From the NCBI GenBank assembly GCA_014382535.1, contig JACNJN010000028.1:1-40394 (forward strand): a stretch of DNA of 40,394 bases, given 5' to 3'. The position numbers were made by a program, and so were the translations under genes. Each line of letters begins with the position of its first letter. Position 1 is the stretch's first letter. This document shows, piece by piece, positions 1 through 40,394 of this stretch. The notes below the pieces were generated by a model that searched no databases, had not been told where the DNA came from, and was given only the letters and a program-made list of their open reading frames with translations. The DNA comes from Candidatus Desulfolinea nitratireducens (lineage in GTDB: Bacteria > Chloroflexota > Anaerolineae > Anaerolineales > Villigracilaceae).

Positions 1-1091
1 AAAAACAGATTGTATGAAAGCATCATCATTTGAAACACTGCCTCATTTGCCCAAAACGATTTCAGTAATAGATGTCCAACCGCCATATCATACTTGGCTT
101 CCTTGATGTAATTCTCAGCGTTGCCGCGCTTTTCGTATGAAATGACCACTTTTTCTGAAGGCAGTTCAGTGTTGGTCACAAAGAAGAAGTATTCGTATTC
201 GTCGCCTTCTAAGAGAGATAATTGTGCCCTGTCCTTTTCTGGTTTCAATATGCGAGAGACTACAAACCTTCTGTCTTTGTCCCATGTGTTTAGTTTCGTA
301 ACTAGCTCAATAGTTTCCCTGCCCTCTTCACCTTTTACAAATAAAATAGATGGATCAGTTACTTGTGAAGCCAGTGTTGAATATTCTTTCCCCTTGATCA
401 AATACGAGCAATCCAGTAATTCTATCGTTGCAATAATGTCATCATCAAAATAACCACTGTCCATTCGGAACAGGATCTCTAAATCTTCCGTTTTGATATT
501 GGCAACGATTTCTTTGATCATTTCAGCTGCGCCATTGGCTGTATAGGTATTGCCGCTTCTCACAAAACCAGTGATGTATGCCTTAAGTTCGTCACAGAAA
601 GCAAACTGGATGTTGTAGCAAAGGTTGCCCAGTTTTTTTGGATTATAGCCCTTCGCTGCACCTTCTTGATGGCCTTCTACGCTGATAACACTGCTGTCAA
701 TATCGATTGTGATCGATGTTAGCTTACTTTTACAAAGTAGCTTTTTGAAGACTTTGAAATTGATTTCTCTGAACATTTGTGTTGTTTTATAGGTGAAGTT
801 GCCTAAAAATCTGGATACCGTTTCAGGTTCCTTCACTGAAATATCAAACTCGTTAACCAGTGGATCCCCTTGCAGGAGTTTGAGCCGTTCCAATTTATCA
901 ATTCCAATAAAATGGCCGCAGAGCATTGTTTTTACATGATTCATCTTGATTTTGTTGGTTGATTCATTATCAAAAACCAGATCGGCGTCAATCAGTTCAA
1001 AAATACCATTGGTCTTTGCATTTTCGAGCAAAAGAAATAGGCCTGCATTTGATGTCAGATTCTTGGCTGCAAAATCAATTTTATTGATCAT
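1..1091 (-). CDS. IS1380-like transposase, 5' part (runs off window edge)
   Basis: This is an open minus-strand reading frame that starts at the ATG at 1091-1089 and continues without a stop to base 1, giving at least 363 residues. A GGGA ribosome site lies just upstream. My reverse translation shows a DDE pattern of the IS1380 family: Asp in TIDIDSSV (about D132), Asp in RMDSGYFDDD (D211), and Glu in YEKRGNAENYIKEAKYD (E326). The first Asp is followed by the usual GAAKGYNPKK stretch. The enzyme would cut and paste its own element. The reading frame is intact as far as it can be seen, but the C-terminus and left end of the element lie outside the window, so activity cannot be judged. Family assignment is from recognised motifs, not from a search. 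Confidence 0.85.
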   Translation of the reverse strand, partial: MINKIDFAAKNLTSNAGLFLLLENAKTNGIFELIDADLVFDNESTNKIKMNHVKTMLCGHFIGIDKLERLKLLQGDPLVNEFDISVKEPETVSRFLGNFTYKTTQMFREINFKVFKKLLCKSKLTSITIDIDSSVISVEGHQEGAAKGYNPKKLGNLCYNIQFAFCDELKAYITGFVRSGNTYTANGAAEMIKEIVANIKTEDLEILFRMDSGYFDDDIIATIELLDCSYLIKGKEYSTLASQVTDPSILFVKGEEGRETIELVTKLNTWDKDRRFVVSRILKPEKDRAQLSLLEGDEYEYFFFVTNTELPSEKVVISYEKRGNAENYIKEAKYDMAVGHLLLKSFWANEAVFQMMMLSYNLF

Positions 1092-1180
1092 AATTAAGTC
1101 CCTTTTCGCTGTTGCTATTTTATTTACTTCAATTTTAACATGCGAGGAGCGTAAAAGTCAGCTGATCCAATCGCTTTTTC

Positions 1181-1199
1181 TTTCACCCATTGGGTGAAA
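1181..1199. repeat. 9-bp inverted repeat near the insertion sequence
   Basis: TTTCACCCATTGGGTGAAA is a perfect palindrome with 9-bp arms and a one-base centre, about 90 bases upstream of the transposase start. It could be a regulatory site or part of the element's end. The terminal inverted repeat of the element cannot be fixed because the other end is missing. The rest of 1092-1452 holds only the terminator and promoter listed separately. Confidence 0.4.
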
Positions 1200-1299
1200 A
1201 CCAAACTTGACGAAACCTTTGAGTTTTCAGGCTGAATAGGTTGTTTTTGTGGGTTTTTTGATTAATTGACGTAGAATGCGGGGAATATATAAGATTCAC

Positions 1300-1332
1300 A
1301 AAAGGACAGGCGAGCGTCTGTCCTTTTCATTT
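1300..1332 (+). terminator. Rho-independent terminator-like hairpin
   Basis: AAAAGGACAG and CTGTCCTTTT form a 10-bp stem with an 8-base loop, followed by CATTTTT. No plus-strand gene lies immediately upstream, so it may be the orphaned terminator of a gene displaced by the insertion sequence. Confidence 0.5.
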
Positions 1333-1351
1333 TTAATATGCCTTTTGCTAC

Positions 1352-1380
1352 TTGACCCGCGACCCTTCCCGTTCTACAAT
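1352..1380 (+). promoter_or_regulatory. Sigma-70-type promoter of glyA-gcvT
   Basis: TTGACC (1352-1357) and TACAAT (1375-1380) are separated by exactly 17 bases. The predicted start near 1387 leaves a leader of about 65 bases before the ATG at 1453, with a weak AATGTC/GACATT hairpin and the ribosome site ACGGAG at 1441. No riboswitch is evident. Confidence 0.6.
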
Positions 1381-1452
1381 TTATACATAAATGTCTGACA
1401 AATTGACATTTTCTTCTATTAACCCAAATCACCCTATTTTACGGAGATTCTG

Positions 1453-4400
1453 ATGACCGATTTTCTTTTCCGCGGCTCATTGGCCGACCTCGACCCGGAC
1501 GTTCACCAACTGACCGAGATCGAAGCCGAACGCCAGGTCCGCAAGCTGATCATGATCGCTTCTGAAAGCCAGGCCCCACTTGCTGTGCGCGAGGCCCTGG
1601 GATCCTCTTTCCATAATGTATACGCGGAAGGCTATCCCGACGAGGATACGCGCCAGATGACTGAGGGTGAAATTTTTGATTACCCAGCACGCCTGGGACA
1701 TTACCGCCGTTATTCTGACCCGCGCTATTATAAGGGTGTCGAATATGCCGATACGATCGAGGCCCTTGCCCGACGACGGGCCGCCGAGGTTTTCGCCGCA
1801 AACGGGGTCACTGCCGACGAGATCTTCGTCAACGTGCAGGCGCTTTCAGGTGGCCCCGCCAATAACGCTGTTTACCATGCGCTGGTCAAACCCGGCGATA
1901 CCGTGATGGGCATGGATCTGCTGCATGGCGGGCATCTCTCGCATGGTTCACATGTCAATCGCTCCGGGAAATACTACAATATCATCAGTTACGGGATCGA
2001 TGCTGAGACCGAGAAGATCGACTACGATGTCGTCCGTGAATTGGCGCTTGAGCATAAACCAAAGATGATCATCGCTGGTTTCTCCTCCTATTCATGGGTG
2101 CCTGACTGGAAGAAATTCCGTGCGATCGCGGATGAGGTCGGCGCTTATCTGCTGACCGACATTTCCCATATCGGTGGCCTGACAGCGGCCGGGGTTGTCC
2201 CTTCACCGATCGGTATCGCGGATGTGGTGATGACGACCACGCATAAATCCCTGCATGGCCCTCGTGGCGCAATCCTGATGACCACCAGCCCAAAAATCTC
2301 GAGCGCCATCGACCGGGCCGTTTTCCCCGGCGAGCAGGGCGGACCCCATATCAATGTTTTTGCGGGACTTGCCACGGCTTTCAAAGTTGCCAAAACAGAG
2401 CAATATAAAAAACTCCAGCAATTGACGATCGACAACGCCATAGCGATGGTGGATCAATTCCAGAAACGCGGATTGAAGGTGCCTTTTGGTGGCACAGATT
2501 GCCATCTGATCAATCTTGATTGCACCACCATCAAAGGACCCGATGGGGCAACGCTGAGCGGTGATATGGCCTCCCGTATTCTTGATATTGCCGGATTGGT
2601 CGTCAACCGGAATACCATTCCCGGTGATACATCGGCGCTGGCACCCTCCGGGATTCGTCTCGGTACGCCCTGGATCACGCAGCGTGGTTTTGATGAGGCC
2701 AAATCCCGGGAATTGGCTGATGTCATCGCCGATGTACTGCTCGGCTGCCAACCCTATTTCATGGATGTGCCCAAGAAGCGCAAACCGCAACGCCGCGCGA
2801 ATATCGATTTTGAATTGTTAAATGATGCCAAACTGCGCATCCGCAAATTGGCCCTTGCAGCAGGGATGGATTTTGAGCCGATCGACAGTGGCTATCCCCA
2901 CTTTTATTATATTGATGATAAGGCCAAGGCCAAAGATGGCTGGGCTGTATATGACCTGAAAGGCAGACAGGTCCGGCAGGCACTGGATTATGCCCTCGGT
3001 GCTGATTTTTCCTCCCTGCGTAATAAAAAGAGTGCGCCGACCATCCTCCACACCCCGAATGGGATCGTAAAGGGAACCCTGACCCGGGTCACGAGCGAAT
3101 CGTACCGTCTGAGCGTCCCGGAAGAAGAGGCCACCCTTGTTGCCACCTGGCTGCGGGATCTCTCGGATGGCTATGTCTCCCTGAATATCAGCAAAGACGG
3201 AAATTTCACCCCCAGCCGTGTGCCCGGGCCCTTCGTTGTGGCCGAATCGGATGCCAAGCCTGTAAAATGGAAGAAAGGCAGCAAAGAGATCGACAAGCCC
3301 TTCTTCCTCGGCATTAACCAGCTTGATGCAAAAACCCGCGAGGCGCTTCCCGATTTCAAATGGGAGGAACCCGCTGATCCGCCCCTCCAGCGCACCCCGA
3401 TTTACGATGCACATAAGGAGCTGGGCGGCAAATTGATCCCCTTTGCAGGCTGGGAAATGCCGGTCTGGTATTCGAGCGTGGTGGAAGAGCATCATGCCAC
3501 CCGTCAGGCTGCCGGTCTTTTCGACGTGGCCCATATGGGTGTTTACGATGTCCGCGGCGAAGATGCGGCCTCCTTCCTGGATACGGTCTGCGCCAACGAT
3601 GTCGGCGGGCTTGCTCCCGGCAATTCGCTCTATTCTCATTTCCTGACCCCTGATGCCGAAGTGATCGACGATACCCTGATCTACAGACGCGGCTGGGATG
3701 ATTATCTCGTGGTGGTGAATGCCTCCAATGATGATAAGGATTGCACCTGGCTGGAATCTGTCCGGGATGGGAAGGTCAAGATCGATAATGCCTATCCCTG
3801 GGTGCGGACCTTTGGGTATAACGCCGAGATCCGCAACCTGCGCGATCCCAAAGCTGGTTCCGCCATGCGGGTGGATATTGCCCTTCAGGGCCCCCGCTCG
3901 CGCGAGATCCTGCTCGCGATGGGCGTCGATGACGATACCCGCGCGAATATCATGAATCTCAAACGGACACAGCTCTGCGACGCAGTCGTCGGTCCTTCGA
4001 CCCCCTCACGGGGACAGGCAGGCTCAGGAGAGCCATTCGACCTGATCGTCTCCCGCACCGGCTATACCGGCGAAGCAATGGCTTTTGAACTCTTCGTACA
4101 TCCCGACCGTGCGGCTGAATTCTGGAACGCTGTCCTGAAAGCTGGCGCGCCATTCGGCGTCAAACCGATCGGTTTGGGCGCCCGCGATAGCCTGCGGACC
4201 GAATTTGGTCTGCCGCTTTACGGTCACGAAATGGGACTTGGTTCTGGTCAACTGGGCCAGCCCGATCTGGGCGTCGCCGAAGGCGGATTTGGCTCCTACG
4301 TCAAGACCTATAAACCCTATTTCATCGGACGCGAGGCCTATCTCGCCAATGAGAAAGAACGAAAGGGCGTTGTGGCGAGATTCACCTTCACCGAGAAGGG

Positions 4401-4665
4401 TGTTCGGATGGCCCATAACGGCGATCCCGTCCTGGATAAACGTGGCAAGGTCATCGGTTGGGTGACCTCCTGCGCCGTCGATGCGCAGGGCTACTTAACC
4501 GGCCAGGCCTATCTGCCGCTCAAATTTGCGGAGAAGGATACCCCGATCTTTATTTACCAGAGCGCGCCAAAGAAGGCCAGCCCGATTCCCGCCGAGATGA
4601 AAACCGGTGATAAGGCCACCCTTCCGAACGCGGCGGTGGTGGTTTCTAGATTTGCTAAACTATAA
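1453..4665 (+). CDS. glyA-gcvT: Fused serine hydroxymethyltransferase / glycine cleavage T protein
   Basis: A 1070-residue protein joins two one-carbon enzymes. Residues ~10-465 are a PLP-dependent serine hydroxymethyltransferase (serine + tetrahydrofolate to glycine + methylene-tetrahydrofolate), with the Schiff-base lysine K265 in TTTHKSLHGPRGA. Residues ~645-1070 are the aminomethyltransferase of the glycine cleavage system, starting near PIYDAHKELGGKLIPFAGWE. Between them, residues ~465-640 form a segment I do not recognise (GIVKGTLTRVTSESYRLSVP and nearby). Each part is close to the normal length of its stand-alone family, so this is a true fusion with no frameshift. A strong promoter and a ribosome site (ACGGAG) support the start. 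Both halves use methylene-tetrahydrofolate and glycine, so the fusion may couple serine-glycine interconversion to glycine cleavage. The P, H and L proteins are not in this window. Confidence 0.93.
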   Translation: MTDFLFRGSLADLDPDVHQLTEIEAERQVRKLIMIASESQAPLAVREALGSSFHNVYAEGYPDEDTRQMTEGEIFDYPARLGHYRRYSDPRYYKGVEYADTIEALARRRAAEVFAANGVTADEIFVNVQALSGGPANNAVYHALVKPGDTVMGMDLLHGGHLSHGSHVNRSGKYYNIISYGIDAETEKIDYDVVRELALEHKPKMIIAGFSSYSWVPDWKKFRAIADEVGAYLLTDISHIGGLTAAGVVPSPIGIADVVMTTTHKSLHGPRGAILMTTSPKISSAIDRAVFPGEQGGPHINVFAGLATAFKVAKTEQYKKLQQLTIDNAIAMVDQFQKRGLKVPFGGTDCHLINLDCTTIKGPDGATLSGDMASRILDIAGLVVNRNTIPGDTSALAPSGIRLGTPWITQRGFDEAKSRELADVIADVLLGCQPYFMDVPKKRKPQRRANIDFELLNDAKLRIRKLALAAGMDFEPIDSGYPHFYYIDDKAKAKDGWAVYDLKGRQVRQALDYALGADFSSLRNKKSAPTILHTPNGIVKGTLTRVTSESYRLSVPEEEATLVATWLRDLSDGYVSLNISKDGNFTPSRVPGPFVVAESDAKPVKWKKGSKEIDKPFFLGINQLDAKTREALPDFKWEEPADPPLQRTPIYDAHKELGGKLIPFAGWEMPVWYSSVVEEHHATRQAAGLFDVAHMGVYDVRGEDAASFLDTVCANDVGGLAPGNSLYSHFLTPDAEVIDDTLIYRRGWDDYLVVVNASNDDKDCTWLESVRDGKVKIDNAYPWVRTFGYNAEIRNLRDPKAGSAMRVDIALQGPRSREILLAMGVDDDTRANIMNLKRTQLCDAVVGPSTPSRGQAGSGEPFDLIVSRTGYTGEAMAFELFVHPDRAAEFWNAVLKAGAPFGVKPIGLGARDSLRTEFGLPLYGHEMGLGSGQLGQPDLGVAEGGFGSYVKTYKPYFIGREAYLANEKERKGVVARFTFTEKGVRMAHNGDPVLDKRGKVIGWVTSCAVDAQGYLTGQAYLPLKFAEKDTPIFIYQSAPKKASPIPAEMKTGDKATLPNAAVVVSRFAKL

Positions 4666-4798
4666 AACTGAATTTACCTTGAAGGGCACTTGTGCAAGCG
4701 GAGCGAAGCAATCTCCTCGAACATAAGACTGTTTCGGCGCAAAAGAAGCGCCTCGCAGAATCATAGAATAGAGAAGGCGGCAGCAAGGGGCTGCCGCC
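4621..4798 (+). repeat. 178-bp direct repeat, copy A (3' end of glyA-gcvT plus terminator)
   Basis: The last 15 codons of glyA-gcvT and the following terminator region recur at 5487-5664 with a constant offset of 866 bases. By eye there are about 10 mismatches in 178 positions and no net indel. The differences inside the coding part are at synonymous third positions (CTT/CTG, AAC/AAT). The repeat also contains GAAGCAATCTCC, a short motif shared with the palindromic repeat at 18249-18330. Confidence 0.9.
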
Positions 4799-4804
4799 TT
4801 TTTT
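4774..4804 (+). terminator. Terminator of glyA-gcvT
   Basis: AAGGCGGCAGC and GCTGCCGCCTT form an 11-bp GC-rich stem with a 5-base loop, followed directly by a T run. The duplicate at 5639-5664 keeps the stem, apart from one changed base, but has lost the T run and is probably a weak terminator. Confidence 0.85.
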
Positions 4805-4815
4805 GGTTGGGTTCA

Positions 4816-4824
4816 TGCTATAAT
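4816..4824 (+). promoter_or_regulatory. Extended -10 promoter of the MNT-HEPN pair
   Basis: TGCTATAAT is a perfect extended -10 element 18 bases upstream of the mntA ATG. No good -35 is seen at the matching distance. The toxin-antitoxin pair therefore probably has its own promoter behind the glyA-gcvT terminator. Confidence 0.5.
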
Positions 4825-4841
4825 TTTTCCGCGAGGTTAAT

Positions 4842-5147
4842 ATGAAAAAAGAAAAAATCTCCGTCCCTAAAGAAAAAATTATAGCATTTTGCCAACGTTG
4901 GGAAATCGTAGAGTTCTCCCTCTTTGGCTCTATTTTGCGTGATGATTTCAACGCGCAAAGTGACATAGATGTTTTGGTCGTCTTTGCAAAAAAAGCAGAA
5001 ATCGGACTCTTTGAGATTGCCCAAATGCAAATCGAGTTAGAAGATATTTATGGACGCCCAGTTGACGTGGTTGAAAAAGACAGCTTGCGTAATCCTTATA
5101 GACGTGAAGAAATTCTGAAAACAGCACAGGTGCTTTATGCCGATTGA
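4842..5147 (+). CDS. mntA: MNT-type nucleotidyltransferase, antitoxin of a MntA-HepT pair
   Basis: This 101-residue minimal nucleotidyltransferase has the exact GSX10DXD signature of MntA antitoxins: G29-S30, then D41 and D43 in SDIDVLV. In characterised MntA-HepT systems the enzyme silences the HEPN toxin by transferring AMP to a tyrosine next to its RX4HXY motif. Here the partner follows at once and overlaps by 11 bases (5137-5147), so the two are translationally coupled. The ribosome site GCGAGG precedes the ATG at 4842. The pair sits between the two copies of the 178-bp repeat and looks like an insertion behind glyA-gcvT. The function of this particular pair is inferred from family and gene order. 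Confidence 0.92.
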   Translation: MKKEKISVPKEKIIAFCQRWEIVEFSLFGSILRDDFNAQSDIDVLVVFAKKAEIGLFEIAQMQIELEDIYGRPVDVVEKDSLRNPYRREEILKTAQVLYAD

Positions 5148-5481
5148 AAAGCAAAATTTAACGTATCTCTGGGATATGCGTGAAGCTGCTCGTGAGATTA
5201 CAGAATTTATGAAAGGTATCTCTCACGCAAAATTTGAGAAAAACAAGCAACTACGCTATGCGATAGAACGGCAATTGACGGTCATTGGCGAAGCGGCAAA
5301 TCATATTTCTGGAGAATTTCAGGAATCCCACGCTGATATTCCGTGGGCACAAATTATCGGCCAACGAAATGTCTTGGCGCATGATTACGGGACAATTATG
5401 ACTGATCGGGTTTGGCATGCTGCAACAGTTAGCGTGCCAGAACTTTTGAAGGCTCTGGAGAAATTACTTCCTGATGATTAA
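5137..5481 (+). CDS. hepT: HEPN (DUF86) toxin, HepT-like
   Basis: A 114-residue helical protein of the DUF86/HEPN family. It carries the RNase signature RX4HXY as R77-N-V-L-A-H82-D-Y84, with the catalytic Arg and His and the tyrosine that the partner nucleotidyltransferase would AMPylate. Family toxins cut RNA when released from the antitoxin. The gene overlaps mntA by 11 bases and ends six bases before copy B of the 178-bp repeat. All motif residues are present, so the pair is probably functional. Confidence 0.92.
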   Translation: MPIEKQNLTYLWDMREAAREITEFMKGISHAKFEKNKQLRYAIERQLTVIGEAANHISGEFQESHADIPWAQIIGQRNVLAHDYGTIMTDRVWHAATVSVPELLKALEKLLPDD

Positions 5482-5486
5482 TAACT

Positions 5487-5664
5487 CTGCCGAATGCGGC
5501 GGTGGTGGTTTCTAGATTTGCTAAACTATAAAACTGAATTTACCCTGAAGGGCACTTGTGCGAGCGGAGCGAAGCAATCTCCTCGAACATAAGACTGCTT
5601 CGGCGCAAAAGAAGCGCCTCGCAGAATCAAATAAAAGAGAAGGCGGCAGCAGGGGGCTGCCGTC
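5487..5664 (+). repeat. 178-bp direct repeat, copy B (duplicated 3' end of glyA-gcvT)
   Basis: This second copy begins inside the duplicated coding end of glyA-gcvT (codons for LPNAAVVVSRFAKL and the stop) and runs through the terminator stem. With copy A it brackets 688 bases holding the MNT-HEPN pair. A start codon inside this copy (5556) opens in frame with the next gene, but its first 42 codons are only repeat sequence. Confidence 0.9.
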
Positions 5665-5681
5665 TAATTAATAGGATATGC

Positions 5682-6941
5682 ATGTTAGTGTATTACAAAA
5701 GCACTCTGCTAAAATTATTCAGCTTGGTAAATATAATTAAAGACGATCCCTTTAAGCATGCTAACGAATTCTTAGAAATACAAGAAATATTAATAAAAAG
5801 AATATCCTATGTAGAACGACAAATTAGGCAAAACCGTAAAAGAATTAAAGAGTTAAAAGCCATCTTGGGCTCACCGGAAATTTGCCTAATTAAGAGTAAA
5901 GTTCGAGAGACAAAAATAAATATTGAAATTTTTCAAAGTCAGATTAAAAGCTATCAAGATATATTGATAATCTTTCGTTGGGTAGGAGATGCTCTTGCAT
6001 TTTCACTCATTGATCGATGGAGCCTAAAGCCACTTGGTTTGAAAAAAGAATCTCCTGGTTTTATTTCTGGAAAAAAAGGGGCGAAACGCGAAAGGAAAAT
6101 ATTTAGAGCAATTCAAAAGAGACCAGATACATTGGCTCTTCTTAACGATCTAAGCAATTGTATGCGGCATGGCGATATTACTGTGTTTCATAACGCTATT
6201 CCTAGCACCGCCCCTCCTCTTATATTTGAAATAAAATCTCAAAAACGAGGTAATAAGAGAGAATTAAGACAAGCTGAAAAGATACAAAAAATATTAAATT
6301 ATCTTGATAGGGATTACACGGATACACTATACGGATTAGATACCCCATTTACAAGACTTGCAACTACAACAAAAGGTGTTTTTTTTGTTGATGAAGTAAA
6401 TGCTGTTCTTCAGAGTGGTCGAGTGCAGGGGAAATGCTATAGGGAAATAGAAAAAGGACTATATTATTTTTCTATTTCTAATCCTACTATTGAGAAAGTA
6501 CGGGGGCTTATTGAGAAAATCGCAAAGCATTGCGTTGGGGAATTTATTGTGGGACAAGTCAACAAATACGTTTATAAGGATTTAGTATACTTTCCCCCCA
6601 CATTATCAATTGTTGATCCTGAAACTTTATATCTCTTTTGTACAGGAGAGTTGATTCTTGGTGTTGTGTTAGATACTGGCGTAGTACAGAAAAAAATTGA
6701 ATCTATGGGTTTTGGTGTTGAATTTTTACATGAAAAAGAAGAACCTTATCTTTTTATCGAAAAACCACAGCCTCCTCATAATCCTCCTGCCAAAATAGGT
6801 ATAGGGAAACACCTTTTCAATAGGATTTTTGCCGAATTTATGAGTATGGATTGGCTGATTACAGAAACCATAGAAACTTTGAACGGTAAAATATCTGAGT
6901 TTCGTAACCTGCCCCCTAGTAAATTTGAACATATTGAATAA
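5682..6941 (+). CDS. Coiled-coil protein with a PD-(D/E)XK nuclease-like core
   Basis: A 419-residue protein of no family I can name. I start it at ATG 5682, which has AGGA a few bases upstream, because the longer frame from 5556 would translate the flanking repeat. Residues ~15-100 are charged and helical, probably a coiled coil. The middle carries a pattern typical of PD-(D/E)XK nucleases: D165 in HGDITVF, E183-x-K185 in IFEIKSQ, and Q197 in RQAEK, with several basic residues between. The C-terminal ~200 residues are unassigned. The gene is clearly AT-richer than its neighbours, which suggests recent transfer, and it lies next to a toxin-antitoxin pair. A role in DNA cleavage or phage defence is an inference. 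It could instead be a degenerate or non-catalytic member of the fold. Confidence 0.65.
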   Translation: MLVYYKSTLLKLFSLVNIIKDDPFKHANEFLEIQEILIKRISYVERQIRQNRKRIKELKAILGSPEICLIKSKVRETKINIEIFQSQIKSYQDILIIFRWVGDALAFSLIDRWSLKPLGLKKESPGFISGKKGAKRERKIFRAIQKRPDTLALLNDLSNCMRHGDITVFHNAIPSTAPPLIFEIKSQKRGNKRELRQAEKIQKILNYLDRDYTDTLYGLDTPFTRLATTTKGVFFVDEVNAVLQSGRVQGKCYREIEKGLYYFSISNPTIEKVRGLIEKIAKHCVGEFIVGQVNKYVYKDLVYFPPTLSIVDPETLYLFCTGELILGVVLDTGVVQKKIESMGFGVEFLHEKEEPYLFIEKPQPPHNPPAKIGIGKHLFNRIFAEFMSMDWLITETIETLNGKISEFRNLPPSKFEHIE

Positions 6942-7057
6942 TGGAGAAGAAAGCAATCCAATTTAACGACAATATCTACAAGGACCTCGCCGAGATGATC
7001 GAAATCTGGCACCATGAGCATCCCGATGACCAGACTGAAGTCCCCGTAGCGGATTAG
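6941..7057 (+). CDS. Small ORF overlapping the preceding stop codon, unknown
   Basis: A 38-codon frame starts in the TAATG overlap with the stop of the previous gene and ends at TAG 7055-7057. Its product begins MEKKAIQFNDNIYKDLAEMI and is acidic. Base composition is higher in GC than the upstream AT-rich gene, so it may be the start of an older gene that once followed glyA-gcvT. Nothing more can be said about function. Confidence 0.3.
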   Translation: MEKKAIQFNDNIYKDLAEMIEIWHHEHPDDQTEVPVAD

Positions 7058-7074
7058 CCCTACAGATTTTTACG

Positions 7075-7114
7075 AAAACAGATGGTTGGGCAATCGTCCA
7101 ACTGTCTGTTTTTA
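7075..7114 (+). terminator. Terminator-like hairpin after the AT-rich gene
   Basis: AAAACAGATGGTTGG pairs with CCAACTGTCTGTTTT apart from two mismatches, with an 8-base loop and a T run. It fits as the terminator of the 5682-7057 transcription unit. Confidence 0.6.
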
Positions 7115-7140
7115 AAATACTTGGTGGCTTATTGAATTTC

Positions 7141-7260
7141 CTTACTGAAACTTTTTTGTTTCTTATTGAAACTTTTTTGTTTCTTACTGAAACTTTTTGG
7201 TTTCTTACTGAAACTTTTTAGTTTCTCTACTGAAACATTCTGGTCTCACTACTGAAACTG
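7141..7260. repeat. Tandem array of ~21-bp units, array 1 (about six units)
   Basis: The unit is close to CTTACTGAAACTTTTTTGTTT, repeated about six times with drift at the 3' end. Each unit holds a GAAAC/GTTTC inverted pair around a T run. A related array lies at 7784-7864, and both are preceded by the same CTTGGTGGCTTATTGAATTT sequence. Confidence 0.8.
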
Positions 7261-7305
7261 TCGAGAACCAACCTGGAAGGCCAGCGTTTGGCAGGTGATA
7301 GAATC

Positions 7306-7357
7306 AAAAAAGGCCTTCCAGGATCACCCAAGTCTTGGAAGGCTTTTCCTTTTTTGG
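7306..7357. terminator. Hairpin with T run inside the repeat block
   Basis: AAAAAAGGCCTTCCA and TGGAAGGCTTTT form a stem with one bulge and a loop of about 15 bases, followed by CCTTTTTT. No gene ends just upstream on the plus strand. It resembles in layout the hairpin at 10274-10310. Confidence 0.4.
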
Positions 7358-7522
7358 AGCATCGCACGGGGATTAATCCCCTGCTCAATTCATGGAAGCC
7401 CTGCCGGGCTAGAACCCAGTCCAACGGACTTTCATGCACTGAGCAGGTGGCTTTAGCCCCGCTCAATCCCTTAGCAAGACCTATCACGATCTTGGTGGTA
7501 AACCCTCTTAGGATATCCTTAG

Positions 7523-7610
7523 AAACTTATCTAAACATCTTTCAAAACATGCCTATACATCTTTGGAAACATATCTATACATCTTTTCAAACGCCTCTAG
7601 GCTCGTTTCA
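7523..7610. repeat. 22-bp-period tandem repeat, four units
   Basis: Four consecutive 22-base units each start with AAAC and share a core like TATCTATACATCTTT. The last unit is diverged. There are no spacers, so this is not a CRISPR array. Confidence 0.7.
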
Positions 7611-7708
7611 ACCCCTTCCAGATATCCAATAGACCTCTTGCATAAGTGCTCCCGGCGGCGTCCCCGCCGCCGAGGACGGCGGCTAGAGCAGTGTCAAAAA
7701 GGGACTTT

Positions 7709-7756
7709 TTCAATAAGCCACCGTGGATTTCCCAAAATCCACGGTGGCTTATTGAA
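7709..7756. repeat. Perfect 22-bp-stem hairpin
   Basis: Bases 7709-7730 are the exact reverse complement of 7735-7756, with a 4-base CCCA loop. The arms contain GGTGGCTTATTGAA, the motif that also precedes both ~21-bp arrays. It could act as a transcription barrier or be a mobile palindromic repeat. Confidence 0.8.
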
Positions 7757-7783
7757 ATTCCTTGGTGGCTTATTGAATTTCCT

Positions 7784-7864
7784 TACTGAAACTTTTTTGT
7801 TTCTTACTGAAACTTTTTAGTCACTCTACTGAAACCTTTTGATTTCTTACTGAAACTTTCTGGT
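7784..7864. repeat. Tandem array of ~21-bp units, array 2 (about four units)
   Basis: Four units of the same CTTACTGAAACTTTTTTGTTT family as array 1. The array ends about 20 bases before the stop codon of the thioredoxin-fold gene and may form part of its 3' untranslated region. Confidence 0.75.
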
Positions 7865-7884
7865 CTAAAGAAAGGCATTCAATA

Positions 7885-8136
7885 TCAGGCGATCTCCAGC
7901 GCATCTGTCAGCCAGGTGGTCACTTCCGCAGGAGTTGGAATGCGTCCAGCGCAGACAACAGTCTCGTTGATAACCAGTCCCGGCGTGGAGAGCAGATTGT
8001 ATTCCATGATATCGTTGTAATCGGTCACTTTAATGACTTCCGCATCCAATGCCATTTCAGTAACCACCTTGCGGGTTATTTGCTCAACGCGTTTGCAATT
8101 TGCGCATCCTGAGCCAAGAACTTTGATTGTGAGCAT
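7885..8136 (-). CDS. Small thioredoxin-fold protein with CxxC (redox-active disulfide protein 2 type)
   Basis: An 83-residue protein with the thioredoxin-like start MLTIKVLGSGCANC (C11, C14) and the cis-Pro region LLSTPGLVIN. I start it at 8136 because GGAG lies at the right distance upstream. The alternative ATG at 8148 has no ribosome site. Proteins of this family usually sit beside DUF318 permeases and ArsR regulators, as here, and probably pass thiols or a thiol-bound metalloid to the permease. It is the last gene of the minus-strand operon, 30 bases after the permease. Substrate is not known. Confidence 0.85.
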   Translation of the reverse strand: MLTIKVLGSGCANCKRVEQITRKVVTEMALDAEVIKVTDYNDIMEYNLLSTPGLVINETVVCAGRIPTPAEVTTWLTDALEIA

Positions 8137-8166
8137 AGGTTTCTCCATAATTAATTAGTGTACATT

Positions 8167-9627
8167 TTATGCAGCTAAAGCGGTCTTTTCGCTCTTGCGA
8201 TTGACCAGCCACATGATCCCAGATAAAGCGATCAGAAAAACTGCCAGATAGAGTGCAACAAAACCAAGACCCGTTCCGTCCACCCAAAGCCCATAAAGGA
8301 GTCCAGCAAGCGTGCTGAAGAGTGCTACCCAGCCCACGTAAGTCCAGGCTTTGGTCTTCCCGATAATGGCAGCCGTGATCAGGATACTTTGCAGGCTGAG
8401 TTCGGGGTCTGAGATCAGGTAAGCCAACAAGGGGCCGCGATGCATACCCAGTGCGAGGAACATTTGCGCAATCGGCACTTCGACCAGCGTGGGGAAATAC
8501 ATGAATACGCCGAAGACTACGCCGATAAAATTTCCCAAGACCGTGTTTTGCCCGGCAACAGCCTGGATCCACTCGGGTTTGATCAATTCACGGATGATGC
8601 CAACGGCAAAAACACCTGCGATCAAGAGCGGGAAAATCTGCTTGACGAACTTCCATGACTCCCACAGGAAATCGCGTGTTTCTGCTTCAGTCAATTGGGT
8701 TTTAATCATCCAACCCAGTATGACAACAGATAGTAGTACCCCGAAAAACTTGCCCGTCAGGAGCAAAGTCAACCCATCACTGTGTGGAGCCATGCCAAGG
8801 GCAGCGATGAGCAAGGTTAGACCGACCAATCCGGTGGAAATCCAGGTCCAGATATTGAAACCTTCATGGATATGGTCAACGCCTTTCCAGGATGTCAATC
8901 CGATCAGGATCAACATCCCGATCAGGGTGGCGCCCTGGGCTGTCACCCCCTCTTCTCCCCGGGACGGATCGAAGGGGACCAAACGGGATAGAAAATCCTG
9001 GAAGGTGTCGATACCCTGGACAGGCAGGGAAATCTCCGCAAAGGTCTGCTTGAGAAAGTTGATCTGAAAGGTGCCAGTGATGAGCAGGGTGACCAAAACC
9101 AATAAGAATATGATCGCTGTGGGACGCATGGCAGCCTGCCCGGCGAACAATGCATCGGTAGCCTTGTCATGCTCGGCGTCTTCCTTGCGGAAAATAAGTG
9201 CCATGATAATGCCCACACCAACCCCAAAGGTCAGGGAGAGCAATAAACGGGCGATAGCCAGGTCCATGCCAAGGACGGTGCCGGTATACGATAAGGCCAG
9301 GATATTGACCGCAGGCGCGACAAAGAGGAAGGTGATCGCAGGTCCAAGACCAGCACCTTTTTTGTAGATACCTGCGAAAAGCGGAATGACTGTACAGGAG
9401 CAGACTGCCAGCAGGAAACCCGCTGCGGCAGCTGCGGGGTATGAAATGAACTTGGGGGTGTTCCGCCCCAGATAACGGGTGACTGTTTCTTTTGGGATCA
9501 GGGCTGTCATCGCTCCGGCGATGTAAAAAGCCGGCAGCAGGCACAAAAGTACATGTGCTGCCAAATATGCAGCCAGGTTGCCGAGACCGCTGTTGATGAG
9601 TTGCAGGGAATATCCTACTATATCCAT
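8167..9627 (-). CDS. DUF318 / YraQ-ArsP-like permease
   Basis: A 486-residue inner-membrane protein with about ten hydrophobic segments. The hallmark stretch CSCTVIPLFAGIYKKGAGLG near residues 96-115 followed by PAITFLFVAPAVNILAL places it in the DUF318 permease family, which includes ArsP organoarsenical exporters and relatives. A second conserved half appears near FPTLVEVPIAQMFLALG. It follows the ArsR gene by 9 bases and precedes the CxxC protein by 30. Export of an arsenic or other metalloid or metal species is the best guess, from family and the cysteine-bearing regulator. Confidence 0.85.
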   Translation of the reverse strand: MDIVGYSLQLINSGLGNLAAYLAAHVLLCLLPAFYIAGAMTALIPKETVTRYLGRNTPKFISYPAAAAAGFLLAVCSCTVIPLFAGIYKKGAGLGPAITFLFVAPAVNILALSYTGTVLGMDLAIARLLLSLTFGVGVGIIMALIFRKEDAEHDKATDALFAGQAAMRPTAIIFLLVLVTLLITGTFQINFLKQTFAEISLPVQGIDTFQDFLSRLVPFDPSRGEEGVTAQGATLIGMLILIGLTSWKGVDHIHEGFNIWTWISTGLVGLTLLIAALGMAPHSDGLTLLLTGKFFGVLLSVVILGWMIKTQLTEAETRDFLWESWKFVKQIFPLLIAGVFAVGIIRELIKPEWIQAVAGQNTVLGNFIGVVFGVFMYFPTLVEVPIAQMFLALGMHRGPLLAYLISDPELSLQSILITAAIIGKTKAWTYVGWVALFSTLAGLLYGLWVDGTGLGFVALYLAVFLIALSGIMWLVNRKSEKTALAA

Positions 9628-9636
9628 AAAATCCTC

Positions 9637-10029
9637 TTACTCTTTTCCTCTATCCGATGAATTCCTGGAGGTGATATTTTCTTCCATCTTGCATTTTGGG
9701 CATTTGCAGTTGGAAGGATTTTGAATGGCAAGTGTATCGTCTTGTACGCCGGCAATCTCACCCGCTTTCTGGATAATCCCCACTATTTCGGGGTTTAGAA
9801 GTTGGTAATAAACATATTTACCTTCACGCCGCGAATTGATGATTTTTTGCTTTCGCAGAATCATTAATTGTTGTGAAATATAAGCCTGCCGCAACTCCAG
9901 TAAGGACTCGAGATGGCATACGCAGGCCTCTCCTGTGCCGATGGCGAGCAATATCTGCACGCGCACAGGATTACCTATGGTTGTTAGCAGGTTGCTAATT
10001 TGTGTGTAGAGTGTTATTGGTTGTTTCAT
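9637..10029 (-). CDS. ArsR/SmtB-family metal(loid)-responsive repressor
   Basis: A 130-residue winged-helix protein. The CVC motif (C36, C38) sits in ACVCHLE before the recognition helix (RQAYISQQLMILRKQKII), the site used by As(III)/Sb(III)-sensing ArsR proteins. It is followed by the wing REGKYVYYQL. An extra C-terminal cluster C108-K-C110-P-K-C113 may add a ligand or second site. It heads the operon with the permease and CxxC protein. Palindromes that overlap and precede its start codon are likely operators, so it probably represses its own operon. Confidence 0.9.
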   Translation of the reverse strand: MKQPITLYTQISNLLTTIGNPVRVQILLAIGTGEACVCHLESLLELRQAYISQQLMILRKQKIINSRREGKYVYYQLLNPEIVGIIQKAGEIAGVQDDTLAIQNPSNCKCPKCKMEENITSRNSSDRGKE

Positions 10030-10078
10030 ATTCGAACTCTCGAATATATTCTACGACATATTCAGAAAATGGAATATG
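10028..10078. promoter_or_regulatory. Probable ArsR operator palindromes
   Basis: ATATTCGA-ACTC-TCGAATAT (10028-10047) has perfect 8-bp arms and overlaps the arsR start codon. CATATTC (10057-10063) and GAATATG (10072-10078) form a second inverted pair. Both share ATATTC half-sites, as expected for an autoregulated ArsR operon. Confidence 0.55.
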
Positions 10079-10224
10079 ACAGATGTAATAACTTTAGGAT
10101 GTCAAAGAGAAAGAAATAAGATTGGGAAGATTGTATTCATTGGGGAAGCCGTTAAGATAAAGCCATCAATAGCAAGACCCATAACGATTTTGCCGCACAG
10201 GCCCGCATCCGAGTGGGGTATGGG

Positions 10225-10264
10225 AAGGTGACTGTCATCTCAAAGATGACAGTCACCTTTTTTG
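10225..10264 (+). terminator. Strong terminator hairpin with no gene upstream
   Basis: AAGGTGACTGTCATCT and AGATGACAGTCACCTT form a perfect 16-bp stem with a CAA loop, followed by T6. No plus-strand gene is visible between 10030 and 10225. A promoter-like TAAGAT lies near 10153, so a short transcript of ~100 bases ending here is possible. Confidence 0.65.
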
Positions 10265-10273
10265 AAAGGATCA

Positions 10274-10319
10274 AAAAAACCTACCGAGGGGGAAGTCTCG
10301 GAAGGTTTTTGCTTTTTCT
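10274..10319 (+). terminator. Second terminator-like hairpin in tandem
   Basis: AAAAACCTACCGAG and CTCGGAAGGTTTTT pair with one mismatch around an 8-base loop and are followed by GCTTTTTCTT. A promoter-like TTGCTT-17-TAAGAT (10309-10337) starts right after it and may serve the next gene. Confidence 0.5.
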
Positions 10320-10365
10320 TGAGAAAGCCAGTAAGATAAAGTCCCTGCTAAAAAAGGAGAAGCTC

Positions 10366-10866
10366 ATGCCCAAAATCGAATTCAACGGCAAGACCTATCA
10401 TGATATCGCCGAAATGCCCGCCACTGAGCGGCAGGCCTACGAGCAGTTGATGGCGGCCTTCAAGGATGAAAATCAGGACGGCATCCCCGATATCTTTCAG
10501 GGGGATGTGGTCAGCAATATCATCAAAGCCGCTTCCACCAATGTCCTTGTGGACGGGAAGCATGTCAGTGGATTGAGTCAGATGACTCAAGAGCAGCGCA
10601 TCAATTTGGAGAAAGGCATGTCCATGCTCAAGAAGCTGGGGGTCATCTCGGAGATGCCCGATTTTGAGAGCAGATTGCACCCCTCCCATCCGGAGGCAAG
10701 GCCTGTTTGGGATGAGACCGAGCTCCGAAAATCGAAACCGCTCTCCCAGCAAAAATCTGCGATCCAGATGGGTGGAGGCGGTTCCCGTTTGATCCTTATC
10801 GCTATTGCCCTGGTCAGCTTGCTTGTTTGCGGGACGGGTGCATTTTTCTTTTTTCTTTCAGGATAG
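10366..10866 (+). CDS. C-terminally membrane-anchored protein, unknown
   Basis: A 166-residue protein starting at ATG 10366, which has AAAGGAG upstream. A longer frame from 10213 would translate the two terminator hairpins and is rejected. The N-terminal half is hydrophilic with a motif DENQDGIPDIF (residues ~44-54) that resembles a calcium-binding DxNxDGxPD loop. The last ~25 residues are a hydrophobic anchor (LILIAIALVSLLVCGTGAFF) followed by a very short tail, so the bulk of the protein would face the cytoplasm. It lies 9 bases before the flavoprotein gene and is probably co-transcribed. I do not recognise a family. Confidence 0.75.
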   Translation: MPKIEFNGKTYHDIAEMPATERQAYEQLMAAFKDENQDGIPDIFQGDVVSNIIKAASTNVLVDGKHVSGLSQMTQEQRINLEKGMSMLKKLGVISEMPDFESRLHPSHPEARPVWDETELRKSKPLSQQKSAIQMGGGGSRLILIAIALVSLLVCGTGAFFFFLSG

Positions 10867-10875
10867 AGGGGTACT

Positions 10876-11436
10876 ATGAGCAAGCAGATATTGGTTTTGA
10901 AAAGCAGCCCGCGTGAAAATGGAAATAGCAATGCATTGGCCGATCAATTGGTGGGCGGAGCCAAAGAAATGGGCGCCGATGTTGAGTGCCTGTCGATCCA
11001 TGATATGAACATCCAGCCCTGCGATGCCTGTGATGTCTGTCAGGAGACCGGTGTATGCATCGTCAAGGATGATATGCAGAAGGTCTATCCATTGCTGGAG
11101 AAAGCGGATGCGATTGTCCTTGCCAGCCCGATCTATTATTTCACGATCAATGCCCAGGCCAAGGCGGTAATTGACCGTTTATATGCCCTCGAAACGGAGC
11201 AGGGCAATAGTCTGGGCGGCAAGGAGATCGGCATCATCCTGACCTATGGTGATACAGATTTGCATAATTCCGGCGGGATCAACGCGATCCGCACCCTCGA
11301 GGATACCTTCCGCTATATTGGGGCGAAGATCGTTGGAATCGTCCATGGCACAGCAGATGGGGTCGGGGATGCGGAGAAAGATCCTGAACTGATGAAGCGC
11401 GCCTTCAATTTGGGGCAAAAACTGGCCGAAGCTTAA
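10876..11436 (+). CDS. Iron-sulfur flavoprotein / NADPH-dependent FMN reductase family
   Basis: A 186-residue flavodoxin-fold protein. The FMN phosphate loop is SSPRENGNSNAL (residues 10-21). A compact cysteine motif C49-x2-C52-x2-C55-x5-C61 matches the [4Fe-4S] site of iron-sulfur flavoproteins, and ASPIYYFTINAQAKAVIDR is the usual second FMN contact. It probably moves electrons between NAD(P)H or ferredoxin and small substrates. The start has GGGGTAC upstream, and a nitroreductase gene follows after 36 bases, suggesting a redox operon. The physiological substrate is unknown. Confidence 0.88.
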   Translation: MSKQILVLKSSPRENGNSNALADQLVGGAKEMGADVECLSIHDMNIQPCDACDVCQETGVCIVKDDMQKVYPLLEKADAIVLASPIYYFTINAQAKAVIDRLYALETEQGNSLGGKEIGIILTYGDTDLHNSGGINAIRTLEDTFRYIGAKIVGIVHGTADGVGDAEKDPELMKRAFNLGQKLAEA

Positions 11437-11472
11437 TCTTGCTGGATTAATTGTAAAAGGACGCCCGTCAGC

Positions 11473-12348
11473 ATGTTGAAATTTAATGATCCCACCACAG
11501 AAATTATCAGACAGCGCTTTTCATGCCGGGACTACAGCCGGGAACCGGTCAAGGCCTGGAAACGGGAGCAACTTCAGGCCTATATCGAGGCGTTGCCACC
11601 CGGGCCCTTCGGAACGCGTCCGCGCTTTGACTTGCTGGCCGCCACTGAAATGGATAGTAAATCCCTGCGTGGGCTGGGGACCTATGGCTTCATCAAAAAT
11701 CCGTCTGCCTTTATCGTGGGCGCGATGAGCCCGGCAGAATATGATCTTGAAGACTTCGGGTACCTGATGGAATCCATCATCCTGGTTGCCACCAGCCTCG
11801 ATCTGGGGACTTGTTGGCTGGGCGGCACATTTACCAAAAGCAGATTTGCCAAAAAAATAAATTTATCTACCAATGAGACCATGCCAGCAGTAACTTCGTT
11901 GGGTGAATATATCGTCTCCGGACAAGAACGTCAGGGAGTGGCCAGCCGAACCGCAGGCTCTGATCGGCGTCTGCCCTGGGAAAGGCTCTTCGCCAACATC
12001 AATCTGGAAATGCCCTTATCGCAAAGCGAAGCTGCAGAATATGCCACCGCGCTGGAAATGGTGCGCGTGGGACCTTCAGCTTCCAACAAGCAGCCCTGGC
12101 GGATCCTCAAGCATAATCAGTTCTGGCGCTTCTATTTGCAGCGTACGCCCGGTTATCGCAGGGACCTGATCAAGCGGATTCTTGATCTGTGTGACCTGCA
12201 GCGCCTGGATATGGGCATTGCCATGTGTCACTTTGAGTTGACGGCGAAAGAGTTGGGCCTGGGAGGAAAATGGGTCATGGAGGATGAATTCGACAAAACT
12301 CCCGATGAGCTGACCGAATATATTGTCAGTTGGGAAAACCTGAATTAA
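11473..12348 (+). CDS. Nitroreductase-family protein
   Basis: A 291-residue protein with the nitroreductase start RQRFSCRDYSREPV, which carries the FMN-binding arginine pattern. Further family marks are SIILVATSLDLGTCWLGGTF (residues ~100-119), and a second half with RVGPSASNKQPWR and a GIAMCHFELTAKELGLGG stretch. It is longer than classic nitroreductases and belongs with the putative TM nitroreductase group. It would use FMN and NAD(P)H to reduce nitro or related compounds. AAAGGA lies about 12 bases before the ATG. It follows the iron-sulfur flavoprotein, a possible electron partner. Confidence 0.85.
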   Translation: MLKFNDPTTEIIRQRFSCRDYSREPVKAWKREQLQAYIEALPPGPFGTRPRFDLLAATEMDSKSLRGLGTYGFIKNPSAFIVGAMSPAEYDLEDFGYLMESIILVATSLDLGTCWLGGTFTKSRFAKKINLSTNETMPAVTSLGEYIVSGQERQGVASRTAGSDRRLPWERLFANINLEMPLSQSEAAEYATALEMVRVGPSASNKQPWRILKHNQFWRFYLQRTPGYRRDLIKRILDLCDLQRLDMGIAMCHFELTAKELGLGGKWVMEDEFDKTPDELTEYIVSWENLN

Positions 12349-12393
12349 GTAAAAATGAAATTCTGGCATAAGAACCTATCCTGAAATTCTTTT

Positions 12394-12438
12394 GTAGTAA
12401 CGGCTTCAGCCGTAAAGAGCGACTAAAGTCGCCACTAC
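12394..12438. repeat. Three-way-junction palindromic repeat
   Basis: Outer GTAGT/ACTAC arms enclose two hairpins, CGGCTTCAGCCG (12401-12412) and GCGACTAAAGTCGC (12419-12432). The AGCGACGTACGTCGCT palindrome at 13861 looks like a reduced relative. Confidence 0.7.
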
Positions 12439-12480
12439 GGGATATTTTTAGGATGGATATCAAATTGAAAAGAGAGAAAT

Positions 12481-12810
12481 ATGGCATATTTTTATCTGGC
12501 CCTGGCAATCGCAGCAGAAATGGTAGCAACGGGCGCATTAAAGGCCTCAGAAGAATTTACTAAACTGATTCCCAGCATGATTGTTGTCATTGGATATGGG
12601 GTGGCTTTTTATTTTATGACTCTGGTGCTACGAACGATACCAATCGGGATCACATACGCAATCTGGTCTGGCATCGGCATTGTTTTGATCGCTATTCTTG
12701 GGGCAATTTTTTATAAGGAAATCCCGGATTTACCTGCCATTATCGGGATGGGGTTGATCGTAGCTGGTGTGATTGTGATCCATCTTTTCTCAAAGACGAT
12801 CAGTCACTAA
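12481..12810 (+). CDS. SMR-family small multidrug efflux protein
   Basis: A 109-residue protein with four membrane helices. The essential membrane-embedded glutamate is E13 in LALAIAAEMVATGALKAS, followed later by the family stretch TYAIWSGIGIVLIAILGAIF. Proteins of this type exchange protons for cationic drugs as dimers. GAGAGAAAT precedes the ATG. A second small transporter follows after 34 bases. The substrate is not evident. Confidence 0.92.
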   Translation: MAYFYLALAIAAEMVATGALKASEEFTKLIPSMIVVIGYGVAFYFMTLVLRTIPIGITYAIWSGIGIVLIAILGAIFYKEIPDLPAIIGMGLIVAGVIVIHLFSKTISH

Positions 12811-12844
12811 TAATCTGGTATCCAGAAAAGAAAGGTATCTCCAA

Positions 12845-13282
12845 ATGACCAACCTTATTCCTGTGATCATCCTTGCCGGGATCGGCGGTATTGCCATAAC
12901 TTTACAGGCTCAATTTATGGGCATGATGGATAAGAGTATTGGCACCCTCGAAAGCGTCTTTATTACCTATGGGACTGGCGGCTTATTGATCGGTCTTGCG
13001 ATGCTCCTTAGCCGGGATGGAAATCTCTCAGCCTGGAGGAGTGTCCCCTGGTACGCCTTAACTGCTGGCGTGCTCGGCCTGATCATCGTTGGCACAATCG
13101 GATACAGCACTCCCCGCCTGGGGTTGGTTACCACCCTGACGATCCTGATTGCTTCGCAGTTCATTGTCGGCGCATTACTGGATCAATTTGGGATACTTGG
13201 CGCAGAGTTACGTCCGCTCAGCCTGACCCGGTTGGCCGGGATCGGTGTGTTGCTTTTCGGGGTTTGGTTAATTATTCGCTGA
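12845..13282 (+). CDS. DUF606 / YdcZ-type membrane transporter-like protein
   Basis: A 145-residue membrane protein with about five hydrophobic helices and the family features QAQFMGMMDKSIGTLESVF, PWYALTAGVLG and ASQFIVGALLDQFG. DUF606 proteins belong to the drug/metabolite transporter superfamily and often occur as pairs. Here the neighbour is an SMR protein instead. AAAGG is present upstream. No substrate can be inferred. Confidence 0.85.
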   Translation: MTNLIPVIILAGIGGIAITLQAQFMGMMDKSIGTLESVFITYGTGGLLIGLAMLLSRDGNLSAWRSVPWYALTAGVLGLIIVGTIGYSTPRLGLVTTLTILIASQFIVGALLDQFGILGAELRPLSLTRLAGIGVLLFGVWLIIR

Positions 13283-13334
13283 GCGAATGCTTGCATTTTC
13301 TGTTTGGGTGCGATCCTGCTGGAAATCTTTCTGC

Positions 13335-13832
13335 TCAATACTTTACGCTGCTCATATCATCCCCAACAAAGTCCGGCAGGGTGGTATGCCCGTGATTCTG
13401 ACGTACAGCCTGGATCTCCCCAATATGATACCAATAATGGAAGATGATCCGTAAGAGCAATGTGCCAATATCTTCCTGCCACTCTTTATCTCTCCAGGCG
13501 TATTTTTGATCCAAATCAGCTGCAGTGATCGTATCCAGGTATTCATCCGTTGCCGCGATGATCTGCTGCCAGGTTTCCAGGATTTCATCCCAGGGGGGTG
13601 TGCTGGCAGGTTTACCGTATCCAACCAGATTATTTAGATCTGGCGCAATATTTTTCCCCTGTGCCAATTTAATCCAATAACCGTGCTCCTGATTCGCCAG
13701 ATGTCCCACCATCCAGCTGATGGAATTCATCGGCATAAAGCGGTGTTCAGCCTCCTCAGTGGTCAACCCTTCCAGACCCCGCATCAACTCGCTGCGGGCA
13801 AAACGTAATTGTGTGACCAGTGGATGTGTCAT
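13335..13832 (-). CDS. DinB-like metal-dependent four-helix protein
   Basis: A 165-residue DinB/DfsB superfamily protein. The three metal-binding histidines are H44 (SWMVGHLANQEHGYW), H131 and H135 (FHYWYHIGEI). Members include thiol-dependent S-transferases and many uncharacterised proteins. AGGAG precedes the start codon on the minus strand. It stands alone, convergent with the transporter pair. The reaction is unknown. Confidence 0.85.
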   Translation of the reverse strand: MTHPLVTQLRFARSELMRGLEGLTTEEAEHRFMPMNSISWMVGHLANQEHGYWIKLAQGKNIAPDLNNLVGYGKPASTPPWDEILETWQQIIAATDEYLDTITAADLDQKYAWRDKEWQEDIGTLLLRIIFHYWYHIGEIQAVRQNHGHTTLPDFVGDDMSSVKY

Positions 13833-13860
13833 CGTATCTCCTATTCACCTCTCTTAAAAA

Positions 13861-13876
13861 AGCGACGTACGTCGCT
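13861..13876. repeat. 16-bp palindrome
   Basis: AGCGACGTACGTCGCT is a perfect palindrome upstream of the DinB-like gene. It may be a reduced form of the repeat at 12394-12438, which contains GCGACTAAAGTCGC. Confidence 0.5.
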
Positions 13877-13917
13877 GCTACTCTTGATTACCGCTATAGT
13901 TCGTTAATTTTATCTTG

Positions 13918-13977
13918 GTAAAACGTCCCGCAGGTTCTCATTTTTCAGGTCCTTGAGCAACATGAACCTGCGGGACG
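13918..13977. repeat. Hairpin repeat family CGTCCCGCAGGTTC, copy 1
   Basis: CGTCCCGCAGGTTC (13924-13937) and GAACCTGCGGGACG (13964-13977) form a perfect 14-bp stem with a 26-base loop. It lies just downstream of the DtxR-family gene and could end its operon. A second copy in the opposite orientation lies at 21407-21466, sharing GTAAAA outside and CAACAT inside the stem. Confidence 0.8.
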
Positions 13978-13991
13978 ATCATAACCAATAT

Positions 13992-14672
13992 TCAACCGCC
14001 TATTTCTACAAAGATGTTATTGCTGATCGCTGGCCCAACCACAAATTCACGGTCGTCAACTTTGATACTTATATTTCCGTCGAAGGGAGAGTGGGCGCTG
14101 ATCGATAGATCTGCACCGGGAATAAGCCCGAGCTCATCCAGGTGACGCAATAAAGCGGGATCAATGGCATTCACGCGGATGATGGTCGCATCCTGTGGTG
14201 GGCGCAGTGATGAAAGCGGTGTGCTGTCATCGTCGGGCATTTGCAGATCGGCACCCGGGATAAGTTCTCCATGTGGGTCACGAGTGGGATGTCCGAGAGC
14301 GGCTGCCATTCGGGTTTCGAAGTCTTCCGAGATGACATGTTCGAGACGACAGGCCTCCTCGTGGACTTCGTCCCAGGAAAATCCCAGCGTCTGCACCAAC
14401 CAGGTTTCCAGCAGGCGATGATGGCGGATAATTTCCAGTGCGGCGCGTTGACCTTCTTTGGTAAGCGTTGCCCCCTGGTGTTTGCGGTAGTCAACCAAAG
14501 GAGGGGTTGCAGAAGCTAATTTCTGCACCATACCGGTGACCGAGGCCGGTGCGATCCCCAGCCGGGTTGCCAGGTCGTTGGTGCTGGCAGAGGCACCCTG
14601 CTCGGTCAGTTCGTAGATATTTTTCAGATAATCCTGCGTGGATTGAGAAATGCCTTTGGTCATTGTTTTCAT
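13992..14672 (-). CDS. DtxR/MntR-family metal-dependent repressor
   Basis: A 226-residue protein with all three parts of iron/manganese-sensing repressors: an N-terminal winged helix (SASTNDLATRLGIAPASVTGMVQKL, then the wing near TLTKEGQ), a dimerisation and metal domain (HHRLLETWLVQTLGFSWDEVHEEACRLEHVIS, with the usual His and Glu ligands), and a C-terminal SH3/FeoA-like domain from about residue 155. Its ATG overlaps the stop of the ZIP gene as TAATG, so the two are coupled. It probably binds the palindrome before the multicopper oxidase gene and represses the whole operon when Fe or Mn is plentiful. Confidence 0.92.
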   Translation of the reverse strand: MKTMTKGISQSTQDYLKNIYELTEQGASASTNDLATRLGIAPASVTGMVQKLASATPPLVDYRKHQGATLTKEGQRAALEIIRHHRLLETWLVQTLGFSWDEVHEEACRLEHVISEDFETRMAAALGHPTRDPHGELIPGADLQMPDDDSTPLSSLRPPQDATIIRVNAIDPALLRHLDELGLIPGADLSISAHSPFDGNISIKVDDREFVVGPAISNNIFVEIGG

Positions 14673-15853
14673 TACTTAATCAGCAATCCAGTCACCCAGA
14701 GTAGCATCATCCCCGTCAGTACTCCTGAGAAAACGGTCATCGGCATCGGTTGCTTATCCGTATCCTTCTGAATTAATTTGGCAATTTCATAGACAACTTC
14801 GAAAATGGCTCCTGTGCCAACAGCCAGGAATAATGTTGCCAGTGTTGGAGAAGGTGAAAAACCGCCAATCCATGCACCCAAAATAGCTGGCGCCCCGCCG
14901 ATCAATCCCAACCATATCAGTGAGCGGATGTCAGGTCTGTCGCGCAGGACGGGGGCAATGATGCCCAATCCCTCGGTGATATTCTGGATGATAAAACCCA
15001 CCACCAAAAATGTGCCCAAAGCGATCTCTCCAATATTATAGGCCGCTCCGATGGCGAGTCCTTCGCCAAGGTTATGGATACCGATCCCGATTGCGATCAT
15101 ATAGGCCAGAGAGAGACGTTTTTCGGATTCGTTACGTCCGGTGCGACTTTCTTTTTTGGAGATAGCATCCAGGAGCAGGAAGGTTGCCACCGCGCCGATG
15201 CCGACCAGGCCAGTCCCCTGAAATGAACCGGGTGCATGCGCCGCATTTTCCAAGGCTTCAATCAGCGTATCCAGGCCCAGAAAGATCAGCAACCCGGCAG
15301 TGATGGCCATTAAAAATATCATCCAGCGTCGGCTAAGCAGGCGCAGAGCCGGGAACCAGAAGATGCCCAGGAAAACCGGAATGACGCCAACGTACAAGCC
15401 GATCAGCGCAAAGCTCCAGAAAGTGCTGCTGCTTGGTTTGGGTGTACTGAATGCGACCGGGATCTCTACATCAAAGGCAACTGCGTTGGATGTGAAAAGG
15501 GTGATGCCATAGGCCTCGCCATATACCCAGGGATACTCAAGGTGGATCGTGCCTTGGCCGAGACGTGGAATTGTATTGCTGGGAGAAACGCTAAAGGGCC
15601 AGACGGCGTCATTGATGATGAGGGTCGAGATATTGAGCGCTTCCGGCCCGGCATTGCGGACGTAGATTTCGATCTCGGATGGGCTGAGGGTGTAACGTTC
15701 AATATTCAGGTCTTCAACCGGTGCTGCGGATTTAAGATCCAGCCCGCCACCGGTGCTAAGAAATAGGAAGATCACTCCGGCCAAAAGAATGATCGGAAGC
15801 AGTAGCAGGCCAAAGGTTCGGATGGTGAATCGGTTTGTTTTTTCTTCAGTCAT
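14672..15853 (-). CDS. ZIP-family metal transporter with an N-terminal extracytoplasmic domain
   Basis: A 393-residue membrane protein. Residues ~14-32 are a first membrane segment and residues ~35-143 form a soluble beta-rich stretch (NIERYTLSPSEIEIYVRNAG and following) predicted outside the membrane. From ~145 there is a ZIP transporter with the metal-site helices IGIHNLGEGLAIG (H260, N261, E264) and QNITEGLG (N291, E294). ZIP proteins bring Zn, Fe or Mn into the cytoplasm. The added domain is unusual and could receive metal or dock the oxidase encoded just upstream. The gap to the oxidase gene is 9 bases, and the ribosome site AAAGGTG overlaps the oxidase stop codon. Confidence 0.9.
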   Translation of the reverse strand: MTEEKTNRFTIRTFGLLLLPIILLAGVIFLFLSTGGGLDLKSAAPVEDLNIERYTLSPSEIEIYVRNAGPEALNISTLIINDAVWPFSVSPSNTIPRLGQGTIHLEYPWVYGEAYGITLFTSNAVAFDVEIPVAFSTPKPSSSTFWSFALIGLYVGVIPVFLGIFWFPALRLLSRRWMIFLMAITAGLLIFLGLDTLIEALENAAHAPGSFQGTGLVGIGAVATFLLLDAISKKESRTGRNESEKRLSLAYMIAIGIGIHNLGEGLAIGAAYNIGEIALGTFLVVGFIIQNITEGLGIIAPVLRDRPDIRSLIWLGLIGGAPAILGAWIGGFSPSPTLATLFLAVGTGAIFEVVYEIAKLIQKDTDKQPMPMTVFSGVLTGMMLLWVTGLLIK

Positions 15854-15862
15854 ATCACACCT

Positions 15863-16891
15863 TTAAGGGATAACTTCGAACATGCCGGTCCAGCCCAATT
15901 CTGCAAATTCGGTATTGTGGGCATGGAACATGTACATGCCGGGGAATTTATAGCTGAACTCAATAATCCCGCGCTGGGCCTGGGTTTGCATGATGGTGTC
16001 GGTAAATTCAGCGGGCGTCAGGCTTGTTCCCGTGGGGTAGTAGTTGAAAAAATTGGCATGTAAGTGGAAGGAGTTGATCAGGTCGAACTCCAGAATATTG
16101 ACCAGGTAAATGCGCACGGTTTCGTTCACCTTGATCTGGATGGGATTTATTTGATAATGGAAAGGAATCCCATTGACGGCATAAAAGTCGTTTGTATTGT
16201 CAAAGTCAATGTCGAAGCCATGCATGACCATGATCATTTCTTGGTCAACCGGGGGGCGGCCACCTTTTGGGTCGACAATAAAAGCGCCATAGAGACCTTT
16301 GGCAACATGCCGGGCCAGCGGGAAAACATGGCAGTGATAGAGATGGATACCGAAGGGATCGGCGTCAAATTCGTAGACGAATGATCCCCCCGGCGCAACG
16401 GACCCGCCCGGGCCTGTTCCCGGGACCCCATCCATTTCTACAGGATGGACGCCGTGGAAGTGCATGGAGTGTGGATGATCACTGCCGTTGATGAAGTTGA
16501 TCCGGATCCGGTCTCCTTCGGTGCAGCGGATGGTTGGGCCGGGGATGCGCCCGTTATATGTCCAGGCTGGGAATTCGATCCCGGGCACGACTTCAATATT
16601 TTGATTGGCCGCGAGAATTTCATATTCACGCAGGGTTTGGCCGTTCGGGAGAGTGGACACCACGCCGTAGTCAAAATCGCTTAGCAGGTCGGTTGGATTA
16701 AAACGATTTGCTTTGTGATCGACTTCGCCGACAACGCCCGGGCCAAAGTCGTCGCTATGCGGTATCTGCGGCATAGGTGTTTTGGTGGATGCTGATACAT
16801 TTTTGGATTTGATTGATCCCATGCCAGCTGCACCGGCAAGGGCCACGCCGCCTAATTTGAGAAAATCTCTTCTTGATAATTTGGAATTCAT
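15863..16891 (-). CDS. Tat-exported two-domain multicopper oxidase
   Basis: A 342-residue protein with a twin-arginine signal (SRRDFLKLGGVALAGAAG) and two cupredoxin domains. Trinuclear-copper His pairs are visible at H144/H146 (HSMHFHG), H186/H188 (HLYHCHVFPLARH), H276/H278 (SFHLHANFF) and H323/H325 (FHAHNTEFAE). The type 1 copper Cys is C187 with H195, in domain 1. The axial position appears to be Leu, and domain 2 has no cysteine. Two domains plus four HxH pairs fit a laccase-like two-domain oxidase better than a copper nitrite reductase. It probably oxidises a metal (Fe2+ or Mn2+) outside the membrane. It is first in an operon with a ZIP transporter and DtxR regulator. AGGAG precedes the ATG. 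Confidence 0.9.
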   Translation of the reverse strand: MNSKLSRRDFLKLGGVALAGAAGMGSIKSKNVSASTKTPMPQIPHSDDFGPGVVGEVDHKANRFNPTDLLSDFDYGVVSTLPNGQTLREYEILAANQNIEVVPGIEFPAWTYNGRIPGPTIRCTEGDRIRINFINGSDHPHSMHFHGVHPVEMDGVPGTGPGGSVAPGGSFVYEFDADPFGIHLYHCHVFPLARHVAKGLYGAFIVDPKGGRPPVDQEMIMVMHGFDIDFDNTNDFYAVNGIPFHYQINPIQIKVNETVRIYLVNILEFDLINSFHLHANFFNYYPTGTSLTPAEFTDTIMQTQAQRGIIEFSYKFPGMYMFHAHNTEFAELGWTGMFEVIP

Positions 16892-16912
16892 CTTACTCCT
16901 TGCTGCTAAAAT

Positions 16913-16936
16913 AATATTTAGGTATGCCTAAATATT
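16913..16936 (-). promoter_or_regulatory. DtxR-type operator before the multicopper oxidase gene
   Basis: AATATTTAGG (16913-16922) and CCTAAATATT (16927-16936) are perfect 10-bp inverted arms around a 4-base centre. The TTAGG...CCTAA core matches the general form of DtxR/IdeR boxes. It overlaps the downstream edge of the -10 element, so binding would block transcription. Confidence 0.75.
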
Positions 16937-16962
16937 CTAACATAAGATGTATTATGTTACAA
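16934..16962 (-). promoter_or_regulatory. Promoter of the oxidase-ZIP-DtxR operon, with a second palindrome
   Basis: Read on the minus strand, TTGTAA (16962-16957) and TAGAAT (16939-16934) are 17 bases apart. The spacer holds a second inverted repeat, TAACATAA (16938-16945) with TTATGTTA (16952-16959), which may bind another regulator or a second dimer. Confidence 0.6.
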
Positions 16963-17010
16963 TCAGGTAAAATTAGTCCGGTTTAGTCCAAGAACTGATA
17001 CCCTGTCCAC

Positions 17011-17044
17011 AAACGCCATCTTTTTCCCTGACAGATGGCGTTTT
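17011..17044. other. Leader hairpin before the DUF1858-like gene
   Basis: AAACGCCATCT and AGATGGCGTTT form a perfect 11-bp stem followed by TCC, seven bases before the AGGAG ribosome site of the gene at 17066. It could be an attenuator or mRNA-stabilising structure. Confidence 0.45.
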
Positions 17045-17065
17045 CCATTTAGGAGAAAATAAAAA

Positions 17066-17320
17066 ATGAAAATAACCAAAAATACAAAGGTCGCAGATAT
17101 TCTCAAGGAATATGGTGATATCGCCGATGTGATGGAAGTCTTTGGGATCAAAAGAGTCGGTCGTTACTCCATCCGCGCGCTGGCTGCCAAAGCGGTCACA
17201 GTCGAATGGGCGGCACGGATCCACCGCGTACCCTTGGATGAATTTCTTGAAATTCTGGAGAAGGCTGTCTCATCCACAAAAGAAAAAACCCAGCCCAATC
17301 AAGCAGCAAAGAAGGGATAA
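17066..17320 (+). CDS. DUF1858-like small protein lacking the redox cysteines
   Basis: An 84-residue protein whose first ~65 residues match the DUF1858 layout (ITKNTKVADILKEYGDIADVMEVFGI, then AARIHRVPLDEFLEILE). Typical members carry a Cys pair after the LGI-like segment; here that position reads KRVGRYSI, so no disulfide is possible. The tail is polar. AGGAG lies upstream. It is divergent from the metal operon and leads a three-gene unit with a membrane protein (6-base gap) and a lipoprotein. The role is unknown. Confidence 0.7.
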   Translation: MKITKNTKVADILKEYGDIADVMEVFGIKRVGRYSIRALAAKAVTVEWAARIHRVPLDEFLEILEKAVSSTKEKTQPNQAAKKG

Positions 17321-17326
17321 TAGAAT

Positions 17327-17740
17327 ATGACTGGAAACAACGTAAAAAGAATATCCTGGGACAAGAGCGTGGTAACCTTGTCCCTTCTGCTGTTCCTTTT
17401 TGCGCTTCCCCACACCCTGGAAGATTTTGCGACGGGTGAACCTGCCAAAGCGGGAGTGCCGGTATTTGTTCTGGCCTATGTGATTGCGGGGATCTTTGCT
17501 TTACAGGGATTGGGCTTGTTCTGGCTTGGCCGCCAGTTACGCCGAGGGTTTGTCATCCATATCTTTTTGGGTTTATTCTGGCCGATTGCCGCAGGCGCAG
17601 CCCAACTCCCGACGATTCTCTCAGAAAACCCTTATCGCTCAGGTTTTATTTCCGTGTTTTTTGTGGGTGGCATGATCGTGATTGGGGTACTTCTCTTCCT
17701 TATGTCAATATTGGCACTACGAGCAGATCGCTCCCAGTAG
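17327..17740 (+). CDS. Four-helix membrane protein, unknown
   Basis: A 137-residue protein with hydrophobic segments at about residues 13-30, 43-65, 72-92 and 106-130. Charged residues are concentrated at the N-terminus (VKRISWDKS) and in the loop LGRQLRRG. I do not recognise a family. It lies 6 bases after the DUF1858-like gene and 28 before the lipoprotein gene, and probably shares their transcript. Confidence 0.7.
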   Translation: MTGNNVKRISWDKSVVTLSLLLFLFALPHTLEDFATGEPAKAGVPVFVLAYVIAGIFALQGLGLFWLGRQLRRGFVIHIFLGLFWPIAAGAAQLPTILSENPYRSGFISVFFVGGMIVIGVLLFLMSILALRADRSQ

Positions 17741-17768
17741 CTTTATGGATGAAACACAGGAGTAAAAT

Positions 17769-18206
17769 ATGTCAAAAAAACTGATATTGCTCATCGTTCT
17801 GACTGTTATATTTTTGGCAAGTTGCGGGGGCAATCTTGATTCCCCACCGCTTGTCTATCTGGTGGCAGATGGTGATCTGGTGGACGGTTTTCAGAGTTCC
17901 TATTGCTGGGATCAAGGCGTCGGGGCTACGATTTGCGTGGATACAATTGAACCCTATTTTGATGAGACAACCCACCTGCCCGCAAACGCTCCGATCCGTT
18001 TTCAATTTGATACCCCTCTCCCCAACGAAGTCAAGATTTCGATCAGTGAAGAACTCTTTGGGGAAACCATCTTTTCAGAGAGCCTGTCTCCAGCTGAGAT
18101 TATCGATTGGTCTCCGGCGGTTCCTCCCGGCGAATATGTCATCGATATCCATGTCAGTTGGAAGCAGGGCGCGGTCGCGTACTGGTTCAGCATCGTGATT
18201 GAGTAA
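17769..18206 (+). CDS. Secreted lipoprotein, unknown
   Basis: A 145-residue protein with a lipoprotein signal peptide (KKLILLIVLTVIFLASC; lipobox LASC, lipidated Cys at residue 19). The mature part looks beta-rich, with a Cys pair (YCWDQGVGATIC) and a C-terminal strand region (PPGEYVIDIHVSWKQGAVAY) like an immunoglobulin-type fold. CAGGAG lies just upstream. It closes the 17066-18206 unit. No function is assigned. Confidence 0.75.
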   Translation: MSKKLILLIVLTVIFLASCGGNLDSPPLVYLVADGDLVDGFQSSYCWDQGVGATICVDTIEPYFDETTHLPANAPIRFQFDTPLPNEVKISISEELFGETIFSESLSPAEIIDWSPAVPPGEYVIDIHVSWKQGAVAYWFSIVIE

Positions 18207-18248
18207 GTTTCAATAAGATGAGTGGCTTTATTCCACCCTTATTACCAC

Positions 18249-18330
18249 GTCATTGCAAGGCAGTTCTATCGCCGAAGCAATCTCCTTCTTGAGGAGGGGA
18301 GATTGCTTTGCAAAAGCAGCTCGCAATGAC
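18249..18330. repeat. Nested palindromic repeat (GTCATTGC...GCAATGAC)
   Basis: The outer arms GTCATTGC (18249-18256) and GCAATGAC (18323-18330) enclose AAGCAATCTCC (18275-18285) and GGAGATTGCTT (18298-18308). The GAAGCAATCTCC part also occurs in both copies of the 178-bp repeat. The rest of 18207-18516 shows nothing else that I can support. Confidence 0.75.
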
Positions 18331-18516
18331 AGAGATAAATTTCGCAAAATCTTCAAAATTTCTATCCCCGCCGCAGGCGGACTGCATATTCCGAAAAATT
18401 GCCCCTTCGAGTAAAGATTTTTCTAAGGTATTGGACCTTGTAGCAGCCACGTGTGTTCTGTGAAGAATAAATAGGAATAAACTAAGCTTTACAATGTACT
18501 TTTTTTGAGGAGGTAG

Positions 18517-19305
18517 ATGATGAAAGGTGCTTTGATTGGTCGGGGGCGATTAGCCGAGGTATATGCGTGGGGTGATGATCAGGCGCTTAAATTGTTTTAT
18601 CAAGGCCGTTCCTCAACCTGGGTAAAGAATGAGGCCTCCCTCAGTCGCATCGCCTTTGAGACCGGGGTTAATACTCCCGCGGTGGGGGAGGTTATTGAAG
18701 TGGAAGGACGGCATGGCATTCTTTTTGAACGTGTAGATGGGATCCCAATGCTGGCTGAAATGAGCGCCAAGCCATGGATACTCATCCGCGCTGCACGCAT
18801 CCTGGCAGAGGAACATGCAAGCATGCACGAAAAAACTGTCCACAATCTCCCCACACAACGGCAGCTTATGGAGCAAAGCATCTTGTCTGCCAGTGCCCTG
18901 TCACCAGCTAAACAAGAGGCCGCGATCAATGCAGTCCGGCAATTGCCAACAGGCAATAAACTTTGTCACGGTGACTTTCATCCGGATAATATTCTCATGT
19001 CGACTCGTGGAGCGGTGACGATCGATTGGACGACCGCCAATATGGGCAATCCCTTGGCAGATCTGGCCCGAAGCTCTCTAATTTTGCAACTTGGTGATCT
19101 GCCACCAGGCACCCCTGCGATGACCCGCCGGATGGTAAGCGCTGGACGCGGACTTTTTCATAAAACCTATCTGAAACATTATTTTGAACTACGCCCGGAA
19201 AACCAGGAGCAATTTGTTGCCTGGTGGACCCCCACTGTGGCTGCTCGCCTTGGCGATGGCATCCCTGAGGAAAAAGAGCAATTATTGTCACTGTTGGCTC
19301 TTTAG
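18517..19305 (+). CDS. Aminoglycoside phosphotransferase-like (APH family) kinase
   Basis: A 262-residue protein kinase-fold small-molecule kinase. Marks are the N-lobe lysine K25 (DQALKLF), the catalytic loop HGDFHPDNIL (H151-L160; D153 and N158), and the metal-binding D170 in TIDWT. It would phosphorylate a hydroxyl on a small substrate. The family covers antibiotic, choline and sugar kinases, and the substrate cannot be read from sequence. A strong ribosome site AGGAGG (18507-18512) precedes two adjacent ATGs, 18517 and 18520; either may be used. No partner gene is obvious. Confidence 0.85.
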   Translation: MMKGALIGRGRLAEVYAWGDDQALKLFYQGRSSTWVKNEASLSRIAFETGVNTPAVGEVIEVEGRHGILFERVDGIPMLAEMSAKPWILIRAARILAEEHASMHEKTVHNLPTQRQLMEQSILSASALSPAKQEAAINAVRQLPTGNKLCHGDFHPDNILMSTRGAVTIDWTTANMGNPLADLARSSLILQLGDLPPGTPAMTRRMVSAGRGLFHKTYLKHYFELRPENQEQFVAWWTPTVAARLGDGIPEEKEQLLSLLAL

Positions 19306-19448
19306 TTACAGGGTGTATAATGAAAAAAGTAAATCACCGGGATCAATACTTTCTCCACTTGCTTATCGGCAGTTTCCGGGCCTGGGCTAAAATTGGTGTT
19401 CCGGGCGGGAAAAAGGAGTGAAATAGTGTTAAACTTGGAGGAAATTGG

Positions 19449-19949
19449 ATGAATAAAATCAAGCAATTTTTAGAGAAAGAACGCACCTATGCCGGTTGGC
19501 GATTTTGGCTGCTCTTTGTGATTATGACTAACGTCGGTTTCTTCCCCGGATTGGGATTAGAAAAAATACTATTTGGGGAAGTCAATGTCTATATTGCGAC
19601 CGCGTTTTCGGGCATTGGGCAGGCGTGGGTATTAAGTCGCCATTTTCCAGAACGGGGTCAATGGGCCATTGCCTCAGCACTTGGCTGGTTTGTTGGCGGT
19701 TTGTTAAGTGAGCGCGTACTTGCCAGTCTTATTCCCGATATTTCCTTCATGTTGAATTTATTCCTCTTTCCAATTATTGCCGGGGGTGTGATGGGTATCC
19801 CTCTTTGGCTGGTATTACGCCGATATTTACCCCAGGTTGGCTGGTGGTGGATTTTGGTCAGCGCTATTGGGCCCATGACACAGTTCCCAGGCATGGTCAT
19901 GGGTGGGGTGATTCTCTGGCTGATGGGCCAATCAAGTGATAATCAATAA
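19449..19949 (+). CDS. Four-helix membrane protein, unknown
   Basis: A 166-residue hydrophobic protein with four predicted helices and glycine-rich turns (FPGLGLEKILFG, GWFVGGLLSE, GGVMGIPLWLVLRRYLPQVG). TTGGAGGAAATTGG precedes the ATG, a good ribosome site. A 33-codon frame at 19320-19421 lies in the leader and I do not call it. I do not recognise a family. Confidence 0.65.
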   Translation: MNKIKQFLEKERTYAGWRFWLLFVIMTNVGFFPGLGLEKILFGEVNVYIATAFSGIGQAWVLSRHFPERGQWAIASALGWFVGGLLSERVLASLIPDISFMLNLFLFPIIAGGVMGIPLWLVLRRYLPQVGWWWILVSAIGPMTQFPGMVMGGVILWLMGQSSDNQ

Positions 19950-19995
19950 AAACGATTAAATATTCTTTTCTTCAATAAAGCGAAAGAAATTTGAT

Positions 19996-21021
19996 ATGAA
20001 AAACTTCGACCCAAAATATAACGGGATCCCAAAGACCGAAATCCATGTCCATCTGGAAGGGGCCATCCGCACAGCTACGATCATTGACATCGCCAGAGAG
20101 CACGGCCTTGAGTTGCCAGCCTACGATATCGAAGGATTGGATCCGCACGTCAAGGTGTATGATCAGTGGGAAAGCCTGGATGCTGTCCTGGAGGCCTTCA
20201 ATATCGCCCAAATGAGCATCGCCTCCCCGGAGGCCTTTGAGCGGATCGCCAGGGAATTCTTCGAGGATTCCGCCCTGCAGAATGTCAGGCTGCTCGAGGT
20301 GCGCTTCTCCCCGGACTGGGCCTTTAGCGGTCATAACCTGGATTGGGATGCCGCTCTGGAAGGCCTGCTGCACGCGAAAGCCAGGGCCAAATCAGCGTTT
20401 GGGATGGCAATTGGATTGATCGCGATCACCTCCCGCAGCATGGGGGTTGATTCCTGCGAGAAAACCATCGACTGGGCTATTCGTCATCGGGAACTGATCC
20501 ATGGCATCGATCTGGCTGATAGTGAGGCCCAACACCCGATCAGCGAGTTTATTCGTCCAGTGCTGCGTGCCAAAGATGCGGGCTTGGGGATCACGATCCA
20601 TTCAGGGGAGGATACGCCCGCGTCAGCGGTCATCGAAACGATTCAAGCCGTGAGCCCGGACCGGATCGGTCATGGTATCCATATTATTGAGGATATGAAA
20701 GCGGTCGAAATGGTGATCGAGCAGGGCATTACGCTGGAGGTCAATCCCTGGAGTAATTATCTGACCAGCGCCGTCCCGACGATTGAATCCCATCCGCTCA
20801 AGCAGCTTTTTGATCTGGGTGTGCGTGTCACGATCAATTCTGATGACCCTGAAGTCCTGGAAACCAATCTGAATAACGAGTACCGCATTGCCCATGAAGT
20901 CCTGGGGATGAGTCTGGAAGAGATCGAAACTTGTAACCGGTTTGCAGTGGAGGCATCTTTTCTTTCAGGCCCTGAGAAGAGTGGCCTCATGGCGAATTTT
21001 TTTCCTTTAAGAACTAACTAA
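19996..21021 (+). CDS. add: Adenosine deaminase
   Basis: A 341-residue amidohydrolase with the full zinc-dependent adenosine deaminase pattern: HVHLEG (H17, H19), catalytic HSGE (H202, E205), RIGHGI (H226) and SDDP (D283, D284). It hydrolyses adenosine or deoxyadenosine to inosine and ammonia in purine salvage. Length is normal for the family. Some close relatives act on adenine or other aminated purines, so the exact substrate is likely but not certain. It ends 8 bases before a MITE-like element. Confidence 0.9.
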   Translation: MKNFDPKYNGIPKTEIHVHLEGAIRTATIIDIAREHGLELPAYDIEGLDPHVKVYDQWESLDAVLEAFNIAQMSIASPEAFERIAREFFEDSALQNVRLLEVRFSPDWAFSGHNLDWDAALEGLLHAKARAKSAFGMAIGLIAITSRSMGVDSCEKTIDWAIRHRELIHGIDLADSEAQHPISEFIRPVLRAKDAGLGITIHSGEDTPASAVIETIQAVSPDRIGHGIHIIEDMKAVEMVIEQGITLEVNPWSNYLTSAVPTIESHPLKQLFDLGVRVTINSDDPEVLETNLNNEYRIAHEVLGMSLEEIETCNRFAVEASFLSGPEKSGLMANFFPLRTN

Positions 21022-21029
21022 TCATTAAC

Positions 21030-21141
21030 AGGACTTCCGCATTTTTATAGCCCTTTTCCCAATGCTCTGCGTTGGGATATTGAAAACATGCTGCAACGCA
21101 GAGCATTGCTGCGAGAAAGAAAGGTGTTTTGCGTAAATCCT
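21030..21141. mobile_element. MITE-like element, copy 1
   Basis: 112 bases bounded by AGGACTTCCGCA and TGCGTAAATCCT, an imperfect 12-bp terminal inverted repeat. Inside, CAATGCTCTGCGTTG (21060-21074) and CAACGCAGAGCATTG (21094-21108) form a perfect 15-bp stem. No coding capacity. Related copies are at 24216-24326 and 33833-33942. No clear target duplication is seen. Confidence 0.8.
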
Positions 21142-21147
21142 AATTAA

Positions 21148-21309
21148 TCATCTAAGCCATATACTTCTGTTCCAGGGTACCAGTTCCTGCTCAGTCGGTT
21201 CTTGCGGGGCATTTTGAGAGGGTTTCGCTTTCTGATCCGTCCCTGGACTACAGGCGGTTATTCCCAAAGCAAGTATTAGTCCTAAAAGTAATCCTTTTAT
21301 CCATGGCAT
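21148..21309 (-). CDS. 53-residue lipoprotein
   Basis: A short minus-strand gene starts at ATG 21309 with AGGAG five bases upstream and stops at TGA 21150-21148. The product begins MPWIKGLLLGLILALGITAC, a lipoprotein signal with Cys at residue 20, followed by a short Pro/Gln/Glu-rich tail that ends PWNRSIWLR. The clean ribosome site and lipobox make it credible despite its size. Function unknown. It sits 6 bases from the end of the MITE-like element, which may supply or disturb its 3' end. Confidence 0.6.
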   Translation of the reverse strand: MPWIKGLLLGLILALGITACSPGTDQKAKPSQNAPQEPTEQELVPWNRSIWLR

Positions 21310-21406
21310 AAAAACTCCTGATCTACCTCTAAATTAAAGAGATAAATAATAGATTTGCTGAGAAGGGGCTTTCTTACTATTGATATTCAGATAAACAGGT
21401 TATGAG

Positions 21407-21466
21407 CGTCCCGCAGGTTTATGTTGCTTTAAAATCTAAATCACGGGAACCTGCGGGACGTTTTAC
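21407..21466. repeat. Hairpin repeat family CGTCCCGCAGGTTC, copy 2 (inverted)
   Basis: CGTCCCGCAGGTT (21407-21419) pairs with AACCTGCGGGACG (21448-21460). Read on the minus strand it matches copy 1 at 13918-13977 in both arms, the outer GTAAAA and the inner CAACAT, but not in the loop. The rest of 21310-21601 shows only AT-rich leader DNA for the sigma factor gene. Confidence 0.8.
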
Positions 21467-21601
21467 TTAGAGAAAATTAACCAACTTAAGTGAACATCAA
21501 TAAGTTCCAAATCCAGGCAGCAGTTTTCGAATAAAAACAGTATGATATGCGTTAAGAGTATAGAAAGAGCAAGAATTCTCTCGAAAGGATCTTTCGCAGT
21601 G

Positions 21602-22177
21602 ATGATAAGCACGCAGATCAACGAAACAGCGTTGGTCAACCAAGCACAAAATGGCGATAGAAATGCTTATGGCGAATTAGTTCGCACCCATTCTCAGGGT
21701 GTACTGAATGTGGTCTATCGGATGTGCGGCAACAAGCATCTTGCAGAAGATGCTGCACAGGAGGCTTTTATTCAGGCCTGGCTAAAGCTCTCATCCTATC
21801 AGCCGCGTGCATCTTTTCGGAGCTGGCTATATCGAATTGCGGTCAATAGTGCCATCGATATGCTGCGCAAAGAAAAACGGATCCTGCCCGATGCTGTCGA
21901 AGACTACTTTTTGATGGATCCAAGCCCTGGTCCGGAATCAATGCTCGCGAGTACTGAGCGCGCAGAATTAGTGCGCAAGGCCATTGTCACATTACCGGAT
22001 GCCAGCCGAGCCGTTCTGGTCTTGAGAGAATATGAAGGTCTTTCGTATCAGGAAATTGCTGAAACAATAGATATTCCAATTGGTACAGTTATGTCACGCT
22101 TGAATTACGCACGTAAGTTGTTGAAAGAAAAACTGAAAATGCATCTCTTCTCTTATGCGGAGGCTGAACATGTCTGA
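21602..22177 (+). CDS. ECF-type RNA polymerase sigma factor
   Basis: A 191-residue sigma-70 family protein with region 2 (AEDAAQEAFIQAWLKLSSYQPRASFRSWLYRIAVNSAIDMLR) and region 4 (YEGLSYQEIAETIDIPIGTVMSRLNYARKLL). I start at ATG 21602, preceded by AAAGGA, because the upstream in-frame ATG at 21542 lies in promoter-like DNA. The stop overlaps the next gene, a zinc-finger anti-sigma factor. This gene order is that of an anti-sigma-controlled extracytoplasmic-function sigma factor. The inducing signal is unknown. Confidence 0.92.
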   Translation: MISTQINETALVNQAQNGDRNAYGELVRTHSQGVLNVVYRMCGNKHLAEDAAQEAFIQAWLKLSSYQPRASFRSWLYRIAVNSAIDMLRKEKRILPDAVEDYFLMDPSPGPESMLASTERAELVRKAIVTLPDASRAVLVLREYEGLSYQEIAETIDIPIGTVMSRLNYARKLLKEKLKMHLFSYAEAEHV

Positions 22178-22778
22178 TCATATCCTTGAACAACTTGGCC
22201 CCTACCTGGACGGCGAATTGCACGGCAAAAGTTTGCAAAAAGTGAAGTTGCATCTAACTGAATGCATAACCTGTCAGGAAGAATACACGTCACTGGAAAA
22301 TCTTTCAGCAACCTTGCAGGAAGCACCATTGCCAGATTTTCCCTCACCGGAAGATTTCGCATCAGATCTGGCTTTACTTTTGCCTCGAAAACCAGCCCTC
22401 CCGATACGTGAAAAAGCGCTGGAATTTGGCTGGTGGCTGGCCCCGATCGGGCTGATTGCGATATGGATGTTTATCAGCACGACAAATCTGGTCAGTGGCG
22501 CAATAACCTTTGCCAACTCTCTTGGAGTGTTAAATGACACATCTACCTGGTTGGTATCTGGTTCAGCTCCAGAAACGTATTGGTCAGCAGCACTTGGACA
22601 ATTTGGTTTCCTGAGCGGAAATAATCTGCAAATAGCTGAGATGGCAGAAGCGATCACTAGAATTACGATCCCTCAGATCGTATGGCAAGTTTCGCTTGCA
22701 ACGCTCTATCTCAGTTGGATGGCGATCTGGTGGGCGCGCCACGAGCGTCAGGGACTCGGCCAAGCCCTTGAAAGCTGA
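22170..22778 (+). CDS. Zinc-finger membrane anti-sigma factor
   Basis: A 202-residue protein starting at ATG 22170 with GCGGAGG just upstream, overlapping the sigma gene by 8 bases. The N-terminus has the zf-HC2 pattern HLTECITCQEEY (HxxxCxxC) typical of anti-sigma factors that hold ECF sigma factors. Two hydrophobic segments follow (WWLAPIGLIAIWMFIS, and IVWQVSLATLYLSWMAIWW near the C-terminus). It would tether and inhibit the sigma factor until an envelope signal releases it. Confidence 0.88.
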   Translation: MSDHILEQLGPYLDGELHGKSLQKVKLHLTECITCQEEYTSLENLSATLQEAPLPDFPSPEDFASDLALLLPRKPALPIREKALEFGWWLAPIGLIAIWMFISTTNLVSGAITFANSLGVLNDTSTWLVSGSAPETYWSAALGQFGFLSGNNLQIAEMAEAITRITIPQIVWQVSLATLYLSWMAIWWARHERQGLGQALES

Positions 22779-22831
22779 AGCAAGCTCATGGTCAAGATTG
22801 AATACTAAGTATAAAAAATAAGGAGAAAATA

Positions 22832-23959
22832 ATGGACCCCGTAAAAATTTTAAAACGTTCCTGGCATATCTTATGGAGCTATAAAGCTCTCTGGGTGTTT
22901 GGTCTGATCCTGGCACTCACCGCTGCCGGCTCATCCGGAGGTAGTGGAAATAGCGGCAGTAGCTATCGATACGATGGTGAAAATCAACAATACGAGTTGC
23001 CTCTGACAGAGGATTTCTCGGAAGATTTCCAAAAAGCCTTTGAGGAAGCCGGCGAAGAATTCAAAAAAATATTTGAAGAAGGCGTTCAGGCTGCCGGTAT
23101 TTCCAGGAGCGAGGTAAGCACCTTGATCTGGATTGGTGCCGCCTTTATTTTGGTCATGCTGACTATGGGAATCGTGATGTCGATTGCCCGTTACGTTTCA
23201 GAAACCGCGGTCATTCGCATGGTGGATGAATATGAAGCAACGGATACCAAGATGACTGTTCGGAGTGGCTTTCGGATCGGCTGGTCACGCACATCATGGC
23301 GTTTATTCCTGATCAATTTGATCGTAAACATACCTGTATTTCTACTGATTGGGCTATTGATCTTGGATGGCTTTGTTATGTACCGAGCAGTTATGAGTGA
23401 TGGAGAACAGTTTGCTATCGCTGGTATGGTCGCGCTAATCGGATTTACTTTCCTGATTATTTTTGTCACCATCCTTGTGATGGCTGTATTGGTACTGCTG
23501 CGACAATTCTTCTGGCGTGCAGCAGTTCTTGAGGATCTTGGCGTACGAGCATCGCTTCGCCGTGGCTTTGCAATGGCACGTGAAAACTGGAAGAATATCG
23601 GCCTGATGTGGCTGATCATGATGGGGTTGGGGATTGTCTGGATGATCGTATCGTTCATCTCTCTCTTTGTCCTGCTTCCGGTTGCGTTTTTCACAGCAAT
23701 ATTTGGCGCTGTGATCGCGGCCATCCCGGGCATGCTCCTGGTCGGCTTTTTCAGCCTCTTCCTGAGTGGGCCACTGCCCTGGATCGTTGGAGGCATCTTT
23801 ATCCTGCCCCTCTTTTTGACCCTGGCTTTCTCCCCCTGGATCTTGCTGACAGCCTGGCAACAAATCTATGCATCCACTGTTTGGACGCTCACCTATCGTG
23901 AGATCAAAGCCTTACCCGCATTAACAGAGGATTCTGAAATCGATCTACTCGAAGCATAA
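22832..23959 (+). CDS. Multi-pass membrane protein in the sigma / anti-sigma operon
   Basis: A 375-residue protein. After one N-terminal hydrophobic segment comes a Gly/Ser-rich, then acidic, linker (about residues 30-90), followed by five or six helices. Part of it resembles the glycerophosphodiester-phosphodiesterase-type membrane domain (RYVSETAVIRMVDEYEAT, then FFWRAAVLEDLGVRASLRRGFAMARENWKNIG). AAGGAG precedes the ATG, 53 bases after the anti-sigma gene. It may sense or execute the envelope response. No reaction is assigned. Confidence 0.75.
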   Translation: MDPVKILKRSWHILWSYKALWVFGLILALTAAGSSGGSGNSGSSYRYDGENQQYELPLTEDFSEDFQKAFEEAGEEFKKIFEEGVQAAGISRSEVSTLIWIGAAFILVMLTMGIVMSIARYVSETAVIRMVDEYEATDTKMTVRSGFRIGWSRTSWRLFLINLIVNIPVFLLIGLLILDGFVMYRAVMSDGEQFAIAGMVALIGFTFLIIFVTILVMAVLVLLRQFFWRAAVLEDLGVRASLRRGFAMARENWKNIGLMWLIMMGLGIVWMIVSFISLFVLLPVAFFTAIFGAVIAAIPGMLLVGFFSLFLSGPLPWIVGGIFILPLFLTLAFSPWILLTAWQQIYASTVWTLTYREIKALPALTEDSEIDLLEA

Positions 23960-23999
23960 ATGCTTATCTCTGCTAAATATAAAGCACCTTAGAATCCTT

Positions 24000-24052
24000 C
24001 CTCCCCCGCCAAGCATTTCAATTTATCCAAAACGTAAATAAGGCGGGGGAGG
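24000..24052. repeat. GC-rich 11-bp hairpin repeat
   Basis: CCTCCCCCGCC (24000-24010) and GGCGGGGGAGG (24042-24052) are perfect inverted arms around a 31-base AT-rich loop. It may end the sigma operon. The rest of 23960-24354 holds the MITE-like element and no gene. Confidence 0.7.
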
Positions 24053-24215
24053 GGAGGTGGGGAAAAACTCACCAGTGTATAAAATCTGCCCCTTTTTTTA
24101 AATTAGATTCGAGGTGTAGCATGTGTCTAATTTTTAAACGTCCATACGGATGCAATTTATGGGATAATCGAACTTAGAAGAATCTCTATGGCCATCATTC
24201 GTCAATACAAAGAGT

Positions 24216-24326
24216 AGGACTTACGCATTTTTATAGTCCTAATCCCAACGCTCTGCGTTGGGGTATTGTAGACAAGCTACAACGCAGAGCGTTGCGGCGA
24301 GAAAAAAGGTATTTTGCGTAAGTCCT
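24216..24326. mobile_element. MITE-like element, copy 2
   Basis: 111 bases with perfect 12-bp terminal inverted repeats AGGACTTACGCA / TGCGTAAGTCCT and the internal stem CAACGCTCTGCGTTG / CAACGCAGAGCGTTG. It ends 28 bases before the MscS reading frame, so it has probably separated that gene from its original promoter. Confidence 0.85.
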
Positions 24327-24354
24327 GATAAAGTATCAATAGAAGTGAAAAAGC

Positions 24355-25458
24355 ATGGATTGGGAAGAAATTATAAGCACGCAATGGATTGGGATTGGAA
24401 TCTCAATCCTGATCATTCTTTTTACGGTTTTTCTAGGACGCTGGCTGATCAAGATGCTGTTCAGCCGCATTATTCGTCGTTTTACCCGCTCTACAAAAAC
24501 CACATTCGATGATGTCCTGTTGGATACATTAACAGCACCCCTCTATTGGCTGGCCGTAGTCTATGCATTCCAGTTTTCTCTTACCCGTCTGGATTTTTTT
24601 GTTTCAGCACTCAGCTTTAATCTTGAGCCAACCTTCTATGTGCTCTATTGATTGACCGGTTTTTCCATAACATGGAGATTGGTTTCCAATATTGGCAAAT
24701 GGTACGAAAAGCAATTGAGCTCTACGGACGAGGTAGAGCTTGCTGAGCGATTAATGCCTTTTTTGAGACGCGTGCTCTTGATCTTGGTAGTGGTTATTTT
24801 TGCGATCATTTTGCTGGATTTTTTTGAGATTGAAGTCGGTGGTATGGTTGCCACCTTGGGGATTGGTTCACTTGCAATTGCTCTTGCAGCGCAAGCGGCT
24901 TTATCCGATACTATCAGCGGATTCGTAATTATGATGGATCGCCCCTATAGAATTGGAGATCGGATTGAAGTACAGGATTTGAGTACCTGGGGGGATGTGG
25001 TTGATATCGGGCTGCGCAGTACGCGCATCCGCACCCTTGATAACCGCATGGTGATTATACCAAACTCAGTTATGTCCAAGAGTCTGATTGTCAACCATTC
25101 CTTTCCCGATACGCAATATCGTATCCAGATCCATATTGGGATTGCCTATGGTTCAGATATTGAGCAGGCGCGCCAGATCATTGTGGATGCGGTGCGCCAG
25201 GTTGAGGGGGTTTTGCCAAATCGCCCCGTGGAAGCGTTATTTCTGGAATTTGGTGATTCAGCAATCACCTTCCGGGTCCGTTGGTGGCTCGAGTCCTATA
25301 TTGATACGCGACGTATGTTCGATAGGGTTAATACGGCCATATATAACAGCCTGAACAAAGCCGGGATTGTCATCCCCTTCCCGCAGAGGGTGATCACATA
25401 CAAAAAGGATCCTGCAAAAGACCCGGGAAGCGTTGAGGTCTTTCCGAAAAAAGAATAA
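24355..25458 (+). pseudogene. MscS mechanosensitive channel gene with an in-frame TGA
   Basis: One continuous frame of 367 sense codons is interrupted only by TGA at 24649-24651 (codon 99), with no frameshift. The first part has one or two membrane helices. The second part has the MscS pore helix (GGMVATLGIGSLAIALAAQAAL) and the beta domain (RPYRIGDRIEVQDLSTWGDVVDIGLRSTRIRT, then VIIPNSVM), with a normal C-terminus. Intact, it would release solutes during osmotic shock. The flanking residues (YVLY-stop-LTGFS) fit a TGG-to-TGA change. A TTG directly after the stop could restart translation and give a shorter channel. No ribosome site of quality is seen at either start. A sequencing error is possible. 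Confidence 0.8.
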
Positions 25459-25461
25459 AAT

Positions 25462-25517
25462 ATGGCTTAAATCAAAAGGCTCCGATTTCTCAGTCGGAGC
25501 CTTTTGATTTAAGCCAT
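25462..25517. terminator. Bidirectional terminator, perfect 24-bp stem
   Basis: Bases 25462-25485 are the exact reverse complement of 25494-25517, with an 8-base loop. The stem contains AAAAGGCTCCGA / TCGGAGCCTTTT and lies between two converging genes (MscS and DUF1059), so it can end both transcripts. Confidence 0.8.
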
Positions 25518-25523
25518 GAGGGG

Positions 25524-25715
25524 TTATACGGGTTGAATTGAATCGTATAGCATTTTGTCAAATCCGGCCTTCTGCTCTTCGGTTTGACCTTCCATAAGAT
25601 CCTTATGTACCACACCACCATGAGCCATGGCTTTTTGTAATGTTTCTTCTTTATTTTCCCCAGTTGCGGAAAATTCGCAATCAATCCCAAGATCCTTGCA
25701 AGCAAACTTATGCAT
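25524..25715 (-). CDS. DUF1059 small protein
   Basis: A 63-residue protein with the DUF1059 features FACKDLGIDCEFSATGEN and a central AMAHGGVVHKDL. The conserved Cys pair and histidines suggest metal binding, but members have no established function. GGAG precedes the start on the minus strand. It stands alone, convergent with the broken MscS gene. Confidence 0.85.
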   Translation of the reverse strand: MHKFACKDLGIDCEFSATGENKEETLQKAMAHGGVVHKDLMEGQTEEQKAGFDKMLYDSIQPV

Positions 25716-25867
25716 TATTTCTCCTTTTCTTCAAATACCAATAAAAACGTACAATCTTATAATAGCACAACTCAGGTCGGATTTGTATTAATCTAGACTT
25801 AGAGATTGATAAGAGTAGACTCAATTCTGCAGGATGGTATTATTTCTGTGTAGAGGGCACTTACACT

Positions 25868-26384
25868 ATGCCAACAGAAAAAGAAGTCTATCAAAAATAT
25901 GCTGATCAGTATGAACGCCTTATCCAGCGTGAGGATTATCAGGGCAATATCCTGCGAGAAATCGAGAAACTCGTTTCGCTCGAGGATTTGGACGTGGTCG
26001 ACCTCGGTGTGGGGACGGGGCGGCTGGAGCTTTTGTTATCTGGCGGTTTGGAGCGGTGAGGGGTGGAAATCCGCGTTGGACGATGGACTCAAAGAGATCC
26101 GGCGAATTTTACGGCCGGGCGGAAGTGTGATCATTTTTGAAACAATGGGTACGGGAAACGAGAAGCCGAATCCACCGGAGCATCTTGCTGGCTATTTCGA
26201 ATGGCTTGCTGAAGCAGGTTTCCAGTCAAGTTGGCTGCGGACAGATTATCAATTTTCATCACTGGAAGAGGCCGAAGAGCTGGCTACTTTTTTCTTTGGC
26301 GAAGAGATGGGGAAAAAAGTTGTTAAAGAAAACTGGCAAATATTGCCGGAATGTACCGGAGTTTGGTGGCGGAGTTGTGACTAA
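25868..26384 (+). pseudogene. SAM-dependent methyltransferase remnant
   Basis: The first frame (25868-26059) holds the methyltransferase N-terminus with the SAM loop VVDLGVGTGRLELL. The +1 frame then continues with a typical later part (LKEIRRILRPGGSVIIFETMGTG) and C-terminus to 26384. The normal ~70-90 residues between these motifs are missing, so the gene has an internal deletion and a frameshift near 26020-26070. The remnant cannot bind SAM normally. Confidence 0.8.
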
Positions 26385-26418
26385 TAAAAGACTTCCGAAG
26401 TTTTTGTGTTCAGAGATA

Positions 26419-27564
26419 TTATTCCCTGGTTAGCACATGTGTGACCGCAGTAGCTGCTGGCCCGCCCAACGATTGGATCAGGGCGACTTCGTCCGTCCTG
26501 TTCTCGGCCCTGAGCCTGCTGGCTGCTTCGACAGCCTGGTAGACACCCGTAGCACCGCCAGGGAAACCACGCGCCTTCAAGCCACCACTGGTGGCGCAAG
26601 GAATTGATCCATTTAGTGCGATCTCGCCATCGCGGGCCAACTCCCAGCCTTTGCCACGTTCGGCAAATCCAGCCGCTTCTAATGAAAGGGCGGCGTAGAT
26701 CGAGTAGGCATCGTGATATTCAAAGAAGCTGATCTGTTCGCGAGTCACGTCTGCCTTTTGGAGCGCTGCTTCAACGGAACGTTTCGCTGCGTCAAAGCTT
26801 AGCGGATCACGCCTGTCGTGCAGGCTCAGCATTCCTGAAGAGGAAGCAGACCCGGAGATCCGGACGAGCGGATGATGAGAATTAGCAGGCAAAAGTTTGG
26901 AGCGAGTCAAAATGATCGCGGCTGCGCCATCCGCTGTAGGCGCGGCATCAAATATATTTAGCGGTTCGCTGATCATACCCGCGCGCGCGTAGGTCTCGGC
27001 CTTGATCGCACGTTGGAACATGGCGTTGGGATTGGATACCGCGTTGGCGTGGGCCGTGACGGGAAATCCGGCCAATCCATCTGCGGGGACATCAAACTCG
27101 TGCAGGTAGCGGCGCATGAGTATGGCGGCCTGCGAGGTGGGGGTGAGCCCCTGCACGGCTTCAAAATCGCTATCTGTGGCGGTGGCAAGGGCATCTTCTA
27201 CGCCTGCGTCAACCATGTCTGTAAATTTTTCGACGCCAACGACGAGGGCTACATCTACCATGCCGCTTTTTACGGCCAGATAGCCCTGACGGAGCGCAGC
27301 GCCGCCGGAGGCTCCAGCTGCTTCGATGCTGACCGCTTCGATACCGATCAACCCGCTAAAATCGGCAATTAGCGCGCCGAGGTGGGCTTGTTTGGAGAGG
27401 TTGGGAGCGAGCATATTGCCGACAAAAAGCGCCTGGGGGCGCAACCCGCCCGCGTCTTTGATCGCGGCTTCGAGGGCGAAATGGGCCAGCTCGCGAATTG
27501 AAAATTCCCAATGCTCGCCGACGGCGGTCTGACCGATGCCGGCGATTACGATTGATTCTGTCAT
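26419..27564 (-). CDS. Thiolase-fold protein lacking the nucleophilic cysteine
   Basis: A 381-residue member of the SCP2/archaeal thiolase group, third in a unit with HMG-CoA reductase and synthase. In active thiolases the nucleophile lies in a C-A-S-G motif. Here the segment is EAAGASGGAALR, with Gly at residue 84, encoded GGA and two changes away from any Cys codon. The C-terminal GHPxGATG His is Phe (GFPGGATG, F334). The HD motif (FEYHDAYSIY) is kept. Overall length and fold are normal. By position it should supply acetoacetyl-CoA, but without these residues it may be a non-catalytic partner of the synthase or have another role. No DUF35 gene, the usual bridge in archaeal complexes, is present nearby. 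Confidence 0.8.
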   Translation of the reverse strand: MTESIVIAGIGQTAVGEHWEFSIRELAHFALEAAIKDAGGLRPQALFVGNMLAPNLSKQAHLGALIADFSGLIGIEAVSIEAAGASGGAALRQGYLAVKSGMVDVALVVGVEKFTDMVDAGVEDALATATDSDFEAVQGLTPTSQAAILMRRYLHEFDVPADGLAGFPVTAHANAVSNPNAMFQRAIKAETYARAGMISEPLNIFDAAPTADGAAAIILTRSKLLPANSHHPLVRISGSASSSGMLSLHDRRDPLSFDAAKRSVEAALQKADVTREQISFFEYHDAYSIYAALSLEAAGFAERGKGWELARDGEIALNGSIPCATSGGLKARGFPGGATGVYQAVEAASRLRAENRTDEVALIQSLGGPAATAVTHVLTRE

Positions 27565-27668
27565 AAGGGTCTTCCTTCTTTGTGGAGCATTTGAGATGTG
27601 TAGAAAGTGAGGGGATGAGTGAGAAGTGACAAGTGATGAAGGAAAAAAAACTTCTAACTATTCACTTT

Positions 27669-28739
27669 CTATTTGACCGTTATCTTGCCTCGCATCCGCG
27701 CATAGGTTGCATAATCAATTTCTTTGCGACGAGCGATATAGTCCTGGGTTTTCAGCGCAAGGTCTCGGCGCTCGAGCAGCTTGTCCGTGACGGTCAGTGA
27801 GATCGCATCCGAGCCTGCACCTGAACCGAAGGAGGTCATCAGGATACGGTCGCCGGGCCTGGCAATATCGAGCGTTGCGGTCAGGCCGATGATCGCCGCG
27901 CCAGAATAGGTATTGCCGATCATTGGAGATAGCAGGCCCGGCTCGATCTGTTCTTTTGAGAAACCCAGCATTTTCGCAACCCGCATGGGGAATTTGGCAT
28001 TTGGCTGATGGAAGATCGCCCACTGATAATCTTTGGGCGTCGTCCCCATCGCCTCCATCAGGGTGCTGGCGGCCTTGCTGCTATGCTCAAAGTAAGCCGG
28101 TTCTCCGGTAAAACGTGAACCATGTTCAGGATATTTCTGGTCGGCACGCCGCCAGAAGTCGGGGGTATCGGTAACATAGGAATAAGAGGCTTCAACGATG
28201 GCCAAAGACTCTTCCGACGGGCCAACGATAAAAGCCGCCCCGCCCGCAGCAGCGGTATATTCGAGTGCGCTCCCGGGCTTGCCCTGCGCGGTATCCATAC
28301 CGATAGCCATGGCATAATCCGCCATCTCTGAGCCGACAAATCCCATCGCGGCGACAAAGGCTTCCGTCCCCGCTTTGCAGGCGAATTCCCAGTCACCAGC
28401 CTGGACGTGGGGGACTGCGCCGATGGCTTCCGCAACGATCGTGGAAGTGGGCTTGACCGCGTATGGATGAGATTCAGAGCCGACCCAAACAGCGCGTAAC
28501 TGGTGGGCATGAATCCCGGCGCGTTTGATCGCATTCCGGGCGGCTTCGATGGACATGGTGGCCACATCCTCATCGAGACCGGGGACGCTCTTTTCTTTGA
28601 TCGGTACACCGCCCTTGCTACCCTTCCAGACGCGGAGGATCTCCGTCGCGGGGAGGCGGTAACGGGGCACATATGCGCCGTAGCCAATGATCCCGACCGG
28701 GCGGGAGGGTTTGAGTAAAAGATTTTTCTTTTCAGTCAT
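27669..28739 (-). CDS. HMG-CoA synthase, archaeal type
   Basis: A 356-residue enzyme that condenses acetyl-CoA with acetoacetyl-CoA to HMG-CoA, the committed entry to mevalonate. It has the nucleophile C121 ([13 protein letters not shown]), the general acid/base region [16 protein letters not shown]244 in [10 protein letters not shown], and the C-terminal SFGSGAGSD. Length and motifs fit the archaeal family rather than the bacterial/eukaryotic one. It lies between HMG-CoA reductase (49 bases upstream) and the thiolase-like gene (104 bases downstream), all on the minus strand. The upper mevalonate route is thus grouped here. Confidence 0.92.
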
Positions 28740-28788
28740 TATTTCTCCGAGTATTGCGTAATTCGAGATTTGATGTTCGATTATTCGA

Positions 28789-30165
28789 TTATCGAATAAT
28801 CGGTTTTTTCTTTTTTAATATTTCTTCCGCCCGATCAATCCGCACCATTTTTTCCGCCACCATCTGTGCGGCGACCTGCTCAACCAGCTCTCCGCTCGCG
28901 CCTGCCGCAATAGCGACCTGTCGCGCATGCAGGGACATATGTCCGCGTTGGATGCCCTCGGTGGCGAGGGCGCGCAGGGCGGCCAGATTTTGCGCCAATC
29001 CTACGGCAACAATAATTTCAGCTAATTCAGATGCTGTATTTACCTTCATCAACTTGAGGGCAATTTGTGCGGTGGGATGCACCCTGGTCGCTCCTCCGAC
29101 GATGCCGACTGCCATCGGCATTTCCAGGGTGCCGACGAGATTGCCATCGCCATCCTGCCCCCAGGTGGAGAGAGATGTATATTTCCCATCTCGGGCGGCA
29201 AAGGCATGTGCGCCTGCTTCGATGGCGCGCCAGTCATTTCCGGTGGCGATGACGACCGCATCCACGCCGTTCATGATGCCTTTGTTGTGCGTTGCGGCAC
29301 GGTAAGGATCGACAGCAGCAAATGCCCAGGCTTCGATGATCCCATCGCGGACCTCTTCGCCGGTGTAGTTTCTTATGCCCTCACCCTCCGCCCTCTCCCG
29401 GGGGGAGAGGGGACTTGTCCCTTCTCCCCTTGGGAGAAGGTTAGGATGAGGGGATGTCTCAAATGCCAACTCATCCACAGGAATAGTACATTTTACTTTT
29501 GCAAGACGCCTGTCAGAGAGATTCGAAAGAATACGAAGATGAACACGTCCGCCAGTGAGTTCTTCGAGACGCGGCGCAAGTTTTTCGCAAGCGGTGTTTA
29601 CGGCGTTGGCACCCATCGCATCACGGACATCGTAAATCAGATGAAGAACAAGAAATGCACCAATGGGGGAATCCTCGATCACGCGGATTTCCAGGTCCCG
29701 TGCGCCGCCGCCGAGTTCTTTCAGGATGGGATCAATTTGGTCTGCTTGGGCAAGTAGAGATCCGCGCTCTCCCTCGATTGCCATGATCGCGGCGGGGATG
29801 TCGTCCACATCGAGGATTTGGATCTGGCCGATCATCTCCGGGGCAGAGGAAGTTGCATGAAATCCGCCGCCTGTGCGGGCCAACTTTGCCATAAAGGAGG
29901 CACCCGCCACAACCGAAGGCTCTTCGATCACCATCGGGATCAACCTGTCGATGCCGTTGATGGTAAAGTTCAGGCCGATGCCGAGGGGTAGATTATGCGT
30001 GGCAACCACGTTTTCGACCATCAGGTCAGCTTCTTGCGTGGTCAGCAAGCCCGAGGTAAGGAGCGGGGTCAGCAAATCCAAATCCATACCTGCGGCTTTG
30101 GCAAGGGCGTCCAGTTTTTGATCTAAAGAGAGTTTGTAAAATCCGGGTATACGAGAATTGGTCAT
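28789..30165 (-). CDS. mvaA: HMG-CoA reductase, class II, with an in-frame repeat insertion
   Basis: A 458-residue enzyme reducing HMG-CoA to mevalonate (or the reverse). I start at 30165 ([19 protein letters not shown]); upstream in-frame codons lie in the intergenic region. Catalytic residues are visible: Glu in EEPSVVAG (81/82), K295 in [11 protein letters not shown]311 in ATGNDWRA and H409 in RGHMSLHA. In the Pseudomonas mevalonii enzyme these are E83, K267, D283 and H381, so the last three are shifted by +28. The extra residues are a palindromic DNA repeat translated in frame (about residues 237-265, [12 protein letters not shown]...). All catalytic motifs are intact, so the enzyme is probably active. 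It heads the minus-strand unit. Confidence 0.92.
29378..29456. repeat. Palindromic repeat inside the HMG-CoA reductase gene
   Basis: The segment runs from CCCTCACCC to GGATGAGGGG and contains CCCTCTCCC/GGGAGAGGG and CTTCTCCCC/GGGAGAAGG hairpins. On the coding strand it is read as PNLLPRGEG...[10 protein letters not shown]. It keeps the reading frame. The reading resembles a dispersed repeat often seen between genes, but no second copy is in this window. Confidence 0.8.
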
Positions 30166-30231
30166 TTCCTTTTTGGGACCTTTGGATTTGGAGAGCTTTG
30201 AGAGATTACTTCTTGATTTTATGAAGAAGTG

Positions 30232-30260
30232 CTGGCAAAAGCTATCAAAGTAGATATAAT
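30232..30260 (+). promoter_or_regulatory. Promoter of the histidine kinase gene
   Basis: CTGGCA (30232-30237) and TATAAT (30255-30260) are 17 bases apart. The predicted transcript would start near 30267, leaving a leader of only about 11 bases with GAGGAG just before the ATG at 30278. Confidence 0.55.
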
Positions 30261-30277
30261 ATCCCTTGAGGAGCATT

Positions 30278-31963
30278 ATGACATTATCTTGTGAACAACT
30301 GCAAGACCGTTTGCTGGCTTTGCACCGCGCCAATTTGGATTTGATTAAAGATGTTTCGCTGGATACCTTGCTCAAGCGAATTGCTATTGTCGCAAGAGAA
30401 CAGGCAGAAGCGAAATATGCTGCGTTAGCAATTTTGGATGATCAGGGGAATTTATTAAAATTCGTTTCAGATGGACTTGACGAAGGCATCATTAAGAAAA
30501 TACCACATGAGCCAAAAGGCTTAGGGCTGTTGGGCATATTAAGGGATACCGAAGAGCCGATCCGTCTGCCAGTTTTGGGTGATGATCCACGCAGTGTCGG
30601 CTTCCCTGAAAACCATCCACCGATGGACTCTTTTTTGGGCGTACCCATCCTTGCCGCGAAACATCAACTCGGGCAGATCTACCTGACAAATAAAATCGGC
30701 GCCAATGAATTCAGCGTAGAAGATGAACAGATTGTTCAAATGTTGGCAGGATATGCCGCCGCAGCGATCCAGAATGCACGTCTTTATGATAATTTGCGTG
30801 AGCGCGATATTACCCTCACCCAGCGCAGTGAAGATTTAACCTTGTTAAACGATGTCGCATCCGCGTTGGTACCCACTTTGGGGCTGGATGAGATCGTTAA
30901 TAAAACGCTTGCATTGGTGATGGATTATTTGAATGTGGAAGCAGGAGAAATATTTCTTTTAGATGAAGAAACCGAAACCCTGCGACTTATTCTCCATCGT
31001 GGAGAAGCGGCTAAAGCCTTCTGGACACAGAGCCGTTTTAAACTGGGGGAAGGATTTGTAGGCATTGTAGCAGCAGAAAACAGAACACTGGTCAGTGAAG
31101 ATCTTTCCAAGGATATGCGATACCTTCGGTCAGCCGTGGTGGAGGCGGGCTTCCGTCAATTTGCCTGTCTGCCGCTCACCTCTGGTGAAAAGATGATCGG
31201 CGTTCTCGGCATCGCCAAACGAGGCGATGAGGCTATTGATGATCGCAGCATCCAACTTTTGACAGCCGTCGGCAATTGGGCCGGACTTGCCATTGATAAT
31301 TCCCGCATGCATAGTAATGCCCGCCGTTTGGCAGTGCTCGAAGAACGTGAACGGATCGGTATGGATATGCATGATGGAGTAATCCAATCGATTTTTGGTG
31401 TAGGCTTATCGCTGGAGAATATTATTCACCTGGTAGACGAAAATCCTGTCCAGGCAAAGGAAGGTATTAAACAAGCCACTGAAGGGTTAAATAAAGCCAT
31501 TCGTGATTTACGTACCTATATTCTCGATCTTCGCCCTCGTCAATTGGGAGAAGAGAATCTCCTGGTTGGCCTTCGCCGCCTATTGACAGAATACCGGGTC
31601 AATACCCTCTCAGAAGCGATGCTGACCGGTAAGGAAAAAGATGTTGCAAACATCCAGCATAATGATGCCCTGGCTCTTTTCCATATTTGCCAGGAAGCGC
31701 TTGCCAATACCGCCAAGCACGCACAGGCCAAGCGTGTCAGCGTTAATCTTTGGACAACACCAGAGCGAGTCCTGATGGAAATCGAAGATAATGGCAAGGG
31801 ATTTGATATTGATAAAATGAGTATGACCCTCGGGCATGGCCTCTCCAATATCCATACCCGTGCTCGGAATGTGAACGGCGATGTCGAAATTACTTCTGCT
31901 CCAGGCGAAGGCACGACCATCCTGGCATGGCTGCCTCTTGAAAAAAAGAAGCAAAAGCGATGA
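30278..31963 (+). CDS. GAF-GAF sensor histidine kinase, NarL type
   Basis: A 561-residue soluble kinase with no membrane segment. Domains in order: GAF (about 25-170), GAF (about 195-345), HisKA_3 dimerisation domain with the phospho-acceptor H365 in ERERIGMDMHDGVIQ, and a HATPase_c domain (HICQEALANTAKHAQA, DNGKGFD, GHGLSNIHTRA). ATG 30278 with GAGGAG fits better than the in-frame TTG at 30266. Such kinases normally phosphorylate a LuxR-type response regulator encoded next to them, but none follows here. The GAF domains suggest a small cytoplasmic ligand or redox signal. Confidence 0.92.
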   Translation: MTLSCEQLQDRLLALHRANLDLIKDVSLDTLLKRIAIVAREQAEAKYAALAILDDQGNLLKFVSDGLDEGIIKKIPHEPKGLGLLGILRDTEEPIRLPVLGDDPRSVGFPENHPPMDSFLGVPILAAKHQLGQIYLTNKIGANEFSVEDEQIVQMLAGYAAAAIQNARLYDNLRERDITLTQRSEDLTLLNDVASALVPTLGLDEIVNKTLALVMDYLNVEAGEIFLLDEETETLRLILHRGEAAKAFWTQSRFKLGEGFVGIVAAENRTLVSEDLSKDMRYLRSAVVEAGFRQFACLPLTSGEKMIGVLGIAKRGDEAIDDRSIQLLTAVGNWAGLAIDNSRMHSNARRLAVLEERERIGMDMHDGVIQSIFGVGLSLENIIHLVDENPVQAKEGIKQATEGLNKAIRDLRTYILDLRPRQLGEENLLVGLRRLLTEYRVNTLSEAMLTGKEKDVANIQHNDALALFHICQEALANTAKHAQAKRVSVNLWTTPERVLMEIEDNGKGFDIDKMSMTLGHGLSNIHTRARNVNGDVEITSAPGEGTTILAWLPLEKKKQKR

Positions 31964-32076
31964 CGAAGATGCTCTCTGGAAAACGAATCCCTGAATTCAG
32001 TGTTTCACAACAAGTCCAAAATTATTTTACGAATTACAATTATTTAAGGTTCCTCAAACCCCCTGAACACCCATGA
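31960..32076 (+). CDS. Possible 38-codon ORF overlapping the kinase stop
   Basis: The kinase stop overlaps an ATG as ATGA, a typical coupling for a response regulator, and the frame begins MTKMLSGKRIPEF before ending at TGA 32074-32076. The product does not resemble a receiver domain. It may be a chance frame or the remnant of a deleted regulator. The rest of 31964-32438 is AT-rich leader DNA with one palindrome and the dnaA promoter. Confidence 0.2.
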   Translation: MTKMLSGKRIPEFSVSQQVQNYFTNYNYLRFLKPPEHP

Positions 32077-32082
32077 CAATTA

Positions 32083-32102
32083 ACCCCCCATATATGGGGG
32101 GT
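32083..32102. promoter_or_regulatory. 20-bp palindrome ACCCCCCATATATGGGGGGT
   Basis: A perfect palindrome with G/C runs of six around ATATAT, located between the kinase gene and dnaA. It has no T tail, so a protein-binding site is more likely than a terminator. Single copy in this window. Confidence 0.5.
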
Positions 32103-32262
32103 GTCCAAATGGTTGAGTCAGCTTAGTGGATGAAACAAATATTCTATTAAAAAATGCGGATGGTTTATTTCCCTTTAGAGATTTTTAAGGTTGGGTAACC
32201 TTAAAGTATCAGAAGTTTTTAAGATATCGTAGGTTTGACGTGTAGAAAAAAAGGATATTTTT

Positions 32263-32271
32263 TGCTACAAT
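32263..32271 (+). promoter_or_regulatory. Extended -10 promoter of dnaA
   Basis: TGCTACAAT is an extended -10 element about 170 bases before the dnaA start. The nearest TTGACG lies too far upstream for a standard -35. It predicts a leader of about 160 bases. Confidence 0.4.
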
Positions 32272-32438
32272 CAGGGCGGTTCAAAAAGGACTTCTGTAAT
32301 GCAAAAAGCGAAATCCTTCTCCAATTAAAAGTTAAATAAGTAAACAACAAAATAATATTTTTTACCCCCCAACCTTCATTCAGGGGACTTGTTTTATATA
32401 CCCTCCTTTCCCAGGGGCGTAAATAGTGGAGAATGTGC

Positions 32439-33785
32439 ATGGATGCAAATATAGCCTGGCAAACAGTACTTGGTCAACTACAAATGGAAATGCCGAGAGC
32501 TTCGTATGATACCTGGGTGCGTGATACCCGCCCCATGAGTTACGTAGACGGTCACTTTACCGTTGGCGTACAAAATGCCTATGCTCGTGACTGGCTTGAA
32601 AGCCGTCTTGCAAGCACCGTTAGCCGCCTCCTTGTCGGTGTCATGAACCGTACGGTGGATGTGGACTTTGTTGTCTCCCAGATTGAAAAAATGGAGACAG
32701 TAGAGAATGAGCAAGAATTTGTAGAAGAAGAAAGCGAAACGCCCGCCCTTCAACCTGCTCATTCCAGCCTAAACCCCCGTTACACATTCGATAACTTCGT
32801 CGTTGGGGCGGGAAACCGCCTTGCCCACGCAGCCTGTCAGGCTGTTGCTGAAAAACCAGCCCGCGCTTACAATCCTCTCTTCCTTTACGGAGGGGTTGGG
32901 CTGGGCAAAACCCATCTTCTCCACGCCATAGGCAATGCCTGTGTTTCCCGTGGGTTGAATATCCTCTATGTTTCATCCGAAGAATTCACGAACGACCTGA
33001 TCAACGCCATCCGCACGCAAACCACTCCCGCCTTCCGGGATAAGTATCGCACCGCCGATGTCCTCCTCGTGGATGATATCCAATTCATCGCTGGAAAAGA
33101 ATCAACCCAGGAAGAGTTTTTTCATACCTTCAACACCCTGCATGGACAAGACAAGCAGATCATTGTCTCCTCTGACCGTCTTCCAAAATCAATGGGCACT
33201 CTCGAGGAACGTCTTCGCTCCCGGTTTGAGTGGGGACTTACCGCTGATATTCAACCCCCCGATCTTGAAACCCGCCAGGCGATCCTGCGTTATAAGGCAG
33301 AGCGTTCCGGGCATCACGTTCCCGACGAAATATTGGAGGTGATTGCCCAGCGCATTCAATCCAATATTCGCGAATTGGAAGGCGCCTTTAATCGCGTCGT
33401 CGCCTTTGCAGAATTGAGCGGTACATCGGTCACCCCTGAATTGGCAGAGATTGCGTTGGCAGATCTCCTTCCCATTTCATCCGAGATCCAACCCCAGCGT
33501 GTTGTGGATTTGGTTGCGGCATCCTTCAATCTTACGACTGAGCGTTTGATCAGCCGGGATCGCTCAAGGGCGGTCGCCTTGCCGAGGCAGATCGCCATGT
33601 ATCTGCTGCGTCGGGAGGCCGACATCTCACTGCCCCAGATCGGTAAAATATTGGGAGGGCGTGATCATACGACAGTTATCTATGCCATTGATAAAATCAC
33701 AGATTTGCTGGAAAGTGACGAAAATCTCCGTCGACAGGTTGTTCAAATCAGGCAGAAACTGCATAGCCAATCTACTGCAATATAA
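32439..33785 (+). CDS. dnaA: Chromosomal replication initiator protein DnaA
   Basis: A 448-residue AAA+ initiator. Domain I starts MDANIAWQTVLGQLQMEMPRASYDTW. After a short linker come Walker A GGVGLGKTHLLHAIGN, Walker B LLVDDIQFIAGKE, the SDRLPK and RLRSRFEWGL motifs, and the DNA-binding domain IV (RDRSRAVALPRQIAMYLLRR, then GGRDHTTVIYAIDKI). I start at ATG 32439, 7 bases after GGAG; the ATG at 32433 would be too close. The usual partners dnaN and recF are absent, and I see no DnaA boxes in the flanking gaps, so oriC may lie elsewhere. Confidence 0.96.
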   Translation: MDANIAWQTVLGQLQMEMPRASYDTWVRDTRPMSYVDGHFTVGVQNAYARDWLESRLASTVSRLLVGVMNRTVDVDFVVSQIEKMETVENEQEFVEEESETPALQPAHSSLNPRYTFDNFVVGAGNRLAHAACQAVAEKPARAYNPLFLYGGVGLGKTHLLHAIGNACVSRGLNILYVSSEEFTNDLINAIRTQTTPAFRDKYRTADVLLVDDIQFIAGKESTQEEFFHTFNTLHGQDKQIIVSSDRLPKSMGTLEERLRSRFEWGLTADIQPPDLETRQAILRYKAERSGHHVPDEILEVIAQRIQSNIRELEGAFNRVVAFAELSGTSVTPELAEIALADLLPISSEIQPQRVVDLVAASFNLTTERLISRDRSRAVALPRQIAMYLLRREADISLPQIGKILGGRDHTTVIYAIDKITDLLESDENLRRQVVQIRQKLHSQSTAI

Positions 33786-33790
33786 TAAAA

Positions 33791-33830
33791 ACAAGGGTTC
33801 TGGTGATATCACCAGAACCCTTGTTCTTTT
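33791..33830 (+). terminator. dnaA terminator, perfect 34-bp palindrome
   Basis: ACAAGGGTTCTGGTGAT and ATCACCAGAACCCTTGT (33791-33824) form a perfect 17-bp inverted repeat without spacer, followed by TCTTTT and preceded by AAAA. It starts 5 bases after the dnaA stop. Confidence 0.85.
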
Positions 33831-33832
33831 AT

Positions 33833-33942
33833 AGGACTTACGCATTTTAATAGACTTTGTCCCAATGCCCTGCGTTCGGGTACTATAGACTGACAGCAAT
33901 GCTCTGCGTTGCTGCTAGAAAAAAGTATTTTGCGTAAGTCTT
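33833..33942. mobile_element. MITE-like element, copy 3 (one inner arm inverted)
   Basis: 110 bases bounded by AGGACTTACGCA and TGCGTAAGTCTT, placed directly behind the dnaA terminator. In copies 1 and 2 the inner arms are inverted to each other. Here the right arm reads CAATGCTCTGCGTTG, the same orientation as the left arm (CAATGCCCTGCGTTC), so the internal hairpin is lost. Confidence 0.8.
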
Positions 33943-33979
33943 ATTTGAATAAATATCACCCAGTCAGCCAGTAAAACTA

Positions 33980-33988
33980 TGGTATACT
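33980..33988 (+). promoter_or_regulatory. Extended -10 promoter of rpsB
   Basis: TGGTATACT is an extended -10 element ~140 bases before the rpsB start. The leader contains a CCGCC/GGCGG hairpin (34000-34012) and a purine-rich stretch before AGGAG at 34111. Regulation of rpsB through its leader is known in other bacteria but cannot be shown here. Confidence 0.45.
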
Positions 33989-34124
33989 AATCGCCGCTCC
34001 CGCCGTGGGCGGAGAGCATATCACACACGTCTCTGGACTTGCCTTGCGTGCCGCGGATCGAAAAGAACGCGGTCAGGGTGAGGGTGAAGGAGACGGAGGA
34101 AAAACGCAAAAGGAGTATTCTCTA

Positions 34125-35507
34125 ATGGCAGTTATCTCTATGAAAGCCTTGCTTGAAAGCGGCGTCCACTTCGGGCACCGTACCAATCGTTGGCATCCGA
34201 AGATGAAACCCTATATCTTCACCGAGCGCAACGGCATCCACATTATTGATCTGCAGCAAACTGTAAAATCCATCCACGAAGTTTATGGCATCGTTAGTAA
34301 AGCTATTGCAAATGGCGGTGAAATTCTCTTTGTCGGCACCAAACGTCAGGCCCAGCAAACCGTTGCCGATGAGGCTTCCCGCTGTGGCATGCCGTACGTC
34401 AACGAACGCTGGCTGGGTGGTTCGCTCACCAACTGGCCGACCATTTACCTGCGCATCCAGGAATTGGAACGATTGGAAACCATGCAGGCAAGCGGAGAAG
34501 TTGAGTTATTATCTAAAAAAGAGGGCTTGATGATCCAGCGTCAGATCGACAGACTACATCATCGCCTTTCTGGTTTGTTGACGATGAAAAAAGTACCCCA
34601 ATTACTCTTTGTTGTAGATATTGGACGTGAACAAGCCGCAATCCACGAAGCAAACTTGCTTAAAATTCCTGTCATTGCGATGGCAGATACGAACTATGAC
34701 CCTCGCTATATTGACTATGTGATCCCCTCGAATGACGATGCCATTCGCGCCATCAAATTGATCGTTGGCACAATGGCAAATGCTGTCCTCGAAGGAAAAT
34801 CTGCCCGCCAGGAAGAGGAGGCAGAAGCCCAGGCTGCTGCTGAAGCCATGCCTGACAAGGGAAAGGGATCGCAGCGTAAGGAAGTTGCCCCTGTTGCGGA
34901 TGCTTCTGACCTGAGCGACGAGGAATTACTCGGTGCAGCGACCCTTGAGAAAATGAGTGCAGAGCGTGAAGCTGCTGAAGCCAAGGAAGAAAAAGCTGCT
35001 GAAGCCAAAGAAGAGGAAAAAGCTACTCCTGCGGCTGAAGAAGCCAAGGAAGAGAAAAAGGCCGCTCCTAAAGCTGAGGCCGCCAAGGTAGAGGAAGAAG
35101 CTGCTCCTAAAGCTGATGCCGCCAAGGAAGAGGTAAAAGCTGCTCCCGAGACTGAAGAAGCCAAGGATGAGGAAAAGGCTGCTCCCAAGGCCAAGAAAGC
35201 ACCAGCAAAGAAAAAAGCTGCGGCAGAGGCTGAGGACGCCAAGGAAGAGAAAAAGGCTGCTCCCAAGGCCAAGAAAGCACCAGCAAAGAAAAAAGCTGCG
35301 GCAGAGGCTGAGGACGCCAAGGAAGAGAAAAAGGCTGCTCCCAAGGCCAAGAAAGCACCAGCAAAGAAAAAAGCTGCGGCAGAGGCTGAGGACGCCAAGG
35401 AAGAGGAAAAGGCTGCTCCCAAGGCCAAGAAAGCACCAGCAAAGAAAAAAGCTGCTCCTAAAGCCAAAGCCGCAACCAAGAAAGACGAAGAAGAAAAAGC
35501 AGAATAA
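34125..35507 (+). CDS. rpsB: Ribosomal protein S2 with a long repetitive Lys/Ala/Glu tail
   Basis: A 460-residue form of S2, about twice the usual 230-260. Residues 1-~226 are a normal S2 ([53 protein letters not shown]). The rest is a low-complexity tail rich in Ala, Lys and Glu, ending with nearly identical 26-residue units ([20 protein letters not shown]...) like histone-H1-type tails. I start at ATG 34125, 9 bases after AGGAG; the longer frame from 34005 would read the leader. S2 is needed on the small ribosomal subunit. The tail may bind RNA or other ribosomal parts. tsf follows after 26 bases. Confidence 0.94.
35181..35456 (+). repeat. 78-bp tandem repeat in the rpsB tail
   Basis: Units begin at 35181, 35259, 35337 and 35415, exactly 78 bases apart and nearly identical in DNA. 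The last is partial. The period is 26 codons, so changes in copy number keep the frame. High identity points to recent expansion. Confidence 0.92.
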
Positions 35508-35533
35508 TTCCTGCTAATTAAAAAAGAGGACCT

Positions 35534-36139
35534 ATGGAAATCACAACTGAAATGATCCGGGAGCTGCGCGCCACAACCGGCGTTGGAATTCTCGAATGTC
35601 GAAAAGCGCTGCAAGAGGCCGACGGCGACTATAAAAAAGCGATTGATTTTTTGCGTGAAAAAGGAATGGCGAAAGCTGCCAAACGTGCTGACCGTGATGC
35701 CTCTGATGGCGTTGTTGAATTGTATTCCCATGGTGATGGGCGTGTCGGTGTGATGCTTGAGATCAACTGCGAAACCGATTTTGTTGCCCGTGGCGAAACT
35801 TTCCGCAACCTGGCCCATGAAATAGCTTTGCAAATTGCAGCTGCCTCCCCGCTCTTCGTTACAGAAGATGATGTTCCTGCTGATGTTCTTGAGCACGAGG
35901 CTGATATTGCCCGCAAACGCTCATTGGAAGAGGGTAAGCCTGAAAATATCATCGACAAAATTGTTGAAGGAAGATTAAAAAAGTATAAAGAAGAAGTTTG
36001 CCTGATGCAGCAAAAATATATTCGTGACGACAACCTGACCATTAAAGATCTTGTGATGGAAAATGTCGGCTCCCTTGGCGAAAATATTGTCATTCGGCGC
36101 TTTCAGCGCTGGGAGTTGGGTGAGCACCTCGCCGACTAA
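35534..36139 (+). CDS. tsf: Elongation factor Ts
   Basis: A 201-residue nucleotide exchange factor for EF-Tu. It has the N-terminal UBA-like domain (MIRELRATTGVGILECRKAL), the EF-Tu-contacting TDFVAR motif in NCETDFVARGETF, and a C-terminal KDLVMENVGSLGENIVIRRF. The length is that of the short, single-core form of EF-Ts. AAAGAGG precedes the ATG. It lies 26 bases after rpsB and is closed by a terminator. Confidence 0.95.
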   Translation: MEITTEMIRELRATTGVGILECRKALQEADGDYKKAIDFLREKGMAKAAKRADRDASDGVVELYSHGDGRVGVMLEINCETDFVARGETFRNLAHEIALQIAAASPLFVTEDDVPADVLEHEADIARKRSLEEGKPENIIDKIVEGRLKKYKEEVCLMQQKYIRDDNLTIKDLVMENVGSLGENIVIRRFQRWELGEHLAD

Positions 36140-36143
36140 ATTT

Positions 36144-36175
36144 AAAAAGGTCAACCATTTGGTTGACCTTTTTTC
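36144..36175 (+). terminator. Terminator after tsf
   Basis: AAAAAGGTCAACCA and TGGTTGACCTTTTT form a perfect 14-bp stem with a 2-base TT loop and a T run. It separates rpsB-tsf from pyrH. Confidence 0.85.
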
Positions 36176-36178
36176 TAA

Positions 36179-36925
<747 letters not shown>

Positions 36926-36980
36926 TTTTTATGGGAAAGACTTATTTCACTGTAAAACAAGTTGTTTAATAAAGCATTCC

Positions 36981-37038
36981 CAGTCCCTGAGCGGAGCGAT
37001 GATCGAAGGGAAGAGCTCCGCTCAGGGACTGATTTTTT
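36981..37038 (+). terminator. Terminator-like repeat after pyrH
   Basis: CAGTCCCTGAGCGGAGC (36981-36997) and GCTCCGCTCAGGGACTG (37015-37031) form a perfect 17-bp stem with a 17-base loop and T6 after it. CCCTGAGCGGAGC with CGAAGGG in the loop looks like a dispersed repeat used as a terminator. Nothing else is evident in 36926-37206. Confidence 0.75.
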
Positions 37039-37206
37039 GTAAAAAACTACCTTTACGATGTACTATATTCCAAAGCTGAATAGGTTCGCAAAACAGCCTC
37101 TCAAATTCTCTAAAAAACTCTCGCGATTTCTGCGGGCGTGGTAAATTTCATCGTTTTAGGGTATCCTTATGGGTGGAAAATTCACTCTGAAAAATAGGAG
37201 GCCGCT

Positions 37207-37764
37207 GTGCTAAACGACATAAATGCAGACGCCAAAAAACGGATGCAGGGAGCCATTCAATCATTGGAAAGCGACTTATCTCGTATTCGCACAGGGAGAG
37301 CCTCTCCTGCGTTGGTTGAAAATCTTCACGTTGATTACTATGAGGTTCCCACCCCGCTACAGCAATTGGCCTCGATTAGCGTTCCCGAGCCACGCTCTCT
37401 TTTGATCAGACCCTTTGACCCCTCGACTCTAAAAGAAATTGAACGTGGAATCCTGGCCTCGGACCTCGGCCTGACTCCCAATAATGACGGGAAGGTCGTG
37501 CGCCTGAACCTGCCACCGTTAACAGAAGATCGTCGCAAAGACCTGGTAAAAGTCGTTAAAAGCCGTGCCGAAGATGCCAGAATTTCCATCCGCAATATTC
37601 GCCGCGATTTAATGCGCGATCTTCGTGATTTCGAAACTGAAAAGCTCATTTCAGAAGACGATCAGGAACAGGGAGAAAAAGATATCCAGAAAGAAACCGA
37701 TCACTTTATTGAAGAAGTTGACCGTCTGTGTGACTCCAAAGAATCTGAAGTTTTAGAAGTCTAA
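37207..37764 (+). CDS. frr: Ribosome recycling factor
   Basis: A 185-residue protein of normal length that frees ribosomes after termination together with EF-G. Motifs are RIRTGRASPALVENLHVDYY, PLQQLASISVPEPRSLLIRPFD, and the helical end RRDLMRDLRDFETEKLISEDDQ. It starts with GTG at 37207 behind a clear TAGGAGG. uppS follows after 7 bases. Confidence 0.95.
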   Translation: MLNDINADAKKRMQGAIQSLESDLSRIRTGRASPALVENLHVDYYEVPTPLQQLASISVPEPRSLLIRPFDPSTLKEIERGILASDLGLTPNNDGKVVRLNLPPLTEDRRKDLVKVVKSRAEDARISIRNIRRDLMRDLRDFETEKLISEDDQEQGEKDIQKETDHFIEEVDRLCDSKESEVLEV

Positions 37765-37771
37765 GAAAATT

Positions 37772-38503
37772 ATGGGCGAAAATCTTCAAGCACCGCCCGA
37801 AAAAATGCCCCGGCATGTTGCCATCATCATGGATGGTAACGGCCGTTGGGCATTGTCGCGTGGTTTGCCGCGTCTCGCTGGCCACCGCGCCGGTACAGAG
37901 AACCTGCGCCGGGTGATCCGCGCCAGTGTCGAATTTGGGGTGGAATATCTCACCATTTACGCTTTCTCCACAGAAAACTGGGGACGTCCTGCTGCAGAAG
38001 TAAAAGGGTTAATGTATATCTTTGAAGAGGTCATCGACCGCGAACTGGACGAGCTTCACCAGGAAGGCGTTCAGCTACGCCATATTGGGCGGCTCGAAAA
38101 ACTTTCACCAAAGCTGCGAAAAAAAGTATTGGCGGCAATCGATCTGACCAAAGATAATCAACGTTTGATCCTCAATATTGCCTTTAACTACGGCGGTCGG
38201 GATGAGATCGTTTACGCTGTACAAAATATGCTCCGAGATGGTATTTCTCCTGATGAAGTCAATATAGAGCTTGTCAGCCAATATCTTTTTACGGCTGGCA
38301 CCCCCGACCCGGATCTGGTCATTCGCACCTCGGGAGAATTGCGCACCAGTAATTTTTTGATCTGGCAAAGCGCCTACGCAGAATGGTATATCACCCCCAC
38401 CTTCTGGCCTGATTTTGACCAGGAAGAATTTGCAAAGGCATTGGAAACCTATACCCAACGCGACCGCCGCTTTGGAGGAGTCTCGGATGAGTTCTATGAG
38501 TAA
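37772..38503 (+). CDS. uppS: Undecaprenyl (polyprenyl) diphosphate synthase
   Basis: A 243-residue cis-prenyltransferase that elongates farnesyl diphosphate with isopentenyl diphosphate to the cell-wall lipid carrier. It has HVAIIMDGNGRWA with the catalytic Asp, GHRAG, YAFSTENWGRP, and the C-terminal PDLVIRTSGELRTSNFLIWQ with AEWYITPTFWPDF. It is 7 bases after frr and 3 before cdsA. Its substrate comes from the isoprenoid route whose upper part is encoded at 27.7-30.2 kb. Confidence 0.95.
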   Translation: MGENLQAPPEKMPRHVAIIMDGNGRWALSRGLPRLAGHRAGTENLRRVIRASVEFGVEYLTIYAFSTENWGRPAAEVKGLMYIFEEVIDRELDELHQEGVQLRHIGRLEKLSPKLRKKVLAAIDLTKDNQRLILNIAFNYGGRDEIVYAVQNMLRDGISPDEVNIELVSQYLFTAGTPDPDLVIRTSGELRTSNFLIWQSAYAEWYITPTFWPDFDQEEFAKALETYTQRDRRFGGVSDEFYE

Positions 38504-38506
38504 ACC

Positions 38507-39310
38507 ATGTTATTAAAACGTTTTATAACTGCCCTCGTTCTTGCTGCAATCGGACTCCCTGCATCAATATACGGGGGTATTTATTTTTGGCTGATGATGG
38601 CCTTCTTCCTGGTATATGCCTCGTGGGAATATGTAAATTTGATGCGCGGAGCACAACACCAGCCTTCAGCAGTCCTGACAGTTGGCGGTGTTTTCGGGAT
38701 TTTGATCGCACGGACGGTTTTTCCGGCCTATGAGAGCGCTGTCCTGACTTTCTTTGTTCTTCTTGCGATGGCCTATCATCTGTTCGCATTTGAGAGCGGA
38801 CGAGATCAGGCGGCAGGAGATTTTGCCATAACGGTAGCAGGTATGGTTTATCTGGGGTGGATCGGCTCGTATCTCGTCAAATTACGTGAGCTGCCTCAGG
38901 GGCTGTGGTGGTTTTTCCTCGTATTGCCTGCTGTCTGGTTCGCAGATTCAGGGGCTTATTTTATCGGGAAAAATTTTGGGAAACATAAGCTTAGCCCTCG
39001 TTTAAGTCCTAAAAAAACATGGGAAGGTTATTGGGGTGGTGTTCTTTTTGGTACCCTGAGCGGTGTTCTTTTTGCCTGGCTTTGGAGAGATAACCTGAAT
39101 ATCACTTTGCTTAATGGCGCCTTGATCGGCCTCGTGATGGCGCTATTTACCACACTTGGCGATCTGGGCGAAAGCATGATAAAAAGACAGGCTGGGATCA
39201 AAGATTCCAGCCATATTTTCCCCGGGCACGGCGGCGTTTTTGACCGCATTGATACCTGGCTGTGGGGATCCGCACTGGGCTACTACCTTATTATCTGGTT
39301 TTTTAGCTAA
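38507..39310 (+). CDS. cdsA: Phosphatidate cytidylyltransferase
   Basis: A 267-residue membrane enzyme making CDP-diacylglycerol from phosphatidate and CTP. About seven hydrophobic helices are visible. The family signature is split over LSPKKTWEGYWGG and GDLGESMIKRQAGIKDSSHI, followed by FPGHGGVFDRIDTW. It starts 3 bases after uppS and is followed by glpX after 24 bases. Confidence 0.94.
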   Translation: MLLKRFITALVLAAIGLPASIYGGIYFWLMMAFFLVYASWEYVNLMRGAQHQPSAVLTVGGVFGILIARTVFPAYESAVLTFFVLLAMAYHLFAFESGRDQAAGDFAITVAGMVYLGWIGSYLVKLRELPQGLWWFFLVLPAVWFADSGAYFIGKNFGKHKLSPRLSPKKTWEGYWGGVLFGTLSGVLFAWLWRDNLNITLLNGALIGLVMALFTTLGDLGESMIKRQAGIKDSSHIFPGHGGVFDRIDTWLWGSALGYYLIIWFFS

Positions 39311-39334
39311 AGAAGATTATTGGAGACGATATAA

Positions 39335-40330
39335 ATGGAAATCCCTGAAAAGCGTAAACCGACTCGCAATTTAGCGCTAGACCTTGTACGGGTCACTGAG
39401 GCCGGGGCATTGGGAGCAGGCCGCTTTATGGGGCGCGGCAATAAGGAAGAAGCAGACGCTGCCGCAGTCGATGCGATGCGCCTGGTATTAAAAACAGTGG
39501 ATATGGATGGGATCATCGTTATCGGGGAAGGTGAAAAAGATGAGGCCCCGATGCTCTATAACGGCGAAAGAGTGGGGAACGGAAACTACCCGGATGTTGA
39601 CGTGGCTGTTGATCCCATTGACGGGACTCGACCTCTGGCTTATGGGCGTTTAAATGCAATTGCGACGGTTGCTGTTGCCCCGCGCGAGACCATGTTTGAT
39701 CCTGGCCCCTTTGTCTATATGCACAAGATCGCAGTTGGGCCTGCTGCCAAAGGGAAAATTGATATTGATGCGCCAGTCATTGATAACCTCAAAGCTGTTG
39801 CAAAGGCACTTGGTAAAAAAATAGCCGATCTGACCGCTGTTGTCCTTGACCGCCCTCGCCACGAAAATTTGATTGCCGAGATTCGCAACGCGGGAGCCCG
39901 CCTTCGGCAAATTCCGGATGGGGATGTGGCCGCCGCCTTGATGACCTGCCTCCCGGATACGGGTATTGATATTCTCATCGGTATTGGTGGTACGCCTGAA
40001 GGTGTTTTGGCGACCTGCGCCCTCCATGCGATGGGTGGTGAGATCCAGGGTAAGCTCTACGCCCGCGATGAGAGGGAACTCGCACTTGGACGTGAGGCTG
40101 GGTACGATTTTGAGAAGGTGCTGACAATGACTGATCTTGTCGCCTCAGACGATGTCTTCTTTGCCGCAACAGGGATCACAGATGGGGAGCTGATGAAAGG
40201 CGTAAAATACTTTAGCAATACTGCCCGCACAGAAAGTCTCGTTGTAAGCGGTCTGACAGGCTCTGTCCGTTGGATTACCGCTACACATCGTTGGGATATC
40301 CTGAATGGAATTAGCTCGTTAGAATACTAA
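39335..40330 (+). CDS. glpX: Fructose-1,6-bisphosphatase, class II
   Basis: A 331-residue GlpX-type phosphatase for gluconeogenesis. It has the metal-binding sequence GEGEKDEAPML, the DPIDGTRPLAYG motif, VLDRPRHENLI, GIGGTPEGVLA, and a normal C-terminus. TTGGAGACG precedes the ATG at 39335. It shares strand and close spacing with cdsA but has no functional tie. Class II enzymes sometimes also accept sedoheptulose-1,7-bisphosphate. Nothing is seen in 40331-40394. Confidence 0.94.
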   Translation: MEIPEKRKPTRNLALDLVRVTEAGALGAGRFMGRGNKEEADAAAVDAMRLVLKTVDMDGIIVIGEGEKDEAPMLYNGERVGNGNYPDVDVAVDPIDGTRPLAYGRLNAIATVAVAPRETMFDPGPFVYMHKIAVGPAAKGKIDIDAPVIDNLKAVAKALGKKIADLTAVVLDRPRHENLIAEIRNAGARLRQIPDGDVAAALMTCLPDTGIDILIGIGGTPEGVLATCALHAMGGEIQGKLYARDERELALGREAGYDFEKVLTMTDLVASDDVFFAATGITDGELMKGVKYFSNTARTESLVVSGLTGSVRWITATHRWDILNGISSLEY

Positions 40331-40394
40331 AAGAATTATCTAGCCACCTGACAGTTTTGCATCAACGGTAGGTACACATCGAAATGTTGAATAA

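Follow-up and report, generated by a model that had tools for sequence, protein, structure and literature searches.

A BoxC-type palindromic insert translated within HMG-CoA reductase, and in-frame nuclease cassettes of related bacteria that hint at what may spread BoxC repeats

A 26-residue stretch within a class II HMG-CoA reductase (HMGR) of Candidatus Desulfolinea nitratireducens is probably (at an estimated probability of about 0.6) the short version of a mobile element that inserts in frame and whose long form carries a DUF559 nuclease. The gene lies on contig JACNJN010000028.1, whose 40,394 nucleotides were analyzed as a whole and are called the window below. Judged by its profile matches, the insert is an inverted pair of BoxC/PIT-type palindromic units, and a nuclease bracketed by BoxC units was found in two phyla. 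The BoxC-bracketed, in-frame nuclease of related bacteria suggests what may spread BoxC repeats.

The host gene of this essential enzyme (28792..30165, minus strand; PF00368, E 1.6e-103) encodes 458 amino acids and is followed by its stop codon at 28789-28791 (minus strand). The insert is read in the HMGR frame as residues 238-263 (29377..29454, minus strand), and its arms, 29391-29414 and 29417-29440, form an inverted repeat. Alignment of 29378-29456 with its own reverse complement gave a score of 38, above all 2000 shuffles (maximum 25), and the insert with its edges folded at z -3.9. Within this 79-nt stretch three of the six frames contain a stop codon and HMGR's own frame is open. Together, these results bear out the palindromic repeat in the HMGR frame reported by the first-pass annotation. 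The same annotation had described a clean insertion, with Lys, Asp, and His shifted by +28 relative to Pseudomonas mevalonii (Pm) HMGR and the Glu unshifted. In the alignment, Lys295 (codon 29281..29283, minus strand; Pm Lys267), Asp311, and His409 (codon 28939..28941, minus strand; Pm His381) were indeed found at +28, but Glu82 paired with Pm Glu83 and is thus displaced by -1; the net insertion relative to the Pm enzyme therefore amounts to 29 residues. Lys295 and His409 are catalytic residues. Comparison with insert-free reductases of the same genus (F-DD-Y) likewise gave a net gain of 29 residues, 26 of them palindromic, in keeping with a clean in-frame insertion. In an AlphaFold2 model (31 alignment rows; mean pLDDT 85.7), residues 242-250 and 256-262 scored below 50, and the insert is predicted to form a disordered loop.

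BoxC/PIT repeats, a widespread bacterial family, have been on record since the 1990s. For their detection, a profile HMM was built on the sequences of seven E. coli BoxC (TMECO) units, taken from a table in PMC4666352 (E. coli-only model), and a mixed half-unit model from these seven and seven units of the source genome. The E. coli-only model matched both halves of the insert. Half unit 1 (29378..29411, minus strand; matched by the E. coli-only model at 29378-29412), with the outer-end tag CCCTCACCC and the hairpin CCCTCTCCC/GGGAGAGGG, scored 15.0 bits; with the mixed model it reached 26.9 bits, a value to be read with the fact that the seeds include units of the source genome, one being the window's own. 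Half unit 2 (29420..29452, plus strand; matched by the E. coli-only model at 29419-29452), inverted relative to unit 1, with the hairpin CCTTCTCCC/GGGAGAAGG and the tag GATGAGGG, scored 21.5 bits (E 5e-4). The three-block BoxC motif CCCTCNCCC / GGGAGAGGG / GGGTGAGGG, described in PMC4666352, was recovered by this model in both halves. Another trait of the BoxC/PIT family is an intrastrand triplex formed in vitro. The GTAG/CGTC tag is absent from the insert, which ends in CCCTCA/TGAGGG. In the passages of PMC4666352 on E. coli, BoxC units are described as always intergenic and free of nearby mobility genes, whereas the units studied here lie in frame inside HMGR and other genes and elsewhere bracket DUF559. 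We regard this as a difference of context, not of sequence family.

Further copies were found both within and between genes, so the repeat is not unique in the source genome (G000, 3.65 Mb). There, it occupies 17 places at E ≤2e-4, counting the window's copy; the search returned 26 rows in all, of which the nine with weaker matches (E at or above 0.016) were left out. At eight of the 17, the repeat is read in frame within seven Pfam-supported genes, namely HMGR, Maf, a radical SAM protein (YgiQ-like), MutY, ArgH, PyrF, and MetH. Two of these eight belong to MetH, where they flank a DUF559 domain. A ninth in-frame place lies in a membrane-protein ORF identified without a Pfam check, and the other eight are intergenic, close to the start of an ORF, next to a DUF559 gene, or of unresolved position. 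The cassette with the window's repeat family resides in MetH in this genome, not in HMGR.

Palindromes translated inside proteins are described for Rickettsia in parts of PMC10969869 and for REPs in parts of PMC3733652. The likeness to the Rickettsia elements proposed in the first-pass annotation was corroborated as one of behavior: in both cases, a multi-copy palindrome is read in frame as a tolerated stretch in several unrelated, conserved genes of one genome. Membership in that group is not claimed. As a description, the Rickettsia-like reading held for the in-frame, multi-copy palindrome but proved too narrow, as both halves match the E. coli-only BoxC model. Furthermore, the present case differs from the Rickettsia elements in having several palindrome families at one site and a nuclease-bearing long form.

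HMGR was detected in 97 of 100 genomes of the family, and the insertion site could be parsed in 44 of 61 loci (L027-L087, some being near-copies of one another). Fewer than eight residues were present at 16 of the 44 sites, short inserts at 26, and long inserts at two. Eighteen of the 26 short inserts fold better than shuffled sequences at z ≤-2, and eight do not. The first-pass annotation had considered that an unrelated segment of the same length in close relatives would speak against an inserted repeat. Other segments do occur there, but their lengths differ and the short ones are mostly palindromes as well; the site is therefore a hotspot rather than a counter-example. The palindrome type varies from BoxC in the source genome to a related GC-rich type in G085, VGQVSNLPNGQIGNLSY in G031, and GTAG-tagged palindromes in G006, G035, G056, and others (for example, GTAGGACAAAATGGCATTTTGTCATAC). 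The frame is kept and no stop codon occurs in the 28 HMGR inserts of at least eight residues and the MetH linkers inspected. Similarly, PyrF, Maf, ArgH, and the MetH linker vary among relatives, with and without palindromes. When 12 such inserts were jointly searched against 11 genomes, several had more copies in their own genome, among them many of the TSEV type in G087 and several of the GTAG type in G006; the inserts of G031, G035, G058, G079, and G085 were found only at their source place among the matches listed. Palindrome-bearing HMGR also occurs in the named public records L057, L058, and L059, which may duplicate some of the G genomes. As a separate observation, the MetH linker of G033 (L202) contains a palindrome-coded peptide of the ALTPNPSPAGRGEQ type about four times, a local amplification.

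The long form was encountered in relatives. In HMGR of G050 and G090, a DUF559 domain (PF04480, E 1.5e-33 and 1.6e-32, respectively) with palindromes before and after it is read in a single open frame, at the same site as the window insert. The earlier notion of an insertion element at this site holds for the palindrome, and the nuclease between palindromes in these two relatives lay beyond it. A DUF559 cassette was also found in the MetH linker of 15 of 100 family genomes (in G048, the contig ends in the right flank), the MetH query, which included DUF559, having matched 99 of the 100. In both HMGR and MetH, short and long forms are found at the same permissive places. By the E. coli-only model, all 15 MetH cassettes are flanked left and right by BoxC units of at least 12 bits; among 17 DUF559 hosts other than MetH, three reach 12 bits on any side and none on both, and the palindromes around the HMGR and helicase cassettes match weakly (9-10 bits). 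Other hosts are a UvrD-type helicase ORF (G023) and DNA methylases of the Eco57I, ISP, DUF1156, and N6_N4 types; of the 12 long-ORF loci fetched, L428 and L434 were left unparsed by pattern. No target-site duplication was seen by eye between empty and filled HMGR sites, and a plasmid search for recent moves yielded 43 records, all below 60% identity. Two side observations concern the hosts: the position of the DUF559 cassette in DUF1156 methylases (L437, L438, L439) varies between genomes, with two sites in use, and G099 has two MetH genes (L194, L295), one with a DUF559 cassette and the other with a short insert of palindrome type in the corresponding position.

The association of BoxC with DUF559 extends to Proteobacteria. 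Set 1 comprised 22 loci, 19 of them full-length; with the mixed model, 11 of the 19 had a BoxC unit no more than 320 bp from DUF559. After weak DUF559 matches were set aside, 11 of 16 had a unit near and 7 of 16 had units on both sides. For set 2, fetched after the model had been made and consisting of the best locus of each genome as returned, without random draw, the values were 12 of 20 and 9 of 20. The E. coli-only model gave 10/16 and 11/20 near and 5/16 and 7/20 on both sides for sets 1 and 2, respectively. Equal windows 1160-1500 bp from the Proteobacterial DUF559 genes contained no BoxC unit (0/36), in a near/far comparison that separates intergenic from genic sequence incompletely. 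The units are mostly inverted about the gene: the nearest unit on the left was in plus orientation 15 times and in minus four times, and on the right twice and 18 times, with 0/720 in shuffled loci. As background, four hits of at least 12 bits occurred in 338,712 bases (49 HMGR loci of other taxa). In the Anaerolineae family itself, one of 24 full-length non-embedded DUF559 loci was bracketed (E. coli-only model), and among the DUF559 loci of the genus 1/10 full-length loci was positive at 12 bits. A full-length repeat model applied to whole loci gave 8/15 for DUF559 loci of the genus, 2/27 for those of the family, 1/9 for Y1 loci, and 1/31 and 0/49 for HMGR loci; as it proved blunt, the half-unit model took its place. 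In E. coli K-12 (record L396:1587-2142), the DUF559 gene ycjD shares its 3' end with a BoxC unit that overlaps it, and another unit lies about 160 bases further on. A query with the ycjD region, at 80% coverage, found a place in 3332 of 5426 E. coli genomes; the DUF559 control search gave no match in its E. coli genome. The sapF-fabI interval of E. coli was considered as an empty ycjD site and rejected, as an efflux operon is present there in the three ycjD-less genomes that were opened.

The distribution of the MetH cassette at its fixed site is patchy. On a tree of the MetH flanks, inferred by a quick method from 59 of 74 rows (of the 15 missed, four were not MetH, and G032, G048, G004, and G000 were cassette-bearing), explaining the cassette state, present in 11 rows, takes 10 changes (at least seven as judged by starred branches), compared with 10.3 for shuffled labels. 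In the DUF559 tree (90 of 113 rows, 23 missed), the details of which are soft because the columns are few (119), the MetH, HMGR, and helicase cassettes form one group (SH-aLRT 91) that has two Eco57I-type cassettes and three Proteobacterial copies close to it and stands apart from most of the free-standing Anaerolineae copies. Within this group, the helicase copy, which comes from another species, is the sister of the HMGR copies (99), and MetH of G000/G050 joins them next (87). On this phylogeny, the HMGR, helicase, and MetH cassettes appear to be one lineage in unrelated host genes. The embedded copies of G022 and G021 group with free-standing ones, from which we conclude that embedding arose more than once; a single clade of all MetH copies was not rejected (p 0.739). 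Purifying selection on the embedded nuclease was evident from pN/pS values of 0.07-0.27 (six pairs), next to 0.01-0.13 for the host parts (five pairs), with synonymous sites partly saturated. The MetH cassette thus combines a conserved nuclease with a patchy occurrence at a fixed site, as homing elements do.

These observations can be combined into a model. The window insert would be a short, non-autonomous BoxC-type element whose two inverted palindromic units are translated as a loop, and the long form would be a cassette in which a DUF559 (YcjD/Vsr-type PD-(D/E)XK) nuclease is bracketed by BoxC-type units. The nuclease would cut or nick the target DNA, and the palindrome-bounded element would be copied in during repair, through homing or a transposition akin to it. 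Copies that break the reading frame or fall within ordered protein regions would be lost, and those in a tolerated disordered loop kept. Recombination or deletion between the bracketing units could then leave short forms, such as the window copy. More tentatively, and at somewhat less than even odds in our estimate, a DUF559 nuclease with inverted BoxC-type ends, in no need of an intron or intein, inserts itself into permissive loops and linkers of conserved proteins, persists as a domain translated with its host, and sheds short palindromes as in HMGR; in that case, the mobility enzyme so far missing for BoxC/PIT would be DUF559/YcjD, in E. coli too. Several of the above results weigh against the model: the lack of a visible target-site duplication, the rarity of bracketing around non-embedded DUF559 loci of the family and genus, the weak BoxC matches around the HMGR and helicase cassettes, the repeated origin of embedding, the efflux operon in place of a clean empty ycjD site, and the location of the source genome's own cassette in MetH. 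In addition, the other palindrome families at the HMGR and MetH sites, GTAG among them, need not be mobilised by DUF559.

Alternatively, Y1/RAYT transposases might move all of the palindromes, as proposed for GTAG REPs, with DUF559 as an unrelated neighbor. The source genome has nine Y1_Tnp matches (eight over cut-off), and several HMGR inserts of other genera bear GTAG ends; RAYT/GTAG REP biology is treated in sections of PMC3733652. The window insert has no such ends, however, and BoxC units are rare near Y1_Tnp: none lay close to the Y1_Tnp loci examined in the source genome (0/5 full-length) or in five of the same Proteobacterial genomes (0/10), and the full-length model gave one weak hit, about 1 kb away, among the nine loci of the source genome. 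We therefore consider a general role of Y1/RAYT improbable. A second possibility dispenses with a mobile enzyme altogether, the palindromes arising in loops by replication slippage, template switching, or recombination and persisting because they are harmless, and BoxC gathering passively by DUF559 in loose intergenic DNA. The many palindrome families in the same loops, the unit amplification in G033 MetH, and the partial mixing of intergenic and genic sequence in the near/far control all fit such an origin. It accounts poorly for repeat copies that are similar yet dispersed across the source genome, for units on both sides of DUF559 with a preferred inverted orientation, and for related cassettes in unrelated genes, and it appears unlikely to us.

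Removal of the insert from RNA or protein, as an intron, a bypass, or an intein, would leave the enzyme unchanged. In favor of removal, hairpins at coding insertions resemble translational bypass elements, and DUF559 within apparent inteins does occur in this phylum: the domain is found inside methylase genes of G506, G244, and G253 (L430, L431, L432) that match an intein C-terminal splicing region above the cut-off, at the position expected of a homing nuclease. Against it, intein models detected no intein (Hint) splicing blocks in the cassette proteins of HMGR and MetH, and the inserts keep frame and sense, which removal would not demand; removal was set aside on these grounds as very unlikely. 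An assembly artefact hardly merits belief. The source genome is fragmented into 223 contigs, as expected of a metagenome bin, but palindrome-bearing HMGR is present in the above-mentioned public records, with the possible overlap noted there, and MetH cassettes occur in 15 genomes.

The preferred reading, an in-frame element with a nuclease-bearing long form, shares traits with two further known systems. Intragenic in-frame REPs, including a recB position that roughly coincides for different REPs, are covered in portions of PMC3733652, as are GTAG/CGTC REPs and REPtrons, in which an enzyme gene is likewise flanked by repeats; here, the partner is DUF559 instead of a Y1 transposase and the whole cassette is in the host frame. 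In homing-endonuclease inteins, a homing-type nuclease also sits in frame in conserved proteins with a patchy distribution on the host tree, whereas the present cassette has no splicing domain, is bracketed by palindromes, and is expected to remain a fusion. Homing elements are further characterized by cleavage of the uninterrupted allele. A DUF559 gene has been assigned to the EDxHD homing endonucleases (excerpts of PMC9403480, citing Taylor 2011), and kinship of DUF559 to Vsr is stated in parts of PMC1189080 (as YcjD) and PMC12907096. We found no report of a BoxC-DUF559 link or of splicing-free in-frame nuclease cassettes in the open-access literature searched. Linking BoxC/PIT to a small nuclease family offers a testable mechanism. 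Nuclease domains that reside without splicing in enzymes such as HMG-CoA reductase and methionine synthase would add to the known lifestyles of selfish DNA in conserved genes, and such cassettes would supply new protein loops and domains.

Some further features of the window were observed. The 3' end of the HMGR gene (..PIIR-stop) enters a second, unrelated AT-rich palindrome, CGATTATTCGAT..ATCGAATAATCG (28778-28802, by eye). Thiolase and ketoacyl-synthase-III-type genes lie just downstream on the same strand (26419-28739), the latter with a weak HMG-CoA synthase match under cut-off, and together with HMGR they possibly form a mevalonate-type cluster. Finally, a single ORF at 1453-4665 is a fusion of serine hydroxymethyltransferase (PF00464) and the aminomethyltransferase folate-binding domain (PF01571).
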